A stretch of 64,000 bases of DNA, taken from contig NZ_JAFCLN010000004.1 of assembly GCF_018129385.1 (NCBI RefSeq), positions 1 through 64,000 on the forward strand. Reading direction: 5' to 3'. The stretch comes from Bradyrhizobium lablabi (GTDB taxonomy: Bacteria; Pseudomonadota; Alphaproteobacteria; Rhizobiales; Xanthobacteraceae). Numbering within the stretch: position 1 is the first letter of the stretch; the number at the start of each line of letters is the position of its first letter. The notes under the pieces are model-generated. The model saw only the letters and a program-made list of their open reading frames with translations. It searched no databases and was not told the DNA's origin. A program made the position numbers and the translations under genes. This document shows positions 1-64,000 of the stretch, piece by piece.

Positions 1-59
1 GATCCGGGAGCCGTCTTCAGAATCCCTATTGCCCTCCAATGCAATAGGCCTCTCAAATC

Positions 60-245
60 CATATGCGATTCCCCTGCCGCTTGCGGGGAGAGGTCGAAAT
101 TAGCCGTAGGCGAATTTCGGGTGAGGGGGAGCCTCCGCATACTCGCATGCATCGAATTTGCGGAGACAGCCCCTCACCCCCCGAGAGCGAGCAAAGCTCG
201 CCTCGTACCTCTCCCCGCAAGAGCGGGGCGAGGGAGCGCACTTCC
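60..245. repeat. intergenic palindromic repeat, family A (copy 1)
   Basis: GC-rich spacer with inverted segments: a left arm around cttgcggggagaggtcg and a right arm around cctctccccgcaagagcgggg, with 'gagggggagcc' and 'cagcccctcaccccc' between them. A close relative lies at 26140-26290. No convincing gene runs through it; open frames here are by-products of the repeat. Bases 1-59 show no recognisable feature. Confidence 0.6.
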
Positions 246-278
246 GACGACGCACTATTTGGGCAAGGAACGTAGAGC

Positions 279-1025
279 ATGAACAAGATCGATCTGAACG
301 GCCGCTGCGCCGTCGTCACCGGCGGCGCGCAAGGGTTTGGCAAGGCCATCACCGAACGCTTCGTCGCCTCCGGTGCAAAGGTCGCGATCTGGGATCACGA
401 CCAGCCGCTGGCGGAAAAGACCGCCAAGGCGATCGGCGACGCCGTCACCGCGATCAAGGTCGACGTCACGGATCTTGCCGCGGTCGAGAAGGCGCGCGAC
501 GCGACGCTGGCCGCCTTCGGCAAGATCGACATCCTCGTCAACAATGCCGGCATCGCCGGCGTCAACAAGACCGTCTGGGAAACCGACCTCGCCGAATGGC
601 GCAAGGTGTTGAACATCAACCTCGACGGCCCCTTCATCTGCTGCAAGGCGGTGGTGCCGACGATGCTGAAACAGAAATACGGCCGCATCGTCAACGTCGC
701 CTCGATCGCCGGCAAGGAAGGCAACCCCAACGCCGCGCATTACTCGTCCTCGAAAGCCGGGGTGATCGCGCTGACCAAATCGCTCGGCAAGGAGCTCGCC
801 GCCCACGACATCCTCGTCAATGCCGTGACGCCCGCCGCGGCGAAGACCGCGATCTTCGACCAGATGACGCAGCAGCATATCGATTTCATGCTGTCGAAGA
901 TTCCGAAGAACCGTTTTGTGCTGGTGGAAGAACTCGCCTCGATGGTCGCCTGGCTGGCCTCGGAAGATTGCGCGTTCTCTACCGGCGCGGTGTTTGACAT
1001 CTCCGGCGGCCGGGCGACGTACTAA
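279..1025 (+). CDS. SDR family NAD(P)-dependent oxidoreductase
   Basis: A classical short-chain dehydrogenase/reductase of 248 aa, the usual length. The Rossmann nucleotide-binding motif TGGAQGFG is at residues 14-21, NNAG at 88-91, the catalytic Ser at about 142 (NVASIAG) and the YSSSK catalytic Tyr155/Lys159. The C-terminal end (DISGGRATY) resembles 3-oxoacyl-ACP reductase/FabG-like sugar or alcohol dehydrogenases. It would catalyse NAD(P)-linked oxidation or reduction of a hydroxyl/keto substrate in the cytoplasm; the substrate cannot be read from sequence. The ATG follows a weak AAGGAA ribosome site. It stands alone between two repeats, so context gives no pathway. Confidence 0.9.
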   Translation: MNKIDLNGRCAVVTGGAQGFGKAITERFVASGAKVAIWDHDQPLAEKTAKAIGDAVTAIKVDVTDLAAVEKARDATLAAFGKIDILVNNAGIAGVNKTVWETDLAEWRKVLNINLDGPFICCKAVVPTMLKQKYGRIVNVASIAGKEGNPNAAHYSSSKAGVIALTKSLGKELAAHDILVNAVTPAAAKTAIFDQMTQQHIDFMLSKIPKNRFVLVEELASMVAWLASEDCAFSTGAVFDISGGRATY

Positions 1026-1049
1026 CGCCGCGCGAACGCTCTATCCCTT

Positions 1050-1149
1050 CACCCTGAGGAGGCCGCGCAGCGGCCGTCTCGAAGGGCGAGGCCACAGACG
1101 GGCTTGCATCCTTCGAGACGCGCGCAAGAGCGCGCTCCTCAGGATGAGG
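1050..1149. repeat. intergenic palindromic repeat, family B (copy 1)
   Basis: Two oppositely oriented modules, 'ccctgaggaggccgcgcag...gtctcgaagg' and 'ccttcgagacgcgcg...gctcctcaggatgagg', which can pair into a long hairpin. The same family recurs at 41720-41840. It separates the convergent SDR and LysR genes and could act as a bidirectional transcript end. Confidence 0.65.
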
Positions 1150-1150
1150 A

Positions 1151-2026
1151 TCAAGAGCGGCGCTGAGAACGACCGCCACCTTGCCGCAGCGCGGACACCA
1201 GATGATCGGCCAGCAGCGTTGCCGCCCGCGACAGTTTCGGCGCACGGTGCAGGCAAATCTGCGCGCGCGGCAATGACGGCATCCCATCGCGTGCTGACAA
1301 ACGCCGGAGCGTTGATGGAAATGTCCCGCTCTTGACGACCGTCACCGCCAGACCCTGCGCCGCAATCGCCTCCACCGCCGACAGGCTGTGGCTGACAAAG
1401 GCAAGCCGCCATGGCCGGCCGGCTTTATCCAGCGCCTGCATCGCCCATTTGCGGAACAGGCAGCCCTGCGGGTAGAGCGCAACCGGCAGCGGCTCGAGTT
1501 GCTCCACGCGATGCTCTGCGCTTGCCGCCCAGACCGCCTGCTCGGTCCGCAGCAATTCGCCTTCTGTGCGTCCCTCGGGATGCATGGCGATGACGAGATC
1601 GTAGGCTTCGCCCAACCGATCCGTCATCGTCGAGGTCAACCCTGTCTCCATCTCGATATGGATCAGCGGAAAGCTGGCGACGAAGCTTGCGAGCAGCGGC
1701 GGCACGATCAGGGTGCCGTAATCATCCATCACGCCGAGCCGAACGCGCCCCTCGATGTTCTGCTCGCGCACACGCCCGACCGCTTCCTCGTTCAGGCTGA
1801 GGATGCGCCGGGCATAGCCGAGCAGCCCCTCGCCCGCCGCGCTCAGGTCGACATTGGTCTTGCTGCGATGAAACAGCTCGGCCTGTAGCCGCTCCTCCAG
1901 CCGCTTCACCTGCATGCTGACCGCCGATTGCGTGCGATTGAGCGCCACGGCTGCGCGGGTAAAGGAGCGCTGCTCCGCCACCGCGACGAAGGCCTGCAAA
2001 AGCTCGGGATCCAGGGTCGGCATCAT
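1151..2026 (-). CDS. LysR family transcriptional regulator
   Basis: About 291 aa, typical of LysR regulators. The N-terminal winged helix-turn-helix is clear (residues about 4-62: LDPELLQAFVAVAEQRSFT, then ALNRTQSAVSMQVKRLEE), followed by a periplasmic-binding-like effector domain (about 90-285). Start: GTG at 2029 is followed by two ATGs (2026, 2023); I chose the first ATG. It is transcribed divergently from the EamA exporter, with under 100 bp between starts, the usual arrangement for a LysR regulator and its target. The effector is unknown. Confidence 0.9.
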   Translation of the reverse strand: MMPTLDPELLQAFVAVAEQRSFTRAAVALNRTQSAVSMQVKRLEERLQAELFHRSKTNVDLSAAGEGLLGYARRILSLNEEAVGRVREQNIEGRVRLGVMDDYGTLIVPPLLASFVASFPLIHIEMETGLTSTMTDRLGEAYDLVIAMHPEGRTEGELLRTEQAVWAASAEHRVEQLEPLPVALYPQGCLFRKWAMQALDKAGRPWRLAFVSHSLSAVEAIAAQGLAVTVVKSGTFPSTLRRLSARDGMPSLPRAQICLHRAPKLSRAATLLADHLVSALRQGGGRSQRRS

Positions 2027-2119
2027 CACAAAGCGCGATTATACCTATCAACATTATTCCATTCTGTGATTATCCCGGATCCCGTACGGTGCCAAGCTCA
2101 AACACCGGAATTGAAGAAA

Positions 2120-3031
2120 ATGAGCGAGATTTGGGGCGTTCTGGCCGCAATATTGTCGAGCGCGCTGGGAGGGACTTCGATCGGCGCGACGCGCTTTCTG
2201 GTCAACGCCATCGACCCGCTCGCCATCGGATCGTTCCGCTTCGGCATCGGCTTTCTGCTGCTGCTGCCGCTTGCGCTGGTTCAGGCGGGAAGCTGGCCGC
2301 CGCGCCGCGACTGGCCCGCCGTCGCCGGGCTTGGCCTGTTGTTCTTCGCTGCGTTTCCGATCCTGTTCAACGCCTCGCTGATCTTCACGACGGCGGCGCG
2401 CGGCGCGCTGGCGCTCTCCACCCTGCCCTTGCTGACGATGCTGGTCGGCGCTGCGCTCGGCAGCGAGGCGATGAGCGCCCGCAAGACGATCGGCGTGCTG
2501 GTCACGATATCAGGCGTTTCGCTCGCCCTGCTGTCGGGTTTGGCTACGGCGCCGGAAGGAGCCTGGCGCGGCGACCTGTTGATGGTGGCCGCCGCCTTTT
2601 GCATGGCGCTCTACACTATCTGGTCAAAACCCTTCATCGCCCGCTCCGGCCCGATGCCCTTCACGACGCTCGCGATGGCAGCCGGCGCAGCCTTTCTGAT
2701 CGTCATATCTGTGTGGCGCGGCAGTTTCGGCCCAGTCGCCCACTTCGGCGCGCCGCAATGGCTGGGCGCGATCTATCTCGGCGCCTTCGGCAGCGCGCTC
2801 ACCTTCTTCCTCTGGGCCTACGCCCTCGAACGCACGACGCCGACGCGGGTGGCGATCTCCGTCACGGTCAATCCGATCGCGGCGTCTGTCGTCGGAGCGA
2901 TGCTGCTCGATGAACCCCTGAGCTGGAATCTGATCGCCGGCATTGTGACGGTGTTTGCGGGCATTTGGATCGCGACGACGCAGTCGCATCCGAACGTTAG
3001 CACCGTGACGAAAGAGATCGGTTCGCGCTAA
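2120..3031 (+). CDS. EamA/DMT family transporter
   Basis: A 303-aa inner-membrane protein of the drug/metabolite transporter superfamily, with about ten hydrophobic helices in two EamA repeats (residues about 5-135 and 150-285). The second repeat ends with the usual proline/glycine-rich helix pair before WNLIAGIVTVFAGIW. Such proteins usually export metabolites or amino acids. The reading frame is open further upstream (to 1928), but that stretch is antisense to the LysR gene, and the ATG at 2120 begins exactly where homology-like hydrophobic sequence starts (MSEIWGVLAAILSSALGG). Probably controlled by the divergent LysR protein. Confidence 0.88.
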   Translation: MSEIWGVLAAILSSALGGTSIGATRFLVNAIDPLAIGSFRFGIGFLLLLPLALVQAGSWPPRRDWPAVAGLGLLFFAAFPILFNASLIFTTAARGALALSTLPLLTMLVGAALGSEAMSARKTIGVLVTISGVSLALLSGLATAPEGAWRGDLLMVAAAFCMALYTIWSKPFIARSGPMPFTTLAMAAGAAFLIVISVWRGSFGPVAHFGAPQWLGAIYLGAFGSALTFFLWAYALERTTPTRVAISVTVNPIAASVVGAMLLDEPLSWNLIAGIVTVFAGIWIATTQSHPNVSTVTKEIGSR

Positions 3032-3131
3032 CCTCGTTGCGAAAACGCCCGTTTGGCGCAGCAACGAACATTCGCTGCGACGCAGGATTGTGCTAGTTCC
3101 ATAGCGTCGGCCACGAACCGGAATATTCCCT

Positions 3132-3812
3132 TTGAACATTTCCCTTTACGCCATCTCCGTCTGGGTGCTGCCGCTCCTGTTCGCCATCACCTTTCACGAA
3201 GCTGCGCACGCCTATGTGGCCTGGAAGCTCGGCGACAACACCGCCTGGCAGCTCGGCCGCGTCAGCTTCAATCCGATCAAGCATATCGATCCCTTCGGCA
3301 CGATCATCCTGCCGGGCATCCTGCTGCTGTCGCATTCGCCGTTCCTGTTCGGCTACGCCAAGCCGGTGCCGGTAAATTTCCGCAATTTGAATCATCCCCG
3401 GCTCGACATGGTCTGGGTGGCACTGGCCGGTCCCGCCACCAACATTCTGCTGGCGCTGGCGGCTGCCTTTGCGTTCCACGCCCTTCCTCTCGTACCGGCG
3501 GACTATGCCAAATGGACCGCTGACAACCTCAAGAACGCCCTGATCATCAACGTCGTGCTGGCGATCTTCAACATGCTGCCGCTTCCCCCGCTCGACGGCG
3601 GGCGCGTGGCGGTCGGGCTTTTGCCGCGGCCTCTCGCCTATCCGCTGGCGCGGCTGGAGCCCTACGGCATGCTGATCCTGATCGGGGCCTTGATCCTGCT
3701 GCCCTTGCTCGGGAAGCAACTCGGTCTAAATCTTGATGTTATTTCGGCGATACTGCGCACAACGACCGGCTATGTGCTGCAAGCCCTTCTATTTGTCACC
3801 GGCAACACGTAA
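3132..3812 (+). CDS. site-2 protease family protein (M50-like intramembrane metalloprotease)
   Basis: A 226-aa polytopic membrane protein. The zinc motif HEAAH is at residues 22-26 inside the first membrane helix, and the third ligand motif LPPLDGG (Asp155) lies in a later helix, both diagnostic of S2P/M50 proteases. It lacks a PDZ domain, so it belongs to the compact group that is widespread in bacteria. It is expected to cleave transmembrane or membrane-near substrates; none can be named. Translation starts at TTG 3132; no in-frame ATG precedes the first helix. The next small gene follows within 35 bp, suggesting co-transcription. Confidence 0.9.
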   Translation: MNISLYAISVWVLPLLFAITFHEAAHAYVAWKLGDNTAWQLGRVSFNPIKHIDPFGTIILPGILLLSHSPFLFGYAKPVPVNFRNLNHPRLDMVWVALAGPATNILLALAAAFAFHALPLVPADYAKWTADNLKNALIINVVLAIFNMLPLPPLDGGRVAVGLLPRPLAYPLARLEPYGMLILIGALILLPLLGKQLGLNLDVISAILRTTTGYVLQALLFVTGNT

Positions 3813-3843
3813 GCCTTACGGGGGGAAGGAAACAGAGGTTCTC

Positions 3844-4272
3844 TTGATCAAAGCCGCCGACATGCTGATCGCCCGCCGCGCCGACACCCGCGCCAGAGCG
3901 GATTTTGCGACCTGGAAGATGCTGGCCAAGCTGAATGGAACCTCCTCCCTGCCCCCCGAGGCCCAAAACTTCCTGGCTGATTACAACAAGCTCCTGAAGC
4001 AGATGACCGATGCCGAGGCGAGCGAAGCCACCATCGCGCTGATGTACAAGAGCTACTACGCCGAGATGGGCGGCGGCGGCACCCCGCCCGAGGTGCCCTC
4101 CCGCCAGAGCGAGCCGCCGGTGGCCGATAACGTCACCGCCTTCCGCCGCCCGGCTCCAAAACCCAGGCAGACCGCGTCCTACCCCGCAGGCACCAAACCA
4201 AAGCTGCCGGTCGCGCTGATCTTTCTCTGCCTCGTCATCGTCTATGTCGGCATCCGGTATTACTGGCGCTGA
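3844..4272 (+). CDS. hypothetical protein with a C-terminal membrane anchor
   Basis: About 142 aa. The first 75 residues are helical and charged (IKAADMLIARRADTRARADF, NFLADYNKLLKQMTDAEASE). A Pro/Ala-rich linker follows, then a single C-terminal hydrophobic helix (LPVALIFLCLVIVYVGI) ending in RYYWR, consistent with a tail-anchored inner-membrane protein. The TTG at 3844 is preferred because an AGAGG sits 6 bp upstream; the open frame back to 3733 overlaps the protease gene in another frame. I do not recognise a family. Its position after the site-2 protease makes it a possible partner or substrate, which is inference only. Confidence 0.65.
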   Translation: MIKAADMLIARRADTRARADFATWKMLAKLNGTSSLPPEAQNFLADYNKLLKQMTDAEASEATIALMYKSYYAEMGGGGTPPEVPSRQSEPPVADNVTAFRRPAPKPRQTASYPAGTKPKLPVALIFLCLVIVYVGIRYYWR

Positions 4273-4432
4273 CCCGCTTTCAACCATCGCCGCCCGTCCT
4301 GCCAAAATAATCCGCACGATGAAATTTCGTGCAAAAGTGCCATGTGGCCGCGGCTAGGCGGCATCAGCGGCACGGGCCATAATGCCCGCGGGGAAAACTC
4401 CCATTACTGAAGAAAAACATTTTGGAGGAACA

Positions 4433-5653
4433 ATGAAACGATCCCTCGCAGCCCTCGCAATGACCACGGCGCTGGTCGTTGCCGGCAGCGCCTTCGCGCA
4501 GACGCTCGACAAGAACGTCAAGGTCGGAAGCCTCGGCGACCAGTCCGGTCTTTACGCCGACATCGGCGGCCCCGGCTCCGTCGTCGCCGCGCAAATGGCG
4601 ATCGAGGATTCCGGGCTGAAGGCCAAGGGCTGGAAGCTCGAACTGATCTCGGCCGACCACCAGAACAAGCCCGACGTCGGCGTCAATATCGGCAAGCAGT
4701 GGATCGATGTCGAGAAGGTCGACGTGTTCGTCGATCTCGCCAGTTCCGGCGTAGGCCTCGCGATCGCCAACCTCGCCAAGGAAAAGAACGTCGTCAATCT
4801 CAACTCCGGCTCCGCCTCCTCCGATCTCACCGGCGCGCAGTGCTCGCCCAACACCGTGCACTGGGTCTACGACACCTGGATGCTCGCCAACGGCACCGGC
4901 AAGGCGCTGGTGAAATCCGGCGGCGACACCTGGTTCTTCCTCACCGCCGACTATGCGTTCGGCCATGCGCTGGAGCGAGATACCGCAGCCGTCGTCACCG
5001 CCAATGGCGGCAAGGTGCTGGGCAGCGTGAAGCATCCGCTCAACAATGCCGACTTCTCCTCCTTCCTGCTCCAGGCGCAGAGCTCGAAGGCAAAGATCAT
5101 CGGCCTGGCCAATGCCGGCGGCGACACCACCAACGCGATCAAGCAGGCCGCCGAATTCGGCATCGTCGCCGGCGGTCAGAAGCTCGCGGGCATGCTGATG
5201 TTCCTGACCGACGTGCAGGCGCTCGGCCTGAAGGTCTCCGAAGGCCTCAACTTCACCGAAACATTCTACTGGGACATGAACGACCAGACCCGCGCCTTCA
5301 CCAAGCGTTTCATGGAACGCTACAAGAAGAGCCCGCCGACCATGGTGCATGCCGGCGTCTATTCCTCGCTGATCCATTACTTCAAGGCGCTGGAAGCGCT
5401 CGGCGGCAATCCGCATGACGGCCGCGCCGTGGTCGCCAAGATGAAGGAAATGCCGACCGACGATCCGCTGTTCGGCAAGGGCTCGATCCGCGCCGACGGC
5501 CGCAAGATCCATCCGGCCTACCTGTTCGAGGTGAAGAAGCCGTCGGAGTCGAAATATCCGTTCGACTATTACAAGACGGTCGCGACTATCCCAGCGGAAG
5601 AAGCCTTCATTCCGCTGGAGAAGAGCGTCTGCTCGCTGGTGAAAAAGAGCTGA
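4433..5653 (+). CDS. ABC transporter substrate-binding protein, branched-chain amino acid (Liv) type
   Basis: A 406-aa periplasmic binding protein. It has a Sec signal peptide (MKRSLAALAM then an Ala/Val-rich core, cleavage near SAFAQ), then the Peripla_BP_6 fold: VKVGSLGDQSGLYADIGGPG at the start and an FFLTADYAFGHALERD nucleotide-like central segment. The ATG at 4433 is fixed by a strong GGAGGAA ribosome site 5 bp upstream. No permease or ATPase is adjacent, so it must work with a transporter encoded elsewhere. Relatives bind amino acids, amides or aromatic acids; the ligand here is not readable. A hairpin with a T-tract follows the gene. Confidence 0.9.
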   Translation: MKRSLAALAMTTALVVAGSAFAQTLDKNVKVGSLGDQSGLYADIGGPGSVVAAQMAIEDSGLKAKGWKLELISADHQNKPDVGVNIGKQWIDVEKVDVFVDLASSGVGLAIANLAKEKNVVNLNSGSASSDLTGAQCSPNTVHWVYDTWMLANGTGKALVKSGGDTWFFLTADYAFGHALERDTAAVVTANGGKVLGSVKHPLNNADFSSFLLQAQSSKAKIIGLANAGGDTTNAIKQAAEFGIVAGGQKLAGMLMFLTDVQALGLKVSEGLNFTETFYWDMNDQTRAFTKRFMERYKKSPPTMVHAGVYSSLIHYFKALEALGGNPHDGRAVVAKMKEMPTDDPLFGKGSIRADGRKIHPAYLFEVKKPSESKYPFDYYKTVATIPAEEAFIPLEKSVCSLVKKS

Positions 5654-5668
5654 GAAAGCGCAAAAAAG

Positions 5669-5756
5669 CGTAGGGCGGATTAGCGAAGCGTAATCCGCCA
5701 ACTTTGCAACGGTGCGGCGGGTTACGGCTTCGCCTAACCCGCCCTACGATTTTTTT
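5669..5756 (+). terminator. repeat-derived hairpin terminator (family C repeat, copy 1)
   Basis: An inverted pair: gtagggcggattagcgaag at the left and cttcgcctaacccgccctac at the right, nearly perfectly complementary, directly followed by a run of seven T (5750-5756). It sits 15 bp after the stop of the binding protein, so it reads as an intrinsic terminator on the + strand. The same hairpin family is found at 7358-7438 without a T-run. Confidence 0.7.
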
Positions 5757-5757
5757 C

Positions 5758-7260
5758 TCATTGAAACGCGACCTCGGCAAAACTGCGCAGCTTGCGCGAA
5801 TGCAGCCGCTCCGATTCCTGGAGCTTGAGCCGCTCCAGCGCCTTCAATCCGATCTCGAGATGCTGGCCGACCCGCTGCCGGTAGAACGTGCTGGCCATCC
5901 CGGCGAGCTTGATCTCGCCGTGCAGCGGCTTGTCCGAGACGCACAACAGCGTGCCGTAGGGAACGCGAAAGCGATAGCCGTTGGCGGCAATCGCCGCCGA
6001 CTCCATGTCGAGCGCGACCGCGCGCGATTGCGACAGCCGCCGGATGATCTCCGGGCCGCTGATCTCCCAATTGCGGTTGTCGACGCTCGCGACCGTTCCG
6101 GTGCGCATCAAGCGCTTGAGCTCAAAGCCCGATAGCCCGGTGACCTCGCCGACCGCCTGTTCGAGCGCGACCTGCATCTCGGCCAGCGCAGGCACCGGCA
6201 CGAACAGCGGCAATTCGCGATCGAGCACATGGTCCTCCCGGACATAACCATGCGCGAGGACGTAATCGCCGAGCCGCTGCGTGTTTCGCAGGCCCGCGCA
6301 ATGGCCGACCATCAGCCAGGCATGCGGGCGCAGCACGGCGACGTGATCGGTGATGTTGCGCGCGTTAGACGGGCCGGTGCCGATGTTGATCAGCGTGATG
6401 CCGCGTTCGCGCGGCTCGATGAGATGAAAGGCCGGCATCTGCGGCATGCGCTCCGGCGCCGTCCCGGCCGTGCCGCCGCCAAGACGAACATTACGCGTCA
6501 TCACATTGCCCGGCCCGACGAAGGCCTCCGGGCCGATCTCTCCTTTCGCCAGCCGCTCCCTGCACAACTGTGCGAACGCATCGACATAGAACTGGTAGTT
6601 CGTGAAAATCACGAAATTCTGGAAGTGCTCGGGATCGGTGCCGGTGTAGTGATAGAGGCGGCGCAGCGAGTAATCCACGCGCGCCGCCCGGAACAGCGCG
6701 AGCGGCTCGGCAGATCCGGGCGGCAATACGAACGTGCCGTCGGCGATCGCGTCGTCCATCGCCGCAAGGTCGGGCGTATCGAACACGTCGCGCAATAGTC
6801 TCGTCACCACCGAGTCGTCGTTGGTGGCGAGCGGCGCCTCGAGGTTGATGTCCCGCCGGTAAGCAAAATGAACCGGGATCGGCTCCGCGGACTCGCCGAT
6901 TTCGACCGGCACGCCGTGATTTTCGATGAGGAGCCTGATCTGCTCGGTGAGATAATTCCTGAACAGGTCCGGACGCGTCACGCTGGTCTCGTGCACGCCG
7001 GGTCCGGCGACGAACCCGTAAGAGAGGCGCGAGTCGAGCCGCGCATAGCTTGAGGTCGTGATCCGCACAAACGGATAGAAGGCACGCACCCGCGCCGTCA
7101 GGTCCCCGCCGTGGGCGTAGGCTTCAAAGCGCTCCCGCAGGAATTTGGTGTTGCGCTCGTAGATTTCTTCCAGGCGATCGACGGCGGCAATTGCACTTGT
7201 AAACGCTTGCGTTGCGATAGCCGGGGGAGTTTCGAGCATCATGACGACCTGCTGCGCCAT
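5758..7260 (-). CDS. amn: AMP nucleosidase
   Basis: 500 aa, close to the length of Escherichia coli Amn (about 484). An N-terminal AMP nucleosidase-specific domain (about 1-190, with VRAFYPFVRITTSSYARLDS) precedes a nucleoside-phosphorylase-like catalytic domain (about 250-490: LINIGTGPSNARNITDHVAV, GHCAGLRN, VALDMESAAIAANGY, LCVSDKPLHGE). The enzyme hydrolyses AMP to adenine and ribose 5-phosphate and so adjusts the adenylate pool. The ATG at 7260 coincides with the edge of a palindromic repeat and has no ribosome site; an ATG at 7242 is a possible alternative. No operon partner. Confidence 0.93.
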   Translation of the reverse strand: MAQQVVMMLETPPAIATQAFTSAIAAVDRLEEIYERNTKFLRERFEAYAHGGDLTARVRAFYPFVRITTSSYARLDSRLSYGFVAGPGVHETSVTRPDLFRNYLTEQIRLLIENHGVPVEIGESAEPIPVHFAYRRDINLEAPLATNDDSVVTRLLRDVFDTPDLAAMDDAIADGTFVLPPGSAEPLALFRAARVDYSLRRLYHYTGTDPEHFQNFVIFTNYQFYVDAFAQLCRERLAKGEIGPEAFVGPGNVMTRNVRLGGGTAGTAPERMPQMPAFHLIEPRERGITLINIGTGPSNARNITDHVAVLRPHAWLMVGHCAGLRNTQRLGDYVLAHGYVREDHVLDRELPLFVPVPALAEMQVALEQAVGEVTGLSGFELKRLMRTGTVASVDNRNWEISGPEIIRRLSQSRAVALDMESAAIAANGYRFRVPYGTLLCVSDKPLHGEIKLAGMASTFYRQRVGQHLEIGLKALERLKLQESERLHSRKLRSFAEVAFQ

Positions 7261-7350
7261 GGCCGGGCAAAAGCGCGAAGCGCGTCTTCGCGCAAGATGT
7301 CCCGGCCATCCACCTCTTGTGTATCACAGGAAATAAAGACGTGGATGCCC
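7258..7350. repeat. intergenic palindromic repeat, family D (copy 1)
   Basis: Arms 'catggccgggc' and 'cccggccatccac', then 'aaagacgtggatgcccg'. A related copy is at 37254-37345. It abuts or overlaps the 5' end of the AMP nucleosidase gene. Confidence 0.6.
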
Positions 7351-7357
7351 GCAGTCT

Positions 7358-7438
7358 GTAGGGCGGATTGGCGCAAGCGTAATCCGCCATCCCTTTCGCG
7401 CCGAAGGCGGCGGATTACGCTACGCTAATCCGCCCTAC
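7358..7438. repeat. intergenic palindromic repeat, family C (copy 2)
   Basis: gtagggcggattggcgcaag at the left and ctacgctaatccgccctac at the right form an almost perfect long hairpin, the same family as 5669-5748. It lies just beyond the 3' end of tonB and the 5' end of amn, so it may end tonB-operon transcripts on the minus strand. Confidence 0.7.
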
Positions 7439-7455
7439 GACATTACGACAACGCA

Positions 7456-8259
7456 TCACTTCCGCTCGTTGAAATTCACATTCAGGCTATAGGCAAACGT
7501 ATCCTGCGTCAGCGCGGCCGGCGGGCGGGGCACCGGATCGGAACGGCGGATCATCGAGATCGCCGCCTCGTCGAAGGCGGGATCGCCGGAGGATTCCATC
7601 ACGCCCACGGAAACGACATTGCCCAGGCGATTGAGCACGAGGTTCACCTTGACCGACGCCGTCTTGTGCTTCTTGACCTGCGGATAGCGCTTGTGCAGTT
7701 CGAAATAGGCGCTGATCTGCTTGGCCCATTCGGCCGCAAGTCTTTGCTTGTCCTTGCCGATGCCGGCATTCGGCGCCTTCGCCGTCTCGGCCTGCGGCGC
7801 GTTTTCATCCAGCGTCTGGCGCGCGGTGGCTTCCTGGGCAACGGACTCCGTCGAAGCCTGCGTCTGCACCTTCTGAACCTTCGGGTCGTCCTCCTCCGGC
7901 TTCTTCGCCTCGTTCTCGGTCACGACCCGATCGGGTTCCTCGGTCTCGGTCGGCGTATCCTTGGGAAGGTCGGTCTCCTTGACCTCGGCCTTTTGCTCGG
8001 AGAGCTGGGGCGATGCGATCGAGGCGTCGGTCTCGGGGCCCGGCGGCAGATTCTCCTCGGTGACTTTGGGGGATGCCATTTCAAAGGCGATCTCGACGCC
8101 CGCAGCGCCAAGGCCGTCGTCGTAGTCGTCGACCTTGAGATGCGCGATCGCCAGCGCCGCGCCGCCGAGATGCAGCGTCAGCGCGCCCAGCGCGGCACAT
8201 ACCCACAGCCAGCGCGAAGGCTTGCGATCGAGATCGTGGTCGACGTCGAGTTCGGACAT
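7456..8259 (-). CDS. tonB: TonB family protein (energy transducer)
   Basis: 267 aa. A short cytoplasmic N-terminus is followed by one membrane helix (about 18-42, LWVCAALGALTLHLGG), a long periplasmic linker rich in Glu, Lys, Pro and Thr (about 50-165), and a C-terminal TonB domain (about 175-265) with RYPQVKKHKTASVKVNLVLN and SSGDPAFDEAAISMIRRSDP. TonB carries proton-motive energy from ExbB/ExbD to outer-membrane receptors. The gene is 12 bp after exbD and is the last of the receptor-exbB-exbD-tonB array, so it most likely serves the siderophore receptor upstream. Confidence 0.92.
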   Translation of the reverse strand: MSELDVDHDLDRKPSRWLWVCAALGALTLHLGGAALAIAHLKVDDYDDGLGAAGVEIAFEMASPKVTEENLPPGPETDASIASPQLSEQKAEVKETDLPKDTPTETEEPDRVVTENEAKKPEEDDPKVQKVQTQASTESVAQEATARQTLDENAPQAETAKAPNAGIGKDKQRLAAEWAKQISAYFELHKRYPQVKKHKTASVKVNLVLNRLGNVVSVGVMESSGDPAFDEAAISMIRRSDPVPRPPAALTQDTFAYSLNVNFNERK

Positions 8260-8271
8260 CTCGGCCGGCCC

Positions 8272-8745
<474 letters not shown>

Positions 8746-8767
8746 TTTCTGCTCCGCTGCTCCCTAC

Positions 8768-9727
8768 CTACTCGGCGGCTGTGCGCGCATGCGAGCCGCT
8801 ATGCGAGCTCACATGGGTGCGGTCGAGATCGCGCGACAGCAGCCGCGCCGCCGCACCCGAGGCGCGATTGACCAGTTCGATATAGCCCTTCGTGACCCGC
8901 GCAAAGTGATTGTAGACGATGACCGCCGGGATCGCGGCGACAAGGCCGATCGCGGTCGCCAGCAGCGCTTCGGCGATGCCGGGCGCGACGACCGCCAGAT
9001 TGGTGGTCTGCGCCTTCGAGATGCCTATAAAGCTGTTCATGATGCCCCACACCGTGCCGAACAGGCCGACAAAGGGCGACGTGGCGCCGATGGTGGCGAG
9101 CAGGCCCATGCCGATCCGCACCCGACGCGACTCCGCACGCACGATTTCGGCACAGCTCGAAGCCGCGCGCTCCTTGATGCCGGCGTCGCTGGAAATGCCC
9201 GCCGACAGCCGCGCCTCGCGCATCGAGGCCGAGAGCAAGGCCGGCAGCACGCCCTGCTTGGAGCCCAGCACGAATTGCGCTTCCGACAGCGAACGGACAT
9301 CGCTGATCCTATTGAGCGCCGAACGCACTTTGCGCTGGATCACCGACAGCTCGATCATTTTGGCGAGGAAGATCGTCCAGGTGATGAGCGAGGCAAAGGC
9401 AAGTCCGATCATGACCGCCTTCACGACGACGTCGGCCGACATGAACATCGACCACGGCGACAATTCCTTCGGCACCGTGATCGCCAGCTTCGAGGCCGGA
9501 TTTTCCGCCGTGGCCTGCGATGCGGCGGCGGCCGGCGCAGCCTGGGCAGGTGCGGACGGCGTCGAAGCGGCAGGCGGCGCGGCGGGCTGAGCCGTTGCAG
9601 GCGCCATCGCAGGCTGCGACGGCTGCGCCGCGGCGGGAGATGCCGGAGCGACGGGGCCCTGTTGCGCCAGCACTGGCGAGGCGATGATGGCAACGACCGC
9701 TGCCAATTTCAGAACAGTTCTAAGCAT
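8768..9727 (-). CDS. exbB: tonB-system energizer ExbB
   Basis: About 319 aa from the ATG at 9727, which opens a signal-like segment (MLRTVLKLAAVVAIIASPVLA). An Ala/Pro-rich periplasmic extension (about 20-80) is followed by the MotA/TolQ/ExbB domain with three membrane helices; GLLATIGATSPFVGLFGTVWG is the signature. The N-terminal extension is typical of alphaproteobacterial ExbB. An in-frame upstream start (9778) would put charged residues before the signal sequence and is less likely. It forms the ExbB5-ExbD2 proton channel that drives TonB. Confidence 0.92.
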   Translation of the reverse strand: MLRTVLKLAAVVAIIASPVLAQQGPVAPASPAAAQPSQPAMAPATAQPAAPPAASTPSAPAQAAPAAAASQATAENPASKLAITVPKELSPWSMFMSADVVVKAVMIGLAFASLITWTIFLAKMIELSVIQRKVRSALNRISDVRSLSEAQFVLGSKQGVLPALLSASMREARLSAGISSDAGIKERAASSCAEIVRAESRRVRIGMGLLATIGATSPFVGLFGTVWGIMNSFIGISKAQTTNLAVVAPGIAEALLATAIGLVAAIPAVIVYNHFARVTKGYIELVNRASGAAARLLSRDLDRTHVSSHSGSHARTAAE

Positions 9728-9914
9728 TACCGCGAAAATCCCTTCAGTTCGCTGCCATCTTAGCCTGCTCAAAGGCAAAATCGGGCAGTTTTGCTGCGGT
9801 GAAATCTAGAACCGTTGCAAACTGCGAGATGACGATGGCGGAAAGCGAACCCGGAGCTGCCGTAACATGCTCCGGGGATTGAAAAAAGGCGCAAGTCGCG
9901 CAGATCACGGCACT

Positions 9915-9946
9915 GCGATTGGCAGGGGTGCCCTCCTGCCAATCGC
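9915..9946 (-). terminator. hairpin between the siderophore receptor gene and exbB
   Basis: A perfect 12-bp stem (gcgattggcagg / cctgccaatcgc) with an 8-nt loop, starting 12 bp beyond the receptor stop codon on the minus strand. No T-run follows, so it is a weak intrinsic terminator or an mRNA-stabilising hairpin that could set the receptor:exbB ratio. Confidence 0.5.
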
Positions 9947-9958
9947 GTCCAGTTCCCG

Positions 9959-12304
9959 CTAGAATTTCGCGATCGCGGTCAAGCGCCAGGTGCGGGGCTG
10001 ACCGGGCGAGATATTGTTGTTGCCGTCGGCAGTCGCCCAATATCCCTTGTCGAAGACGTTCTCCACGTTCAACTGCACGCGCCACATCTCGTCGATCTTG
10101 GCATACACGGCAGCATCGAACCGGACGAAGCCCGGCAGACGCACGCTGTCGTCGGAAGAAGCAAAGGAATCCGAGAAGTAGATCACGCCGAGCGCGGCCG
10201 CCCAGGTCGGGTTGATCTGGTACTTGTTCCACCACGAGAACTGGTTGTACGGAACGAGCTGGACGCGGTTGCCGGCGACAATCGGCGGACTGATGTTGGG
10301 CGCCGTCACGTCCTTTGCGATGCGCGCGTCGGTATAGGCATAGCCGAACACCGACTGCCAGTCCGGCGTGACATAGCCGGTGAGCGCGGTCTCGAAACCG
10401 CGGATGATGTGCGAGCCGCCCGGAATCGACAGGCCGCCACCGATATTGATCGGTACGTTGGCGCGCAGGAGCTGATACGCGGCTGCCGTGAACAGCAGCT
10501 TTGGATTGATGTTCCACTTCGCGCCGACCTCTGCATTCTCGAACCGTTGCGGTTCGAGAATGATGGTGCTGGGATTCAGCGCGCTGAACTGGTCACCCGA
10601 GGCCGGCAGATATGAGACGCTCCAGGCCGTATACAGCGATAGCGGATCGATCGGCTTCACGATGACAGCAGCGCGCGGCGAGATGAAGTCATCGACCCTG
10701 CCCCGCCTTGTATTCGTGTTCAGATCGAGCGCCGTCAGATCGAAATTGTCGTAGCGCGCGCCGACCAGCAATTGCAGCCAGCGGGTGATTTCGATCTGAT
10801 CCTGGACATAGCCCGACTCGATATTGAGCCGGTACTTGCTGTTGGCGTCGCTGGCGATGTGATTGAAGGTGACCGGACCAAAGAACGTCGGATTGAACGG
10901 ATTGACGATGACGGAAGAAGCGGTCGGACTGACCTGGGGAAACTGTCCGGAATCGCGCCGTCCGAGGCCGGTCTGACGGCCGAATTCCGTGCCGAAGGCA
11001 ACCGTGTGCAAGACGGGACCGGTCGCGGTCTTGTAGGTGAAGTCCGTCTGGTTGAAGGCGTTTTCGCGCGGCGTGTAGTTCTGGTACGCATTGAGCGCGA
11101 CCTGTGTCTGGTCCGGCGTCACCGCGCCGCCCGGATAGACGTTGCGGTAGCCGCGGTTGTAGTCGGCATAGATCGAGCCGTTGCGCACCGACAGGCCGTT
11201 GCCGAAATCATGCTCGATAACAGCCATGCCGGTCTGCACCTCGACCTTGGCGGCGTTGTAGATCGGGCTGCCGAAGAAGGTCGAGAGATTGCCGCCCGGC
11301 GCGAACGGCTCGGTCGGATTGAAGCGGGTCGCGCCGCCCGGAAGACCCTGCGAGGGGTTGCCTCGATCGGCGAGGCGGAAATCGTGAAAGAATTCGTAAG
11401 AGAGCTTGATCTTGGTATCGTCGCCCGGCTTCAGCGTCACCGTCGGATTGATGCCGTAGCGTTCGAGATGGCCATAGTCGCGGAACGTGTCGCTGTTCTC
11501 GTACATCGCATTGAACCGCACCGCGACGTTCTCGTTCACCGCCTGGCCCGCATCCAGCGTCACCCGCTTGTCGTTGTAGGAGCCGATCTGACCGGTGGCT
11601 TCATAGACACGCGTTCCGTCCGCCTCCTTGAGCGTGCGGTTGACGAGCCCGCCGCCGGCGCCGCGGCCGAAGATCAGCGCGCTCGGCCCTTTCAGTATCT
11701 CGACGCTCTGCGCATTGTAGAGATCGCGGAAATACTGCACGTCATCGCGAAAGCCGTTGACGAAGAAGTTGGCGCTGGAGTCGACGCCGCGGATCACGAG
11801 CTCGTCGCGGTTGCCCTCGCCCTGGTGGATGGCGACACCCGGGACATAGCGCGTGAGATCGGTGACGCTCTGAAAATTCTGATCGCGGATGAATTCCTTG
11901 GTCACGACGCTGACCGATTGCGGGATATTGACCAGCGGCGTGTTGGTCTTGGTCGCCACCGACGTGCTGTTGGCGTAGACGCCGACGGTACCGGTGCGCG
12001 CATCCTGCGACGGGCCGAACGTCTTCGGGGCGGCGGGCTCGGTCGGCTGCCGGCGCGGAGCCGGCGCGCGCCGCTGCGCCGTGCGATTCGCGCGCGGCGT
12101 ATTGGACGTACCGGCAGCACGACGCTTGCGCTCCTCGGGCGGCGAGACCTGCACAGGCGGAAGCTGCGAGGCACCCTGGGCCTGCGCATGGATTTTACCA
12201 GGCGCCGCGAGCAGGCCGAGCGCAAGACAGCTCGCTGAAAGCAGCGCCGCCTTCATCGCGCGGTCCATCGAAGTCTGATTTGATTTTGTTTTTGTTTTTG
12301 CCAT
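9959..12304 (-). CDS. TonB-dependent siderophore receptor
   Basis: 781 aa from the ATG at 12304 (GTG at 12316 is the alternative). A signal peptide (about 15-42, ALLSASCLALGLLAAPG) precedes an Arg/Pro-rich linker, the plug domain (about 100-225: TPLVNIPQSVSVVTKEFI, EILKGPSALIFGRGAGGGLVN) and a 22-strand-type beta-barrel, ending WRLTAIAKF with the terminal Phe needed for outer-membrane assembly. The plug motif places it among ferric siderophore receptors (TIGR01783-like). ICE-like sites upstream and the exbB-exbD-tonB genes downstream support iron-regulated uptake; the siderophore itself is unknown. Confidence 0.92.
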   Translation of the reverse strand: MAKTKTKSNQTSMDRAMKAALLSASCLALGLLAAPGKIHAQAQGASQLPPVQVSPPEERKRRAAGTSNTPRANRTAQRRAPAPRRQPTEPAAPKTFGPSQDARTGTVGVYANSTSVATKTNTPLVNIPQSVSVVTKEFIRDQNFQSVTDLTRYVPGVAIHQGEGNRDELVIRGVDSSANFFVNGFRDDVQYFRDLYNAQSVEILKGPSALIFGRGAGGGLVNRTLKEADGTRVYEATGQIGSYNDKRVTLDAGQAVNENVAVRFNAMYENSDTFRDYGHLERYGINPTVTLKPGDDTKIKLSYEFFHDFRLADRGNPSQGLPGGATRFNPTEPFAPGGNLSTFFGSPIYNAAKVEVQTGMAVIEHDFGNGLSVRNGSIYADYNRGYRNVYPGGAVTPDQTQVALNAYQNYTPRENAFNQTDFTYKTATGPVLHTVAFGTEFGRQTGLGRRDSGQFPQVSPTASSVIVNPFNPTFFGPVTFNHIASDANSKYRLNIESGYVQDQIEITRWLQLLVGARYDNFDLTALDLNTNTRRGRVDDFISPRAAVIVKPIDPLSLYTAWSVSYLPASGDQFSALNPSTIILEPQRFENAEVGAKWNINPKLLFTAAAYQLLRANVPINIGGGLSIPGGSHIIRGFETALTGYVTPDWQSVFGYAYTDARIAKDVTAPNISPPIVAGNRVQLVPYNQFSWWNKYQINPTWAAALGVIYFSDSFASSDDSVRLPGFVRFDAAVYAKIDEMWRVQLNVENVFDKGYWATADGNNNISPGQPRTWRLTAIAKF

Positions 12305-12655
12305 CGCGCGCCCCACAGATCACTTGACTCGACGTCCGCGCGCGTATTGACGCGCGACGAACTGTCATCTTGCGGTGACTATCGGGGGGTCAATTTCGGG
12401 TCAATGCGATGGAGGCAACACCTCGCCGAATCCGAACGAGTTGAAAGAGATTCTAAACTCCGGTCTTAAAACGGTTCTAAACTTTATTTTAGTGGTTCTA
12501 AAAAGCGCCCGGGAATAAAGCAGCCATCCAATTTCCGGCGCAACCGGCGCGCTACCGTCGGTCATCGGTGCAGCGCGAGCCCGATCGAACCACAAAGTCG
12601 ATAGCGTCATGCCGATCGCAGCGGCGATCCATCCCCATCCCTTATCAAGGCCGAA
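12305..12655. other. receptor upstream region, no gene
   Basis: 351 bp between the receptor start and the 3' end of the marR gene. Apart from the ICE-like cluster (12441-12502) it is unusually AT-rich for this window at 12440-12525. Short open frames here have no coding character. Confidence 0.6.
12441..12502 (-). promoter_or_regulatory. tandem ICE-like (Irr) iron-control sites upstream of the siderophore receptor
   Basis: Three copies of TTCTAAA lie at 12451-12457, 12475-12481 and 12496-12502. The middle one is part of cttaaaacggttctaaa (12465-12481), which by eye matches about 14 of 17 positions of the palindromic rhizobial iron control element as I remember it (TTTAGAA-N3-TTCTAAA). The first (12441-12457) matches about 13. 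The third has a poor left half but forms its own TTTTAG/CTAAAA inverted repeat. They lie about 140-200 bp upstream of the receptor start. Irr control is inference. Confidence 0.55.
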
Positions 12656-13117
12656 CTATTTCGCGGCGATATGGCCGGGATGCTCACTCGAATTCTTGAT
12701 GTGCTCCTTGATATCGACAAGCGTATCAAGGCTGGTGCGGATGGCATCGGTGGGAATGTCACGCAGCACATCGGTGGCGATGGAGTCGCGCAAGGAGTCG
12801 AGGTCGTCGACGAGGCGGCGCCCTGCCCTCGTCAGATGCAGCCTGTTGGCGCGCCGGTCTTTTGGGTCCGGCCGCCGTTCCAGGAGGCCATGCTCGACCA
12901 GGCGGTCGAGCAGCCGCACCAGCGAGATCGGCTGTAGTTCGAGCACCTCGGCCAGATCGACCTGCGACAGGCCTTCCTGCTGGCGCAGGCGGAACAGCAC
13001 GATCCATTGTGCGCGCGTGGTGCCGCGCGTCTTGGCGCGGCCATCAATGTAATTGCGCAGGAGGCGCGAGCTTTCGACGAGTTGCGCAATCAACTGGCGT
13101 TTGAGATCTAATGTCAT
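12656..13117 (-). CDS. MarR family transcriptional regulator
   Basis: 153 aa from the ATG at 13117; the frame extends to a TTG at 13162, but MarR proteins normally begin as here with LDLKRQLIAQLVESSRLLRN. The winged helix is clear: TRAQWIVLFRLRQQEGLSQ, then LELQPISLVRLLDRLVEHGL with the DPKDRRANRLHLT wing, and a C-terminal dimerisation helix follows. It is divergent from the RND efflux adaptor (starts 164 bp apart), the standard layout for a MarR-type repressor of a drug efflux operon. Confidence 0.9.
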   Translation of the reverse strand: MTLDLKRQLIAQLVESSRLLRNYIDGRAKTRGTTRAQWIVLFRLRQQEGLSQVDLAEVLELQPISLVRLLDRLVEHGLLERRPDPKDRRANRLHLTRAGRRLVDDLDSLRDSIATDVLRDIPTDAIRTSLDTLVDIKEHIKNSSEHPGHIAAK

Positions 13118-13281
13118 GTTGCGACTAGTTAAGGCTGAAAAGGCCGAAGTGAACCTTTCCAATTGTTAAGGGGAGATCAAGTTATAGTGTGTTTACGTAT
13201 TAAGTGCATGCGCATTATTTCTTCGGTAATGGGGAACCCTTTTGAGCACCCATATTTGTTTCTTGAAACCCAAGAGCCTGC

Positions 13282-14439
13282 ATGTCCCGTTCGCGTACCA
13301 TTGGTTGGGTTTTGCTGCTCGGCGCGCTGGCCGCTGCGGGTTATTTCGGCTGGCAGAAGTTCGGCGCTGAGCATCCGGCCCAAACCGCCCAAAAGGCGCC
13401 GGCCCGGCCCGCGGTTCCCGTCAAGATCGCAACCGCCGAGAAAGCCGATTTCCCGGTCTATCTGACCGGGCTCGGCACGGTTCAGGGCTTCAATACCGTG
13501 CTGGTGCGCACCCGCGTCGACGGCCAGATCAACAAGATCGATTTCAAGGAGGGCCAGTTCGTCAGGCAAGGCGACACGCTGGTCGAGATCGATCCGCGCC
13601 CGTTCAAGGCCGCGCTCGATCAGGCCACGGCCAAGAAGGCGCAGGACGAGGCCAACCTCGCCAATGCCAAGCTCGACCTGCAACGCTTCACCCGGCTCGG
13701 CGAATTCGCCACCAGGCAGCAGACCGACACCCAGCGCTCGCAGGTTGCCCAATTGACCGCGCAGATCGAGGCCGATCAGGCCGCGATCGACAACGCCCAG
13801 ACCCAGTTCGACTACGCCACCGTCAAGGCGCCGATAACGGGCGTCGTCGGGCTGCGCCAGGTCGACGTCGGCAACATCGTCAACGCTGCGACGGCAACCG
13901 GCATTGTCAGCATCGCCCAGATCGAGCCGATCACGGTGATCTTCACCGCGCCGGAGGACCAGTTGCCCGAGATCAAGGCCGCGCTGGCCGCTTCGCCGCC
14001 GGAGGTGATCGCGATGTCGACCGACGGCAAGCGCGTGCTGTCCATCGGAACGCTCGCGCTGATCAACAACCAGGTCGACGTCTCCAGCGGCACGGTCCGG
14101 CTCAAGGCGATCTTCGACAACAAGGATCATGCGCTGTGGCCGGGCCAGTCGGTCTCCACGCGCCTTTTGATCAAGACGCTGAAGGACGCGACAGTCGTGC
14201 CCGACGATGCGGTCCAGCACGGCGTCAACGGGCTCTATGCCTATTCGGTCAGCGCGGACAACAAGGCGGAGCTGCACTGGATCAAGGTGAGCAATTCGAT
14301 CGACGGCCGTTCGGTGGTCGCTGAAGGCCTGTCGCCCGGCCAGCAGGTGATCACCGCTGGCCAATACAAGGTGCAGCCCGGCGCGCTGGTCGCAACCGCC
14401 GTTGCGGATGCGGGCGCATCGAAGGCCGGCCAGCCATGA
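13282..14439 (+). CDS. RND efflux transporter periplasmic adaptor subunit
   Basis: 385 aa. An N-terminal signal/anchor helix (about 6-25) is followed by the lipoyl-like start (TGLGTVQGFNTVLVRTRVDGQ), an alpha-helical hairpin (about 110-175), a second lipoyl half (FDYATVKAPITGVVGLRQVD) and beta-barrel and membrane-proximal domains: the MdtA/AcrA/HlyD order. It links an inner-membrane RND pump to an outer-membrane channel. It overlaps the pump gene by 4 bp (ATGA), so the two are translationally coupled. The outer-membrane factor is not encoded here. Confidence 0.93.
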   Translation: MSRSRTIGWVLLLGALAAAGYFGWQKFGAEHPAQTAQKAPARPAVPVKIATAEKADFPVYLTGLGTVQGFNTVLVRTRVDGQINKIDFKEGQFVRQGDTLVEIDPRPFKAALDQATAKKAQDEANLANAKLDLQRFTRLGEFATRQQTDTQRSQVAQLTAQIEADQAAIDNAQTQFDYATVKAPITGVVGLRQVDVGNIVNAATATGIVSIAQIEPITVIFTAPEDQLPEIKAALAASPPEVIAMSTDGKRVLSIGTLALINNQVDVSSGTVRLKAIFDNKDHALWPGQSVSTRLLIKTLKDATVVPDDAVQHGVNGLYAYSVSADNKAELHWIKVSNSIDGRSVVAEGLSPGQQVITAGQYKVQPGALVATAVADAGASKAGQP

Positions 14440-17400
14440 GCGGCGGCATCTCCGCGCCCTTCATTCGCTATCCCATCGGCACCTCGCTGCTGATGGCCGG
14501 CATCCTGTTTGTCGGTCTCGTCGCCTATCCGCTGCTGCCGGTCGCACCGTTGCCGCAGGTCGATTTCCCGACCATCCAGGTCACCGCCAACCTGCCCGGC
14601 GCGAGCCCGGAGACCATGGCTTCCTCGGTCGCACAGCCGCTGGAGCGCCAGTTCGCGCAGATCCCCGGCATCGCGCAGATGACGTCGACCAGCTATCTCG
14701 GCACGTCGGCCATCACGATCCAGTTCGATCTCAACCGCGCCATCGACGGCGCCGCCAACGACGTGCAGGCCGCCATCAACGCCGCCGGCGGCCAACTGCC
14801 GAAAAACCTTCCCTCGCCGCCGACCTATCGCAAGGTCAATCCGGCCGATTCCCCGATCCTGCTGCTGTCGGCGACCTCGGACACGCTGCCGCTGACCGAG
14901 GTCTCCGATTCCGTCGACGCCCAGCTCGCCCAGCAGATCAGCCAGATTTCCGGCGTCGCCCAGGTCCTGATCGGCGGCCAGCAAAAGCCGTCGATCCGGA
15001 TCCAGATCGACCCGGCCAAGCTGGTGGCCAAGGGGCTGTCGCTGGAGGACGTGCGCAGCCAGATCGTGATCACCACGGTCGACAGCCCGAAGGGCAATAT
15101 CGACGGCGCAACCCGCGCCTACACGATCTACGCCAACGACCAGTTGACGGCGTCCAAGGACTGGAACGACGTCATCATCGCCTATCGCAACGGCGGCCCA
15201 TTGCGCATCCGCGACATCGGCCGCGCCGTCACCGGTCCCGAGGACGCCAAGCAGGCCGCCTGGGCCAACGGCAAGCGCGGCGTGTTCCTGGTGGTGTTCA
15301 AGCAGCCCGGCGCCAACGTCATCGAGACTGTCGACAAGATCAAGGCGACGCTGCCGCGGCTGGTCGCCGCCATCCCGCCCGCGATCAAGATCGACATCAT
15401 CAGCGACCGCACCCAGACCATCCGCGCCGCGGTGGAAGACGTGCAGTTTACCCTGCTGCTGACGATTGCCCTGGTCGTGATGGTGATCTTCGTCTTCCTT
15501 CGCAGCTTCTGGGCTACCGTGATCCCGACCGTCACCGTGCCGCTGGCGCTGCTTGGAGCCTGCGCGCTGATGTGGGTGTTCGGCTACACGCTCGACAATC
15601 TCTCGCTGATGGCGCTGACCATCGCCGTGGGATTCGTGGTCGACGACGCCATCGTGATGCTGGAAAACATCACGCGGTATATCGAGGAAGGCGAAAAGCC
15701 GTTTGCCGCTGCCATGAAGGGCGCCGCCGAAATCGGCTTCACTATCGTCTCGATCAGCATTTCGCTGGTGGCGGTGCTGATCCCGCTGCTGCTGATGGGC
15801 GGCATCATCGGGCGCCTGTTCCGCGAGTTCGCCGTCGTGCTGGCGATGACCATCTTCGTCTCGATGGTGGTGTCGCTGACGCTGACGCCGATGATGGCCT
15901 CGCGCTTCCTGCGCGCCCATCACGAGACGAAGCACGGCAAATTCTATCAGTGGAGCGAGCGCGCCTTTGACGCGATGCTGCATGCCTATGAACGCGGGCT
16001 CGACCTCGCGCTGCGCTGGAGATTCACCACGCTGATGATCTTCTTCGCGACGCTCGGTCTGTCGGTCTATCTCTTCGTCATTATCCCGAAGGGCTTCTTC
16101 CCGCAGCAGGACGTCGGCTTGATCACCGCGACCTCGGAGGCCAACCAGGACATCTCCTTCAAGGACATGATCCGCCACCAGGAAGCACTCGGCAAGATCG
16201 TGCAGGCCGATCCCGATGTCGCCACCGTCGCCATGAACGTGGGCGGCAGCGGCCGTGCCGGCAACAACGGCAACATGTACATCACGCTGAAACCGCGCGA
16301 CGAACGCTCCGCCAGCGCGCAGCAGATCATCGCCCGTTTGCGGCCGAAGCTCGAGAAGGTCGAGGGCGCGCGGCTCTTCATGCAGGCGGCGCAGGACGTG
16401 CGGCTCGGCGGCCGGCCGACCCGCACCCAGTTCGAGTTCACGCTACAGGACGCCAATCTCGCCGAGCTGAACGAATGGGCGCCAAAAATCCTCGCCAGGA
16501 TGCAGACCCTGCCCGAGCTGCGCGACGTCGCCACCGACCAGCAGACCAACGGCACCACGCTGGAGCTGAAGATCAACCGCGACACCGCTTCGCGTTACGG
16601 CATCCAGCCGCAAATGATCGACGACACGCTGTATGACGCGTTCGGCCAGCGCCAGGTGACGCAATACTTCACCCAGCTCAACAGCTATCACGTGATCCTG
16701 GAAGTGCTGCCGGAGATGCAGGCCAGCATCGATACGCTGAGCAAGATCTATGTGAAGTCACCGGCCACGGGCGATCAGGTGCCGCTGTCGGCCTTCGCGA
16801 CATGGACCAGCGTGCCGGTGCGGCCGCTTTCGATCAGCCACCAGGGCCAGTTCCCCGCGATCACGATCAGCTTCAACCTTGCGCAGGGCACCGCGCTCGG
16901 TCAGGCGACCGATGCCGTTCAGAAGGCGATGGTGGAGCTCGGCGCGCCGCCTACCCTCGCTTCCAGCTTCCAGGGCACCGCGCAGGCGTTCCAGCAATCG
17001 CTCGGCACGGTGCCGCTGCTGATCCTCGCCGCGCTCGTCGTGGTCTATCTGATCCTCGGCATTCTCTACGAGAGCTACATCCACCCGATCACCATCCTGT
17101 CGACGCTACCGTCGGCCGGCGTCGGCGCGCTCGCGATTTTGATGATGTTCGGATTCGACTTCAGCCTGATCGCGCTGATCGGCATCATTCTCTTGATCGG
17201 CATCGTCAAGAAGAACGGCATCATGATGGTCGATTTCGCGATCGCGGCCGAGCGCGACGAGCATATGGAGCCCGTGCAGGCGATCCGTCAGGCCGCCCTG
17301 CTCCGCTTCCGTCCGATCATGATGACGACGATGGCGGCGCTGCTCGGCGGCGTGCCCTTGATGCTGGGAACCGGCACCGGCTCGGAAATTCGCCAGCCGC

Positions 17401-17576
17401 TCGGCTATGCCATGGTCGGCGGCCTCATCGTCAGCCAGGCGCTCACGCTGTTCACGACGCCCGTGGTCTATCTCTATCTCGACCGGCTCTCCAACTGGCT
17501 CAGCGGCTGGGGACGCTCCGTGAACGCCGACGACGAGCATTCCGACGACCGCGCGGTCAAGGAGGCCGCCGAGTGA
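14436..17576 (+). CDS. RND multidrug efflux permease (MdtB/MdtC-like, HAE1 type)
   Basis: 1046 aa, the standard length for hydrophobe/amphiphile RND pumps. Twelve membrane helices and two large periplasmic loops are recognisable. The proton-relay aspartates are in VGFVVDDAIVMLENI, the matching lysine in IGIVKKNGIMMVD, and the start has PVAPLPQVDFPTIQV. The text resembles MdtB/MdtC rather than AcrB. It exports drugs, detergents or bile-salt-like compounds using proton-motive force. Co-transcribed with the adaptor and probably repressed by the divergent MarR protein. Confidence 0.93.
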   Translation: MSGGISAPFIRYPIGTSLLMAGILFVGLVAYPLLPVAPLPQVDFPTIQVTANLPGASPETMASSVAQPLERQFAQIPGIAQMTSTSYLGTSAITIQFDLNRAIDGAANDVQAAINAAGGQLPKNLPSPPTYRKVNPADSPILLLSATSDTLPLTEVSDSVDAQLAQQISQISGVAQVLIGGQQKPSIRIQIDPAKLVAKGLSLEDVRSQIVITTVDSPKGNIDGATRAYTIYANDQLTASKDWNDVIIAYRNGGPLRIRDIGRAVTGPEDAKQAAWANGKRGVFLVVFKQPGANVIETVDKIKATLPRLVAAIPPAIKIDIISDRTQTIRAAVEDVQFTLLLTIALVVMVIFVFLRSFWATVIPTVTVPLALLGACALMWVFGYTLDNLSLMALTIAVGFVVDDAIVMLENITRYIEEGEKPFAAAMKGAAEIGFTIVSISISLVAVLIPLLLMGGIIGRLFREFAVVLAMTIFVSMVVSLTLTPMMASRFLRAHHETKHGKFYQWSERAFDAMLHAYERGLDLALRWRFTTLMIFFATLGLSVYLFVIIPKGFFPQQDVGLITATSEANQDISFKDMIRHQEALGKIVQADPDVATVAMNVGGSGRAGNNGNMYITLKPRDERSASAQQIIARLRPKLEKVEGARLFMQAAQDVRLGGRPTRTQFEFTLQDANLAELNEWAPKILARMQTLPELRDVATDQQTNGTTLELKINRDTASRYGIQPQMIDDTLYDAFGQRQVTQYFTQLNSYHVILEVLPEMQASIDTLSKIYVKSPATGDQVPLSAFATWTSVPVRPLSISHQGQFPAITISFNLAQGTALGQATDAVQKAMVELGAPPTLASSFQGTAQAFQQSLGTVPLLILAALVVVYLILGILYESYIHPITILSTLPSAGVGALAILMMFGFDFSLIALIGIILLIGIVKKNGIMMVDFAIAAERDEHMEPVQAIRQAALLRFRPIMMTTMAALLGGVPLMLGTGTGSEIRQPLGYAMVGGLIVSQALTLFTTPVVYLYLDRLSNWLSGWGRSVNADDEHSDDRAVKEAAE

Positions 17577-17633
17577 CTTGACTTTCGCGCCGCCGCATCA
17601 CATCCGAAGGCTGTGTAGCGGGGAGCTGCGTCA

Positions 17634-18236
17634 GTGAGAAAAACCGTCATATTGTCGATCGTTGCCGCCGCTGCCTTCGCCATGACCGGCGCCGCGCAGG
17701 CACAACAGCCACCGGCTCCCGCGCCAAAGGCAAAGGCTCCCGTTGCTGCTCCGAAAGCGGCGCAAGCCCCGGCACCGCCGCCCGCGCCGGCCGCGCCGCC
17801 GGCGCAAGCGGAGGCCGCGCCCGCAACACAGACCGGCTGGATCGCGCGCTGCGGCAGCGCCAGCCGCGATGCGCCCCTGGAATGCATGATGGAGGCATCG
17901 GCCGTGCTGGCCAAAACCGGCCAGGCCGTCGTCGTGGTCAATGTCCGCATCGCGCCCGACACCCGTGCACCCATTGCGCTGATCCAGTTGCCGCTGGGCC
18001 TCAACCTGCCCGCCGGCGCCAAGGCGCAGGTCGATGACGGCAAGGCGGTCGATCTGGTGATCCAGACCTGCGAGCAACGCGGCTGCTACGCCAACGCGCC
18101 GATCACGCCGGACCTGCTCACGGCGCTGCGTTCGGGCAAGCAGTTGAAACTGTCGTTCCAGAATCTCGCCAAGGAAACCCTCACCATCCCGATGCCGCTG
18201 ACGGATTTCGCCGCGGCGTATGACAAGATCAAGTGA
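17634..18236 (+). CDS. invasion-associated locus B (IalB) family protein
   Basis: 200 aa starting at GTG 17634. Signal peptide MRKTVILSIVAAAAFAMTGA, cleavage near AQAQ; then a 40-residue Pro/Ala-rich linker; then the IalB domain (about 65-200: GWIARCGSASRDAPLECMME, IQLPLGLNLPAGAKAQVDDG, CEQRGCYANAPI). Four Cys in CG...LEC and CEQRGC suit disulphides in a periplasmic or outer-membrane-associated protein. The family is common in Rhizobiales and is linked to host-cell entry in Bartonella, but its biochemical role is unknown. It lies 57 bp after the RND pump gene and may be co-transcribed. Confidence 0.88.
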   Translation: MRKTVILSIVAAAAFAMTGAAQAQQPPAPAPKAKAPVAAPKAAQAPAPPPAPAAPPAQAEAAPATQTGWIARCGSASRDAPLECMMEASAVLAKTGQAVVVVNVRIAPDTRAPIALIQLPLGLNLPAGAKAQVDDGKAVDLVIQTCEQRGCYANAPITPDLLTALRSGKQLKLSFQNLAKETLTIPMPLTDFAAAYDKIK

Positions 18237-18255
18237 GCGAGCCTCGGCTCTCCCC

Positions 18256-18305
18256 CGTCATTGCGAGCGAAGCGAAGCAATCCAGAGCGGACTCTGGATT
18301 GCGGC
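18256..18305. repeat. intergenic repeat, family E (partial copy)
   Basis: 'cgtcattgcgagcgaagcg' followed by 'aagcaatccagag' and 'ctctggattgcgg': a hairpin (caatccagag/ctctggattg) of a repeat frequent in bradyrhizobial spacers, here with only one outer arm. The rest of 18306-18457 holds nothing I recognise. Confidence 0.55.
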
Positions 18306-18457
18306 GCGACCACCCAAATCCCCTCCTTCCGTGCTTGCCAAAGGCCGCACCAACCGAGTAGAACGGCGCAGCACTGACGCGGTGATTTTGCCAAATCCCG
18401 CCGCAAGCGATTTGCCCAAATAGCCGAACAAGCTATTGATTACATTGGCAAATCCAT

Positions 18458-18531
18458 TGGGGAATGGTGTAACGGTAGCACAACAGACTCTGACTCTGTT
18501 TGTCTTGGTTCGAATCCAGGTTCCCCAGCCA
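18458..18531 (+). tRNA. tRNA-Gln (anticodon CTG)
   Basis: A complete cloverleaf. The acceptor stem TGGGGAA pairs with TTCCCCA, followed by discriminator G and an encoded CCA. The D-arm is around gtgtaacggtagcac. The anticodon stem ACAGA/TCTGT has the 7-nt loop CTCTGAC, anticodon CTG at its centre, reading CAG glutamine codons. The T-arm has GGTTCGAATCC. The U1-A72 start is characteristic of tRNA-Gln. The 3' end lies 6 bp from the convergent MBL-fold gene. Confidence 0.96.
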
Positions 18532-18537
18532 CTTCCG

Positions 18538-20100
18538 TCAGAACGTCACTTCAAAGAACAGCTTCTCCTCGACGACGTTCTGCATGGCCGCCGGCTTCGG
18601 CCGGTCGACACGCAAGACGCCGTCCTTGGCCTGCTTATCGAGCGCCTCGGTCAGTTCTTCCTGCGGCATCTTGTTCCAATGCTTCTTGACCGCCATCGCC
18701 CGGTCGACCGGGAGCATGGCAACGCGCAGCCGCTCCATCTGCTCCAGGCCCTTCGCGCGCAGCGTCGCGTTATGGCTGCCATGGTGACCGACCTTGTAGA
18801 AGATCGCATTCTTCAGCAGGTCCGGACCGGTGACCGCCTTGCCGTCCATCGTCCACTTCAGATCCTGCCAGGATAGCCAGTTGCCGACCTGCGCGTCGGC
18901 GGCGAACAACAGCACATCGCCGTCCGGCAATTCGATCGCGATGACGAGACTGGTGTTGTTGGTCAGGCTGTCGAGTTGCAAGGCCAGTTCGGCCGCGCCT
19001 CCCAGCCAATCGGTATCGATCCGCCGCCATTTGCCGGCGGATGTGTCGTCGGGCTGCTGGTCGTCGTCCCGAACGGACTCCGTTTCAGGCGTCGCCTGAG
19101 CATGGTCGGCGGATGCATCGTCGGGCCGTCGGTGGTCTTCACGAGCAGACTCTGCTTCAGGCATCGCCTGAGCATGGACGGCCGGTGCATCATCGGGCCG
19201 CCAGTAGTGATCTCTGAAGAACTTCATTTCGGGCGCCGCCTGCGCATAGGCGAACGGAATTTCGTACTGCCGGTCAAACGGACGACCGCTGTCGCCATCG
19301 ACAAGCGCCGATCCCGCGCCATCCATGAACAGCTGAAAACCGGCGAGCGCCAGGTAAGTCTCCTTGTCCCGGGTGGAAGGGTTGATCTTGCGCAGCATCT
19401 TCTCGTCATGGGGAGGTCCAAGCACATAGAAGCGCGCACTTGTGCCCGCGGGGATGACCGGGGCATCGGTCGGCCGGCAGTAACGCAACCTGGATGAGCT
19501 TACCTTTTCCCGGACGGCCTTCAGCGCATCGCTAGTCGTCGGGCCTCTGGCCGCCCCGAAGAATTCCAGGATTCCACCGAGTTCGTCGGCACCGCCGGCG
19601 TCCCCCGCCAGTTGCATCTGGCTTAATCCCATGCGTAGCGCCGAGAGCGCCAGCCCTTTTTCCTTTTTTATCTTCTGAGTCAGGTCGTCGCGATCATCCT
19701 CGGTCCAGGCGAGCCAGACTTGCCCGACCTTCAATCTGTCGAACGATTGCCGCGCCTGCACAAATCCGGAGAGATGGTCCCAATGCTCGTGCGTTGCGAT
19801 CAGAATATCGATCTCGCCCCCTGTGGTTTCGACGATATCGTCCATCACCCGTGTCATGACCGGGCCGGGATCCGGCGTTCCCAATACGACGCCGCAATCG
19901 ATCATGACGTAAAACGGCCGGCTGCCGCCGTCGTTGCGCGGCAGCGTGATCAGGAAGCAATCGCCCAAGCCCTGCCGGTACATCCTGACCCGCGCCTGAT
20001 ATGAAACGGCCGATCGCGATCGCGCCGGCCGTGCGGATGCTTTGCGGTTTGCCGGACGCGCCGACGGGGCCACCGGCTTCTTCGTCGACTTCTTCGCCAA
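18538..20100 (-). CDS. MBL-fold metallohydrolase (ComEC-like) with internal 24-aa repeats
   Basis: 520 aa. A Lys/Ala/Pro-rich N-terminal tail (1-35) precedes the metallo-beta-lactamase fold: MIDCG (67-70), the metal motif THEHWDHL with His104, His106, Asp108 and His109, FAADAQ (Asp402) and GHHGSH (438-443). This resembles the MBL domain of ComEC-type proteins but without membrane helices. Between the two halves are three 24-residue tandem repeats (285-356; positions such as AQAxPE and PDDA/T are conserved). Translation starts at TTG 20100, set by AAAGGAGG 6 bp upstream. It lies 11 bp after the double protease gene, so the two form one transcription unit. Substrate unknown; hydrolysis of a nucleotide or phosphoester is the family-based guess. 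Confidence 0.8.
   Translation of the reverse strand: MAKKSTKKPVAPSARPANRKASARPARSRSAVSYQARVRMYRQGLGDCFLITLPRNDGGSRPFYVMIDCGVVLGTPDPGPVMTRVMDDIVETTGGEIDILIATHEHWDHLSGFVQARQSFDRLKVGQVWLAWTEDDRDDLTQKIKKEKGLALSALRMGLSQMQLAGDAGGADELGGILEFFGAARGPTTSDALKAVREKVSSSRLRYCRPTDAPVIPAGTSARFYVLGPPHDEKMLRKINPSTRDKETYLALAGFQLFMDGAGSALVDGDSGRPFDRQYEIPFAYAQAAPEMKFFRDHYWRPDDAPAVHAQAMPEAESAREDHRRPDDASADHAQATPETESVRDDDQQPDDTSAGKWRRIDTDWLGGAAELALQLDSLTNNTSLVIAIELPDGDVLLFAADAQVGNWLSWQDLKWTMDGKAVTGPDLLKNAIFYKVGHHGSHNATLRAKGLEQMERLRVAMLPVDRAMAVKKHWNKMPQEELTEALDKQAKDGVLRVDRPKPAAMQNVVEEKLFFEVTF
19033..19248 (-). repeat. three in-frame 72-bp tandem repeats in the MBL gene
   Basis: Three consecutive 72-bp units encode residues 285-308, 309-332 and 333-356. 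Units two and three are most alike at DNA level (for example 'gcctgagcatg' recurs exactly 72 bp apart, at 19096 and 19168), and unit one has drifted. The pattern is a recent in-frame expansion of an acidic linker. Confidence 0.85.
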
Positions 20101-20111
20101 TGACGCCTCCT

Positions 20112-23100
20112 TTACCTGTGCGCGCCGTGCACGAATGCAAACGTCTCGCGACGAACACCGTCCTTGTCGTCGAAATAGTTGGCAAGCAACCCGTAATCTT
20201 CATCGCCCGCGGCGCCGAGCAGCTGTGAGCGTACCTGCTCGCCGATCCTGAGTTTCTTGCGAATGAGGTAGCGTATCTTGAAGGTCGCAGCGTCGATCAA
20301 GAGGGTGCTTCCGCTCCGGATTCTCATGTTGGGACTGGCCTTCGGCCGGAAGGTCTGGGTGATCTCGATCACGATATCGGATTGGATGTTGCCTTCCGGC
20401 CCGACGCGCCGTGCCGGCCGGATTGAATGGACTTCAATGACACGCAGCTCTCCGTCGACGCCGTCAACCGTATGGGGCTGCGGCGCGTTGATGCGCTTGA
20501 GACCGAGATTGCCGATCTCCTCGTCCGTTACAAGGCCGGGATTCATCAGCCAGCGCTGGAACTGCGCTGCGTTCTTCCGGGAATCCTCGAACGCCTTCCT
20601 GCGCTCGACGCGGCGGTCCCACTTGAGCGAAAGCCGATTGAGAATTTGCGCAAGCTTGGCGGCGTCAAGCGGTGACGGCGGAGGCTCCCAGAGCAGACTG
20701 TCCGGTGAGAGGCTTTTCACGTCCTTGGGATAGATACCGCGGTCGCGGAACGCCTCGATGAAAGCAATCCGATAGGCGTGCTTGTCAACAGGCACGAGGT
20801 CGGCATCGGCCGTAATCAGCGCACGAACATATTCGCCGAACGTAAGATCGACCGGCGGACAATAATCAAGCGCTCGAATACACATATCGAGAACGTGGCC
20901 GGCAATCTTGCTCGCTTCGTCCGCCAGTCGATTGACGAGATCCGCGGAGATCTCCTCGTCGTCCGGGAGTTTTCCACCGCCGCCGGTCGCAAGCCGCAAC
21001 AAGTCCGCCTTGCGCCGCTTGTAGATTTGCAGGAAGGCGTTGAACACGGCCGTCACCAGCACGGCGCCGCGATCATGCGGCTCGGTTGCCTTCTCATAGT
21101 CGGTGCGGCTCGGCTGGTTGGGGGTCCAGCGCCCCTTCTCGCTGGCCTCTTCCACCACGACCTTGCCGATATAATCCCGCAGCGCACCGTATCGATCGGT
21201 GGCCTCGCCAAACTGCGGGGCAAGCTGTCCCAGCAGGTTTTGCTTCTCGAGATCGCCTCTCGTGGTCCTGATCTGGTGCCTTAAGGCTTCGGGCATGGTG
21301 AAATGCTGAAACAGCGCGACGATGTCCGCAAATGCCTCGTGAAAGGCCAGGACATCCGGATTGGTCGGCTCAATCGATCTCCGATGCAGCCCGTGCAGCA
21401 AAGCGTGCGTCGTTTCATGCGCCACGATGTCGTGCGACAGAGCGGTGAAAATGACACCCCCAGGGAACATCGTCCCCGAAGTGACATTCGAGGCCGTGAA
21501 ATAGCCCAGCAGCAGGGCCTTGCGTTCGGGACTGTAATAGGCGTTCCTGGTGCGCAACGCGTGCGGATAAATCCGCAGCCGCCGTATGAATTCAGTTTTC
21601 CACGTTCCGCCGGTCTGGGTCGCGTGTGGCGCCCAGAGTGCGACACGCCCGAGCGCCTTTTCGAAATGGTCTATCGTCTTCATGGCAACCGCATAGACCA
21701 TCTGCTGATGGAACTGCGGGTTCGCCTCGGACGGCGAAATTCCCGACCGGGCAAGGATATGCTGATGGTTGAGGTCGACCGGGGCGTAACAGCACTGGCT
21801 CGCCGGGTCGACATCGATCACCTCGATATATTCACCGACCGGGCCCGGCCCGAGCTTTTCCTCCCAGCGGACATTCAGCACAGCTTCATTGATGTCGACC
21901 GTCTCGAGGCGCGCGCCGATCGATGGATCGTAGGCGTACACGCGCAATGGTCGGTATACCGGCTCGCGTGGTTTCGGATTGGTGGCGTGAGTGAGGTGCA
22001 ACTGATCGAGCGAGTTCGAACCCGGTATCGGGGGCGACGCGACGGTAACCTTGTCATGCGCGCTTACGCCGGCCAGGGCGTCCCGCAGCGCTTTTGAAGC
22101 CCGCGGATCGTCGGCCAGCGCCTCGGCGACACGGCGGAGATCGGCGGGCGATGCGGCCGCGGGGTCTTCCGGCATGACGCTTTCGATCGCGGCGCTTTGC
22201 GAGAGTTGCAGCGCCTCCAGCTCCAGCATCCGCAATTGAACGTCGGGTGCTGCCTGGAGGCCAAGCCCCGTCAAGGTGCGCAGCAATGCGAAGGAAGCCG
22301 TATCGCGCGCGGTCTGGCGCAGCGCTGCCGCCGCGGCTGGCGCCCGCGCGAGCGCCTGATTGGCGCGCAGTTCGCCGTGCCCAAGGCGTTTGACTTCCTG
22401 TTGGTTGGTCTTGGCACTTTCGAACAGCGCGTCACGGATCGCTTCCACCTTCATCCAGCCTTGCGGATAGGCATCGACCGCCGCCCGGTTCTTTTGCAGC
22501 CAGATCGCCGCGGCGGCCGCGACCTGCGGCGTCGCCGCCGACGTTCCCGCACCGTCGAAGTCGACGATGCCGCCACACCCGAGCCGCGCCCACGGCACAT
22601 TCGGGGTCGGCGCGGCAACTGCGGTGCCCATCTTGCTGTCGGGTCCGTAGTTGCCGGCCATCAGGCGGATGCCGAGATCAGCGTAGGGTTTGCCGTTCGC
22701 CATCACACCGCAGGCGGCGACCACGCGGCCAAACCGCGCGGGATACACGATGTTGCGGGTCGGCAAATTGCCAAAATTGTTGCCGGCCGCGGTGACGATG
22801 AAGACGCCCTGCTCGTACAGCGCGTTCACCGCATCCGCCCAGGCCTGCGAGGCGAGGCCCCCCATGCTCATGGTGATGATGTCGACGCGATTGGTGCCCG
22901 CAACATTGAGCTTGTGCACGTAGTCGAACGCCTGCGCGATCGCGCTGTTGCTGAACAGCACGACGCGGTCGGCGACCCGCACCGGCACGATTTCCGCGAA
23001 CGGTGCGCCGCCGAGTACCGGTGACTGCTCCGGCAAGGCCGTGCCGGCGAGGATGCTGAGCGTGCCGGTGCCGTGGCCGAGATTGGTGAGAAGCCCGCTG

Positions 23101-23681
23101 CTCTGGTCGCTGGCGTCGTTCGGATTGCCACCGGCAAAATTGCGCGCGATATCGCGCCGCAATCGCTTCGGCAAGGTCCTATGGGTCGGATCATAGCCGG
23201 TGTCGAAATGCGCAATGCGGACCCTGGACCCCACGTCAGGCCCGCCGATCGCGGCGATGGCATCATCGAACTGCGAATGGGACGCCGCACGGAACCAATA
23301 ATTGTCATTGTCGCGCGGAAAATCCGGATCCTGCTGGTCAGCCGCCTCGCATGACTGCACCAGGGACTGGCCGCCCTCGGCCGACTTCCCGGTAATCCAT
23401 CTCTGCTCGATGTCCGGTTCGGCGAAAGCGGGCGCGGGCGCGCCGGCCACGCCAAAACCCTGCTGCATCAGCGCGTGGCAGATGTCCCAGCCGCTCGCTT
23501 CCGCAAATCCGGGTGGCGGAGTCAGCACGTGCCAGACATCAGGGGCTACAGCGCCAGGCGCCGGCTGCACACCGATGCTCTCGAACAGGCGAGTGGCGGT
23601 GAACGGCACCGGCGCTGCGCCGAAGCTGAGGCGCGAAACAGCAAGGCCCGGCGCGGCCTTCACCAAAATGCGCGGCATCAT
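20112..23681 (-). CDS. S8 (subtilisin-like) serine protease fused to an HExxH (gluzincin-like) metalloprotease
   Basis: About 1189 aa from the tandem ATGs at 23681/23678, just after a strong GGGGAGGGA; the frame continues upstream to 23834 but without another good start. Residues 1-95 look like an I9-type propeptide ending AEPDIEQRW. The S8 domain (about 150-425) has the full triad: Asp160 (HFDTGYD), His203 (GHGTGT), Ser381 (GAGTSAATP), with oxyanion Asn near 301. After a helical linker (about 430-600), a second protease domain carries HETTH (755-759) and Glu782 (HEAFADI), the HExxH...E pattern of M4-like gluzincins. No signal peptide or membrane helix is visible, so it may be cytoplasmic. 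It is followed 11 bp later by the MBL-fold gene. I know no characterised protein with this architecture. Confidence 0.82.
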   Translation of the reverse strand: MMPRILVKAAPGLAVSRLSFGAAPVPFTATRLFESIGVQPAPGAVAPDVWHVLTPPPGFAEASGWDICHALMQQGFGVAGAPAPAFAEPDIEQRWITGKSAEGGQSLVQSCEAADQQDPDFPRDNDNYWFRAASHSQFDDAIAAIGGPDVGSRVRIAHFDTGYDPTHRTLPKRLRRDIARNFAGGNPNDASDQSSGLLTNLGHGTGTLSILAGTALPEQSPVLGGAPFAEIVPVRVADRVVLFSNSAIAQAFDYVHKLNVAGTNRVDIITMSMGGLASQAWADAVNALYEQGVFIVTAAGNNFGNLPTRNIVYPARFGRVVAACGVMANGKPYADLGIRLMAGNYGPDSKMGTAVAAPTPNVPWARLGCGGIVDFDGAGTSAATPQVAAAAAIWLQKNRAAVDAYPQGWMKVEAIRDALFESAKTNQQEVKRLGHGELRANQALARAPAAAAALRQTARDTASFALLRTLTGLGLQAAPDVQLRMLELEALQLSQSAAIESVMPEDPAAASPADLRRVAEALADDPRASKALRDALAGVSAHDKVTVASPPIPGSNSLDQLHLTHATNPKPREPVYRPLRVYAYDPSIGARLETVDINEAVLNVRWEEKLGPGPVGEYIEVIDVDPASQCCYAPVDLNHQHILARSGISPSEANPQFHQQMVYAVAMKTIDHFEKALGRVALWAPHATQTGGTWKTEFIRRLRIYPHALRTRNAYYSPERKALLLGYFTASNVTSGTMFPGGVIFTALSHDIVAHETTHALLHGLHRRSIEPTNPDVLAFHEAFADIVALFQHFTMPEALRHQIRTTRGDLEKQNLLGQLAPQFGEATDRYGALRDYIGKVVVEEASEKGRWTPNQPSRTDYEKATEPHDRGAVLVTAVFNAFLQIYKRRKADLLRLATGGGGKLPDDEEISADLVNRLADEASKIAGHVLDMCIRALDYCPPVDLTFGEYVRALITADADLVPVDKHAYRIAFIEAFRDRGIYPKDVKSLSPDSLLWEPPPSPLDAAKLAQILNRLSLKWDRRVERRKAFEDSRKNAAQFQRWLMNPGLVTDEEIGNLGLKRINAPQPHTVDGVDGELRVIEVHSIRPARRVGPEGNIQSDIVIEITQTFRPKASPNMRIRSGSTLLIDAATFKIRYLIRKKLRIGEQVRSQLLGAAGDEDYGLLANYFDDKDGVRRETFAFVHGAHR

Positions 23682-23824
23682 TCCCTCCCCGCCCGTCGAA
23701 CCCTGGCACGCCAACGTTTGCGATGTCGATGGACTATACGGTAGCTCGCCTTCAGCGTGTGTGAACTGAATAACAAAAAGACGATTGAAGTCGCCGTGCG
23801 GGCTGGTGCTGCCTGCGGATGCCC

Positions 23825-24763
23825 TTATGGCCACGCCGCATATGACGGCCCGCTCCGCGCATGCTCCAGCCTGATCTGCCGCCGGTACGAGCCCGGCGAT
23901 GCGCCGCGATATTTTCGGAAGAAGCGGTTGAAGTAGGCCGGATCGCGAAAGCCCAAGCCGTAGCCGATCTGCTCGACCGGAAGATCGAGCTGTTGCAAGC
24001 GCACGCAGGCTTCGCGCACCAGCCGATCATGGATCAGCGCGCGGGGGCTCGCGCCCTTCTCGCGGCGGCAATGGGCGTGCAGCTTGTCGGAGGTGACGCC
24101 GAGGATTTTGGCGTAGCGCGCCACCGGCCAGCCGTCGCGGTAATGCAGTTCGATCATCTGCAAAAAATTGCCGACCAGCGCCTTGCCGCCGCCGCGCGCC
24201 GACTCGTCCGGCGCATCATGCGCCGCACCGAGCCGCGACAGGTGCAGGCAGAGCAGCAGGAGGTGCGAAGCGATAACAGCGCCGCCGCCGAAGCCGGGCG
24301 TGCGCAGCTCTTTCGCAATGGCGCGGCAGGATTGCGCGATGTCATGCACATGCGCCGCCAGTGCTTCGCCGTCGATCAGCGTGGCGCGGTCGGTGGCGCG
24401 GCGCAGGTGCAGCGCTTCCGGGCAAGCGGCGATGCTCTTGATCAGAAAGTCGTCGTCGATCGACAGCAAAAATCCGTCGGCCCCGGCGCCGACGTCGAGC
24501 GACGCATCGAGATTGTTCGGCAGCCACAGCAGCGCAGGCGCGCCCAGCGCAACGCTCGTCCCCTGCCATGACGCGGTGCCGCGGTCGGACTGCAACAGCA
24601 AAAGATGCGCCCGCTTCTCGCCCTTCTGCCGGACAACCCAGGAGCGCTTCGCCAGCGCGGCCGAAAACGGCTCGGCGCGCACCGCCAGCGCCACCCCCAC
24701 CGGCAATCCGTTCAGCCCCGCCGACGTCAGCAACGCTTCCCCCTGAGACAATCCGCCGCCCAT
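23825..24763 (-). CDS. AraC family transcriptional regulator
   Basis: 312 aa. The N-terminal half (1-190) is a cupin-like ligand domain of the AraC-binding type, and the C-terminal HTH_18 domain (about 205-300) has both helix-turn-helix motifs: VARYAKILGVTSDKLHAHCR and VEQIGYGLGFRDPAYFNRFF, followed by RKYRGASPGSYRR. It is divergent from the Liv-type ABC transporter and aldehyde dehydrogenase genes with 142 bp between starts, so it is the likely activator of that operon. The ligand is presumably the transported substrate. Confidence 0.92.
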   Translation of the reverse strand: MGGGLSQGEALLTSAGLNGLPVGVALAVRAEPFSAALAKRSWVVRQKGEKRAHLLLLQSDRGTASWQGTSVALGAPALLWLPNNLDASLDVGAGADGFLLSIDDDFLIKSIAACPEALHLRRATDRATLIDGEALAAHVHDIAQSCRAIAKELRTPGFGGGAVIASHLLLLCLHLSRLGAAHDAPDESARGGGKALVGNFLQMIELHYRDGWPVARYAKILGVTSDKLHAHCRREKGASPRALIHDRLVREACVRLQQLDLPVEQIGYGLGFRDPAYFNRFFRKYRGASPGSYRRQIRLEHARSGPSYAAWP

Positions 24764-24905
24764 CGGCGGGCTTATTTGCCAGAAACGTACAATCTTTCTC
24801 CGGCTTCGTCCAATTCCAAACCGCTTCTCTCCGCTCTTAACGTCAGCGCGATCACGAGCGCCGCAAACGGCGCCGCATCAACGCATCTTTGGGGAGGGAG
24901 AGACC

Positions 24906-26129
24906 ATGAGGAAAAGCATCACGCGGCGCGCCGCGCTCTGGCTGACCGCCGGCGCCGCGACACTCGGGCTGGTTGCAACAGCCAGCGCGCAGACGTCGAT
25001 CAAGATCGGCTACGCCATCTCGAAGACCGGCCCGAACACCGGCGGCGCCGCGGTCACGACCATTCCGAATTACGAACTGTGGGTAAAGGAAGTGAACGCC
25101 GCCGGCGGCATCAAGCTTGGCGACAAGCGCGTGCCGATCGAGGTGGTCCAGTACGACGACCGTTCGAATGCGGAAGAAGCCGTGCGCGCGATCGAACGCC
25201 TGATCAACCAGGACAAGGTCGATTTCATCCTGCCGCCCTGGGGCACCGGCCTCAACCTCGCGGTTGGCCCGACCCTGAACAAGGAAGGCTATCCGCACCT
25301 CGCCGCCACCGCTGTCACCGACCGCGCGCCGGAACTGGCAAAGCGCTGGCCGAACAGTTTTTGGTTGCTCGGCACCAGCGCCGACGCCGCCAAGACGCTG
25401 GTGGAGTTGCTCACCAAACTGCGCAGCGAAAAGAAGATCGGCGACACCGTCGCGATGGTGTCGATCGCCGACGGCTTTGGCATCGATCTCTCCGCCGCCG
25501 GCCGCAAGGCGCTGACCGACGCCAAGTTCAAGCTCGCGTACGACAAGACCTATCCGATCGGCACGCAGGATCTCTCGCCCATCATCAACGAGGTGAAGGC
25601 GCTCAATCCTGATACCTTCATCGCCTTCTCCTATCCACCGGATACGCTCGCCATTACCGAACAGGCGCGCATCGCCGGCCTCAATCCAAAAGTCTTCTAC
25701 ACCGGCGTCGGCACGGCGTTTCCGCTGTTCCGCGCCAAATTCGGCAAGAACGCCGAAGGCGTGATGGGCATCGGCGGCTGGAACGGCGATAGCCCGGCGA
25801 TCAAGGATTATCTCGCCAGACACAAGGCCTCCGCCGCCAACGGCGCCGAGCCCGACCGCTGGGCCAGCGCCGTCACCTACGCCTCCTTGCAGATGCTCCA
25901 GCAGGCCATCGAGAAAGTCGGCAAGGTCGATCGCCCCGCCGTCATCAAGGAATTGCAGACCGGCACGTTCGACACCGTGATCGGCAAGGTGAAGCTCGAG
26001 AATAACATGCCGACCAAATACTGGTGGGTCGGCCAGTGGCAGGGCGGCGAGTTCTATGGCGTCGCGCCCACCGGCAATGAAGGCGTGCGTGCGGTGATCA
26101 CGCCGAAGCCGGCCTGGGTTGCGCCGTAG
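24906..26129 (+). CDS. ABC transporter substrate-binding protein, Liv type
   Basis: 407 aa. A signal peptide with a twin-arginine-like start (KSITRRAALWLTAGAATLG), cleavage near ASAQ, precedes a Peripla_BP_6 domain (IKIGYAISKTGPNTGGAAV; YELWVKEVNAAGGIKLG). It is the first gene of an operon with two permeases, two ATPases and an aldehyde dehydrogenase. A GGGAGGGAGA ribosome site precedes the ATG. Liv-type binding proteins next to aldehyde dehydrogenases often serve aromatic or short-chain carbon sources; the ligand is not readable. A 288-bp spacer with a repeat separates it from the permease gene. Confidence 0.92.
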   Translation: MRKSITRRAALWLTAGAATLGLVATASAQTSIKIGYAISKTGPNTGGAAVTTIPNYELWVKEVNAAGGIKLGDKRVPIEVVQYDDRSNAEEAVRAIERLINQDKVDFILPPWGTGLNLAVGPTLNKEGYPHLAATAVTDRAPELAKRWPNSFWLLGTSADAAKTLVELLTKLRSEKKIGDTVAMVSIADGFGIDLSAAGRKALTDAKFKLAYDKTYPIGTQDLSPIINEVKALNPDTFIAFSYPPDTLAITEQARIAGLNPKVFYTGVGTAFPLFRAKFGKNAEGVMGIGGWNGDSPAIKDYLARHKASAANGAEPDRWASAVTYASLQMLQQAIEKVGKVDRPAVIKELQTGTFDTVIGKVKLENNMPTKYWWVGQWQGGEFYGVAPTGNEGVRAVITPKPAWVAP

Positions 26130-26139
26130 GGGAGCGGCA

Positions 26140-26290
26140 GTGTGCCCCCTCTCCCGCTCTTCGCGGGGGAGGGTCGGGGTGGGGGTGTCTCCGCATCGGG
26201 ATTCCCTGCGTGGAGAGAGCCCCCACCCGCCGCGCTCTTTGAACGCGTCGGCCTCCCCCGCAAGCGGCAGAGGCGAAGCGAGCAAGCCGC
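26140..26290. repeat. intergenic palindromic repeat, family A (copy 2)
   Basis: 'ccccctctcccgctcttcgcgggggagggtc' type arms with 'ctcccccgcaagcgg' further on, the same family as 60-245. It sits between the binding-protein gene and the first permease gene and may reduce downstream expression or stabilise the upstream message. Confidence 0.65.
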
Positions 26291-26417
26291 TACGCTCCCG
26301 CGAACCCAGATGCGATCGCCCGGCCCCTCTGTCGGATAGGTGCAGAGTTCGCCTTCAAGACTTCCATTTAATGAGACAGACCCCCCGTCGTATGCCCCGC
26401 CCAACCGGTCTAAACCC

Positions 26418-27287
26418 ATGACGAACGCCATCCTGGCCGGCTTGATGCTGGGCGGCATGTACGCGCTGACGGCGATGGGGCTGACGCTCCAATACGGCGT
26501 GGCGCGGATCATGAACCTGTCCTATGGCGAGTTCCTGATCGCCGCCGCCTTTGCATCCTACTGGCTGTTCACGGGCTGGGCGCTCAGCCCATTCCTGGGA
26601 TTGGCGTTCGTCGTCCCCCTCGCCTTCGTCGCAAGCTTCATCGTCTACCGCGTGCTGCTCACCCCGCTGGTGAACCGCGCCAGGAACCGCGACGCGCTCG
26701 AGGTCGACAGCATTCTGGCGACCTTCGGCCTCACCTTCATCATCCAGGGCGCGATGCTGTCGATGTTCGGCGGTGCCTATCACAGCTACTCCTTCCTCGC
26801 TTTCCCGGTTGAGCTGCTGGGCACCACGATTGCCGCCAACCGACTTGCCGCACTGGCGGTGGCGGTGCTGCTCGGTGCCATGCTGTATCTGGCGCTGACC
26901 AAGACGCGGATCGGCACCGCCATCCGCGCCGTCGCCGTCGATCCCTCCGCCGCGCAGCTCGTCGCCATCGACGTGCCGCGCATCTCCGCACTGACCTTCG
27001 CGCTCGGCGGCGCGCTGGTTGCGGCCGCCGGCGTTCTCGTCAGCACCTTCCTCACCTTCAACGCCTCGTCCGGCGTCGTCTTCACCATGAAGGCGCTGAT
27101 CATCGTCGTCATGGGCGGCGTCGGCAACATTCTGGGCTGCCTGATCGCCGGATTGGCGCTCGGTCTCAGCGAGTCGCTCGTTGCCACCCTGGTCGATCCC
27201 GGCCTCACGCTCGCGGTAAATTTTGCGCTGTTCCTCGCGGTGCTCCTGATCAAACCCGCCGGCCTGTTCGGAAGGGCCGCACGATGA
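26418..27287 (+). CDS. branched-chain amino acid-type ABC transporter permease (LivH-like)
   Basis: 289 aa with about eight membrane helices of the BPD_transp_2 family. It opens with MTNAILAGLMLGGMYALTAM and LQYGVARIMNLSYGEFLIAA, typical of LivH, and ends IKPAGLFGRAAR. The ATG at 26418 is chosen; upstream open frame lies in the repeat spacer. It overlaps the LivM-like gene by 4 bp (ATGA), indicating coupled translation. It forms the membrane pore together with the LivM-like subunit. Confidence 0.93.
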   Translation: MTNAILAGLMLGGMYALTAMGLTLQYGVARIMNLSYGEFLIAAAFASYWLFTGWALSPFLGLAFVVPLAFVASFIVYRVLLTPLVNRARNRDALEVDSILATFGLTFIIQGAMLSMFGGAYHSYSFLAFPVELLGTTIAANRLAALAVAVLLGAMLYLALTKTRIGTAIRAVAVDPSAAQLVAIDVPRISALTFALGGALVAAAGVLVSTFLTFNASSGVVFTMKALIIVVMGGVGNILGCLIAGLALGLSESLVATLVDPGLTLAVNFALFLAVLLIKPAGLFGRAAR

Positions 27288-28228
27288 CTGCGCGCAACCT
27301 TCTCCTTGGCATTATCGCGCTGGCCGCAATTGCGGCTCTGGCAGCCGTACCGCGCTTCGTGAATGCCTATTACCTCGCGCTCGCCATCAGCCTCTTGCAG
27401 TACACCGTGCTCGCCACCGCCTGGGGTCTGTTCTCCGGCCCAACGCGCTACGTCTCGCTCGCCACCACCGCCTTCTTCGGCGTCGGCGCCTATACCGTCG
27501 CCGTGCTTGGCGAAGTCTTGCCATGGCCGCTGGTGCTGCTGATTGCGGCGGGCCTCGGTGCGATCCTTGCCGCGATCGTCGGGCTTTCCACGCTCCGCCT
27601 GAGCGGCGTCTATTTCGTCATCTTCACCTTCGGCCTTGCCGAATTGGTGCGCCAGCTCGTGGTCTGGTTCGAGGTCAACAAGTCGCGCGTGCTCGGCCGC
27701 TACGTCTTCGTCGATATCACGCAAGTCCACATCTACTGGCAATTGCTGGCGCTGGCCGTCGCCGTCTTCGTGGTCGGCTGGCTGATTGCGCGCTCGCGCA
27801 TCGGCTTTGCGCTCCGCATCATCGGCCAGGACGAGACCGTCGCCACCCATTGCGGCATCAACACCACGATCGTGAAGGTGCTGCTGTTCACCATCAGCGC
27901 CACCGTCATGAGCGTGGTCGGCGCAATCATGGCGCCGCGCTGGACCTATATCGAGCCGTCGATCGCCTTCAATTCGATGATCTCGTTCCAAGTGCTGATC
28001 ATGGCGCTGCTCGGCGGCGCCGACCGGCTCTGGGGTCCCGTGCTTGGCGCCGTGCCGCTGACGCTGCTGTTCGAGGTGCTGAGCGCCCGTTTTCCCAACA
28101 CGTTTACGATTATCCTCGGCTGCATCTTCCTCTTGATCGTCTACCTGCTGCCGCGCGGCGTCGCCGGCCTGATCGAAACGGCGCGCACAAAATTTTCCCG
28201 GCCGCGCCTCAGCGAGGCCGCGACATGA
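27284..28228 (+). CDS. branched-chain amino acid-type ABC transporter permease (LivM-like)
   Basis: 314 aa, about nine membrane helices. The LivM signature region is present: YFVIFTFGLAELVRQLVVWF, and GFALRIIGQDETVATHCGIN followed by the helix pair with VGAIMAPRWTYIEPSIAF. It ends with the family-typical LLPRGVAGLIE. It partners the LivH-like permease. ATGA overlaps at both ends show a tightly coupled operon. Confidence 0.93.
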   Translation: MTARNLLLGIIALAAIAALAAVPRFVNAYYLALAISLLQYTVLATAWGLFSGPTRYVSLATTAFFGVGAYTVAVLGEVLPWPLVLLIAAGLGAILAAIVGLSTLRLSGVYFVIFTFGLAELVRQLVVWFEVNKSRVLGRYVFVDITQVHIYWQLLALAVAVFVVGWLIARSRIGFALRIIGQDETVATHCGINTTIVKVLLFTISATVMSVVGAIMAPRWTYIEPSIAFNSMISFQVLIMALLGGADRLWGPVLGAVPLTLLFEVLSARFPNTFTIILGCIFLLIVYLLPRGVAGLIETARTKFSRPRLSEAAT

Positions 28229-28971
28229 GCAACACGCTCCAGCCGGTCATCGCGGTCAACGGCCTGAAGCGTGCCTTCGGCGGTCTCGTCGCCGTCAACG
28301 ATCTCGGTTTTTCCGTCGAGCGCGGCGAAATCCTTGGCCTGCTCGGCCCGAACGGCTCCGGCAAGACCACCGCGCTCAACCTGATGTCCGGCGTGCTGCG
28401 CCCCGATGCCGGGACGATCCGCCTCAACGGTCAGGACATCGCCGGCCTGCCCTCCTACCGCATCGCCCGCCTCGGCCTCGCCCGCACCTTCCAGCTCGTG
28501 CGCGTGCTCGACGGCATGAACTGCCGCGAGAACGTCGAGGCCGGCATCGCCTTCCATCGCCCGCATCTCTCGGCCGCCGACACATCGGCGCGCATCGATC
28601 ACTTGCTCGATCGCGTTGGCCTTGGCGGACACGACCTGCGGCCCGCGGCCGACCTCACCTATATCGACCGCAAGCGGCTGGAGCTCGCCCGCGCGCTGGC
28701 GTCAAAGCCCGCTTTGCTGCTACTCGACGAATGGCTGGCCGGCCTCAATCCGTCGGAGCTCGGCATCGGCATCGATCTGATCCGCTCGCTCAGGAATGAC
28801 GGCGCCACCATCATCCTCGTCGAGCATGTGATGGCCGCGGTGCGCGCCCTGTGCGACCGCTGCGTCGTCATGAGCAGCGGCCGCAAGATCGCGGAAGGCA
28901 CTACGACGGACGTGCTGTCCGATGCGGCCGTCGTCAAGGCCTATCTCGGCGGGGTGGCCGCCGATGCTTAA
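28225..28971 (+). CDS. ABC transporter ATP-binding protein (LivG-like)
   Basis: 248 aa. Walker A is GPNGSGKTT (41-49) and Walker B is ALLLLDEWLAGL. The signature loop reads LTYIDRKRLELARAL in place of the usual LSYGQQRRLEIARAL, a visible departure from LSGGQ that LivG proteins partly share. The C-terminal GTTTDVLSDAAVVKAYLGG tail is the LivG hallmark. It energises the LivH/LivM-like permeases. The open frame extends far upstream inside the livM-like gene, but the ATG overlapping its stop (28225) is the start. Confidence 0.92.
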   Translation: MSNTLQPVIAVNGLKRAFGGLVAVNDLGFSVERGEILGLLGPNGSGKTTALNLMSGVLRPDAGTIRLNGQDIAGLPSYRIARLGLARTFQLVRVLDGMNCRENVEAGIAFHRPHLSAADTSARIDHLLDRVGLGGHDLRPAADLTYIDRKRLELARALASKPALLLLDEWLAGLNPSELGIGIDLIRSLRNDGATIILVEHVMAAVRALCDRCVVMSSGRKIAEGTTTDVLSDAAVVKAYLGGVAADA

Positions 28972-29686
28972 GGTCGCAAATCTCAGCGTGGCCTATGGCC
29001 AGCACCGCGCGCTCGACAAGGTCGCGGTCGAGATCGCACAAGGCGAAATCGTCACGATCCTCGGCGCCAACGGCGCCGGCAAGTCCTCGCTGCTAAAGGC
29101 CATCGCCGGTGTGGTGAAGACATTGCCGGGCAAGCAGGTCTCGCTCGGCACGCATGACCTTTCATCCCTGCCCGCACACGAGATCGTCGAGCGCGGACTG
29201 GCGCTGGTGCCCGAGGGCCGTGGCATCTTCGGCGACCTCACCGTGAAGGAAAACCTCCTGCTCGGCGCCAACCCGAAGCGGGCCCGCGACGGCGAGGATA
29301 TCAGGCGTGAAAAGGTCCTGACCCTGTTCCCGCGGTTGCGCGAGCGTTCCGCTCAGATTGCGCGCACCATGAGCGGCGGCGAGCAGCAGATGCTGGCAAT
29401 CGGCCGGGCGCTGATGTCGAACCCGGATATCCTCCTGCTCGACGAGCCCTCGCTCGGCCTGTCGCCGATCATGGTGCACGAACTGTTCGCCACGCTCCGC
29501 CGGGTGCGCGAGGCCGGCGTCGGCCTGTTGCTGGTCGAACAGAACGCGCAGGAAAGTCTTGCCATCGCCGACCGCGGCTATGTCCTTGAAAACGGCAGCA
29601 TCGTCGATCACGACAGCGCGGAAAATCTGAAGACAAAACCCGCGATCCTGCGGGCCTATCTCGGCGGCGAACCCGCCCAAACTTGA
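28964..29686 (+). CDS. ABC transporter ATP-binding protein (LivF-like)
   Basis: 240 aa starting at the ATG (MLKVANLSVAYGQ) that overlaps the end of the livG-like gene by 8 bp. Walker A is GANGAGKSS, the signature TMSGGEQQMLAIGRAL, and Walker B DILLLDEPSLGLSP. GRGIFGDLTVKENLLLGA is typical of LivF. It is the second nucleotide-binding subunit of the transporter. Confidence 0.93.
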   Translation: MLKVANLSVAYGQHRALDKVAVEIAQGEIVTILGANGAGKSSLLKAIAGVVKTLPGKQVSLGTHDLSSLPAHEIVERGLALVPEGRGIFGDLTVKENLLLGANPKRARDGEDIRREKVLTLFPRLRERSAQIARTMSGGEQQMLAIGRALMSNPDILLLDEPSLGLSPIMVHELFATLRRVREAGVGLLLVEQNAQESLAIADRGYVLENGSIVDHDSAENLKTKPAILRAYLGGEPAQT

Positions 29687-29700
29687 CGGAAGGAAACGCC

Positions 29701-31152
29701 ATGCACGAAATCGCTCTCCTGCTCGAAGACCGCGACGCCCCCGCCGCCAATGGCGCCACCTTCGACCGCCTCAATCCTGTCACCGGCGATATCGCGAGCC
29801 GCGCGGCCGCCGCGCAAATCGCCGACGCCAAGCGCGCCGCAGATTCCGCGGCAGCCGCTTTCCCCGCCTGGTCCGCCACCGGCCCGAACGCACGCCGCGC
29901 CATCCTGTTGAAGGCCGCCGACATTCTGGCCTCAAAGGCAAAGCAGTTCACCGAACTGATGGCGGCCGAAACCGGCGCCACCGCCGGCTGGGCCGGCTTC
30001 AACGTCCACCTCGCTTCCGGCATGCTGCGCGAGGCCGCTTCGATGACGACGCAAATCTCGGGCGAAGTCATCCCCTCCGACAAGCCGGGCTGCATCGCGA
30101 TGGCGCTGCGCCAGCCCGCCGGCGTAGTGCTGAGCATGGCGCCGTGGAATGCGCCCGTCATCCTCGGCGTGCGCGCCGTGGCGCTGCCGCTCGCCTGCGG
30201 CAACACCGTCATCCTGAAAGCCTCGGAGATCTGTCCCGGCACCCACCGCCTGATCGCCGAATGCCTGCGCGAGGCCGGCCTGCCGCCCGGCGTGCTCAAC
30301 GTCATCACCAACGCGCCGGAAGACGCGCCCGAACTGATCGAGACCCTGATCGCCCATCCCGCCGTGCGCCGCATCAACTTCACCGGCTCGACCCGCGTCG
30401 GCCGCATCATCGCGCAGGTCGCCGCGAAATATCTCAAGCCCGCGCTGCTCGAGCTCGGCGGCAAGGCGCCGATGGTGGTGCTGGACGACGCCGATATTGA
30501 TGCCGCAGTGGCCGCCGCCGGTTTCGGCGCCTTCATGAACCAGGGCCAGATCTGCATGTCGACCGAGCGCATCGTCGTCGACGAAAGGATCGCGGACGCT
30601 TTCGTGGCCAAGCTCGCCACCAAGGCCGGCTCGCTGATCGCCGGCGATCCGCGCAAGGGCAACACGCCGCTGGGTTCGCTGATCGGCGCCGACGCCGCCA
30701 CCCGCATCCAGTCGCTGATCTCGGATGCCGTCGGCAAGGGCGGCAAGGTCGTCGCCGGCGGCCGCAGCGAAGGTACCCTGATGTCGGCCGCCGTGATCGA
30801 TCGCGTCAACTCCTCCATGCGCATCTATGGCGAGGAGTCCTTCGGACCCGTCGTCTGCGTCGTCCGTGTCAATGGCGTCGACGAAGCCGTCCGCGTCGCC
30901 AACGACACCGAATACGGCCTCTCCGCCGCCGTGTTCGGCCGCGACATCGCCCGCGCGTTCGATGTGGCGAAGCGCATCGAGTCCGGCATCTGTCACGTCA
31001 ACGGTCCGACCGTGCACGACGAAGCACAGATGCCCTTCGGCGGCGCCAAGGCCTCCGGCTACGGCCGCTTCGGCGGCAAGGCGGGAATCGCGGAGTTCAC
31101 CGAGCTGCGCTGGATCACGATCGAGACCGGACCGCAGCACTATCCGATCTAA
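29701..31152 (+). CDS. aldehyde dehydrogenase (benzaldehyde/vanillin/salicylaldehyde dehydrogenase-like)
   Basis: 483 aa, standard ALDH length. Catalytic Asn150 (APWNAP), general base Glu251 (ELGGKAP) and nucleophile Cys285 (GQICMSTER) are intact, as is the FTGSTRVGR cofactor loop. Text such as NQGQICMSTERIVVDE is reminiscent of aromatic aldehyde dehydrogenases. It would oxidise an aldehyde to the acid with NAD(P)+. GGAAGGAAA precedes the ATG at 29701. Last gene of the AraC-linked transporter operon, so it probably acts on a catabolite of the imported compound. Its last 4 bp overlap the convergent SLOG-like gene. Confidence 0.9.
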   Translation: MHEIALLLEDRDAPAANGATFDRLNPVTGDIASRAAAAQIADAKRAADSAAAAFPAWSATGPNARRAILLKAADILASKAKQFTELMAAETGATAGWAGFNVHLASGMLREAASMTTQISGEVIPSDKPGCIAMALRQPAGVVLSMAPWNAPVILGVRAVALPLACGNTVILKASEICPGTHRLIAECLREAGLPPGVLNVITNAPEDAPELIETLIAHPAVRRINFTGSTRVGRIIAQVAAKYLKPALLELGGKAPMVVLDDADIDAAVAAAGFGAFMNQGQICMSTERIVVDERIADAFVAKLATKAGSLIAGDPRKGNTPLGSLIGADAATRIQSLISDAVGKGGKVVAGGRSEGTLMSAAVIDRVNSSMRIYGEESFGPVVCVVRVNGVDEAVRVANDTEYGLSAAVFGRDIARAFDVAKRIESGICHVNGPTVHDEAQMPFGGAKASGYGRFGGKAGIAEFTELRWITIETGPQHYPI

Positions 31153-32240
31153 GGTGTCTTGCCGGGTCCGATGGCGAGTCCTTCAGACTGCTTCTGGAGT
31201 CGGGAGAAGACGGTATCGAATCCAACGCCGGCGGAAATCGCGATGAGAACCGCCGATACAAACTGAATTTTGTCGGTTGCGGAGACAACGGTTGCCTTGG
31301 GGTCGAGGACGCCGGGCGCGCCGATCCACTGCGGAATCAAATAGGCCAGGCCCACGACAAAACCGGCAATGGCACCCAACAAGAGTGACATTCTTGGATC
31401 AATTTCAGCTTCCTTGCCCAGCAGAGCACGCACCAGGGCGCCGGTCGCGCCGGCCGCGATGAGACCTGCTCCCATCACGACCGGATAGGCCGCGCCACTC
31501 GGCGGGTAAGCCATGCCGAAGATCGCAGCCAGCAGAAGAGCGAGAAATGCGCCGGCCGAATAGAAGATCTTGCGGATCTGCGCGTTTTGAGCGGTCAGCT
31601 TTCTTTCGCGCTCGATCAAATCCGCCTCACGGTTGCGCAACGCTGCGTTCTGCGCGGCCGCCGCTGCGCATTTTGCCTTCAGGGTCGCGACGAATTCAGA
31701 GGCCGGGCGATCACCCCACGAGGGCAGCCTTCTGTCCGGCGAGGCCTGGGAGAGCTGGCGCCATATTTTCTCGGCAGAGCCGCCAAACGTATCCACCGCC
31801 AGCACGGGAAGCTTTCGGCCGACCGCTATCTGGCCCGCAATGAGCGTCGATTTGGCTCCGCTCAGCAACAGCACCGCATCGACGCCATTCTCCTCGGCCA
31901 GCGATCCGTAGAAGGGCGCTTCCCAATCGTCGTCCGGAAACAGTTGGGGCTTGAACACATCCTTCCGGATGCCCTCCTCGGCAAACTTCACCTGGTTTCG
32001 CTGGGATTGCGCATAGCGCACCCGTATCTCGCCAGCATCCTTGGCTAGCGCGGGTACGTAGCCGGAAACGACATGCGGTTCGAGCGATGCATCGTTGGAA
32101 AAATAAACCACCAGGCCGAAGCCCGCCTTTGCAAGCTCTTCCCCGATCATGTTGGCGGTTTGCTTGGCTTTCGCCTGCTCGTTTCGATCGGTGATATTCC
32201 ACATTCCCCCGATCACCGCGACAAATGGCATCGTTCCCAT
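31149..32240 (-). CDS. SLOG-like nucleotide-sensing domain protein with four membrane helices
   Basis: 363 aa from the ATG at 32240, preceded by GAGGGGG (the frame runs to 32267). Residues 5-160 form a Rossmann-like domain: FVAVIGGMWN, then MIGEELAKAGFGLVVYFS, and later VDAVLLLSGAKSTLIAGQIA followed by KLPVLAVDTFGGSAEKIW. This is the order of SLOG/LOG-type domains, with GAKST where LOG enzymes have PGGxGT. A coiled-coil segment (about 186-221) is followed by four hydrophobic helices (about 225-245, 252-272, 284-305, 327-347). A soluble nucleotide sensor joined to a membrane module suggests a signalling or conflict-system effector. The family assignment is by eye. Single gene, convergent with the aldehyde dehydrogenase. 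Confidence 0.7.
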   Translation of the reverse strand: MGTMPFVAVIGGMWNITDRNEQAKAKQTANMIGEELAKAGFGLVVYFSNDASLEPHVVSGYVPALAKDAGEIRVRYAQSQRNQVKFAEEGIRKDVFKPQLFPDDDWEAPFYGSLAEENGVDAVLLLSGAKSTLIAGQIAVGRKLPVLAVDTFGGSAEKIWRQLSQASPDRRLPSWGDRPASEFVATLKAKCAAAAAQNAALRNREADLIERERKLTAQNAQIRKIFYSAGAFLALLLAAIFGMAYPPSGAAYPVVMGAGLIAAGATGALVRALLGKEAEIDPRMSLLLGAIAGFVVGLAYLIPQWIGAPGVLDPKATVVSATDKIQFVSAVLIAISAGVGFDTVFSRLQKQSEGLAIGPGKTP

Positions 32241-32344
32241 GGCCCGCCCCCTCAATCGAAAATACAATCAAAAGCAATATAGACAATTTATAGATGTATT
32301 GATGACAGGCTGCCAGCCCGATTTGAGGCTGATGATTGCCGCCC

Positions 32345-33301
32345 TCACCCCTCCACCGGCGGCGTGCCATGGGTGTGAAACGACTCGATCGTCTTCAGCC
32401 CCCACGCCTGCCCCTTCTTGCGCTCCTCCTCGGTCCAGACGATCGGCTTCCAGTCCGGCGCAAGGATCAGCCGAGCGCCGGCATTGGCGACTTCGACGCG
32501 GTTGCCGCCGGGCTCCCAGACATAGAGGAAGAAGGTCTGCTGGATCGCATGCTTGTGCGGACCGGTTTCGATGTAGACGCCGTTCTCCAGAAAGATATCG
32601 GCGGCGCGCAAAATTTCCTCGCGGCTGTCGAGCGCGTAGGTGACGTGATGGAAGCGGCCTGATTTGCCGTAGTGGTCGCGCGTGTAGGCGAAGTCATAAC
32701 TCTTGTTCGACATCGTCATCCACATCGCCGCTTCCGTGCCGTCGTTGAGCACGATCTGCTCGGTGGTGCGCAAGCCGAGATAGTTTTCGAAGAACAGCCG
32801 GTTCGCCCTGATGTCGACCGCAAGGCAATTGAGGTGATCGAGCCTTCGCACATTGACGCCGCGCGCCGGAAAGCGCTGCGCCTGGTTCTTCAGCGCGGGT
32901 TTTAGCTCCGGCGGCGCCTGATACCATTCCGTCTCATAGTAGAGTTCGACGATATGACCGTCGGGATCGCGGCAGCGGAACGCCGGCCCCTGCCCCATGT
33001 CGCCATCGGTCCAGCCGATGTCGTAGCCCGAGCCCTTCAGCGCGGCGGCCCGCCGCTCCAGCGCCTGCGGGCTGCGCGCTCGCAACGCCATATGCTCCAT
33101 GCCCGATGTCTTTGAAGCCGTCAGTTTCAGCGAATAGCGCTCGTAATCATCCCAGCCGCGCAGGTAAACCGAGTCGCCCTTGCGGCCGGACACCGTCATG
33201 CCCATCACGTCGACGAAGAATTTTTCGCTCTCTTCCGGCTTCGGCGTCAGCAATTCCAGATGGCCGAGATGGGCGAGATCGTAGATGGGTTCGGGCTGCA
33301 T
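32345..33301 (-). CDS. type I extradiol (VOC-fold) ring-cleavage dioxygenase, catechol 2,3-dioxygenase-like
   Basis: 318 aa with two VOC modules (about 8-125 and 150-280). The iron ligands of type I extradiol enzymes are present in the second module: His156 (RLDHLNC), His218/219 (FHHVTYAL) and Glu270 (NRVEVAN). It should insert O2 next to a catechol-type diol. It is the last gene of the tetR-led operon, 10 bp after the decarboxylase homologue. The rest of the operon handles products of protocatechuate/gallate 4,5-cleavage, which normally needs an unrelated LigAB-type enzyme, so the substrate is uncertain. Confidence 0.85.
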   Translation of the reverse strand: MQPEPIYDLAHLGHLELLTPKPEESEKFFVDVMGMTVSGRKGDSVYLRGWDDYERYSLKLTASKTSGMEHMALRARSPQALERRAAALKGSGYDIGWTDGDMGQGPAFRCRDPDGHIVELYYETEWYQAPPELKPALKNQAQRFPARGVNVRRLDHLNCLAVDIRANRLFFENYLGLRTTEQIVLNDGTEAAMWMTMSNKSYDFAYTRDHYGKSGRFHHVTYALDSREEILRAADIFLENGVYIETGPHKHAIQQTFFLYVWEPGGNRVEVANAGARLILAPDWKPIVWTEEERKKGQAWGLKTIESFHTHGTPPVEG

Positions 33302-33311
33302 TACTTCATCC

Positions 33312-34157
33312 TCAAATCAACGCACGCGTCACGTCGTCGAATAGTTCATCGACCGCATAGGCACGCGGAATAAGCTTTTGCTGCGTGGAATAGCCGATGA
33401 TCTTTTCCAGCGAGCGGCGCATTTCATCGGCGGTAAATCGCGGCGCGCTCGCCACTCCCTCCGCCGCCTGCGTCAGCATCCGTTGCACTTCCTGCACGAC
33501 ATCGGGATGTTTCTCGCACAGCGTCCGGCTCACCACCACCATGTGGTTGATCGGCATCAGCTTGCGCCGCGTCGACCACGCTTTCTCTTCGGCGGCTACA
33601 TTCTCGAACAACGGCTTGAGGTCCGCATGGTCGGACTTTTCGCCCAGCACGGCATCAAGCTCGCCATCCAGCAGCATCTGGATGATCTGCTTGCCCGCAG
33701 GCGCCCGCTTGGTCGTGTCCTTGTACTCGGCGACATGGGCATTCTCAAAGGTCACCCAGTCGATCGAATCGAGATCGACGCCGTAGTCATTGGCCAAAAT
33801 GCCGCGCAGCCACGCACCGGTCGTGGTGGTGAAGGAGCGAATGCCGACGCGCTTGCCGTTCAGATCGCGCGGCCCGAGCTTGCCCCTCTTCGCGTTGTAC
33901 AGCGCGTGCCCATGCTGCCCCCGTGCCATCACCACGTGCGGCAGCAGCACCATCGGCTTGTCAAAACTCTTCGCCATCAGGTAGGTGACGATCGCCATCT
34001 CCGAGACGTCGAACGCCGCCTCGCGGACCATCGGCTTGAAACCCTTGTTGGCCGGCGTGTAGCTGGCGAAATCGAACTCGATCAGATCGGATTTGATCGA
34101 GCCGTTCTTCAGCGCCGCCGTTCCCGGATGATCGCCGAGCAGCGTCCGCAGCCGCAT
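33312..34157 (-). CDS. 4,5-dihydroxyphthalate decarboxylase-like protein
   Basis: 281 aa from the ATG at 34157. The fold is periplasmic-binding-protein-like but there is no signal peptide. The text (RLRTLLGDHPGTAALK at the start, FDVSEMAIVTYLMAKSF, RVGIRSFTTTTGAWLRGIL, NAHVAEYKDT) resembles the 4,5-dihydroxyphthalate decarboxylase group, which converts that acid to protocatechuate. Some relatives are annotated as ABC binding proteins, which remains possible. It starts 7 bp after the aldolase gene and is followed 10 bp later by the dioxygenase gene. Position suggests a decarboxylation or substrate-capture step feeding the ring-cleavage pathway. Confidence 0.75.
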   Translation of the reverse strand: MRLRTLLGDHPGTAALKNGSIKSDLIEFDFASYTPANKGFKPMVREAAFDVSEMAIVTYLMAKSFDKPMVLLPHVVMARGQHGHALYNAKRGKLGPRDLNGKRVGIRSFTTTTGAWLRGILANDYGVDLDSIDWVTFENAHVAEYKDTTKRAPAGKQIIQMLLDGELDAVLGEKSDHADLKPLFENVAAEEKAWSTRRKLMPINHMVVVSRTLCEKHPDVVQEVQRMLTQAAEGVASAPRFTADEMRRSLEKIIGYSTQQKLIPRAYAVDELFDDVTRALI

Positions 34158-34164
34158 CGCCACC

Positions 34165-34857
34165 TCAATCGTCCTCCGGCTCGTCGACATAGACAAGGCC
34201 GGCCTTCGCCAGCGCCTCGCGCATGTTGTACATGTCGAGGCCGAGCTTTCCCTCGGCGAGCTGTTTTCGCTTGCCATCCTCGTCGGCCGCACGCTTCTCG
34301 CCTTTGGCGACGACATCGGCCGCATCCTTGCGACGGATCACCACCACGCCGTCGTCATCGGCCACCACGGCATCGCCGGGGATGACGTTGATGCCGGCGC
34401 ACACGACCGGCACGTTGACCGATCCCACCGTTGCCTTGACCGTGCCCTTGGCCGAGATCGCCTTCGACCACACCGGAAAGCCCATCTCGCGCAGCGATTT
34501 TGCATCGCGCACGCCAGCATCGATCACGAGGCCCCTGACGCCGCGCGCCATCAGCGACGTCGCCAGCAGATCGCCGAACATGCCGTCGGTGTTGTCGGCG
34601 GAACAGCCGACCACCAGAATGTCGCCCGGCTTGCACTGCTCGACCGCGACATGGATCATCCAGTTGTCGCCGGGATGCGCCAGCACCGTCACCGCGGTGC
34701 CGGCCGCCTCGCCGCCGGCCCATACCGGGCGCAGATACGGCTTCATCAGGCCATGGCGGCCATAGGCCTCATGCGCGGTGGCGACGCCGAGCGCGCCGAG
34801 CCGCTTCACCAGCTCGGCATCGGTGCGCTTGATGTTTCTGATAACGACGTTCTTCAT
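34165..34857 (-). CDS. 4-carboxy-4-hydroxy-2-oxoadipate aldolase / oxaloacetate decarboxylase (LigK/GalC-like, RraA fold)
   Basis: 230 aa. RraA-like fold with GDILVVGCSADNTDGMFGDLLA, RGVRGLVIDAGVRDAKSL and VVCAGINVIPGDAVVADDDGVVV, the pattern of class II HMG/CHA aldolases (metal-binding Asp in the GVRD region). It cleaves 4-carboxy-4-hydroxy-2-oxoadipate to pyruvate and oxaloacetate, the last step of the 4,5-cleavage route. Its ATG overlaps the stop of the hydratase gene (TGATG), so the two are translationally coupled. Confidence 0.88.
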   Translation of the reverse strand: MKNVVIRNIKRTDAELVKRLGALGVATAHEAYGRHGLMKPYLRPVWAGGEAAGTAVTVLAHPGDNWMIHVAVEQCKPGDILVVGCSADNTDGMFGDLLATSLMARGVRGLVIDAGVRDAKSLREMGFPVWSKAISAKGTVKATVGSVNVPVVCAGINVIPGDAVVADDDGVVVIRRKDAADVVAKGEKRAADEDGKRKQLAEGKLGLDMYNMREALAKAGLVYVDEPEDD

Positions 34858-35579
34858 CAAAATTCCTCCACTGCCATCGGGAACAGCCGCTGATAGGCCT
34901 CGCCATAGGTCATGGCTTTGCCGGAGTTGCGGCCGCCCTGCATGCCGCGCTGAAGCGCGACGCGTTCGTAATAGGCCCACAGGTGCTTTTGCGCTGCGAG
35001 GATCTCGAAGGTCTTGCGCTTGACGTCCCAGACCTCGTCGATGTTGAGGATCACCTGCGGCTTGAAGTTGCACATTTCCGGCTGGTGCGGCTCGAATAGA
35101 AACACCGGCGGCGCGCTGTAATTGTAATCGGCCTGCGGCTTGTAGCCCATCGCCTGCGCCACGATGCGCGCTTCCTGCGCATAGGCCGCGGCCGCCGGAT
35201 GATCGACATTGTAGGGATCTTCCAGCGAATGCGTCAGCACGAAGCTCGGATTGAGCTCGCGATAGATGTCCGTCAGCCGCTCCATATGCGCTTCCGTCAG
35301 GCGCAGCGGATAATCGCCGGCATCGAAGAACTCGATCTCGGCGCCGAGCGCGCTCGCTGCCCGCTCCGCCTCGTCCTTGCGCCCGGCCTTCACCTTCTCC
35401 AGCGTCATGCCCGCCTGCTTCCAGGCAAATTGCGACTCGCCGCGCTCGCCATAGGCGAGGCACACGATCTTGACGCGATAGCCGCGCCTGGCATGCAGCG
35501 CGATCGCCCCGCCCGCGCGCCAGACGAAATCGCCGGGATGGGCCGAGACCACCAGCCCCGTTTTCTTCGTGTCACTCAT
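34857..35579 (-). CDS. PIG-L/LmbE family hydrolase, probable 4-oxalomesaconate hydratase (GalB-like)
   Basis: 240 aa of the zinc-dependent PIG-L/LmbE fold. The metal motif is SAHPGD (His14, Asp17, in place of HPDD), followed by FVWRAGGAIALHA; a second segment has THSLEDPYNVDHPAAAAYAQ with likely metal His. GalB of Pseudomonas putida, the 4-oxalomesaconate hydratase of gallate catabolism, has this fold and the same FVWRAGG start. Flanked by the LigI-like lactonase and GalC-like aldolase genes, it completes the PDC-to-pyruvate/oxaloacetate sequence. Function is therefore from family plus context. Confidence 0.85.
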   Translation of the reverse strand: MSDTKKTGLVVSAHPGDFVWRAGGAIALHARRGYRVKIVCLAYGERGESQFAWKQAGMTLEKVKAGRKDEAERAASALGAEIEFFDAGDYPLRLTEAHMERLTDIYRELNPSFVLTHSLEDPYNVDHPAAAAYAQEARIVAQAMGYKPQADYNYSAPPVFLFEPHQPEMCNFKPQVILNIDEVWDVKRKTFEILAAQKHLWAYYERVALQRGMQGGRNSGKAMTYGEAYQRLFPMAVEEF

Positions 35580-35608
35580 GTCCGGGACTTCCTCCTTCGT
35601 TTCTTCGT

Positions 35609-36478
35609 TCAGAACTCGAACAGCCGCGCCGGATTATCGACGAGTATCTTCTGCTGAACCTCCGGCTCCGGCGCAAACAGCGGAATGAGATCGACAAGGT
35701 CGCCGTCGTTCGGCATCACCTTGACATTGGGATGCGGCCAATCGGTGCCCCAGATCACCCGGTCAGGCGCGGTCTCGACGATTTTCCGCGCGAACGGCAC
35801 TGCGTCGGTAAAGGGCGGCCCGGCGGACGATACGCGCTCGCAGCCGCAAACCTTCACCCAGCATTTCTCATCGCGCTGCATCAGTTCGATCAGCGTCTTG
35901 AACGGCAATTGATCGAGCCCATCCGCCGCCTTCACCCGCCCCATGTGATCGATGGTGTAGCGCACCGGCAGTTTTGCCAGCATGTCGGCATAGTCAGGCA
36001 GATCGATCGCATCGAAGTGCAGATCGACATGCCAGCCGAGCGGCGCGATCATGGCGATCACCCGCTCGAAAACGCGCATATCGGGCACGCCGCCGAGGTG
36101 GCGCACGAAATTGAAGCGGCATCCGCGAAAGCCGCTCTCATGCAGTTCACGCAGGCCACGCTCACCGATCCCGTCATCGATATTGGCCACCGCCCGATAG
36201 GCGCCGCCGCTCGCCGCGATCGCATCAAGCGCGACGCGGTTGTCGGTGCCGTGCACGCTGGCATTGACGATCACCGCCCGCTCAACGCCGAGCGTGGCGT
36301 GCAGCGCGCGAAAATCCTCCAGCGGCGCGTCCGGCGGCGTGTACGGCCGGCCCTCGGCGTACGGATATTTCGCGCCGGGCCCGAAGATATGGCAATGCGC
36401 GTCGCAGGCCAGCGGCGGCAGGGCGAACCTCGGAGTCCTCGTGTCGGGATCAGGCCCGGGAATGGTCGGCGTGAACAT
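35609..36478 (-). CDS. ligI: 2-pyrone-4,6-dicarboxylate hydrolase (LigI-like amidohydrolase)
   Basis: 289 aa from the ATG at 36478, which lies 29 bp inside the end of the tetR gene. Amidohydrolase fold: CDAHCHIFGPG near the start with the HxH pair, HVDLHFDAIDLP, YTIDHMGR, and VIWGTDWPHPN with the conserved catalytic Asp. These match LigI, which hydrolyses the lactone 2-pyrone-4,6-dicarboxylate to 4-oxalomesaconate. The next gene (GalB-like) would hydrate that product. Cytoplasmic; no metal ligands beyond the HxH motif were checked. Confidence 0.87.
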   Translation of the reverse strand: MFTPTIPGPDPDTRTPRFALPPLACDAHCHIFGPGAKYPYAEGRPYTPPDAPLEDFRALHATLGVERAVIVNASVHGTDNRVALDAIAASGGAYRAVANIDDGIGERGLRELHESGFRGCRFNFVRHLGGVPDMRVFERVIAMIAPLGWHVDLHFDAIDLPDYADMLAKLPVRYTIDHMGRVKAADGLDQLPFKTLIELMQRDEKCWVKVCGCERVSSAGPPFTDAVPFARKIVETAPDRVIWGTDWPHPNVKVMPNDGDLVDLIPLFAPEPEVQQKILVDNPARLFEF

Positions 36479-37175
36479 GACGTCCCCGCTTGTTCGCGGG
36501 TTCTGGTTGATCGAGCGGCGGCGCCTGCATGGAGGCAACAGTCGCGCGCACCAGTTGCTCGATGGCATTGCCCGCGTCGCTCCCATCGGCGCCGCCGCGC
36601 GACAGGCGCGACACCCGCTCCGGCGTCACCAGCGTGTAGTACAGCGCTCCCAAGAGAAAATGCCCGCGCCAGACGATCTCGTCGCGCGGGATATGCGGCA
36701 GGCTTTCGTGGATCGCATCGATGAAGGCGTGGCTGGTATCGTCAAAGGTCTGCGCGATGATCTTTCGCACGACTTCGTTGCCTTCCGCGGACATCACCGC
36801 ACGCAGCCGCGTGAACCGCGCCCCTCCGCCGGCGAGATCGCTGCCCGAGGTGAAGGCCGGCACCACATAGGCGCGCACGATCGCCTCCAGCCGGTCCTGC
36901 AAATCGCGCACGCGCCGGGCGGCTTCCAGCAACTCGAACCGCCGATGGTTCATCGGCCCGCAATGCCGGCGATAGATCTCCAGCAGCAGGCCGTCCTTGG
37001 TCTTGAAATGATAGGTCACGCTGCCGGGATTGGCGCCGGCCGCCAGCGCGATGTCGCGCACGGAGACCGCGGTGAATCCGTTGATCGAGAACAGCTCTTC
37101 CGCGGCAGCCAGAATCGCCTCGCGCATATTCGGCTTGCGCGATGCGGCTTGTTTGCTGGCGGGCTTTTGGGCCAT
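36450..37175 (-). CDS. TetR family transcriptional regulator of the ring-cleavage operon
   Basis: 241 aa. The TetR_N helix-turn-helix is at about residues 17-65 (REAILAAAEELFSINGFTAVSVRDIALAAG, then VTYHFKTKDGLLLEIY). The C-terminal effector domain is large (about 85-210), with a polar tail. It is the first gene of a six-gene unit with ligI overlapping its end. A perfect palindrome (37178-37195) stands 2 bp before the ATG, so the protein very probably represses its own operon. No ribosome site fits between operator and ATG; translation may be leaderless or begin at the ATG 37127. Confidence 0.88.
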   Translation of the reverse strand: MAQKPASKQAASRKPNMREAILAAAEELFSINGFTAVSVRDIALAAGANPGSVTYHFKTKDGLLLEIYRRHCGPMNHRRFELLEAARRVRDLQDRLEAIVRAYVVPAFTSGSDLAGGGARFTRLRAVMSAEGNEVVRKIIAQTFDDTSHAFIDAIHESLPHIPRDEIVWRGHFLLGALYYTLVTPERVSRLSRGGADGSDAGNAIEQLVRATVASMQAPPLDQPEPANKRGRHVHADHSRA

Positions 37176-37177
37176 CT

Positions 37178-37195
37178 TTTGTACATATGTACAAA
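37178..37195. promoter_or_regulatory. 18-bp perfect palindrome, probable TetR operator
   Basis: TTTGTACATATGTACAAA is a perfect inverted repeat immediately upstream of the tetR start codon. The length and symmetry are typical for a TetR dimer site. The AT-rich palindrome in a GC-rich region stands out clearly. Confidence 0.75.
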
Positions 37196-37253
37196 TGATC
37201 AGGTCTAGTCAACAATAGGCAGCGATCGGCCCCGGCGGGTCTCGGGGGGCGAC

Positions 37254-37345
37254 CGTCATGGCCGGGCTTGTCCCGGCCATCCACGTCTTACTTGCCTTGT
37301 CTGAAACAAAGACGTGGATGCCCGGGACAAGCCCGGGCATGACGA
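37254..37345. repeat. intergenic palindromic repeat, family D (copy 2)
   Basis: Arms 'catggccgggcttgtcccgg' and 'ccgggacaagcccgggcatg' frame 'ccatccacgtctt...aaagacgtggatg': nested inverted repeats, nearly perfect. Related to 7258-7350. It separates the tetR promoter region from the 3' end of the molybdopterin-hydroxylase gene. Confidence 0.75.
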
Positions 37346-37363
37346 GAAAGAAACACGATCGCC

Positions 37364-39691
37364 TTAGTCGCGATGCGATCCCGTCCCCCGCGCCTTCCGT
37401 ATCGCCTCCCAGATGCGAACAGGCGTAGCCGGCATATCGAGATGCGTCACGCCGAACGGCGCCAGCGCATTCATCACCGCGTTCATCACGGTACCGGGCG
37501 CGGCGATCGCGCCGGCCTGGCCGCTGCCTTTCACGCCGAGGCGGTTCGCCTTGCTCGGAAACTCCTGCGTCAGGTGGCCCTCGAACGAAGGGATATCGTC
37601 CGCCCGCGGCAGCGCGTAATCCATCAGCGAGCCCGACAGCACCTGACCCGTTTCGGGATCATACAGCGCCTGCTCCAGCAGCGCCTGGCCGATCCCCTGC
37701 ACCACGCCGCCATGGACCTGGCCGAGCGTCAGGCGCGGATCGAGCAGCCGGCCAAAGTCATCGAAGATGACGTAGCGGTCGAGCGTCACCTGCCCCGTGT
37801 CAGGATCGATCTCGACTTCCGCGACGTGGCATCCATTGGGAAAGGTGTACTGGTCGCACAGATGCGTCGCCTTGTACGCCAGTCCCGGCGCGACGTCGTC
37901 GCTGGGTGATTCATAGGAGGTGAGCGCCACCTCCTCCAGGCTGATCTCCTGTCCGGTCGCGGCCACGCGCAGCATGCCCGCTTCGTAGGCGACGGAATCG
38001 ACGCTGGTCTGTAGCAGCCGCGCGGCCAGCCGCCTTGCATTCTCGATCAGGCCTTCGGCCGCCATCAGCACCGCAGTGCCGCCCTGGTGCATCGAGCGCG
38101 CGCCGCCATGCCCGCCGCCGCTGTCGAGATCGTCGGTATCGCCCTGGCGGAAGGCAAACACCCCGATCGGCAGGCCGAGCGCATCGGCCGCGATCTGCGC
38201 ATAGGTCGTCTCATGGCCCTGGCCGTTGGAATGCGTGCCGACACTGACATCGATCCGGCCGTCCTCATCGACGCGCAATTCCGCGACCTCGTTGGGCTGT
38301 CCCCGCGCCGTCTCGAGAAAGCAGGCATAGCCGAGGCCGCGCAACTTGCCCCGCTTGCGCGAGTCCCGCTGGCGTGCCTTGAAACCGTCGGCCGCCGCGA
38401 CCGCAAGATCGATCGCATGCCCAAAGCTGCCCTGCTCGATCGGCAGGCCCACCGCCGAGCGATGCGGGAAACGTCGCACGATATTCTTGCGCCGCAGCTT
38501 TAGCGCGTCCATCCCGAGCCTGGCCGCCGCGATATCGATGCAGCGCTCGATCAGATAGTTCGCCTCGGGTTTCCCGGCGCCGCGATAGGCATCGATCGGC
38601 GGTGTGTTGGTGAAGACGCCTTGCGTCACCATCGCTACATGCGGAATGTCGTACACGCCGCCCATCGCGCTTCCCATCGCCATGGTGTTGACGACCGGCG
38701 CGACCGTCGAGATGTAAGCGCCCATATCGGCAAGGACCCTGGCCTCCAGCGCAAGGAATTTGCCGTCCTTGTCGAGCGCAAAGCGCGCCCGCATCACGCT
38801 GTCGCGGCCGTGTGCCGATCCCAGAAAATCCTCGTTGCGTTCGCCGATCCATTTCACCGGACGCCGCAAGCGCCGCGCCGCCCACAGCACCAGCACCCAT
38901 TCCGGATACAGCACGTTCTTCATCCCGAAGCCGCCGCCGACATCGGGAATGCTGACGCGCAGCTTTTCGCGGGGAATCCTGAACACATCAGCGGCAAGCA
39001 GGTCGCGGATCGCATGCGCGCCGGCGGCGGAAGCCGTCAGGTGCAGACGGCCACTCGCGGCGTCGAACTCGCCGAGCGCGCCGCGCGTTTCCAGCGGCGA
39101 AGCCACGATGCGGTTGTTGACGATTTCGCATTCCACGACATGCGCCGCCGCGTCCATTGTCGTCTCTACCGCCGCTATGTCGCCGCGATGATACTCGTAT
39201 GCGATATTGTCCTTTGCCTCCGGCCAGATCGACGGGCTCGCCAGCAGTAGCGCTTCCCTCACCGCAACCACAGGCGCCAGCGGCTCGTACTCGATGACAG
39301 TCGCCTCGGCCGCATCGCGCCCGTTCTCGACGCTGTCAGCCACCACGAACACGACGGGCTCGCCGACATAGCGAACGGTATCACGCGCCAGCGCGTGATA
39401 GGGCGGCACGACAAGCGGCCGCGCCATCGGAACGCTCGTCACCCCGCACGGCAGCAGACCGATGTCGTCCGCAGCAAGATCGGCGCCGGTGAATACAGCG
39501 GCAACGCCGGGCATCTTTCGCGCCGCATCGGCATCGATCGCCCTGATGCGCGCATGCGCGTGCGGCGATCGCACGACGATGCCATGCAGCGCATTCGGCG
39601 CCGCCAGATCGTCGACGTAACGCCCGCGCCCCCGCACGAAGCGCGAATCTTCCAGACGGTTGAGGCTGCGGCCCAGCAATGGCTCGGTCAT
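37364..39691 (-). CDS. xanthine dehydrogenase family protein, molybdopterin-binding (large) subunit
   Basis: 775 aa from the ATG at 39691. It has the Ald_Xan_dh_C fold: LGRSLNRLEDSRFVRGRGRY at the start, VSIPDVGGGFGMKN, AYRGAGKPEANYLIER (form II-type active-site loop rather than the AYRCSFR of true CO dehydrogenase) and GGGVVQG-like VHGGVVQGIGQAL. At the position where the family has the catalytic Glu (GVGEGG/GxGEAG), this protein reads GSGQAG: Gln725, codon CAG at 37517-37519. No small FeS or FAD subunit gene is adjacent, so partners must be elsewhere. It would hydroxylate or oxidise an aldehyde or aromatic heterocycle, if active. Confidence 0.85.
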   Translation of the reverse strand: MTEPLLGRSLNRLEDSRFVRGRGRYVDDLAAPNALHGIVVRSPHAHARIRAIDADAARKMPGVAAVFTGADLAADDIGLLPCGVTSVPMARPLVVPPYHALARDTVRYVGEPVVFVVADSVENGRDAAEATVIEYEPLAPVVAVREALLLASPSIWPEAKDNIAYEYHRGDIAAVETTMDAAAHVVECEIVNNRIVASPLETRGALGEFDAASGRLHLTASAAGAHAIRDLLAADVFRIPREKLRVSIPDVGGGFGMKNVLYPEWVLVLWAARRLRRPVKWIGERNEDFLGSAHGRDSVMRARFALDKDGKFLALEARVLADMGAYISTVAPVVNTMAMGSAMGGVYDIPHVAMVTQGVFTNTPPIDAYRGAGKPEANYLIERCIDIAAARLGMDALKLRRKNIVRRFPHRSAVGLPIEQGSFGHAIDLAVAAADGFKARQRDSRKRGKLRGLGYACFLETARGQPNEVAELRVDEDGRIDVSVGTHSNGQGHETTYAQIAADALGLPIGVFAFRQGDTDDLDSGGGHGGARSMHQGGTAVLMAAEGLIENARRLAARLLQTSVDSVAYEAGMLRVAATGQEISLEEVALTSYESPSDDVAPGLAYKATHLCDQYTFPNGCHVAEVEIDPDTGQVTLDRYVIFDDFGRLLDPRLTLGQVHGGVVQGIGQALLEQALYDPETGQVLSGSLMDYALPRADDIPSFEGHLTQEFPSKANRLGVKGSGQAGAIAAPGTVMNAVMNALAPFGVTHLDMPATPVRIWEAIRKARGTGSHRD

Positions 39692-39751
39692 GTCAGCGTG
39701 TATGGAACGAGAGGGCCGCAAAGGCAACGGCAGCCAAAGCCGCGCGGCAAA

Positions 39752-40258
39752 TCACCTGGACTTGCGCCGCGCCTTGTCAGGCTCTTCCGGCGGCCACACC
39801 TTGTCGTCCACAACAAACTGAACGTCCTGCGGCTTGACCGGCCTGCCGCGCTCATCCACCAGCGCCACCCTCAGCTTCTGGCCGTTGGCGCGCGACCGCA
39901 GGCCGAAATGCGGCTCGCCTTCGGCCAGCCATCTGTCGCCCCATTCCGTCATCGCGAAGAACGGCAGCCCGAGCTGGTTGCCCATTTTCGTCAGGGGATA
40001 TTCGATTCTGGCCCGCTGCCCCTCCTCGCGATATTCGCGCCGCTCCATGATCCCGCTATCCACCAGCGCCGCAAGGCGCGCGCTCAGCACGCTGCGGGGC
40101 ACGTCGAGCTCGGCCTGGAAATCGTCGAAGCGCCGCACGCCGTACATGGCCGAGCGCAGGATCAACAGCATCCAGCGGTCGCCGATCAGCTCAAAGCTGC
40201 GCGCCAGATTGCAGTCGCAGGGTTTCACCGGGGACCGGCGGATCACGAAGTCGGCCAT
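39752..40258 (-). CDS. HxlR family transcriptional regulator
   Basis: 168 aa. The winged-helix HxlR domain is at residues 12-105: CDCNLARSFELIGDRWMLLI with the family's conserved Cys near the start and GDRW motif, then DDFQAELDVPRSVLSARLAALVD and a wing with REYREEGQRARIEYPLT. A C-terminal extension (about 115-168) ends in basic residues. It is divergent from the tautomerase-hydrolase pair with 82 bp between starts and is the obvious candidate to regulate them. Confidence 0.9.
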   Translation of the reverse strand: MADFVIRRSPVKPCDCNLARSFELIGDRWMLLILRSAMYGVRRFDDFQAELDVPRSVLSARLAALVDSGIMERREYREEGQRARIEYPLTKMGNQLGLPFFAMTEWGDRWLAEGEPHFGLRSRANGQKLRVALVDERGRPVKPQDVQFVVDDKVWPPEEPDKARRKSR

Positions 40259-40304
40259 GGAATCATCTTCTGAGTTGCAATTCTGGATTTAGCCTTTATA
40301 AGCC

Positions 40305-40325
40305 TGAGTTCAAAATATGGACTCA
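40305..40325. promoter_or_regulatory. inverted repeat between hxlR and the tautomerase gene, candidate operator
   Basis: Arms TGAGTTC and GGACTCA (6 of 7 complementary) separated by 7 bp, ending 15 bp before the tautomerase ATG. A further TGAGTT half-site lies at 40271. It fits an HxlR-type operator in the divergent promoter region; assignment is inference. Confidence 0.4.
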
Positions 40326-40340
40326 TTGGAGAAAATGACA

Positions 40341-40808
40341 ATGCCCAACATCGTCGTGCGGATACCGGCGGGCGTGCTGGACGAAGCTGCGCGCTCCACC
40401 CTGGTCGGCGCCATCAACGCGGCTGCCGCCGAATGCGAGCGTATCCCGGCCGATCCCCTCAAGCGGTGGCTATGTTGGGTAGCGGTCGAGGAGATCGCGG
40501 CCGGACACTGGACCTGCGGCGGCCTCGACCCGCTCCAGTCCGCAATCCCCGTAATGCTGTCGGTGAATGTCCCGGCCGGCGTGCTCGACGATGCAAGCCG
40601 GGCGCGTTATGCGGCCCTGATGCATCAGGCGGTGACCGGCGCGCTATCCGGTGAACAACGCCGCATCGCCACCTCATGCATGATCAACGACATCGCCGAC
40701 GGCACCTGGGGCGTCAACGGCCGGATTTGGCGCCTGCCGCAGATGGCCGCCATGGCGGGCTACGAACACCTACAGCACCTGGTGCAACCGCAGGGGGCAA
40801 CAGCGTGA
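40341..40808 (+). CDS. tautomerase-superfamily protein with two fused repeats
   Basis: 155 aa from the ATG at 40341 (GGAG 9 bp upstream); this start puts Pro directly after Met, as needed for the N-terminal catalytic proline of tautomerases. An internal duplication is visible: PNIVVRIPAGVLDEA (2-16) and a second copy around 75-92 with VPAGVLDDA. Each half resembles a 4-oxalocrotonate tautomerase-type beta-alpha-beta unit. It would isomerise or hydrolyse an unsaturated keto acid. It overlaps the dienelactone hydrolase-like gene by 4 bp (GTGA), so both belong to one pathway. The longer frame from 40317 would hide the proline. Confidence 0.75.
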   Translation: MPNIVVRIPAGVLDEAARSTLVGAINAAAAECERIPADPLKRWLCWVAVEEIAAGHWTCGGLDPLQSAIPVMLSVNVPAGVLDDASRARYAALMHQAVTGALSGEQRRIATSCMINDIADGTWGVNGRIWRLPQMAAMAGYEHLQHLVQPQGATA

Positions 40809-41644
40809 CCCTGCGCAGCCTGAACGTGGACGACTCGCTGGACGATTTTGCGCGCCGTGACATCACGCTTGATGGAGCGTGCAAGCGCGTCCATATCGCA
40901 GGCAGCGGCCCCGCCGTGATCGTGATGACGGAAATGCCCGGCATCAGCCCGCATGTCGCGCGCTTTGCCCGCTGGGTGCGCGATGCCGGCTTCACCGTCT
41001 ACATGCCCTCTCTGTTCGGCCGTGACGGCGCGGTGCCGGATGCGGACGAAGGCGCTGCCGTATTCCATCGTGCTTGCATGAGTGCGGAATTTCGCGCGAT
41101 CGCAGCCAATGTCTCGAGCCCAGTGACGCAATGGCTGCGCGCGCTGGCGCGGCTGGCGCACGGTGAATGCGGCGGCCCCGGCGTCGGCGCGATCGGCATG
41201 TGCTTTACCGGCAATTTTGCGCTGACCATGATGCTGGAGCCCGCAATGCTCGCGCCGGTGCTGTCGCAGCCGTCGTTGCCGCTGAAAGAGCCCGGCGGCC
41301 TCGAGATCGCGCCTGACGAGATCAAGGCGGTGCGCGAGCGGCTCGATCGCGAAGACCTCACCGTGCTCGCCTATCGTTTCAAGGGCGACAAAATCTGCCG
41401 CGCCGAACGCTTTGCTGCCTATGCCGCCGCGCTCGGCGACCGCTTCATCGGCCGCGAACTACCAGATGAAGCCGCCAACACGGACGTGTCGCCATTCTTC
41501 GCGAAACACGTCCCCTACCCGCACAGTGTCGTCACCCAGCACCTGATCGATCAGGCCGGCCAGCCGACCATCGCCGCACGCGACGAGATCCTTGCGTTCT
41601 TCAAGGCACGGCTCGCGCCGGTGACGGTCGCGCAGCCGGCCTGA
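40805..41644 (+). CDS. dienelactone hydrolase family protein
   Basis: 279 aa starting at GTG 40805, overlapping the tautomerase stop. Alpha/beta-hydrolase fold of the DLH group: VIVMTEMPGISPHVARFARW, VYMPSLFGRDG, and the nucleophile elbow GMCFTGNFAL with Cys133, the Cys nucleophile typical of this family. The C-terminal region has YPHSVVTQHL with a possible catalytic His. It would open a lactone or ester, e.g. in aromatic catabolism. Coupled to the tautomerase and probably controlled by the divergent HxlR protein; exact substrate unknown. Confidence 0.85.
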   Translation: MTLRSLNVDDSLDDFARRDITLDGACKRVHIAGSGPAVIVMTEMPGISPHVARFARWVRDAGFTVYMPSLFGRDGAVPDADEGAAVFHRACMSAEFRAIAANVSSPVTQWLRALARLAHGECGGPGVGAIGMCFTGNFALTMMLEPAMLAPVLSQPSLPLKEPGGLEIAPDEIKAVRERLDREDLTVLAYRFKGDKICRAERFAAYAAALGDRFIGRELPDEAANTDVSPFFAKHVPYPHSVVTQHLIDQAGQPTIAARDEILAFFKARLAPVTVAQPA

Positions 41645-41719
41645 ACAGCGGCGTAACCTCGCATACGCCGCGGGGCTATCGCATATGAGCAAGGACTGGA
41701 TGAGGTGGCTTCGTTGTGG

Positions 41720-41840
41720 CCATCCTTCGAGACGCCCGCCTTTGGCGGGCTCCTCAGGATGAGGTCTTGTTTCGCGGTGAAATCCTGGACCCTCATGGTG
41801 AGGAGCGCCGCTTGCGGCGCGTCTCGAACCATGAAGGCCG
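41720..41840. repeat. intergenic palindromic repeats, family B (copies 2 and 3)
   Basis: 'ccttcgagacgcccgcctttggcgggctcctcaggatgagg'-type module followed by 'ccctcatggtgaggagcgcc' and 'ggcgcgtctcgaaccatgaagg' in inverted order. Same family as 1050-1149. The remaining bases of 41645-41894 hold nothing recognisable. Confidence 0.65.
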
Positions 41841-41894
41841 GCTCGCTCACACGCTCAATGGATCATATGCAATAGCCCTGGCATACGCCGGACC

Positions 41895-42401
41895 TTATCG
41901 ACCCAGCAAATCGAAAGCCTCGTCTACACATTCGTCCAGGCTACGATGGGCCGTATCGACGATCAGACGGTCACGGTCCCAATCATCATAGGCGCGCTGA
42001 ACGACCGCGCCCCAGTCGGGCAGAGCCAACCCCGCGATGTCGCTGGACCTCGTCTCAATTCTGCGGCGATGTTCGGCGGGATCGCTGCACACTATTTCAA
42101 GCCACCTGACGTCAGCGCCGGTGCGCTTTCCTGTCGCTTCCCAACCATCCCGTGCCTCCTGGCAATCGTTTACACAATCGGCAAGGACGTCCCGGCCAAG
42201 GGCCAGATTGTCGGCGGCGACGGCCTGGGCAGCCCGGTAGGTCCAGTCGAGCAGATCCTTTGGCGCCGTTCCCGACGCCCAGATCGCCTGATCCATCGAG
42301 TCGATACGCAACCAGATCGCCCCGCAGCGCCGCGCCAGATGCCGCGCAATGCTTGATTTGCCAACTCCCGGCAGACCGGCCAGTGTGATGAGTCTTGCCA
42401 T
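41895..42401 (-). CDS. P-loop kinase-like ATPase (AAA_33 / zeta-toxin-type fold)
   Basis: 168 aa. Walker A GLPGVGKSS (residues 9-17), then IWLRIDSMDQAIW, GRDVLADCVNDCQEARDGW and IVCSDPAEHRRRIETR, the layout of small nucleoside/sugar kinases and chloramphenicol phosphotransferase-like ATPases. The ATG at 42401 has GGAGAG 5 bp upstream; an in-frame ATG at 42431 is possible. No antitoxin-like partner gene is adjacent, so I see no toxin-antitoxin system. The phosphorylated substrate is unknown. Confidence 0.8.
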   Translation of the reverse strand: MARLITLAGLPGVGKSSIARHLARRCGAIWLRIDSMDQAIWASGTAPKDLLDWTYRAAQAVAADNLALGRDVLADCVNDCQEARDGWEATGKRTGADVRWLEIVCSDPAEHRRRIETRSSDIAGLALPDWGAVVQRAYDDWDRDRLIVDTAHRSLDECVDEAFDLLGR

Positions 42402-42494
42402 TGCACTCTCCGGCTGTTTCGGCGAATGCACGTCGCCGACGGTGGCTCAATTTCAGTCCATTCCCACATGCGGATAGCGACTGAACCAGTCGCG

Positions 42495-43784
42495 CTATCT
42501 CGCATTGGCCGGCGCGTGCACGTGCCAGAGATCGGCGCGCCAGTGCACCGCGATCGCAAGCATCATGGCAAGGCCGGCGGCCGCATAGATCGTGCCGGTC
42601 GCGGCAAAGCCGATCTCCTCGATCAGGCTGCCGGCTGCCAATAGCCCGAGCGGCAGGCTGTAGATCACCATCATGCGCACGCCCATGACGCGGCCGCGGA
42701 AATGCTCGCTCGCCGCGCGCATCAGGATGACGGCGACCGAAATCATCGAAAGGCTCTGGCAGAAACCCGTCAGCAGCAGGCAGACGATCGCCGTCTCCAG
42801 CGTCTGCATCTGCACGAACACCAATAGCGCCGCGTACCAAACCAGGGTCGATGCAATCATCAGCCGCGCAACGCGGACGCCGCCGATCATGCTGAGCGCG
42901 AGCGAGCCCGCCAACGAGCCGATCGCAAAGCTCGCCGAGAGATAGCCGAGCCCGGTCTGGTTGGTGCCGTAAATCGCTTTTGCGATATAGGGCAACAGCC
43001 CGTTCGAGAGCGGATAGGCGGTCAGGTTGACGAGGAAAGCGACCCACATGGCCGCCTGCATGCGCGGCGTGGTCCAGATATAGGTCACGCCCTCCTTCAG
43101 GTCGCGCAGTGGCGAGGCGCGCAACGCCTCGCCGGCAACGTCAGGCACGGGATGGGGTTTCTTCGGCGCATTCACACACAGCGTGAGCAGCATGGCCGTC
43201 ACATAAAGGCTGACGATCGCCACGTAAGCCGGCCCCATGCCGAGCGCGGCGAACAGTCCGGCGCCGGACAGCGCACCGGCGATGCGCGCGGTATCCATGG
43301 TCGTGCGCGAGACGCTGATGGCGCCGATCAGGAGTTCATGCGGCATGGTGTTGGCGACCAGCGCGCCGCGCACGCCAAGGTCGGATGGCCGCACCAGTCC
43401 CATCAGCACCGCGACGATGAGCACATAGACCGGTGTCAAGGTGCCGGTGAACGCCAGCGTCATCAGCGTTGCCGCCAGCACCGCATAGGTTGCGCGCATC
43501 ATCGCCAGCAGGTCGCGATGGCCGATGCGGTCGCCGGCCACGCCGAACATCGGCGCGATCAGCGTGCCGACATAACCGAGCGAGGCGTAAAGCGTCAGCA
43601 GCAGCACCGATCCGGTCTCGACCAGGATGTACCAGCCGAGAATCAACAGCTCCATCTCGAACGCCCACGAGGTGAGCAGGTCGGCGGGCCACTGGAAGCG
43701 GTAATTCCGGATCCGGAACGGGGCGAGCGCGGAAGGCCGCGCAGGCTCGCTCAAACCTTGATGCCGCGTGTCATCGCGTTCCAC
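42495..43784 (-). CDS. MFS transporter (MFS_3 / enterobactin exporter-like)
   Basis: About 429 aa with twelve membrane helices. It begins ALAPFRIRNYRFQWPADLLT, and the loop GVAGDRIGHRDLLAMMR is the MFS signature between helices 2 and 3; the middle loop has GVTYIWTTPRMQAAMWVAF. This group exports siderophores, drugs or unknown solutes. The start is unclear: GTG at 43784 gives a normal N-terminus, while the frame continues to TTG at 43871. It lies alone beside the P-loop gene, with a repeat-rich spacer upstream. Confidence 0.85.
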   Translation of the reverse strand: MERDDTRHQGLSEPARPSALAPFRIRNYRFQWPADLLTSWAFEMELLILGWYILVETGSVLLLTLYASLGYVGTLIAPMFGVAGDRIGHRDLLAMMRATYAVLAATLMTLAFTGTLTPVYVLIVAVLMGLVRPSDLGVRGALVANTMPHELLIGAISVSRTTMDTARIAGALSGAGLFAALGMGPAYVAIVSLYVTAMLLTLCVNAPKKPHPVPDVAGEALRASPLRDLKEGVTYIWTTPRMQAAMWVAFLVNLTAYPLSNGLLPYIAKAIYGTNQTGLGYLSASFAIGSLAGSLALSMIGGVRVARLMIASTLVWYAALLVFVQMQTLETAIVCLLLTGFCQSLSMISVAVILMRAASEHFRGRVMGVRMMVIYSLPLGLLAAGSLIEEIGFAATGTIYAAAGLAMMLAIAVHWRADLWHVHAPANAR

Positions 43785-43904
43785 CCTGCCCGGCTTCTTG
43801 TTGGCCGGAAAATTGTCTCCGGCAGCGGAATTATTGTCGCAAATTATCGCGGCGGTCTCTGGTCGAGTCAATTATGGGGATCGCATACCCCACGCGAATT
43901 CCTG

Positions 43905-44450
43905 AACTACCTCAAGCACATTGCTCCGTCGGGCAAATCAGTCAAAGCTGTCCAGCCCTCGCTGCAAAAATATTTCGCTTGCTAATTCTGAAAGTCAGAA
44001 ATATAAGATCACCGTCTCATCCCCGAGGAGGGGCGTCGGCCGTCGTCACTGAACGTTGGGATGAGATGCGGTGGACGCTTCTGTTCGGCAGGTGACTGAG
44101 CAGGAACGTACGGTCAAGTCGTGTGGTTCTGACGCCGCGATGCTGGCGTCAAGTTCCTGAGAAGCTGACGCTTTTCAGGGATGACGGTGACAACAAGCCC
44201 GCTCCGCCGGGAAGAGCACGAAGTAAGCCGTAAAGCCATTGCGCAGGGGATGTCGGAGTGTTCTCCGCTCACCTGTATGCTCGTGTGCGCCCTTTTTTGC
44301 TTGCGCATACGGCACACGAGACCGCGGGTGCAGCGCGCACCCGGCATTCCCTGCGCCCTCTGTTTTGGAGGGAAGGCGAAATTTGCAGAACTCGGGCGAA
44401 ACGCGCCGCGAGAACGAAAAACTGCGTTTGATGCCCGAGCCGCTTCCACA
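43905..44450. repeat. degenerate long bradyrhizobial spacer repeat
   Basis: About 0.5 kb that I recognise as a composite repeat common in bradyrhizobial genomes: 'cgtcgggcaaatcagtcaaagctgtccag', 'aaaaatatttcgctt', 'gatgcggtggacgc', 'gtgtggttctgacgccgcgatgctggcgtcaagtt', 'gtaagccgtaaagccattgcgcaggg', 'ctcacctgtatgctcgtgtgcgc', 'gagaccgcgggtgcagcgcgcaccc'. Open frames across it (for example 44114-44671 on the minus strand) are often annotated as hypothetical proteins but are repeat by-products. 43872-44609 contains no gene I can support. Confidence 0.6.
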
Positions 44451-44462
44451 CACTCACTCGTC

Positions 44463-44575
44463 GTCACCCGCGCAGGCGGGTGACCCAGTATTCCAGAGGC
44501 AGCAGTGATGAAACCGAGAAGCCGCGGCGTACTGGATTCCCCGCATGCGCGGGGAATGACGGCCGTTGCTGGTGA
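44463..44575. repeat. intergenic palindromic repeat, family F
   Basis: 'cgtcacccgcgcaggcgggtgacccagta' and 'ggattccccgcatgcgcggggaatgacgg': two hairpins typical of a repeat often found in alphaproteobacterial spacers. It lies just past the 3' end of the GGDEF-EAL gene. Confidence 0.65.
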
Positions 44576-44609
44576 TGGATCGATGCCCGCTTGGACAACA
44601 GCATGCGCC

Positions 44610-46550
44610 TCACGCCGCCGATACGTCCCTGCCCCGCTCCCGCAGCATTCGCCTGATTTCCGCCGCGGCAACCGCCGGGCTGAACAGAAAACCCTGCATC
44701 TCCGTGCAGCCGAGTTCGCGCAGCATCTCGCGCTGCCACTCCTGCTCGACGCCTTCCGCCGTCGTCGTCATGTTGCTGGCGGCGGCGATGTTCACCACCG
44801 ACTGGACGATCGCCGAAGACGCACCCTCCTCCGCGATGCCCTTGATGAAAGAACGGTCGATCTTGATCTTGTCGAACGGGAACCGTTGCAGATAGCTCAG
44901 CGAGGAATAGCCGGTGCCGAAATCGTCGAGCGCGATGCGCACGCCCAGCGCGCGCAACTGATGCAGCGTTGCCAGCGCCACTTCGTCATCGCGCATCAGC
45001 ACCGCTTCGGTGATCTCGAGCTCGAGCCGCGACGGCGCAAGCCCGGAAGCCGCCAGCGCGCCTGCCACGTTGAGCGCCAGCGTCTGGCTCCTGAACTGTA
45101 TCGGCGAGACGTTGACCGCGATGCGGACGTGCCCCGGCCACTTGGCCGCTTCCATGCATGCGGTATCGAGCACGAATTGGCCGAGCTCGTTGATCAGGCC
45201 GGTTTCCTCGGCAACCGGGATGAAATCCGCCGGCGATATCATGCCGCGCTGGGGATGGCGCCAGCGCAGCAGCGCCTCGCAGCCGCCGATGCCGCCGTCA
45301 CGCAGGTTGACGATCGGCTGATAGTTGATTTCGAAGCCGCCATCGGTGATCGCCCGGCGCAATTCCATCTCCAGCATGCGCCGCGCCTTGGCGCGCGCGT
45401 CCATGCCGGGCTCGAAGAACCGGTAGGTCCGGCGGCCGTCCCCCTTCGCGCCGTAGAGCGCAAGGTCGGCATTCTTCAGGAGCTGATCCGGATTGACGCT
45501 GCCGTCGGAGGCCACCGCAACGCCGATGCTGGCATCCGTCGTGATCAAATGACCGGTGCATTCGATCGGCTGGCGGATCGCGGCATGGATGGCTTCCACC
45601 AGGCGCGTGGTTTCCAGCTCGCTTTCGGCCGCCGCCTGTATCACGGCGAATTCGTCGCCGCCGAGACGCGCCGCAACATCAGCTTCGCCGAGACAAAGCC
45701 GCAGGCGCTCGGCCACGGCTTTCAGCAGTTCGTCGCCCACGGCATGGCCGAGCGCGTCGTTGACGCCCTTGAACTCGTCGATGTCGATATAGAGCACGGC
45801 CAGCCGCTTTCCGGGCCGGATTGCCCGCAGCGCCTGCTCGAGCTTTTCACGGAACAGCACGCGGTTCGGCAGGTCGGTCAGCGCGTCGTAATGCGCCAGA
45901 TGCGCGATGCGTTGCTCGGCGCGCGTGCGGTCGGTGATGTCCTCGATGGTGGCGACCCAGCCGCCTCCCTTCAGCGGCTGGTTGACGATCTCGATCGCGC
46001 GGCCTCCCGGCGCTTCCGTGAGCTGGCGGGTTGCCTTGCCGAGCGACACGCTGCGAATGATGGCGGCGCAGAAGACCTCGACGTCGCCGTCGAACGAACC
46101 GGTTTCCTGGCGGTGCGCGATCAGCCGCTGCATGGTGCAGCCCGGCTTGGCGACATCCGGCGACAGCCCGAACATGTCGAGATATTGCTGATTGCAAATG
46201 ACGATGCGCGCCGAGGCATCGTACACGACGAGGCCTTGCGGGATGTTGTTGACGGCCGTGTGCAGATGCCGGCGTTCGGCGGCCAGCGTCCGGTTGAATC
46301 TCTCATTGCGCCTGAGCAGCAGGCCGATCACCAGCATAAAGATGGCGACAGCCGAAAGCAGTTCGGCTTCGCGCGAACTCCACGTTTCCAGCCCAACGAA
46401 GAAGAGGATGACGGTCGCCGCGGCAAGACCGCAAAGATAAGGCCACCGCGGCATCCCCGGAGCGGCGGCAGAATCCGCCGCGCCGGCGTGCCCATCGCGA
46501 GCGCCGCGCGATAACCGATCGAAATTTATGCGGAACCTGCTCATGCCCAT
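44610..46550 (-). CDS. membrane-anchored PAS-GGDEF-EAL protein (c-di-GMP turnover)
   Basis: About 646 aa from the ATG at 46550 (46544 and 46565 are alternatives). Two N-terminal membrane helices (about 36-55 and 63-81) are followed by a PAS domain (about 95-205: LHTAVNNIPQGLVVYDASAR), a GGDEF domain with intact RLGGDEF (297-301) and an EAL domain with intact CEALLRW (425-427) and DDFGTGYSSLSYLQRFP. Both the diguanylate cyclase and phosphodiesterase motifs look catalytically competent, so it could make or degrade cyclic di-GMP in response to a redox or ligand signal. It is divergent from the HerA-like gene. Confidence 0.92.
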   Translation of the reverse strand: MGMSRFRINFDRLSRGARDGHAGAADSAAAPGMPRWPYLCGLAAATVILFFVGLETWSSREAELLSAVAIFMLVIGLLLRRNERFNRTLAAERRHLHTAVNNIPQGLVVYDASARIVICNQQYLDMFGLSPDVAKPGCTMQRLIAHRQETGSFDGDVEVFCAAIIRSVSLGKATRQLTEAPGGRAIEIVNQPLKGGGWVATIEDITDRTRAEQRIAHLAHYDALTDLPNRVLFREKLEQALRAIRPGKRLAVLYIDIDEFKGVNDALGHAVGDELLKAVAERLRLCLGEADVAARLGGDEFAVIQAAAESELETTRLVEAIHAAIRQPIECTGHLITTDASIGVAVASDGSVNPDQLLKNADLALYGAKGDGRRTYRFFEPGMDARAKARRMLEMELRRAITDGGFEINYQPIVNLRDGGIGGCEALLRWRHPQRGMISPADFIPVAEETGLINELGQFVLDTACMEAAKWPGHVRIAVNVSPIQFRSQTLALNVAGALAASGLAPSRLELEITEAVLMRDDEVALATLHQLRALGVRIALDDFGTGYSSLSYLQRFPFDKIKIDRSFIKGIAEEGASSAIVQSVVNIAAASNMTTTAEGVEQEWQREMLRELGCTEMQGFLFSPAVAAAEIRRMLRERGRDVSAA

Positions 46551-46905
46551 CCCGATTCCCGGCATGCTTGCGCGATACAAGTGGAAGTGGCGTTACGACT
46601 TTGAGTTAGCGTTGCGTAAATGGATACCGGCACCGAGTGCGAAACATCTTCCGCATCAGATGCAACGCCGGCGCTTGGCTCCTTGGTAAACGAAGCGTTA
46701 AGCGAACAGCCCCACGGCACCGGCGCATTGGGGCAGGAACGGCGGGATTCGCCGCGATTTCGGTAGACTGCCGCAACTGCCCGACAAAAACCTAACGGAA
46801 AGGACCGGATTTGAGAAAACCACGACCTTTCGGATTTAACCGTTTGTCCAGCCGCGCTCGGGATAATGGCGCCGAGCAATCTCTGACCACATCGGGTTCA
46901 ACGCC
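46551..46905. other. 355-bp divergent spacer, no gene seen
   Basis: Upstream region of both the GGDEF-EAL gene (minus) and the HerA-like gene (plus). It must hold both promoters, but I see no clear palindrome, repeat or open frame with coding character. Confidence 0.5.
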
Positions 46906-48693
46906 GTGACATCCTTTGGACGTGTAATTTCCGTGCGCGGTTCGCTTGCCCGGGTCGGGCTTCTGGCGACAGGCCAGATGCCGATGTCGGAAGTGCGGGC
47001 CACGGTCGGCCGCTTCATCAGCATCCGCTGCGCCAATTCGACCATCATTGCGATGATCACTGACGTCACGAGCCAGGATCTGCCGAGCTCCGACAATTAT
47101 ATTGCGAGCGCCGGTGTCGATCTTCTCGGTGAGATCCTCGGCGGCGACCGCCCAAAATTCCAGCGCGGCGTGACGCATTATCCGACCATCGGCGACACCG
47201 TCGAGCTCATCACCAACCAGGAACTGCGCACGGTCTACGCGCCGAGCGGCTCCGACCAGATCAATGTCGGCACCCTGCAGCAGGACCGCACGGTCACCGC
47301 CTATGTCGACGTCGAGGAAATGCTATCCAAGCACTTCGCCGTGCTCGGCTCGACCGGCGTCGGCAAGTCGACCGGCGTGTCGCTGCTGCTCAACGAGATC
47401 CTGAAGGTGCGGCCGAACCTTCGCGTCTTCCTGCTCGACGTGCACAACGAGTATGGCCGCTGCTTCGGCGAACGTTCGCAGGTGCTCAACCCGCGTAACC
47501 TGAAGCTGCCGTTCTGGCTGTTCAATTTCGAGGAAATCGTCGACGTGCTGTTCGCCGGCCGTCCGGGCGTCGCCGAAGAGCTCGACATCCTTGCCGAAGT
47601 CATCCCGATGGCGAAGGCGATCTACACACAATATCAGAACACCGACCGCATCGGCCTCAAGCGCGTCGATCCGAAAAACGTCGGCTACACCGTCGACACG
47701 CCGGTCCCGTACCGTCTGGTCGATCTGATCTCGCTGATCGATGAACGGATGGGCAAGCTGGAAAACCGCTCGTCCCGCATCATCTATCACAAGCTGATCT
47801 CGCGCATCGAGGCGGTGCGTAACGACCCGCGCTACGCGTTCATGTTCGACGGCGCGAATGTCGGCGGCGACACCATGGCGGAAGTGATCAGCCATCTGTT
47901 CCGCCTGCCCGCCAACGGCCGGCCGATGACCATCATGCAGCTCGCGGGCTTCCCCGCCGAGGTCGTCGATTCCGTTGTGTCGGTGCTGTGCCGCATGGCG
48001 TTCGATTTCGGGCTGTGGAGCGATGGCGTCTCGCCGCTGCTGTTCGTCTGCGAGGAAGCGCACCGCTATGCCTCCGCCGACCGCAATATCGGCTTCGGCC
48101 CGACCCGCAAGGCGATCTCGCGCATCGCCAAGGAAGGCCGCAAATACGGTGTCTATCTCGGCCTCATCACCCAGCGCCCGGCCGAGCTCGATGCCACCAT
48201 CATCTCCCAGTGCAATACGCTGTTCTCGATGCGCCTTGCCAACGACCGCGACCAGGCGCTGTTGCGCTCGGCGGTCTCGGACGCCGCGGCCAACCTGTTG
48301 TCCTTCGTGCCCTCGCTCGGCACCCGCGAGGTGCTGGCGTTCGGCGAAGGCGTCGCGCTGCCGACGCGCCTGCGCTTCAAGGAAGTGCCGGTGCATCAAC
48401 TGCCGCGCAGCGAGGCGACGATTGCCACCGTGACCTCGCAGAGTGCCGGCCACGACATGCACTTCGTCAGCGCGGTGCTCGAGCGCTGGCGCGGCGCCAC
48501 ATCGAGCCGCGATGTACCCAATGATCCGATGATCAACGAGCGTCCGGCCGCGCGTTCCTTCGAGCCGCGCCCCGAGCCGCGTTCGTTCGAGCCGAGTCCG
48601 CTTGGGCAGCGCAGCGTGGAAGCGCCGATGCTACAGCCCTCGATGGGACTCGATCCCGACCGATTCTCGCTCTTGAAGAAGCCGCTGCGCTAG
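46906..48693 (+). CDS. HerA-like DUF87 ATPase (DNA translocase/helicase family)
   Basis: 595 aa from GTG 46906. An N-terminal HAS-barrel-like beta region (about 1-110) precedes an FtsK/HerA ATPase domain with Walker A GSTGVGKST (148-156), Walker B LLFVCEEAHRY (near 380), and GVYLGLITQRPAELDATIISQCNTLFSMRL with the conserved arginine-rich sensor region. The last 60 residues are a low-complexity tail with repeated SFEPRPEPRSFEPS. HerA hexamers move DNA and work with NurA in archaea; no NurA or SIR2 partner is encoded nearby, so the bacterial role is open. Confidence 0.88.
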   Translation: MTSFGRVISVRGSLARVGLLATGQMPMSEVRATVGRFISIRCANSTIIAMITDVTSQDLPSSDNYIASAGVDLLGEILGGDRPKFQRGVTHYPTIGDTVELITNQELRTVYAPSGSDQINVGTLQQDRTVTAYVDVEEMLSKHFAVLGSTGVGKSTGVSLLLNEILKVRPNLRVFLLDVHNEYGRCFGERSQVLNPRNLKLPFWLFNFEEIVDVLFAGRPGVAEELDILAEVIPMAKAIYTQYQNTDRIGLKRVDPKNVGYTVDTPVPYRLVDLISLIDERMGKLENRSSRIIYHKLISRIEAVRNDPRYAFMFDGANVGGDTMAEVISHLFRLPANGRPMTIMQLAGFPAEVVDSVVSVLCRMAFDFGLWSDGVSPLLFVCEEAHRYASADRNIGFGPTRKAISRIAKEGRKYGVYLGLITQRPAELDATIISQCNTLFSMRLANDRDQALLRSAVSDAAANLLSFVPSLGTREVLAFGEGVALPTRLRFKEVPVHQLPRSEATIATVTSQSAGHDMHFVSAVLERWRGATSSRDVPNDPMINERPAARSFEPRPEPRSFEPSPLGQRSVEAPMLQPSMGLDPDRFSLLKKPLR

Positions 48694-48748
48694 CTTGCGT
48701 TGACCGCCTCCTCGGTTAAGGTCCCGCCCAACCACAGGGACCTTGATC

Positions 48749-49324
48749 ATGACGCAACCGAAACGCTTCGCGCCGCCGCCAATCGACAAGCTGCCGGAGG
48801 ACATCCGTACCCGCATTCTGGCCGTGCAGGAAAAGTCCGGCTTCGTGCCAAACGTGTTCCTCTCGCTCGCTTACCGTCCGGACGAGTTCCGCGCCTTCTT
48901 CGCCTATCACGACGCGCTGATGGAGAAGGACGGCGGGCTGACCAAGGCCGAGCGCGAGATGATCGTGGTGGCGACCAGCGCCGCCAACCAGTGCCAGTAT
49001 TGCGTGATCGCCCACGGCGCGATCCTGCGCATCCGCGCCAAAAACCCGCTGATCGCGGATCAGATCGCGGTCAACTACCGCAAGGCCGACATCACCGCTC
49101 GCGAGCGCGCGATGCTCGACTTCGCGATGAAGGTCAGCCGTTCGGCGGAGGAGGTCTCGGAAGACGACTTCGCCGCGCTCGCCGCCCACGGCTTCAGTGA
49201 TGACGATGCCTGGGACATCGCGACCATCTCGGCCTTTTTCGCACTCTCTAACCGCATGGCCAACGTCACCGCGATGCGGCCGAACGACGAATTTTATCTG
49301 ATGGGCCGCCTGCCGAAGGCCTGA
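48749..49324 (+). CDS. peroxidase-related enzyme, carboxymuconolactone decarboxylase/AhpD-like
   Basis: 191 aa from the ATG at 48749 (AGGGA upstream; TTG at 48743 is an alternative). All-helical CMD/AhpD fold with the redox motif CQYCVIAHG (CxxC plus following His) and SLAYRPDEFRAFFAYHDALM in front, as in the TIGR01926-type 'uncharacterised peroxidase-related' family. It likely reduces a peroxide or relays electrons through the Cys pair in the cytoplasm. It ends 20 bp from the convergent ParB-like gene. Confidence 0.88.
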   Translation: MTQPKRFAPPPIDKLPEDIRTRILAVQEKSGFVPNVFLSLAYRPDEFRAFFAYHDALMEKDGGLTKAEREMIVVATSAANQCQYCVIAHGAILRIRAKNPLIADQIAVNYRKADITARERAMLDFAMKVSRSAEEVSEDDFAALAAHGFSDDDAWDIATISAFFALSNRMANVTAMRPNDEFYLMGRLPKA

Positions 49325-49344
49325 GCTGAAGAAACCGATCTGGC

Positions 49345-49971
49345 TCAATCGTCCGTCGCCGGACCGCACCAGCCCGGCAGATAGACGGCGTCGTGGCTCT
49401 TCACCAGCGCAAGGCCCTTCTCAATGGCCTTGTCAAAATCGTCCACCACGCCCTTGCGAGCGATGCGGCGGCGCAAAAAATCGGCCCACAGGAATTCGCT
49501 GAACGGGGTGGTGTCCTTGGCAAAGCCGCCGGCCCGGCGCAACTCGCCGGCAAGGCTGCGGAACGGATCGTCCTTCAGGCCTTCGATGGTCTTCGGGATA
49601 TCGCGAAAATGCCGCCGCTCGCCCTTGGCGTCGTAGGGATAGACCCAGCGCTTGTTGTCCATCACGCCCCAGAACGCCTCGCGGTCGACCATGGTGAGGT
49701 CCGCGATTACCGTGACGAGGATGTCCTTGACGCCCTCATCGTGCAGTGCACGCGCAAGATGATGATGGTCGACGACGTAATGCCGCTCGTCCGGCCCGAG
49801 CACGACCGGGATCATGTGCTTGCCGAGCAGCTCGGCGCGCTTCTTGTCGGACTTGTGCTCGCGCCACCGCCTGCGCTTCTCCTTCACCTCGCGCATCCCG
49901 ACCGTCATCTGGGTCGGACGCAGGGAAAGGATCGGGATCGGCTTTAACAGCGGCTCGCGCGTATTGGCCAT
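49345..49971 (-). CDS. ParB-like superfamily protein (ParBc_2 type)
   Basis: 208 aa from the ATG at 49971; the frame reaches 50058 but with no better start. The ParB-like core includes LSLRPTQMTVGMREVKEK, HMIPVVLGPDERHYVVDHHHLARAL and VTVIADLTMVDREAFWGVM. This is the group of 'putative ParB-like nuclease' proteins, which lack the helix-turn-helix of chromosomal ParB. The DHHHLARAL segment stands where ParB has its nucleotide-contacting GxRR. Function unknown; not a chromosome-partition gene on this evidence, and no parA is adjacent. Confidence 0.8.
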   Translation of the reverse strand: MANTREPLLKPIPILSLRPTQMTVGMREVKEKRRRWREHKSDKKRAELLGKHMIPVVLGPDERHYVVDHHHLARALHDEGVKDILVTVIADLTMVDREAFWGVMDNKRWVYPYDAKGERRHFRDIPKTIEGLKDDPFRSLAGELRRAGGFAKDTTPFSEFLWADFLRRRIARKGVVDDFDKAIEKGLALVKSHDAVYLPGWCGPATDD

Positions 49972-50130
49972 GGCTTTGGCTCCAGCCTTCAAGACGGGTT
50001 CCATTATGTCATGGCGATGCGGGCCCTCAAAACACAGGCCCGTCAACATCGGAGCCATGCCAAACTTGTGCGTGTGTCGAATGCCTGGGACGTGCTACAT
50101 AGAGTCCCACAACGCGTCGGACTGACCACA

Positions 50131-50460
50131 GTGAAAACCCAGCGGCCGATCAGTACGGATGACGAGCACGTCGTGCTCAAATTCCGGCCGCGTACCTCGG
50201 CGCATCCTCCGGGCGGTGCGCCGCAGCAAGACGTCAAACGGGAGGCCAAAGACCTCTCGCGCTATGAGCGGACACGGGACGAGCCCGACGATTTCCGCCA
50301 CCGCATGCTCGCCAATCTCGCCGCCTTTGCGTTCACCGTGGCGCTGACCGCGATCGGCATCTGGCTTGCCATGAGCATCGCCGAACTGCGCAAGAATCAG
50401 GATTGCGTGCTGATGGGCCGGCGTGACTGCGCCCAGATATCGTCGATCCCGCGCAGCTAG
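50131..50460 (+). CDS. small hypothetical membrane protein
   Basis: 109 aa from GTG 50131; the frame is open from 50011 but upstream codons overlap the promoter side of the divergent parB-like gene. Polar N-terminal half ([18 protein letters not shown], then [15 protein letters not shown]), one membrane helix ([20 protein letters not shown]), and a short Cys-containing tail ([16 protein letters not shown]). I recognise no domain, but such 100-aa single-helix proteins are recurrent in Bradyrhizobium. Start uncertain; no ribosome site stands out. Confidence 0.55.
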
Positions 50461-50654
50461 CATTTTCCCCATGGCGGGCCGTTTTTCAGCCCGCAATCCC
50501 CCCTCCAACGGCCCGGCCAAGCTCCATTGAACTAAGGGCGTCGCTCCGATATACGGGCACTCGACTCCGGCTGAGGGAATGGGGGCATTCCGGGGCCACG
50601 CGCCCGCGATTCCCACGCCGCACCCGCAATTATCTCCAATGTATCAAAGGCTTA

Positions 50655-50957
50655 ATGATGTCCTCGACCTTCGATCAGATCGCCAACATTATCGCCGAGA
50701 CCTGCGACATCCCGCGCGACACGATCAAGCCGGAGAGCCACGCCATCGACGATCTGGGCATCGACAGCCTTGACTTCCTCGACATCGCGTTTGCAATCGA
50801 CAAGGCCTTCGGCATCAAGATGCCGCTGGAAAAATGGACCCAGGAAGTCAACGACGGCAAGGCCACGACCGAGCAGTACTTCGTGCTCAAGAACCTCGCC
50901 GATCGGATCGACGAGCTGGTCGCCGCCAAGAACGCAGGTACGGGCACGGGCTCGTAA
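50655..50957 (+). CDS. acpXL: acyl carrier protein AcpXL
   Basis: 100 aa with the 4'-phosphopantetheine attachment motif LGIDSLDF (Ser38). It is longer and less acidic than housekeeping AcpP and matches AcpXL by length and by its gene cluster: it is followed by a FabZ-like dehydratase, two ketosynthases and a lipid A acyltransferase. AcpXL carries the 27-hydroxyoctacosanoic (or similar very long) acyl chain that is attached to rhizobial lipid A. Start at ATG 50655 or 50658, with AAAGG just upstream. First gene of the operon. Confidence 0.9.
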
Positions 50958-50966
50958 TCGCCCGCC

Positions 50967-51437
50967 ATGCAGCTTGATTACTTCCGACTGATCGACCGCG
51001 TCGTCGCCCTCGACCTCGAGGCCAGGACGATTGTGGTCGAAGCCCATGTTCCCGAAAAGCACACCATCTTCGAGGGCCACTTCCCCGGCTTCCCGATCAT
51101 GCCCGGAGTCCTGCTCACGGAGTCCATGGCGCAGAGTTCCGGCTGGCTGATTCTCGGCGTGCTGAAGTTCGAACGCATGCCGTTCCTCGCTATCATCAAG
51201 GAAGCCAAGATGCGCGGCTTTGTCAGCCCCGGCCAGGTGCTAACGCTGGAAGCGAAGCTCGAACACGAAGGTTCGGGCTTTGCAGTCACCAAGGTAAAGG
51301 GGCGCGTGGGCAAGGACCTGAAATGCAGCGCTGAATTGACCTTCGGCCTTTCCCCCTTCCCCGATCCCGCCTTCCGCGTGCACATGGATGCGGTGGCCAA
51401 TCAGATCGGCTTTCCGCTACAGGCGATCGCGCCATGA
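50967..51437 (+). CDS. FabZ-type 3-hydroxyacyl-ACP dehydratase (VLCFA cluster)
   Basis: 156 aa hot-dog fold. The catalytic His38 is in GHFPGFPIMPGVL and the catalytic Glu52 in LTESMAQSSGW. It dehydrates 3-hydroxyacyl-AcpXL during elongation of the very long lipid A chain. It starts 9 bp after acpXL and overlaps the next ketosynthase gene by 4 bp. Confidence 0.9.
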   Translation: MQLDYFRLIDRVVALDLEARTIVVEAHVPEKHTIFEGHFPGFPIMPGVLLTESMAQSSGWLILGVLKFERMPFLAIIKEAKMRGFVSPGQVLTLEAKLEHEGSGFAVTKVKGRVGKDLKCSAELTFGLSPFPDPAFRVHMDAVANQIGFPLQAIAP

Positions 51438-52627
51438 GCGAACGCAAGGAAGTCTGGATCACCGGCATCGGCATCCTGTCCTCGCTCGGCGAGGGACTCG
51501 ATGCGCATTGGGACGCGCTCAACGCCAAACGCGTCAATATCGACGACAAGCGCTTTGCACCCTACATCGTGCATCCGCTCGCGCCGGTCAGCTTTGACGC
51601 CCAGATTCCGAAAAAGGGCGACCAGCGCCAGATGGAAGCCTGGCAGCGCATCGGCACCTATGCCGCCGGCCTTGCGCTCGATTCAGCGGGAGTTAAAGGC
51701 AACCAGGAAATTCTCGGCCGCATGGACATGATCGTCGCCGCCGGCGGCGGCGAGCGCGACATTCCCGTCGATATGGCGATCCTCAACGGCTACCTGAGGG
51801 AGAATTCCGGCCCGGTCTTCCTCAACGAAAGACTGATGAACGATCTGCGGCCGACGCTGTTTCTGGCGCAGCTCTCGAACCTGCTCGCCGGCAATATCGC
51901 CATCGTCCATGGCGTGTCCGGAACGTCGCGCACCTTCATGGGCGAGGAGGCGTCCGGCATCGACGCCGCCGGGATTGCGCTTGCGCGCATCGAGTCCGGC
52001 CAGAGCGACATCGCGCTGATCGGCGCCGCCCAGAACGGCGAGCGCTCCGACCTGCTGATCCTGTTCGAATTCGGCGATTTCAACCTGACTGGCGGATACG
52101 CGCCGGTGTGGGCGCGAGACAAGGACCGTGACGGCTTCGCGCTCGGTTCCGCCGGCGTATTCCTGGTGATGGAATCAAGGGAGCATGCCGAGGCGCGCGG
52201 TGCAAAACCCTTTGCAAAGCTGAGCAACGTGGTATCCGATCTCGCGCAACGCAAACAGCCGGGCGCGGTGACAAAGTCGCTGGAAGCGCTGTGGCCGAAG
52301 CTCGGCGTTTCCGCTGAAAATGGCGCCCTCATCACCGGCGCAACCGGCGTTCACCGCGTGACGTCGGAAGAAAAGGCCTTCCTCCAGCAGCATCCCGGTC
52401 TTGCCGTCCGTTCGACCGGTACGATCTTCGGCCATACGATCGAAGCCCAGTTCCCGCTCGGCCTTGCGCTCGCGGCACTTTCGATCTCGCGCGGCGCGCT
52501 GTTCCCGCCCAACGATCCCACTGGATTCGAGGTTGAAAAGACCGATGCGCCGACCCAGATTGTCGTCGTAGGGGCCGGCCACTGGCAGGGCGAAGGCATG
52601 GCGCTGGTCGAGGCGGTCAAGCAGTAA
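51434..52627 (+). CDS. beta-ketoacyl-ACP synthase homologue without active-site cysteine (FabF2XL, chain-length-factor-like)
   Basis: 397 aa of the thiolase/ketosynthase fold. The whole protein contains no cysteine. The nucleophile position, TACASG in its neighbour, reads VSGTSRTFMG here (around 161-170). The first catalytic His (NAHGT) is also missing: the segment reads ITGATGVHRV near 300. The second is kept (FGHTIEA, His334). It therefore cannot work as a normal ketosynthase. By analogy with KS-beta/chain length factors of type II polyketide systems it probably pairs with the complete enzyme encoded next and shapes the chain-length pocket. Confidence 0.88.
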   Translation: MSERKEVWITGIGILSSLGEGLDAHWDALNAKRVNIDDKRFAPYIVHPLAPVSFDAQIPKKGDQRQMEAWQRIGTYAAGLALDSAGVKGNQEILGRMDMIVAAGGGERDIPVDMAILNGYLRENSGPVFLNERLMNDLRPTLFLAQLSNLLAGNIAIVHGVSGTSRTFMGEEASGIDAAGIALARIESGQSDIALIGAAQNGERSDLLILFEFGDFNLTGGYAPVWARDKDRDGFALGSAGVFLVMESREHAEARGAKPFAKLSNVVSDLAQRKQPGAVTKSLEALWPKLGVSAENGALITGATGVHRVTSEEKAFLQQHPGLAVRSTGTIFGHTIEAQFPLGLALAALSISRGALFPPNDPTGFEVEKTDAPTQIVVVGAGHWQGEGMALVEAVKQ

Positions 52628-52650
52628 CGTCTGATATCGACGGGGGGATC

Positions 52651-53928
52651 ATGGCACCACCACGCGACAAATTCGGCAGGCCGATCGTCGTCGTCACCGG
52701 CATGGGCATTGTCACCTCGCTCGGCGCCGGAAAGGCGGACAACTGGGCGAAACTGACCGCGGGCGAATCCGGTATCCGAACCGTGACGCGCTTTCCGATC
52801 GACGGGCTCAAGACGACGATGGCCGGCACGGTCGACTTCGTCACCGTCGAGCCCTCCTCATCGACCGGCCTCACCGAACGCCTCGCCGAGATCGCGACCG
52901 AAGAGGCGCTCGAACAGTCCGGCATCGGCCGCAAGGGCGATTTTCCCGGGCCACTGTTCCTGGCGGTCGCTCCAGTCGAGACCGAATGGCCACAGCGTCT
53001 TGAAGTCGCTCGCGCGATCGGCAAGTCCGATTTCGAAGTTCAGGACATCCTGAAAATCTCCGGCGGCGGAAAGTTCGCGCCCTACCATCACCGCTTCATG
53101 TTCGGCTCGGTCGCCTCGTATCTGGCCGAAACCTTTGGCACCAAGGGCTCGCCGATCTCGTTGTCGACCGCCTGCGCGTCGGGCGCCACCGCGATCCAGC
53201 TCGGCGTCGAAGCGATCCGCCGGGGCGAAGCCGATGCGACGCTTTGCGTCGCCACCGACGGCTCGGTCAACCAGGAAGCGCTGGTGCGTTTCTCACTGCT
53301 GTCGGCGCTGTCGACCCAGAACAATCCGCCGCAGGCCGCCTCAAAGCCGTTCTCGAAGAACCGCGACGGTTTTGTCATGGCCGAAGGCGCCGGCGCGCTG
53401 GTGCTGGAAAGCTATGAGTCCGCCGTTGCGCGTGGCGCCCCGATCCTCGGGGTGGTGGCCGGCTGCGGCGAACTCACCGATTCCTTCCATCGCACCCGAT
53501 CCAGTCCGGACGGCAAGCCGATCATCGGCTGCGTGCGCAAGACGCTGGCCGACGCCGGCCTCGAGCCGGGCCAGATCGACTACATCAACGCCCACGGCAC
53601 CGCGACGCCCGAAAACGACAAGATGGAATTTTTGGGGATCTCTGCGGTGTTCGGCGATCAGGCCCTGAAAATCCCGGTGTCGTCGAACAAGTCGATGGTC
53701 GGCCACACCATCTCGGCGGCCGGCGCGGTCGAAGCGATCTTTTCGCTGCTCACGCTCGAACATCAGCGGATTCCGCCGACCATCAATTACGAAGTGCCCG
53801 ATCCGGCGATCCCGTTCGACGTTGTTCCCAACAAGGCCCGCGATGCCAAGGTTACCGCCGTGATGTCGAATTCGTTCGGATTCGGCGGCCAGAATGCCTC
53901 GCTGGTCCTCACCCGCGAACCGATCTGA
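52651..53928 (+). CDS. beta-ketoacyl-ACP synthase (FabF1XL)
   Basis: 425 aa with a complete Cys-His-His triad: Cys175 (STACASG), His315 (YINAHGTATPEN) and His352 (SMVGHTISAAG). It catalyses malonyl-ACP-dependent condensation to build the very long chain on AcpXL. It lies 23 bp after the cysteine-free homologue. The lipid A acyltransferase gene starts 22 bp later. In Rhizobium/Sinorhizobium clusters I recall a zinc alcohol dehydrogenase gene between these two; it is absent here. Confidence 0.92.
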   Translation: MAPPRDKFGRPIVVVTGMGIVTSLGAGKADNWAKLTAGESGIRTVTRFPIDGLKTTMAGTVDFVTVEPSSSTGLTERLAEIATEEALEQSGIGRKGDFPGPLFLAVAPVETEWPQRLEVARAIGKSDFEVQDILKISGGGKFAPYHHRFMFGSVASYLAETFGTKGSPISLSTACASGATAIQLGVEAIRRGEADATLCVATDGSVNQEALVRFSLLSALSTQNNPPQAASKPFSKNRDGFVMAEGAGALVLESYESAVARGAPILGVVAGCGELTDSFHRTRSSPDGKPIIGCVRKTLADAGLEPGQIDYINAHGTATPENDKMEFLGISAVFGDQALKIPVSSNKSMVGHTISAAGAVEAIFSLLTLEHQRIPPTINYEVPDPAIPFDVVPNKARDAKVTAVMSNSFGFGGQNASLVLTREPI

Positions 53929-53950
53929 CGCCGCTCGCTTCGCCGGACCG

Positions 53951-54886
53951 ATGAACCGCCAGCTCCTTCGCGCCAGGGCGCTCCTTCGCGACGCCGCAAA
54001 GCCGCTCGGCGACGCCGCGGTCGGCGGGCTGACGATTGCGATGCTGCGGACCGCGCGCGCCTTCGATCCCGACAAGACCGCAAAATTCTTCGGCCGCGCC
54101 TCTCGTTTCATCGGCCGCTGGCTGCGCGAAGACCGCATCGGCCGCGAGAATCTGAAGGCCGCCTTCCCTGAGAAATCGCCTGAAGAGATCGAAAAAATCC
54201 TCGACGGCGTCTGGGACAATCTCGGCCGCATCGGCGCCGAGTTCGCCCACCTCGACCACATCTGGGATTACGATCCCGATCAGCCCGACAAGGAAAGCCG
54301 CGTCGAGTTCACGCCGCGGACCAAGGAGCTGTTCGACCAGATCAGGGACGACGGCAAGCCTGCGCTGATCTTCGCCTGCCATCTCGGCAATTGGGAATTG
54401 CCGGCGCTGGCCGCCGTTGCGCATGGACTCGATGCGGCCATCCTGTTCCGCCGGCCGAACAGTGAGGCCGCCGACCGCGCCATCGAGCGTACCCGCGCCA
54501 TCAACATGGGAACGCTGATCCCGGCCGGCCGCGACGCGCCGCTGCGGCTCGCGCAGGCGCTACAGGAGGGCAAGCATGTTGCCATGCTGGTCGATCAATA
54601 CCTGACCAACGGCGTCGAGGTCACCTTCTTCGGCCGCAAGACCACCGCCAATCCGATGCTGGCCCGCCTGCGCCGTCAGGTCGATTGCCCGATCCACGGC
54701 ACCCGCATCATCCGCCTGCCCAACAACCGCTTTCGCGCCGAACTGTCCGAAGAAGTAAAGCCCGTGCTCGACGCCTCAGGCCAGATCGACGTTCAGGGCA
54801 CGATGCAGGCGATCACCAACGTGGTCGAAGGCTGGGTGCGCGAATATCCGGAGCAATGGCTCTGGCTCCACCGTCGCTGGCGGTAG
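53951..54886 (+). CDS. lpxXL: lipid A very-long-chain acyltransferase LpxXL (LpxL/HtrB family)
   Basis: 311 aa from the ATG at 53951. LpxL/HtrB fold with the catalytic HX4E motif HLGNWE (His144, Glu149), PNSEAADRAIERTRAINMG, and the terminal YPEQWLWLHRRWR, typical of the family. Position after acpXL-fabZ-fabF2-fabF1 identifies it as the transferase that moves the C26-C30 acyl group from AcpXL to lipid A at the inner membrane. Ends 3 bp before the convergent potF-like gene. Confidence 0.92.
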   Translation: MNRQLLRARALLRDAAKPLGDAAVGGLTIAMLRTARAFDPDKTAKFFGRASRFIGRWLREDRIGRENLKAAFPEKSPEEIEKILDGVWDNLGRIGAEFAHLDHIWDYDPDQPDKESRVEFTPRTKELFDQIRDDGKPALIFACHLGNWELPALAAVAHGLDAAILFRRPNSEAADRAIERTRAINMGTLIPAGRDAPLRLAQALQEGKHVAMLVDQYLTNGVEVTFFGRKTTANPMLARLRRQVDCPIHGTRIIRLPNNRFRAELSEEVKPVLDASGQIDVQGTMQAITNVVEGWVREYPEQWLWLHRRWR

Positions 54887-54889
54887 GCG

Positions 54890-56002
54890 TCACCTGCCCG
54901 TTTTCACCTTGGTCCAGAGCCGGTTGATGATCCGCTGGGTGGCCGGATCATGCGCCTTGATGACGAACAGCTTCTGAAGCGTCGCCTCGTCCGGATAGAT
55001 ATTCCTGTCGTCGAGGATATTCGCGTCGATCAGCTTCTGGCTGGCCAGATTGCCGTTGGCGTAGGACAAGAAGTTGGAATTTTTTGCCGCAACTTCCGGC
55101 CGGTAGAGATAGTTGATCAGCTCATAGGCTTCGGCGACGTTCTTCGCGTCGGCGGGGATCGCCAGATTGTCAAAAAACATCTGCGCGCCCTCTTTCGGGA
55201 TCGTGTAGCCAATCTCGACGCTAGTCTTGGCTTCCGCCGCGCGGCTGCGCGCCTGCATCACGTCGCCGGACCAGCCGACCACGAAGCAGATTTCGCCGGA
55301 GGCCAGCGCGCCCAGATATTCGGACGAATGAAACTTGCGAACGCTCGATCTGACCTTGCTGACGAGATCAGCGGCCTTTTCGAGATCGGCCTGCTTGGTG
55401 GAGTTCGGGTCGATGCCGAGATAGCTCATGGCTGCCGGCAGGATGTCGTCAGGCGAATCCAGCATATGGACGCCGCAATCCCTGAATTTGGCGAGGTTCT
55501 CCGGCTTGAAGACCATGTCCCAGCTATCGATCTTCGCGCCGGGCCCGAGGATTTTCTCCGCCGTCTTCACGTTGTAGCCGATTCCGGTGGTGCCCCACAT
55601 ATAGTTGGCGCCGTAATTGTTGCCGGGGTCGTAAGCGGCGAGCTGCTTGGTCACGAACGGCCACACGTTCGCAAGGTTCGGCAGCTTCGACTTGTCGAGC
55701 GGCAGGAACACCTTGGCCATGATCTGGCGTTGCAGGAAGTAGCCGGTGGGAACGACGACGTCGTAACCGGACTTGCCGGCGAGCAGGCGCGTCTCCAGCG
55801 TCTCGTTGGCGTCAAAGGTGTCGTAGACCACCTTGATGCCGGTCTCCTTGGTGAAGTCCTCGAGGACTCCCGGCGCCATGTAGTTCGACCAGTTGTAGAA
55901 ATGGACCACGCGCTCCTGCGCGCCCGCCGGCGTCGCGAGGGACAAAATCGCCGCGACCGCGACGGCCGTCAGGATACGAGCAAACGCGCGATCATTTCCC
56001 AT
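54890..56002 (-). CDS. polyamine ABC transporter substrate-binding protein (PotD/PotF-like)
   Basis: 370 aa from the ATG at 56002 (AGAGGTAG 6 bp upstream). Signal peptide (ILTAVAVAAILSLATPAGAQ) then the PotF-type start VVHFYNWSNYMAPGVLEDFT, YDVVVPTGYFLQRQI and YMWGTTGIGYN. It should bind putrescine or a related polyamine in the periplasm. No potG/H/I genes are nearby. It is the last of a run of minus-strand genes (rhodanese, aminotransferase, this). Confidence 0.9.
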   Translation of the reverse strand: MGNDRAFARILTAVAVAAILSLATPAGAQERVVHFYNWSNYMAPGVLEDFTKETGIKVVYDTFDANETLETRLLAGKSGYDVVVPTGYFLQRQIMAKVFLPLDKSKLPNLANVWPFVTKQLAAYDPGNNYGANYMWGTTGIGYNVKTAEKILGPGAKIDSWDMVFKPENLAKFRDCGVHMLDSPDDILPAAMSYLGIDPNSTKQADLEKAADLVSKVRSSVRKFHSSEYLGALASGEICFVVGWSGDVMQARSRAAEAKTSVEIGYTIPKEGAQMFFDNLAIPADAKNVAEAYELINYLYRPEVAAKNSNFLSYANGNLASQKLIDANILDDRNIYPDEATLQKLFVIKAHDPATQRIINRLWTKVKTGR

Positions 56003-56013
56003 CAAGCTACCTC

Positions 56014-57177
56014 TTACCGGCGGTGGATCGCGTCCGACAACCGCTCCAGCGCCGTATCCAGCGTCGCATCCCTCTTGGAAAAACAGAAGCGAACGACGGA
56101 CGTTACGGCATCTTTTTCATAAAACGCTGACACCGGGATGGCCGCCACCTTGTAGTCGCTGACGATGCGCCAGCAGAATGCCTGATCCGTCTCGTTCAGG
56201 CCGAGCGGCGACAGGTCGACGGTGAGAAAATACGTGCCTTGCGACTTCAGCACGGGAAAACCGAGGCTCTCCAGCCCCTTGGTCAGACGATCGCGGCTGC
56301 GCGCCAGCTCCGTGCGCATATCGTAAAAATACTCGGCTGGCTTGTTGAGGCCATAAGCCACCGCCGCCTGCAAATTGGGAGCCGTCGTGAAGGTGAGGAA
56401 TTGATGTACCTTGGCTGCCACCCGCAGCAGCGGCGGCGCCGCGCAGACAAACCCGATCTTCCATCCCGTCAGGGAAAAAATCTTTCCGGCGCTGCCAACC
56501 TTGATGGTGCGGTCGCGCATGCCGGGAATGGTGATCAGCGGGATATGCTCGCGGCCGTCGAAGATGACGTGTTCCCAGACCTCGTCGCAGATCGCGACAC
56601 TGTCAAACTCCTGGCAGAACCGCGCCAGCAGTTCGAGGTCTTCGCGCGGATAGACCACGGCCGCCGGGTTGAGCGGATTGTTGAACAGCACCGCCTTGGT
56701 CTTGTGGTTGAAGGCGCTGCGCAGCATCTCCTCGTTCAGCCGCCAGTCCGGCGGTTCGAGACGCAACAGGCGCGGGATGCCGCCGGCCTGACGGATGATC
56801 GGCAAATAGGAATCGTAGACCGGCTGGAACACGATGACTTCATCGCCCGGCTCGACCACGGCGAGGATCGCTGCCGTGAGCGCCTCCGTGCCGCCCGAGG
56901 TCACCATCACCTCCGTCATCGGATCGAGGTTCAATCCGTGCCAGCGGCCGTAATGCGCCGCGATCGCCTGGCGCAATTCCGGAATCCCCATCATCGACGG
57001 ATACTGGTTGTAGCCGTTGAGCGAGGCGTCGGCCGCCGCTTTCCGGATGTCTTCAGGGCCGGGATCGTCGGGAAAGCCCTGGCCGAGATTGATGGCGTTG
57101 TTGTCGCGCGCAGCCTGCGACATCGCCTCGAAGATGGTGACGGGAAGGTCCGCGAAGACCTTGTTCATGGAGGTCAT
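56014..57177 (-). CDS. PLP-dependent aminotransferase, class I/II (methionine/kynurenine aminotransferase-like)
   Basis: 387 aa. Fold type I: INLGQGFPDDPGPEDIRKAA, VTSGGTEALTAAILA (PLP phosphate), NNPLNPAAVVY, CDEVWEHVIFDG, and the Schiff-base lysine in SAGKIFSLTGWK. The GQGFPD start and FTTAPNLQAAVAYGL point to the YbdL/kynurenine aminotransferase group rather than aspartate aminotransferase. Starts at ATG 57177 or 57168. It follows the rhodanese gene by 7 bp and is followed 11 bp later by the potF-like gene. Confidence 0.9.
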   Translation of the reverse strand: MTSMNKVFADLPVTIFEAMSQAARDNNAINLGQGFPDDPGPEDIRKAAADASLNGYNQYPSMMGIPELRQAIAAHYGRWHGLNLDPMTEVMVTSGGTEALTAAILAVVEPGDEVIVFQPVYDSYLPIIRQAGGIPRLLRLEPPDWRLNEEMLRSAFNHKTKAVLFNNPLNPAAVVYPREDLELLARFCQEFDSVAICDEVWEHVIFDGREHIPLITIPGMRDRTIKVGSAGKIFSLTGWKIGFVCAAPPLLRVAAKVHQFLTFTTAPNLQAAVAYGLNKPAEYFYDMRTELARSRDRLTKGLESLGFPVLKSQGTYFLTVDLSPLGLNETDQAFCWRIVSDYKVAAIPVSAFYEKDAVTSVVRFCFSKRDATLDTALERLSDAIHRR

Positions 57178-57184
57178 GGAAGAA

Positions 57185-57514
57185 TCAGCCGCCCGTCTTG
57201 GTCGGCAGGCCTGCCGCCTTCCACCCGATGATGCCGCCGGCGAGATGCTTGTCGAAAGGCAGGCCTGCCGCCTGCGCCGCCAGCGAAGCCGTCACCGAAC
57301 GTTTTCCCGAGCGGCAGGCGAACACGACCTCCTTGCCCTGCGGATCGGGAAGCGAGGCCGGGTCGAAGGTCGAAAGAGGCGCGATCACGCCGGAGGGATA
57401 GGCTTCCACCACGACCTCGTTCGGCTCGCGCACGTCGACGAGGAGATAGCGCCCCTCGTCAATCCCCGTCGACACCTCCTGCGGTGTCAAATCCTGCACC
57501 TGATGATCCGTCAC
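57185..57514 (-). CDS. rhodanese-like domain protein
   Basis: 109 aa from GTG 57514, fixed by GGAGG 6 bp upstream; the longer frame to 57703 would overlap the end of kup. Single rhodanese domain: YLLVDVREPNEV, and the active-site loop FACRSGKRS with Cys67, then GGIIGWKAAGLP. It could transfer sulfane sulfur. Closely linked to the aminotransferase gene, which suggests a link to sulfur-containing amino acid metabolism, but this is inference. Confidence 0.9.
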   Translation of the reverse strand: MTDHQVQDLTPQEVSTGIDEGRYLLVDVREPNEVVVEAYPSGVIAPLSTFDPASLPDPQGKEVVFACRSGKRSVTASLAAQAAGLPFDKHLAGGIIGWKAAGLPTKTGG

Positions 57515-57540
57515 GCCAATCCTCCAGCGATTTCTGAAAA

Positions 57541-57559
57541 GGCGCTCCGAAGGGGCGCC
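57541..57559 (-). terminator. hairpin with T-run after kup
   Basis: On the minus strand ggcgccccttcggagcgcc can form a 5-bp GC stem plus two inner pairs around a TTC loop, with one mismatch, and is directly followed by TTTT. It lies 77 bp after the kup stop and 27 bp before the rhodanese start, so it can end kup transcripts or attenuate read-through. Confidence 0.5.
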
Positions 57560-57635
57560 CGGCCCGTTGGCGCCAACCTCGCCCCTTGCGGAGGGAAAAT
57601 CAAGCACCGCAAAGGGCTTAAAGCACGTCCTGAAT

Positions 57636-59540
57636 CTAGATCGTAACCTGCGTTCCGACTTCCACCACCCGCCCGGTGGGAATCTGGAAATAGTCGGTGG
57701 CATCGTTGGCCGACCGGCTCATCGCGATGAACAGATGATCCTGCCATTGCGGCATGCCCGACTGCGCCGAAGGTTTGAGTGAGCGGCGCGACACGAAGAA
57801 CGACGTCGCCATGATGTCGAACTGCCAGCCGTGCTTCCGCGCGATCACCAGCGCCTTCGGCACATTGGGCGATTCCATGAAACCGAAGCGTAGCCGCACC
57901 GTCGAGAACTTGTCGCTGATGGTTTCCATCTTGACCCGTTCGGCCAGATCCACGCGCGGCGTCTCGGCGGTCTCGATGGTAAGGATGACGTTCTGCTCGT
58001 GCAGCACCTTGTTGTGTTTGAGATTGTGCAACAGCGCGGTCGGCACGAACGAGGGATCGCTGGTGAGGAAAACCGCGGTGCCCTTGACGATGTGTGGCGG
58101 CCGCTTTTCCAGACTCTTGATCAGATCGGCGAGCGGCACCTCGATGCGGCGGGTCTTGGCAACCAGGATCGCGGCCCCTCGCCGCCAGGTCCAGATCATC
58201 GCCACCATCAGGAGACCGAACAGCAGCGGCACCCAGGCGCCCTCGAGCAGCTTCAGGAGATTGGCGGCAAAGAAAGTCATGTCGATGACCACGAAGGGCA
58301 CGATCAGCGCTGCCGCAGTGGCCGCCTTCCAGTTCCACAGTTTCCAAACGACCACAAAGCCCATGATACCGTCGGCGACCATGGTGGTGGAAACGGCGAT
58401 ACCGTACGCCGACGCAAGGCCGCTGGAAGTGCGGAACATCAGCACCAGCAGGATCACGCCGATCAACAGCAGCCGGTTGACGCGCGGCAGATAGATTTGC
58501 CCGGCATGGGTTTCAGAGGTGTAGCGGACCTCGAAACGCGGCAACAGACCGAGCTGCACGGCCTGCCGGACCAATGAAAACGCACCCGTTATCACCGCCT
58601 GACTCGCGATAACAGTCGCGGCCGTCGCGAGCACGACCAGCGGCAGCAGTAGCACCTCGGGTGCCATCCGATAGAACGAGTTTTCGATCGCCGCCGGATG
58701 AGCCAGCACCAAGGCGCCCTGCCCGAAATAGTTAATCAGCAGGCAGGGCAGCACGAAACAGATCCACGCGTTCTGGATTGGCTTGCGGCCGAAATGGCCG
58801 AGATCGGCATACAGCGCCTCGCCGCCGGTTACGGCAAGGAACACGGCGCCGAGCGTCACCAGGCCAATTGTGCCGTGCGTGAGCAGAAACTGGACGCCGT
58901 AATACGGATTGATCGCCGCCAGAACCGACGGATCGTCGCCGATGTGGATAAGGCCAAGCACCGCCAGGACCACGAACCAAACCACCATGACCGGCCCGAA
59001 CGCGGAAGCAACCCGCGCCGTGCCGCTGCTCTGCACCGAGAACAGTCCGACAAGGATGACGACCGTCACCGGCACGACATAGTGTTCGAGAGCGGGCGCA
59101 GCGACCTTCAGGCCCTCCACCGCCGACAACACTGAGATCGCCGGCGTGATCATGGAGTCGCCGATAAACATCGAGGCACCGACGACGCCGAGCGCCGTCA
59201 ACACCAGGCTGCGGCGGCCGAGCGCACGCTGGCCGAGCGCCATCAGCGAGAGCGTACCGCCTTCGCCGTTATTGTCGGCGCGCAGCAGCAAGAGCACGTA
59301 TTTGGCGGTCACGACCGTAAACAGCGCCCACAGGATCAGCGAGAGCACGCCGAGCACGGCGGCGCGCGTCGCCGGTTGGCCATGGCCGACGGCGCCGCCC
59401 ACCGCTTCGCGGAACGCGTACAGCGGAGAAGTGCCGATATCGCCGAACACGACACCGATGCTTCCGAGCATCAGAGCCCAAAGGCCCGTCGCCGGAGCCG
59501 ACCCTTCCTGGGGTTCGGTTGATGTGACGCTCGCAGTCAT
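57636..59540 (-). CDS. kup: Kup/HAK/KT family potassium uptake protein
   Basis: 634 aa, the Kup length. Twelve membrane helices begin with [21 protein letters not shown], the family signature; [20 protein letters not shown] and [14 protein letters not shown] also match. The soluble C-terminal domain (about 470-634) ends [23 protein letters not shown]. It imports potassium with protons at the inner membrane. The gene is monocistronic as far as can be seen. Confidence 0.95.
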
Positions 59541-59699
59541 GACGCTTGGAAAACGCCCTATCTGATACTTTTGATCCGCCGCCCATTGGCCGGCCGACGC
59601 ACTGAGAGCCCGTCAACGGAACGACCATAGCACGCGCTCAGGGCGTGCGTCATAGCAACTCCGTCGCGCCATGCAACAGGTATTATAGTATTCAGAAGA

Positions 59700-60527
59700 C
59701 TAAGGTCGCAGATCCGGCGGCACCGGCGGATCTTCGCGCATCAAGGTGATGGTCACGCGACGGTTGGCCGGTAGCGACGGATCGTCGGGAAACAGCGGCT
59801 GGCTGTCGGCCTTGCCGGAGACGGCGAAGATATGGGATGGCGGCAGCCCCTCGCGCTCGAGAATCTGGCGCACCGCGTTGGCGCGATCGGCGGAAAGATC
59901 GAACGCGCCATAGTCGCTGCGCGAGGGCACGAAACCTGCGGCGGTATGGCCGACGATCGACAGCCGCAGCGGCGTCGCCTTCAAGGGCGCGGCAAGCTTC
60001 TGAATCAGGCGGCGCGTGCGGTCGTAAGGCACTTTGGAGCCGTCCGGGAACATCGAGCGGCCGTCCTGGTCGACGATCTCCAGGTTAAGGCCCAGGTTGG
60101 TCTCCTCGAACATGATGTGCTTGGACATCTCGGTCAGTTCCGGCATGTCCTGAAGCGCCTGGCGCAACGACGCCGAGGCGAGCGCGAATTCGCGGTCGAT
60201 CTTCAGCTTTGCGCCCATCACACGGCTGCGTTGCTTCTCGTCCGGGGTCGGCGTGTTGGAAGCCTCCTCGGGCGGAATATGCGCGGTGTTCTTCAGCTTC
60301 GGGCGTGTCGGCAGGCCGTCCGACTCGATCACGCCGGAATAGCGCGCTTCGGTCTGCACGCCGAACGCTTCGCGCATCGAGCCCGCCACGATCTTCAGCT
60401 TTTGCTGGTCCTGGTTGGAGAACGCGACCAGCATCACGAAGAACGCCAGTAGCAGGGCCATCAGGTCGGCAAAGGTCACGAACCAGCCGTGACCGCCATG
60501 ACCCTCTTCACGTTTCTTCTTGGCCAT
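59700..60527 (-). CDS. motB: flagellar motor protein MotB
   Basis: 275 aa. A single N-terminal membrane helix with the proton-accepting Asp21 in FADLMALLLAFFVML follows a basic tail (MAKKKREE). A plug/linker region (about 55-135) and a C-terminal OmpA-like peptidoglycan-binding domain (about 140-265: SIVGHTAAG, DLSADRANAVRQIL, NRRVTITLM) follow. It anchors the stator to peptidoglycan. It lies 32 bp after motA. Confidence 0.93.
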   Translation of the reverse strand: MAKKKREEGHGGHGWFVTFADLMALLLAFFVMLVAFSNQDQQKLKIVAGSMREAFGVQTEARYSGVIESDGLPTRPKLKNTAHIPPEEASNTPTPDEKQRSRVMGAKLKIDREFALASASLRQALQDMPELTEMSKHIMFEETNLGLNLEIVDQDGRSMFPDGSKVPYDRTRRLIQKLAAPLKATPLRLSIVGHTAAGFVPSRSDYGAFDLSADRANAVRQILEREGLPPSHIFAVSGKADSQPLFPDDPSLPANRRVTITLMREDPPVPPDLRP

Positions 60528-60559
60528 ATTCTATGTCCGCGCTTGCTATCCGGCGGCGA

Positions 60560-61333
60560 TCATGCCGGCACCGGCTCGCCTTCCTCGTGGCGGTGCTTCT
60601 CGGGCAGATACGCCAGCAGCATTTCCCGCACCAATGCCGGGCTCTTGGAGTCGCGGATCATCAGGATGCCGTCGATGATGAGGGTTCGATTGGTCTCTTC
60701 GTCGATCAGCTTGCCGTGCAGCTTGTCGGCGATCGGCAGACAGATCAGGTTGGCCACCACGGCGCCGTAAAGCGTCGCGAGCAGCGCGACCGCCATGAAC
60801 GGGCCGAGCTTTGACGGGTCCTGCATGTTGGAGAACATCTGCACCATGCCGAGCAGCGTTCCGATCATGCCGAACGCCGGCGCGCAGTCGCCGATCGCAC
60901 GATAGATCTTCGAACCCTCGTTGAGGTGAAGCAGGAAATTGTCGCGGTCGCGTTCCATGTTGTCGCGGATGAATTCGAGATCGTAGCCGTCGGCGACGTA
61001 GCGGATACCCTTGGCGAGGAAAGGTTCGTCGGTCTCGACCTTTTCAAGTCCGACTGGACCCTGCTTGCGGGCGATCTCGGCGATACGGGCGAGCTCATCC
61101 ACGAGGTCGCGGGCGGAAAGGCTGCTCAGCGTGAACGCGAATTTGGCGCCCAGCGGCAGGCCGTGCAGCATCGCCGACAGGGGAAAGCGGATGAAGGTCG
61201 CGGCGAACGAGCCGCCGAAGATGACGATGACGGCATGGATATCGTAGAACATACGAAAGTCGCCACCCATCAGGATCAGCGACGACACAACAACGGCGCC
61301 CCCGAACAGGCCGAGCAGTGTTGCGATATCCAT
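60560..61333 (-). CDS. motA: flagellar motor protein MotA (PomA-type)
   Basis: 257 aa from the ATG at 61333. Four membrane helices; the family's GMIGTLLGMVQMFSNMQDP and LLATLYGAVVANLICLPIADKL are clear, as is the charged cytoplasmic loop (DNMERDRDNFLLHL). The length and text are of the short PomA/MotA class rather than the 290-aa enterobacterial MotA. With MotB it forms the ion-driven stator. Flagellar structural genes are not in this window. Confidence 0.92.
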   Translation of the reverse strand: MDIATLLGLFGGAVVVSSLILMGGDFRMFYDIHAVIVIFGGSFAATFIRFPLSAMLHGLPLGAKFAFTLSSLSARDLVDELARIAEIARKQGPVGLEKVETDEPFLAKGIRYVADGYDLEFIRDNMERDRDNFLLHLNEGSKIYRAIGDCAPAFGMIGTLLGMVQMFSNMQDPSKLGPFMAVALLATLYGAVVANLICLPIADKLHGKLIDEETNRTLIIDGILMIRDSKSPALVREMLLAYLPEKHRHEEGEPVPA

Positions 61334-61549
61334 GGCGAACTCCACGCGTACGCTTACCAGCCGCCTGTCCTGGACGGCGCGCGGACCCATTCTGGCCGCG
61401 TGGAACGAACCCTACGGCCGTGCCATTAAAGACGCGTAAAGGTTAAGCAGTTTTGCGCCCGCATAATGCCGGAGTTTTGGCGGCGCAAGCGCGCATCGCA
61501 ACGCTTTGCTAACCATACGGATGGCTGCTCGCGCCGACAGGCACGAAGC

Positions 61550-62542
61550 TCACTCCGGCTTGATTCCGGCGGCCTTCATGATCGGCAGCAGCCGCTTCTC
61601 CTCGGCATCGCGGAATGCCTTGGCCTCCTCCGGAGAAGTCGGCCAGACCGACGCGCCGAGGTCGCCATATCGCTGTTTTACAATGGGTTCGGCGAGCGCC
61701 TTTAGCGTCAGCGCATTCATCTGTGCCACCAGATCAGGCTTGACGTTCGCGGGAGCGATCATCGTGGTCCAGGACGTCATTGAATATCCCGGCAATACCT
61801 CCGCCATCGCCGGCACATCAGGGAGTTCGGGAATGCGCTTGGTGGCGGTGACGGCAACCGCCTTGATCTGCCCGGCGCGCACGCTCGGCAACGAGCCCGG
61901 CAGATTGTCGAACAGCATGTCGACACGGCCGCCGAGCAGGTCGGTCAGCGCGGGACCGGCACCCTTGTAGGGAATGTGGGTCACCTCGACGCCGGCCATG
62001 CTGTTCATCATCTCGCCGGACAGATGCAGCGTCGTGCCGAAGCCGGCCGACGCATAGGTGTATTTGCGGGGTTCCTTCTTGAAGGCCGCGAGCAATTCCC
62101 GGATGTCCGACGAGAACAGGTCCTTCCTCACGCAGAGAATGTTCGGCAGCTGCCACATGCCGCCGATGACGGTGAAATCCTTGACGGGATCATAGGGAAG
62201 CTTGGCATAGGTGCCGAGCGCGAGCACGTTGCTGGCGATGCCGCCGAGACCGACCGTGTATCCATCCGGCGTCGATTTTGCGACGGTATCGGCACCGATC
62301 GTGCCGCCTGCCCCGCCCTTGTTCTCGACCACGAATGACTGCCCGGAGAGGTCGCTCATCTTCTGGCACAGGATGCGCGACAGCGTGTCGGTGGCGCCGC
62401 CGGCCGGAAAGCCGTTGATGTAACGCACCTGGCGCGTCGGCCACGCTTCCTGCGCCGTGCCTGCGCGAGGCACGAGCATTGGCGCGGCGATTGACCCGCC
62501 AAGCACTTTCAGCACGGAACGACGGTTCACACGCGACGGCAT
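61550..62542 (-). CDS. Bug-family (TctC-like) tripartite tricarboxylate transporter substrate-binding protein
   Basis: 330 aa. A twin-arginine-type signal (NRRSVLKVLGGSIAAPML) leads into the Bug fold: WPTRQVRYINGFPAGGATDTL, FVVENKGGAGGTIGADTVAKS, PDGYTVGLGG, and VTHIPYKGAGPALTDLLGGRVDMLFDN. Such proteins bind carboxylates or aromatic acids in the periplasm and are usually numerous and unlinked to their membrane partners, as here. Ligand unknown. Confidence 0.92.
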   Translation of the reverse strand: MPSRVNRRSVLKVLGGSIAAPMLVPRAGTAQEAWPTRQVRYINGFPAGGATDTLSRILCQKMSDLSGQSFVVENKGGAGGTIGADTVAKSTPDGYTVGLGGIASNVLALGTYAKLPYDPVKDFTVIGGMWQLPNILCVRKDLFSSDIRELLAAFKKEPRKYTYASAGFGTTLHLSGEMMNSMAGVEVTHIPYKGAGPALTDLLGGRVDMLFDNLPGSLPSVRAGQIKAVAVTATKRIPELPDVPAMAEVLPGYSMTSWTTMIAPANVKPDLVAQMNALTLKALAEPIVKQRYGDLGASVWPTSPEEAKAFRDAEEKRLLPIMKAAGIKPE

Positions 62543-62685
62543 GACTTCCCTCCCCGATCGGCTGCTGGTGTCGGCGGCCGGTCATACCGCCGCTCTTTTT
62601 TTCGATTGAAGCAGCCAACCCGGTCCGCGGTCAACGGTCGGATGATGAAATGATCAGCGTGCGATGCGGCATCGACGCGGCTTCC

Positions 62686-63585
62686 TTACAAGCCGGTGGC
62701 CATCCGCTCAAAATGCCGCTGCATCCGTTCGGCATCGGGCGCGACACCGCAAAACAGCTCGAACGCCTTTACCGCCTGGAACACGGCCATGCCGGCGCCG
62801 GACATCGTGCGGCAGCCGAGGTTCCTCGCTGTCCGCAATAGCGCAGTCTCGAGTGGAAAGTAGACGATGTCGGCAACCCATAGATCCGGGTGCAACCAGT
62901 CTTCGGCGACCACCATTCCCGGAAATTTCGCCATGCCGACCGGCGTGGTGTTGACGATGCCGTCGGCCACCGCGACGGCGCGAGCCGGATCTTCCGCTAC
63001 GACAGCCCGGCCGGCCCCGAAGCGGGCACACAGCGCGCCGGCGAGATCGCGGGCCCGCGCGCCATCCGTATCGACGATGGCAATTCGGTCGGCGTCAAGC
63101 GTGAGCAGCGCATGCGCGACGGCAGCGCCCGCGCCGCCGGCGCCGAACTGAACGACAAGCTTGCGCCTGGCATCGCCAAGCCCGCGCCGAAAACCCTCGG
63201 CAAAGCCGGTCCAGTCGGTGTTGTGGCCGACGCGACGGCCGTCCCGGAGTACGACCGTGTTGACCGCACCGATCGCGCGCGCGTCCGGGCTGAGCGCATC
63301 GAGATGCGCGATCACCGCCTGCTTGCAGGGAAAGGTGACGTTCAATCCGGCAAAGCCGGAGCGCTCCGCGTCCGTCAGGATCTTCGGCAAATCCGCCGCA
63401 GCGAGCCCGAGCACATCGAGATCGATCAGCCGATACTCATAGCGCAAGCCTTGCGCGGCTCCTTCCTCCATGTGCATGCGCGGCGTCAGCGAGGCGCCAA
63501 TGCCCGCGCCGACCAAGCCGACCAGAACAGAATCGGACGGCGCATGGCCTTCGGAGGCGCAGATGTCGTTGGCGTCAGGAGGCAT
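62686..63585 (-). CDS. shikimate/quinate dehydrogenase family protein (AroE-like)
   Basis: 299 aa from the ATG at 63585; the frame extends to a GTG at 63654, which would leave only 14 bp to the divergent aroQ-like start. Catalytic Lys88 (NVTFPCKQ) and Asp124 (HNTDWTG) are present, and the NAD(P) domain has FGAGGAGAAVAHAL followed by VDTDGARA. The loop carries Asp after VD, which favours NAD rather than NADP. It is divergent from a second shikimate-pathway-type gene, so quinate/shikimate catabolism is as likely as biosynthesis. Confidence 0.88.
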   Translation of the reverse strand: MPPDANDICASEGHAPSDSVLVGLVGAGIGASLTPRMHMEEGAAQGLRYEYRLIDLDVLGLAAADLPKILTDAERSGFAGLNVTFPCKQAVIAHLDALSPDARAIGAVNTVVLRDGRRVGHNTDWTGFAEGFRRGLGDARRKLVVQFGAGGAGAAVAHALLTLDADRIAIVDTDGARARDLAGALCARFGAGRAVVAEDPARAVAVADGIVNTTPVGMAKFPGMVVAEDWLHPDLWVADIVYFPLETALLRTARNLGCRTMSGAGMAVFQAVKAFELFCGVAPDAERMQRHFERMATGL

Positions 63586-63668
63586 CGGCAAAATGAGTTT
63601 GGCGGCGGAGGATGGTTGCGGATACTTTAGAATTGCGAGGGACCCGTCAATCACGCGAAAGGCACGAC

Positions 63669-64000
63669 ATGCGCATCATGATCCTCAACGGCCCGAACCT
63701 GAACATGCTCGGCATCCGCGAGCCGCACATCTACGGCTCGACCACACTCGATGCGATCAGGGCCGCATGCGAGGAATTCGCCGCCTTCTCCGGTGCAAAA
63801 TTATCGTTCCACCAGTCCAATCATGAGGGCGAGATGGTCGACCTGATCCAGTCGGCCAGCAAGGAGGCGGATGCGCTGATCATCAACCCCGCGGCCTATT
63901 CCTTCACGTCCATTGCGATGTACGATGCGATGAAGATTTTCGAAGGCCCGATTTACGAAGTCCATATCTCCAACATCCATGCCCGCGACGAATTGCACCG
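63669..64000 (+). CDS. aroQ: type II 3-dehydroquinate dehydratase-like protein (partial, runs off the window)
   Basis: The first 110 codons are present and the gene continues past base 64000. LNGPNLNMLGIREPHIYGS contains the active-site Arg and Tyr of type II dehydroquinases, and NPAAY, HISNIHAR the Asn and second His. At the position of the usual substrate-contacting His (NxxxxTHTS) this protein has YSFTS, Phe at 63903-63905, and YD in place of the usual RD a few residues on. It would convert 3-dehydroquinate to 3-dehydroshikimate if active. Divergent from the aroE-like gene. Confidence 0.85.
   Translation, partial: MRIMILNGPNLNMLGIREPHIYGSTTLDAIRAACEEFAAFSGAKLSFHQSNHEGEMVDLIQSASKEADALIINPAAYSFTSIAMYDAMKIFEGPIYEVHISNIHARDELH

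Follow-up and report, generated by a model that had tools for sequence, protein, structure and literature searches.

A metalloprotease-MBL cassette with an N-terminal pro-subtilisin in Bradyrhizobium lablabi: probably an unstudied branch of protease-triggered self-destruct immunity

Introduction

Several immune systems have been described in which a nuclease is paired with a protease, among them HamM/protease-HamA (Hachiman), Avs1a/Avs1b (AVAST type 1) and the caspase-nuclease system canu (PMC12799240). Trypsin-like HamAB and the caspase complex CanAB convert the pro-nuclease into an active DNase in vitro, and for AVAST both cleavage and cut-site mutants have been reported (PMC12799240). The Avs1a-type group of MBL proteins includes pro-nucleases whose activation by proteolysis has been shown experimentally, and in canu the protease gene lies upstream of the MBL gene (PMC12799240). 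Proteolytic unlocking of MBL DNases is already published, with trypsin-like and caspase proteases (PMC12799240). The main text of that paper mentions other diverse protease families and names no subtilisin, subtilase, metalloprotease or thermolysin; beyond its general statement our literature search returned no description of a metalloprotease-MBL pair, and passages of PMC12419801 and PMC12458937 hold nothing bearing on such a pair.

We analysed a stretch of 64,000 nucleotides from Bradyrhizobium lablabi (assembly GCF_018129385.1, contig NZ_JAFCLN010000004.1), here called the window, in which a preliminary description had pointed to a large protein with two protease sites and an MBL-fold hydrolase encoded behind it. 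We show here that the core of this family is the metalloprotease-MBL pair, and that the subtilisin-like S8 protease is one among several N-terminal modules.

Results

The large protein has 1,189 aa from an ATG (open reading frame at 20112-23681, minus strand). It is followed after 11 bp by the gene of the MBL-fold hydrolase, 520 aa from a TTG (18538-20100, minus strand), which is ComEC-like and a candidate gated pro-nuclease. The ribosome-binding sequence of the MBL gene, AAAGGAGG (20106-20113, minus strand), was read by eye; it lies 5 bases ahead of the TTG and overlaps the stop codon of the protease. Reading frames, spacing and start signal are as the preliminary description had given them, and the same is true for the absence of a signal peptide: by the simple hydropathy rule that we used to score signal-like N-termini and membrane-like windows, neither of the two proteins has a signal-like stretch or a membrane-like window. 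Across the family the rule found a signal-like N-terminal stretch in 1/87 metalloprotease rows (L027), and one membrane-like window in 3/87 metalloprotease rows (L019, L042, L075) and 2/64 MBL rows (L021, L024). With no secretion signal recognizable in its sequence, the large protein is apparently cytoplasmic.

An AlphaFold2 model of the large protein (mean pLDDT 87.2, pTM 0.59) begins with a pro-subtilisin unit. Residues 1 to about 90 align with a subtilisin propeptide, residues 1-95 (23397-23681, minus strand) form a propeptide-like N-terminal domain, and residues 126-449 (22335-23306, minus strand) are assigned to the S8 catalytic domain by Pfam, fold and conservation. Chains of pro-Tk-subtilisin superpose on model residues 1-449 (2e1p: Z 34.4, 355 residues, 3.3 A), the unprocessed pro-subtilisin 3whi is the top Foldseek match of the large protein, and the catalytic domain compares with subtilisin 1lw6_E at Z 34.9. 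PF00082 covers residues 151-436 (E 8.6e-25). The triad that the preliminary description had read, D160, H203 and S381, sits within the subtilisin fold and places the domain in peptidase S8; together with the oxyanion residue N301, also present, it is intact in 58/58 S8 fusions. More specific families are matched weakly, the PatA/PatG maturation protease with E 1.7e-11 and 43.6 bits (cut-off 421) and mycosin with 75.2 bits (cut-off 278.75), and no curated family pointing to a known secreted protease exceeds its own cut-off. A linker (residues 450-572; 21966-22334, minus strand), disordered in the AlphaFold2 model at 543-556 (pLDDT <50), joins the S8 domain to the metalloprotease.

While the S8 part is named by Pfam, the metalloprotease part belongs to no named family: no Pfam family matches it at E up to 1. 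Motif order and conservation nevertheless delimit a thermolysin-like region with a long C-terminal region (residues 573-1189; 20115-21965, minus strand). The zinc-binding motif HETTH stands at residues 755-759 (21405-21419, minus strand), and the HETTH...E site proposed before could be completed, with E782 as the glutamate ligand; H869 is a further conserved histidine. N713, A714, H755, E756, H759, E782, D786 and H869 are intact in 87/87 rows, a count that, like the 58/58 above, includes near-copies such as L021/L022 and L002/L034. Conservation of the S8 and metalloprotease sites is well beyond chance. NA(F/Y), HExxH and EAFxD follow each other in the order of M4 and are colinear with two M4 proteins; the later His falls outside the stretch aligned with these two. 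N713/A714 and H869 are given their roles by analogy with thermolysin. The region carries the motif set of M4 (HExxH, downstream Glu ligand, NA(F/Y), later His). Similarity beyond these motifs is faint: PF01447 matches 4/25 metalloprotease rows (best E 2.4e-4) and not that of the window, PDB thermolysin and neutral protease are reached at E 0.12-0.32, and hhalign against M4 gives a probability of only 21%. When the entire large protein served as query, the S8 domain filled the fold lists, essentially with subtilisins, so that the absence of metalloproteases there is uninformative. A peptidoglycan-binding domain was found in 1/25 metalloprotease rows.

For the MBL protein, the ComEC MBL domain 9ic4 is the best fold match (Foldseek E 9.7e-8; Z 23.4, rmsd 3.0, 254 residues aligned), which bears out the earlier reading as a ComEC-like hydrolase; the modelled fold is closest to the ComEC nuclease, with metal ligands intact. 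These ligands, H104, H106, D108, H109, D402, H439 and H440, are present in 64/64 MBL rows; not among these are L004 and L005, which the locus end truncates, the copy L022, and L044, which is split over two frames. Four of them lie in the motif THEHWDH (residues 103-109; 19774-19794, minus strand) and two are the HH of KVGHHGSHN (residues 439-440; 18781-18786, minus strand). Between the motifs, pLDDT and length variation mark a variable insertion as candidate gate (residues 231-357; 19030-19410, minus strand), with mean pLDDT of 53-59 at 241-270, 69-79 at 271-300 and 42-50 at 301-360. The distance from the invariant F275 to W358 ranges from 10 to 375 aa (median 36, 64 MBL rows), and in the window TRF found there a 72-bp tandem repeat in three copies (19035-19247, minus strand), which gives the disordered linker a repeat of 24 aa. 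No cut residue of the kind that Ile or Gly provides in the published systems was identified in the MBL, and F275 may be structural rather than a cut residue. A second region, 135-209, varies in length (64-115 aa) and is modelled as helical (pLDDT 82-98), and the N-terminal tail is basic, with a net charge of +10 in the window and +4 or more in 45/64 rows. In hhalign our MBL alignment (A1) matched an Avs1a-like set (A7) with probability 98.7 and E 1.8e-16 over 316 columns; this set consists of one Avs1a that passes the NCBIfam cut-off (542.7 vs 420 bits) and six weaker relatives. The MBL is homologous to Avs1a-type MBLs, and with 27.3 bits against the cut-off of 420 the window protein is itself not an Avs1a.

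The two genes co-occur. In 63 of 79 related loci, two of these 63 being archaeal metagenome-derived, the next gene downstream of the protease, with the same orientation, is that of the MBL, and a start codon lies at most 60 bp from the protease stop in 58/61. At loci without S8, MBL follows the metalloprotease in 23/23. The MBL and a metalloprotease match above 300 bits occur in the same 5/349 genomes of the phylum (the window's own included), side by side. Pairwise distances of metalloprotease and MBL correlate with 0.80 (60 rows), 0.88 in 36 fusions and 0.91 in 24 rows without S8, the latter including L086 and L092, whose N-terminal part is not S8; within fusions the values are 0.85 for S8 vs MBL and 0.87 for S8 vs metalloprotease, and none of 2,000 permutations was as high. 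S8 as the more loosely diverging part was not upheld (0.85 vs 0.88 in fusions), the gap between its correlation with MBL and that of the metalloprotease being unclear (mean 0.03, 95% range -0.006 to 0.071, 1,000 resamplings). In 13 S8 fusions the DNA that follows is present but holds no MBL, and both protease sites are kept there. Hence the dual protease can exist without the MBL partner, and at least in these loci it has another target. The tree, made by a quick method and with long branches flagged (L004, L005, L008, L066b, L087b), needs two changes for the S8 fusion and does not separate gain from loss.

Other modules recur at the same core. L086 and L092 carry a fused alpha/beta-hydrolase-like domain, read from weak Pfam matches that stay below cut-off. 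A patatin gene lies upstream of the pair at L020, L071 and L089 and on plasmids H7, H8, H10 and H11, and just downstream in H23. DUF2235, which we take to be a Tle1-like phospholipase family (compare PF09994), adjoins the pair at H1, H15, H16 and H18. In the archaeal member L094 a caspase-domain protein is encoded upstream. S8 without metalloprotease pairs with other Avs1a-type MBLs (L186, L187). There is no recognizable sensor within the two-gene cassette, and the genes adjoining the pair are ordinary-looking in L062, L073, L074, L079, L081, L082, L091 and L095.

The cassette is accessory and mobile, being sporadic (the 5/349 genomes) and plasmid-carried: 39 plasmid records have a match, of which 21 are predicted conjugative. 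Defence genes stand beside several plasmid copies and peptidoglycan-related genes beside some; by raw count, a clear defence gene is missing from 5/14 distinct annotated plasmid neighbourhoods. For the nearest chromosomal neighbours PADLOC found no clear defence enrichment, the commonest family occurring in 4/104 and 3/102 proteins. Tallies are by family, not by protein, and the input was 206/208 neighbour proteins of MBL-bearing loci (two long ones omitted), after near-copies (L049, L052, L068, L072, L080, L084), the copy L022 and contig-cut loci (L058, L060, L078) had been dropped. Defence matches around MBL-bearing loci were few, some of them strong (RdrA, type III methyltransferase, ThsA), and the 50 proteins selected for comparison at the 13 loci lacking MBL also gave such matches (DpdE, ZorD). 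A phage-borne cassette was rejected: with the MBL as query, 50,697 phage records yielded a single partial match, and viral contigs yielded a single metalloprotease match, at 27%. In the window a tRNA-Gln (CTG) gene (ARAGORN; 18458-18531, plus strand) abuts the cassette, with 6 bp between its 3' end and the MBL stop. In the relative G001, where the tRNA gene is likely an island attachment site, 46 bp of its 3' end recur 10.3 kb further downstream; no second copy was found within the window, so a two-ended island is not shown there. As a general trait tRNA attachment was rejected: a tRNA gene was seen in only 4/46 scanned cassette loci (L024, L043, L049, L075), and only in L043 does it adjoin the MBL stop, as a tRNA-Val at a distance of 15 bp.

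Discussion

We lean towards the reading that the cassette is a cytoplasmic nuclease-protease immune module, in which the metalloprotease unlocks a gated MBL DNase and S8 is an added zymogen stage. The ComEC-like DNase would be held inactive by its insertion, placed over or near the active site. The metalloprotease region would be the dedicated partner of the MBL and, once activated, would cut the insertion and release the DNase, which would then degrade DNA and stop or kill the infected cell. The N-terminal pro-subtilisin would be an extra zymogen stage, a position taken in other members by an alpha/beta-hydrolase-like domain or by nothing. In the simplest order S8 would be switched on first and would activate the metalloprotease in cis or in trans. 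What the analysis shows is the conserved catalytic residues of both proteases and the MBL, the pairing and co-divergence, the ComEC fold and the kinship with Avs1a-type MBLs, the partly disordered variable insertion, the missing secretion signal, and the accessory, plasmid-borne distribution; cleavage of the insertion, DNase activity, the order of the cascade, its trigger and phage defence are what we infer. The preliminary description had suggested a conflict system, self- or invader-directed. None of the three outcomes that it named as refuting was seen: the genes do co-occur, the metalloprotease site is invariant, and neither a curated family above cut-off nor a signal peptide marks a known secreted protease. 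The hhalign match of the MBL to Avs1a-type MBLs (98.7%) and some of the plasmid neighbourhoods speak for the suggestion, the 13 fusions without MBL and the chromosomal neighbourhoods without clear defence enrichment against it, and it stands in part.

A more elaborate form of the same idea is tentative and somewhat doubtful: a two-stage cascade in one immune chain, with a pro-subtilisin that would sense, or be released by, infection and activate the fused metalloprotease, which alone would unlock the DNase. Relatives would have lipases in place of the N-terminal stage, and in the MBL-less lineage the cascade would have been redirected to another target.

Lipase-like modules can also be read differently. 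Within the same immune class the metalloprotease could be a central switch with two parallel effectors to release, one being the MBL DNase and the other the module at its N-terminus or beside it (S8, alpha/beta-hydrolase, patatin). The recurrence of such modules at the pair (alpha/beta-hydrolase fusions, patatin, DUF2235) is in line with this wiring, as a lipase is unable to serve as an upstream protease stage, and the disordered residues 543-556 lie between S8 and metalloprotease. However, S8 has its own propeptide-like domain and therefore may not need the metalloprotease for release, its co-divergence with MBL is almost as close as that of the metalloprotease, and where it stands without metalloprotease beside Avs1a-type MBLs (L186, L187) it would be the activator. 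Taken together, we regard parallel release as rather unlikely.

Improbable, to a somewhat greater degree, is a role outside immunity, with a cytoplasmic protease serving maturation, quality control or stress and an MBL that has a different substrate. It would fit the retention of both protease sites in MBL-less fusions, the missing PADLOC enrichment around chromosomal loci and the weak likeness of S8 to PatA/PatG maturation protease and mycosin, but it accounts poorly for sporadic occurrence and plasmid carriage, for an MBL with ComEC nuclease fold and homology to Avs1a-type MBLs, and for the defence genes adjoining several plasmid copies. A secreted predation or inter-bacterial toxin protease, which the preliminary description had also considered and which the peptidoglycan-related genes near some plasmid copies and the single peptidoglycan-binding domain (1/25 rows) might recall, is very improbable and was rejected, since only 1/87 rows is signal-like, no curated family above its cut-off points to a known secreted protease and the partner is a ComEC-like MBL, in the window without signal.

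If the immune module with a gated DNase holds, the unlocking of MBL DNases would extend to a thermolysin-like metalloprotease, in bacteria and probably also in archaea, and the nuclease-protease immune class would gain a chain carrying two protease types. Varied modules (S8, alpha/beta-hydrolase-like, patatin) round one core would then show how immune cascades gain stages. An uncharacterized, unnamed protease family gains a testable substrate, the MBL insertion, together with the question of the order of action, for which the MBL-less lineage is a natural control of the dual protease acting alone. Should the cascade be true, it would use two unrelated protease folds to build something like the initiator and executioner stages known from protease cascades of eukaryotes.

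With pro-subtilisins and intracellular S8 peptidases the large protein shares pro-domain and catalytic domain, full triad and oxyanion Asn, but its S8 is fused C-terminally to a metalloprotease in a chain without secretion signal. With thermolysin (M4) it shares the succession of NA(F/Y), HExxH and EAFxD as well as an invariant His further on, whereas the window's region has no Pfam match, an hhalign probability of 21%, a long C-terminal region and again no secretion signal. Unlike the ComEC MBL domain (9ic4), the window MBL comes without membrane channel and adds the insertion 231-357 and the basic N-terminal tail. The window's own genome holds a further relative, L186 (G000:C63), where an S8 protease likewise stands beside a related MBL and a Tle1-like phospholipase gene. 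There, in contrast, S8 is a separate gene, no metalloprotease is seen in the 3.4 kb covered, and the MBL scores higher against Avs1a (77.3 bits vs 19.8 for the window MBL, best piece). AVAST type 1, in which a trypsin-like protease fused to a STAND ATPase stands beside Avs1a, and canu, with its caspase-family protease, were rejected as classes for the window pair because the defining protease differs: the window cassette matches neither trypsin nor STAND, and the pair has no caspase match. Gated MBL pro-nucleases have two disordered insertions with a conserved cut residue each. Here one insertion is clear (disordered at 241-270 and 301-360), beside the length-variable region 135-209, modelled as helical, and the invariant F275. 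Compared with the nuclease-protease immune pairs, the partner is a thermolysin-like metalloprotease with S8 in one chain rather than a trypsin or caspase, and STAND ATPase, helicase and HamA are missing from the window cassette. What it shares with them is a homologous ComEC-like MBL group, an adjoining protease gene, a disordered MBL insertion and an accessory, mobile distribution, and with canu also the gene order, protease followed by MBL.

Results

The large protein of the cassette has 1,189 residues (reading frame 20112-23681, minus strand) and its gene is followed after 11 bp by that of an MBL-fold protein of 520 residues (18538-20100, minus strand). The TTG start of the MBL gene is preceded by AAAGGAGG, and its stop codon lies 6 bp from the end of a tRNA-Gln gene. 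Within the large protein Pfam recognises the subtilisin-type (S8) part, and it also identifies the MBL protein, narrowly above the cut-off (22.9 vs 22.7 bits); an NCBIfam search of the pair returned no family above cut-off. PADLOC describes the large protein as a subtilase and finds similarity of the MBL protein to LmuA (E 1.5e-11), RTasMBL, Avs1a and PDC-M48B.

Six peptide patterns taken from the large-protein sequence served as probes and gave a set of 79 loci in genomes of bacteria and archaea, out of the best 80 of 272. Among these are 56 S8-metalloprotease fusions and 23 loci without S8. An MBL gene lies directly downstream on the same strand in 63 of the 79 loci (23/23 without S8, 40/56 fusions), a count that takes in L022, a second copy of the L021 locus, and L044, in which the MBL is in two frames; in 58 of 61 loci no more than 60 bp separate its start codon from the protease stop. 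The remaining 16 loci are either cut by a contig end (three) or lack the MBL gene (13). The two-piece MBL frames, at L044:3901-5409 and in another genome at G273:C1:3206126-3207644, possibly reflect a broken gene or a sequencing error. Among 349 genomes sampled from the phylum (the window's own is one of them), five were matched by the MBL profile. These are exactly the five in which the metalloprotease scores above 300 bits, and the two genes were adjacent every time. The metalloprotease match of genome G276 is partial (22-441 of 647), and in six more genomes the MBL is absent and the metalloprotease match is weak, at 44 to 154 bits. Pairwise distances show a metalloprotease-MBL correlation of 0.88 among 36 fusions and 0.91 among 24 rows lacking S8; within the fusions, S8 distances correlate at 0.85 with those of the MBL and at 0.87 with those of the metalloprotease. 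Thus, the three units move as one in fusion lineages. Since the S8-free loci retain both metalloprotease and MBL, these two are the constant part, never separated in loci without S8.

Relatives from a search of 59 other genomes were added to the locus set, giving 87 aligned rows of the large protein, near-copies included. The residue numbering that the preliminary description gave for the S8 triad and the HETTH motif is correct. The metalloprotease residues N713, A714, H755, E756, H759, E782, D786 and H869 are kept in 87/87 rows and the S8 residues D160, H203, N301 and S381 in 58/58 fusions (near-copies included), and this unbroken conservation fits two working proteases. By a simple hydropathy rule, a signal-like N-terminus occurs in one of the 87 rows and membrane-like windows in three of them and in 2/64 MBL rows; the window's two proteins have neither under this rule. 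Because such stretches are so few, both proteins are most likely cytoplasmic. The AlphaFold2 model of the large protein (mean pLDDT 87.2, pTM 0.59) is good inside domains and has a disordered stretch (543-556) between the S8 unit and the metalloprotease. Pro-Tk-subtilisin chains match its residues 1-449 (2e1p: Z 34.4, 355 residues, rmsd 3.3), and as this alignment begins at residue 1, residues 1 to about 90 look like a still-attached subtilisin propeptide. The metalloprotease (residues 573-1189) shares with M4 peptidases the order NA(F/Y), HExxH, EAFxD and has a later invariant His beyond; we presume for the NA motif and H869 the roles known from thermolysin. However, Pfam M4 was found in only 4/25 metalloprotease relatives, the window's region not among them, and the hhalign probability for M4 is 21%. 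Judged by its motifs, the domain is thermolysin-like and is not classed as an M4 member.

All seven metal ligands of the MBL protein are kept in 64/64 rows. Its closest fold is the ComEC MBL domain (Foldseek E 9.7e-8; Z 23.4 over 254 residues), and its profile matches an Avs1a-type set, made up of one Avs1a above the curated cut-off and six weaker relatives, with a probability of 98.7% (E 1.8e-16). The protein has a basic N-terminal tail and an insertion placed between GPP (residues 228-230) and WRxID (358-362), inside which F275 is invariant (64/64) and P274 nearly so (62/64). The second part of the insertion, F275 to W358, has a median length of 36 residues (range 10-375) and measures 82 in the window, where the insertion carries a 72-bp repeat in three copies. 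With pLDDT of 53-59 at 241-270, 69-79 at 271-300 and 42-50 at 301-360, the insertion is uncertain in the predicted structure.

The 13 dual-protease fusions without MBL (L037, L040, L041, L047, L048, L055, L056, L057, L059, L061, L064, L066, L069) retain both protease sites. Twelve of them, together with three contig-cut rows, fall within one starred tree group of 15, suggesting mostly a single lineage. Their existence shows that the dual protease has another target, at least in this lineage.

Other modules accompany the pair elsewhere. An alpha/beta-hydrolase-like domain (Pfam below cut-off, best E 3.9e-5) takes the place of S8 at two loci, fused N-terminally to the metalloprotease and followed by the MBL (L086:2-3373 and L092:6633-10001). 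A patatin gene lies directly upstream of the pair at L020, L071 and L089 and on plasmids H7, H8, H10 and H11, and a DUF2235 gene adjoins it on H1, H15, H16 and H18. L087:1354-9629 holds two tandem metalloprotease-MBL pairs with a separate S8 gene in between, and at an archaeal pair (L094:5714-7342) the upstream protein has M6 peptidase and caspase matches. On another contig of the window's genome (G000:C63:75164-76003, L186), S8, an Avs1a-like MBL and a Tle1-like phospholipase stand in a row; an S8 and MBL locus is also present in a same-genus genome (L187). At G276:C1:85845-91921 (L173, L182), a second MBL gene, with greater similarity to Avs1a, lies some 2 kb from a metalloprotease-MBL pair and is encoded on the other strand.

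The cassette is accessory: among the 59 other genomes, a near-full-length copy was found in one (G022), and 13 gave partial matches to the S8 or metalloprotease part. The blocks now flanking it are arranged in a different order in the related genomes G001, G019 and G023, which places it at a rearrangement breakpoint directly after tRNA-Gln (window 18531-31151, from the tRNA to an AraC-type gene). In G001, the 3' end of tRNA-Gln recurs as a 46-bp copy 10.3 kb downstream of the gene (C64:83347-93688), suggesting an island integrated at this tRNA. A second tRNA-side case is a Mesorhizobium locus with a tRNA-Val gene 15 bp from the MBL stop (L043:12984-13074). Matches were also found in 39 plasmid records, 21 predicted conjugative; five carry most of the large protein, the others mainly the metalloprotease part. 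Neighbourhoods were examined for 17 of the 39, of which 14 are distinct and annotated (H6 is without annotation; H8 nearly duplicates H7, and H16 nearly duplicates H15). Judged by product names, 7/14 have nearby defence genes. These names include TIR and SIR2 (H1), DUF1837, which we take to be HamA of Hachiman, with a DEAD helicase (H7, H11), a CBASS cyclase (H10, H11) and ThiF-type genes (H13, H15, H18). The neighbours on H9 and H12 are suggestive, with an AAA ATPase gene immediately upstream and an MPN gene on the downstream side, and no clear defence gene was named nearby on H2, H4, H5, H14 and H23. Around the chromosomal loci PADLOC gave no clear defence enrichment, and MBL-less loci yielded matches too. 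Hence, the plasmid context, as an uncontrolled tally, supports a defence role, and the chromosomal context is neutral.

Discussion

The cassette is a real, conserved and uncharacterised module, the function of which we infer. Because of the homology and anatomy shared with the published MBL group, we lean towards an immune reading, in which the MBL protein would be a pro-DNase with a disordered insertion, cut into its active form as in HamM, Avs1a and CanC, and the metalloprotease would be the activating enzyme. For S8 there are two candidate roles. It might be an upstream stage of a cascade, in line with its own propeptide-like domain and its co-divergence with the metalloprotease-MBL pair, or it might be a parallel effector, in line with the lipase-like modules that occupy its place in relatives.

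Such pairs have been described, and the main text of that report presents the MBL proteins of the group as proenzymes with disordered insertions (PMC12799240). HamM becomes an active DNase in vitro when cut by its trypsin-like partner, Avs1a is cleaved upon infection and its cut sites are required, and CanC mixed with a caspase complex yields a nuclease; further protease families are mentioned there, unnamed in the main text (PMC12799240). On the immune reading, the cassette would be a further variety of these already published protease-activated MBL nuclease pairs.
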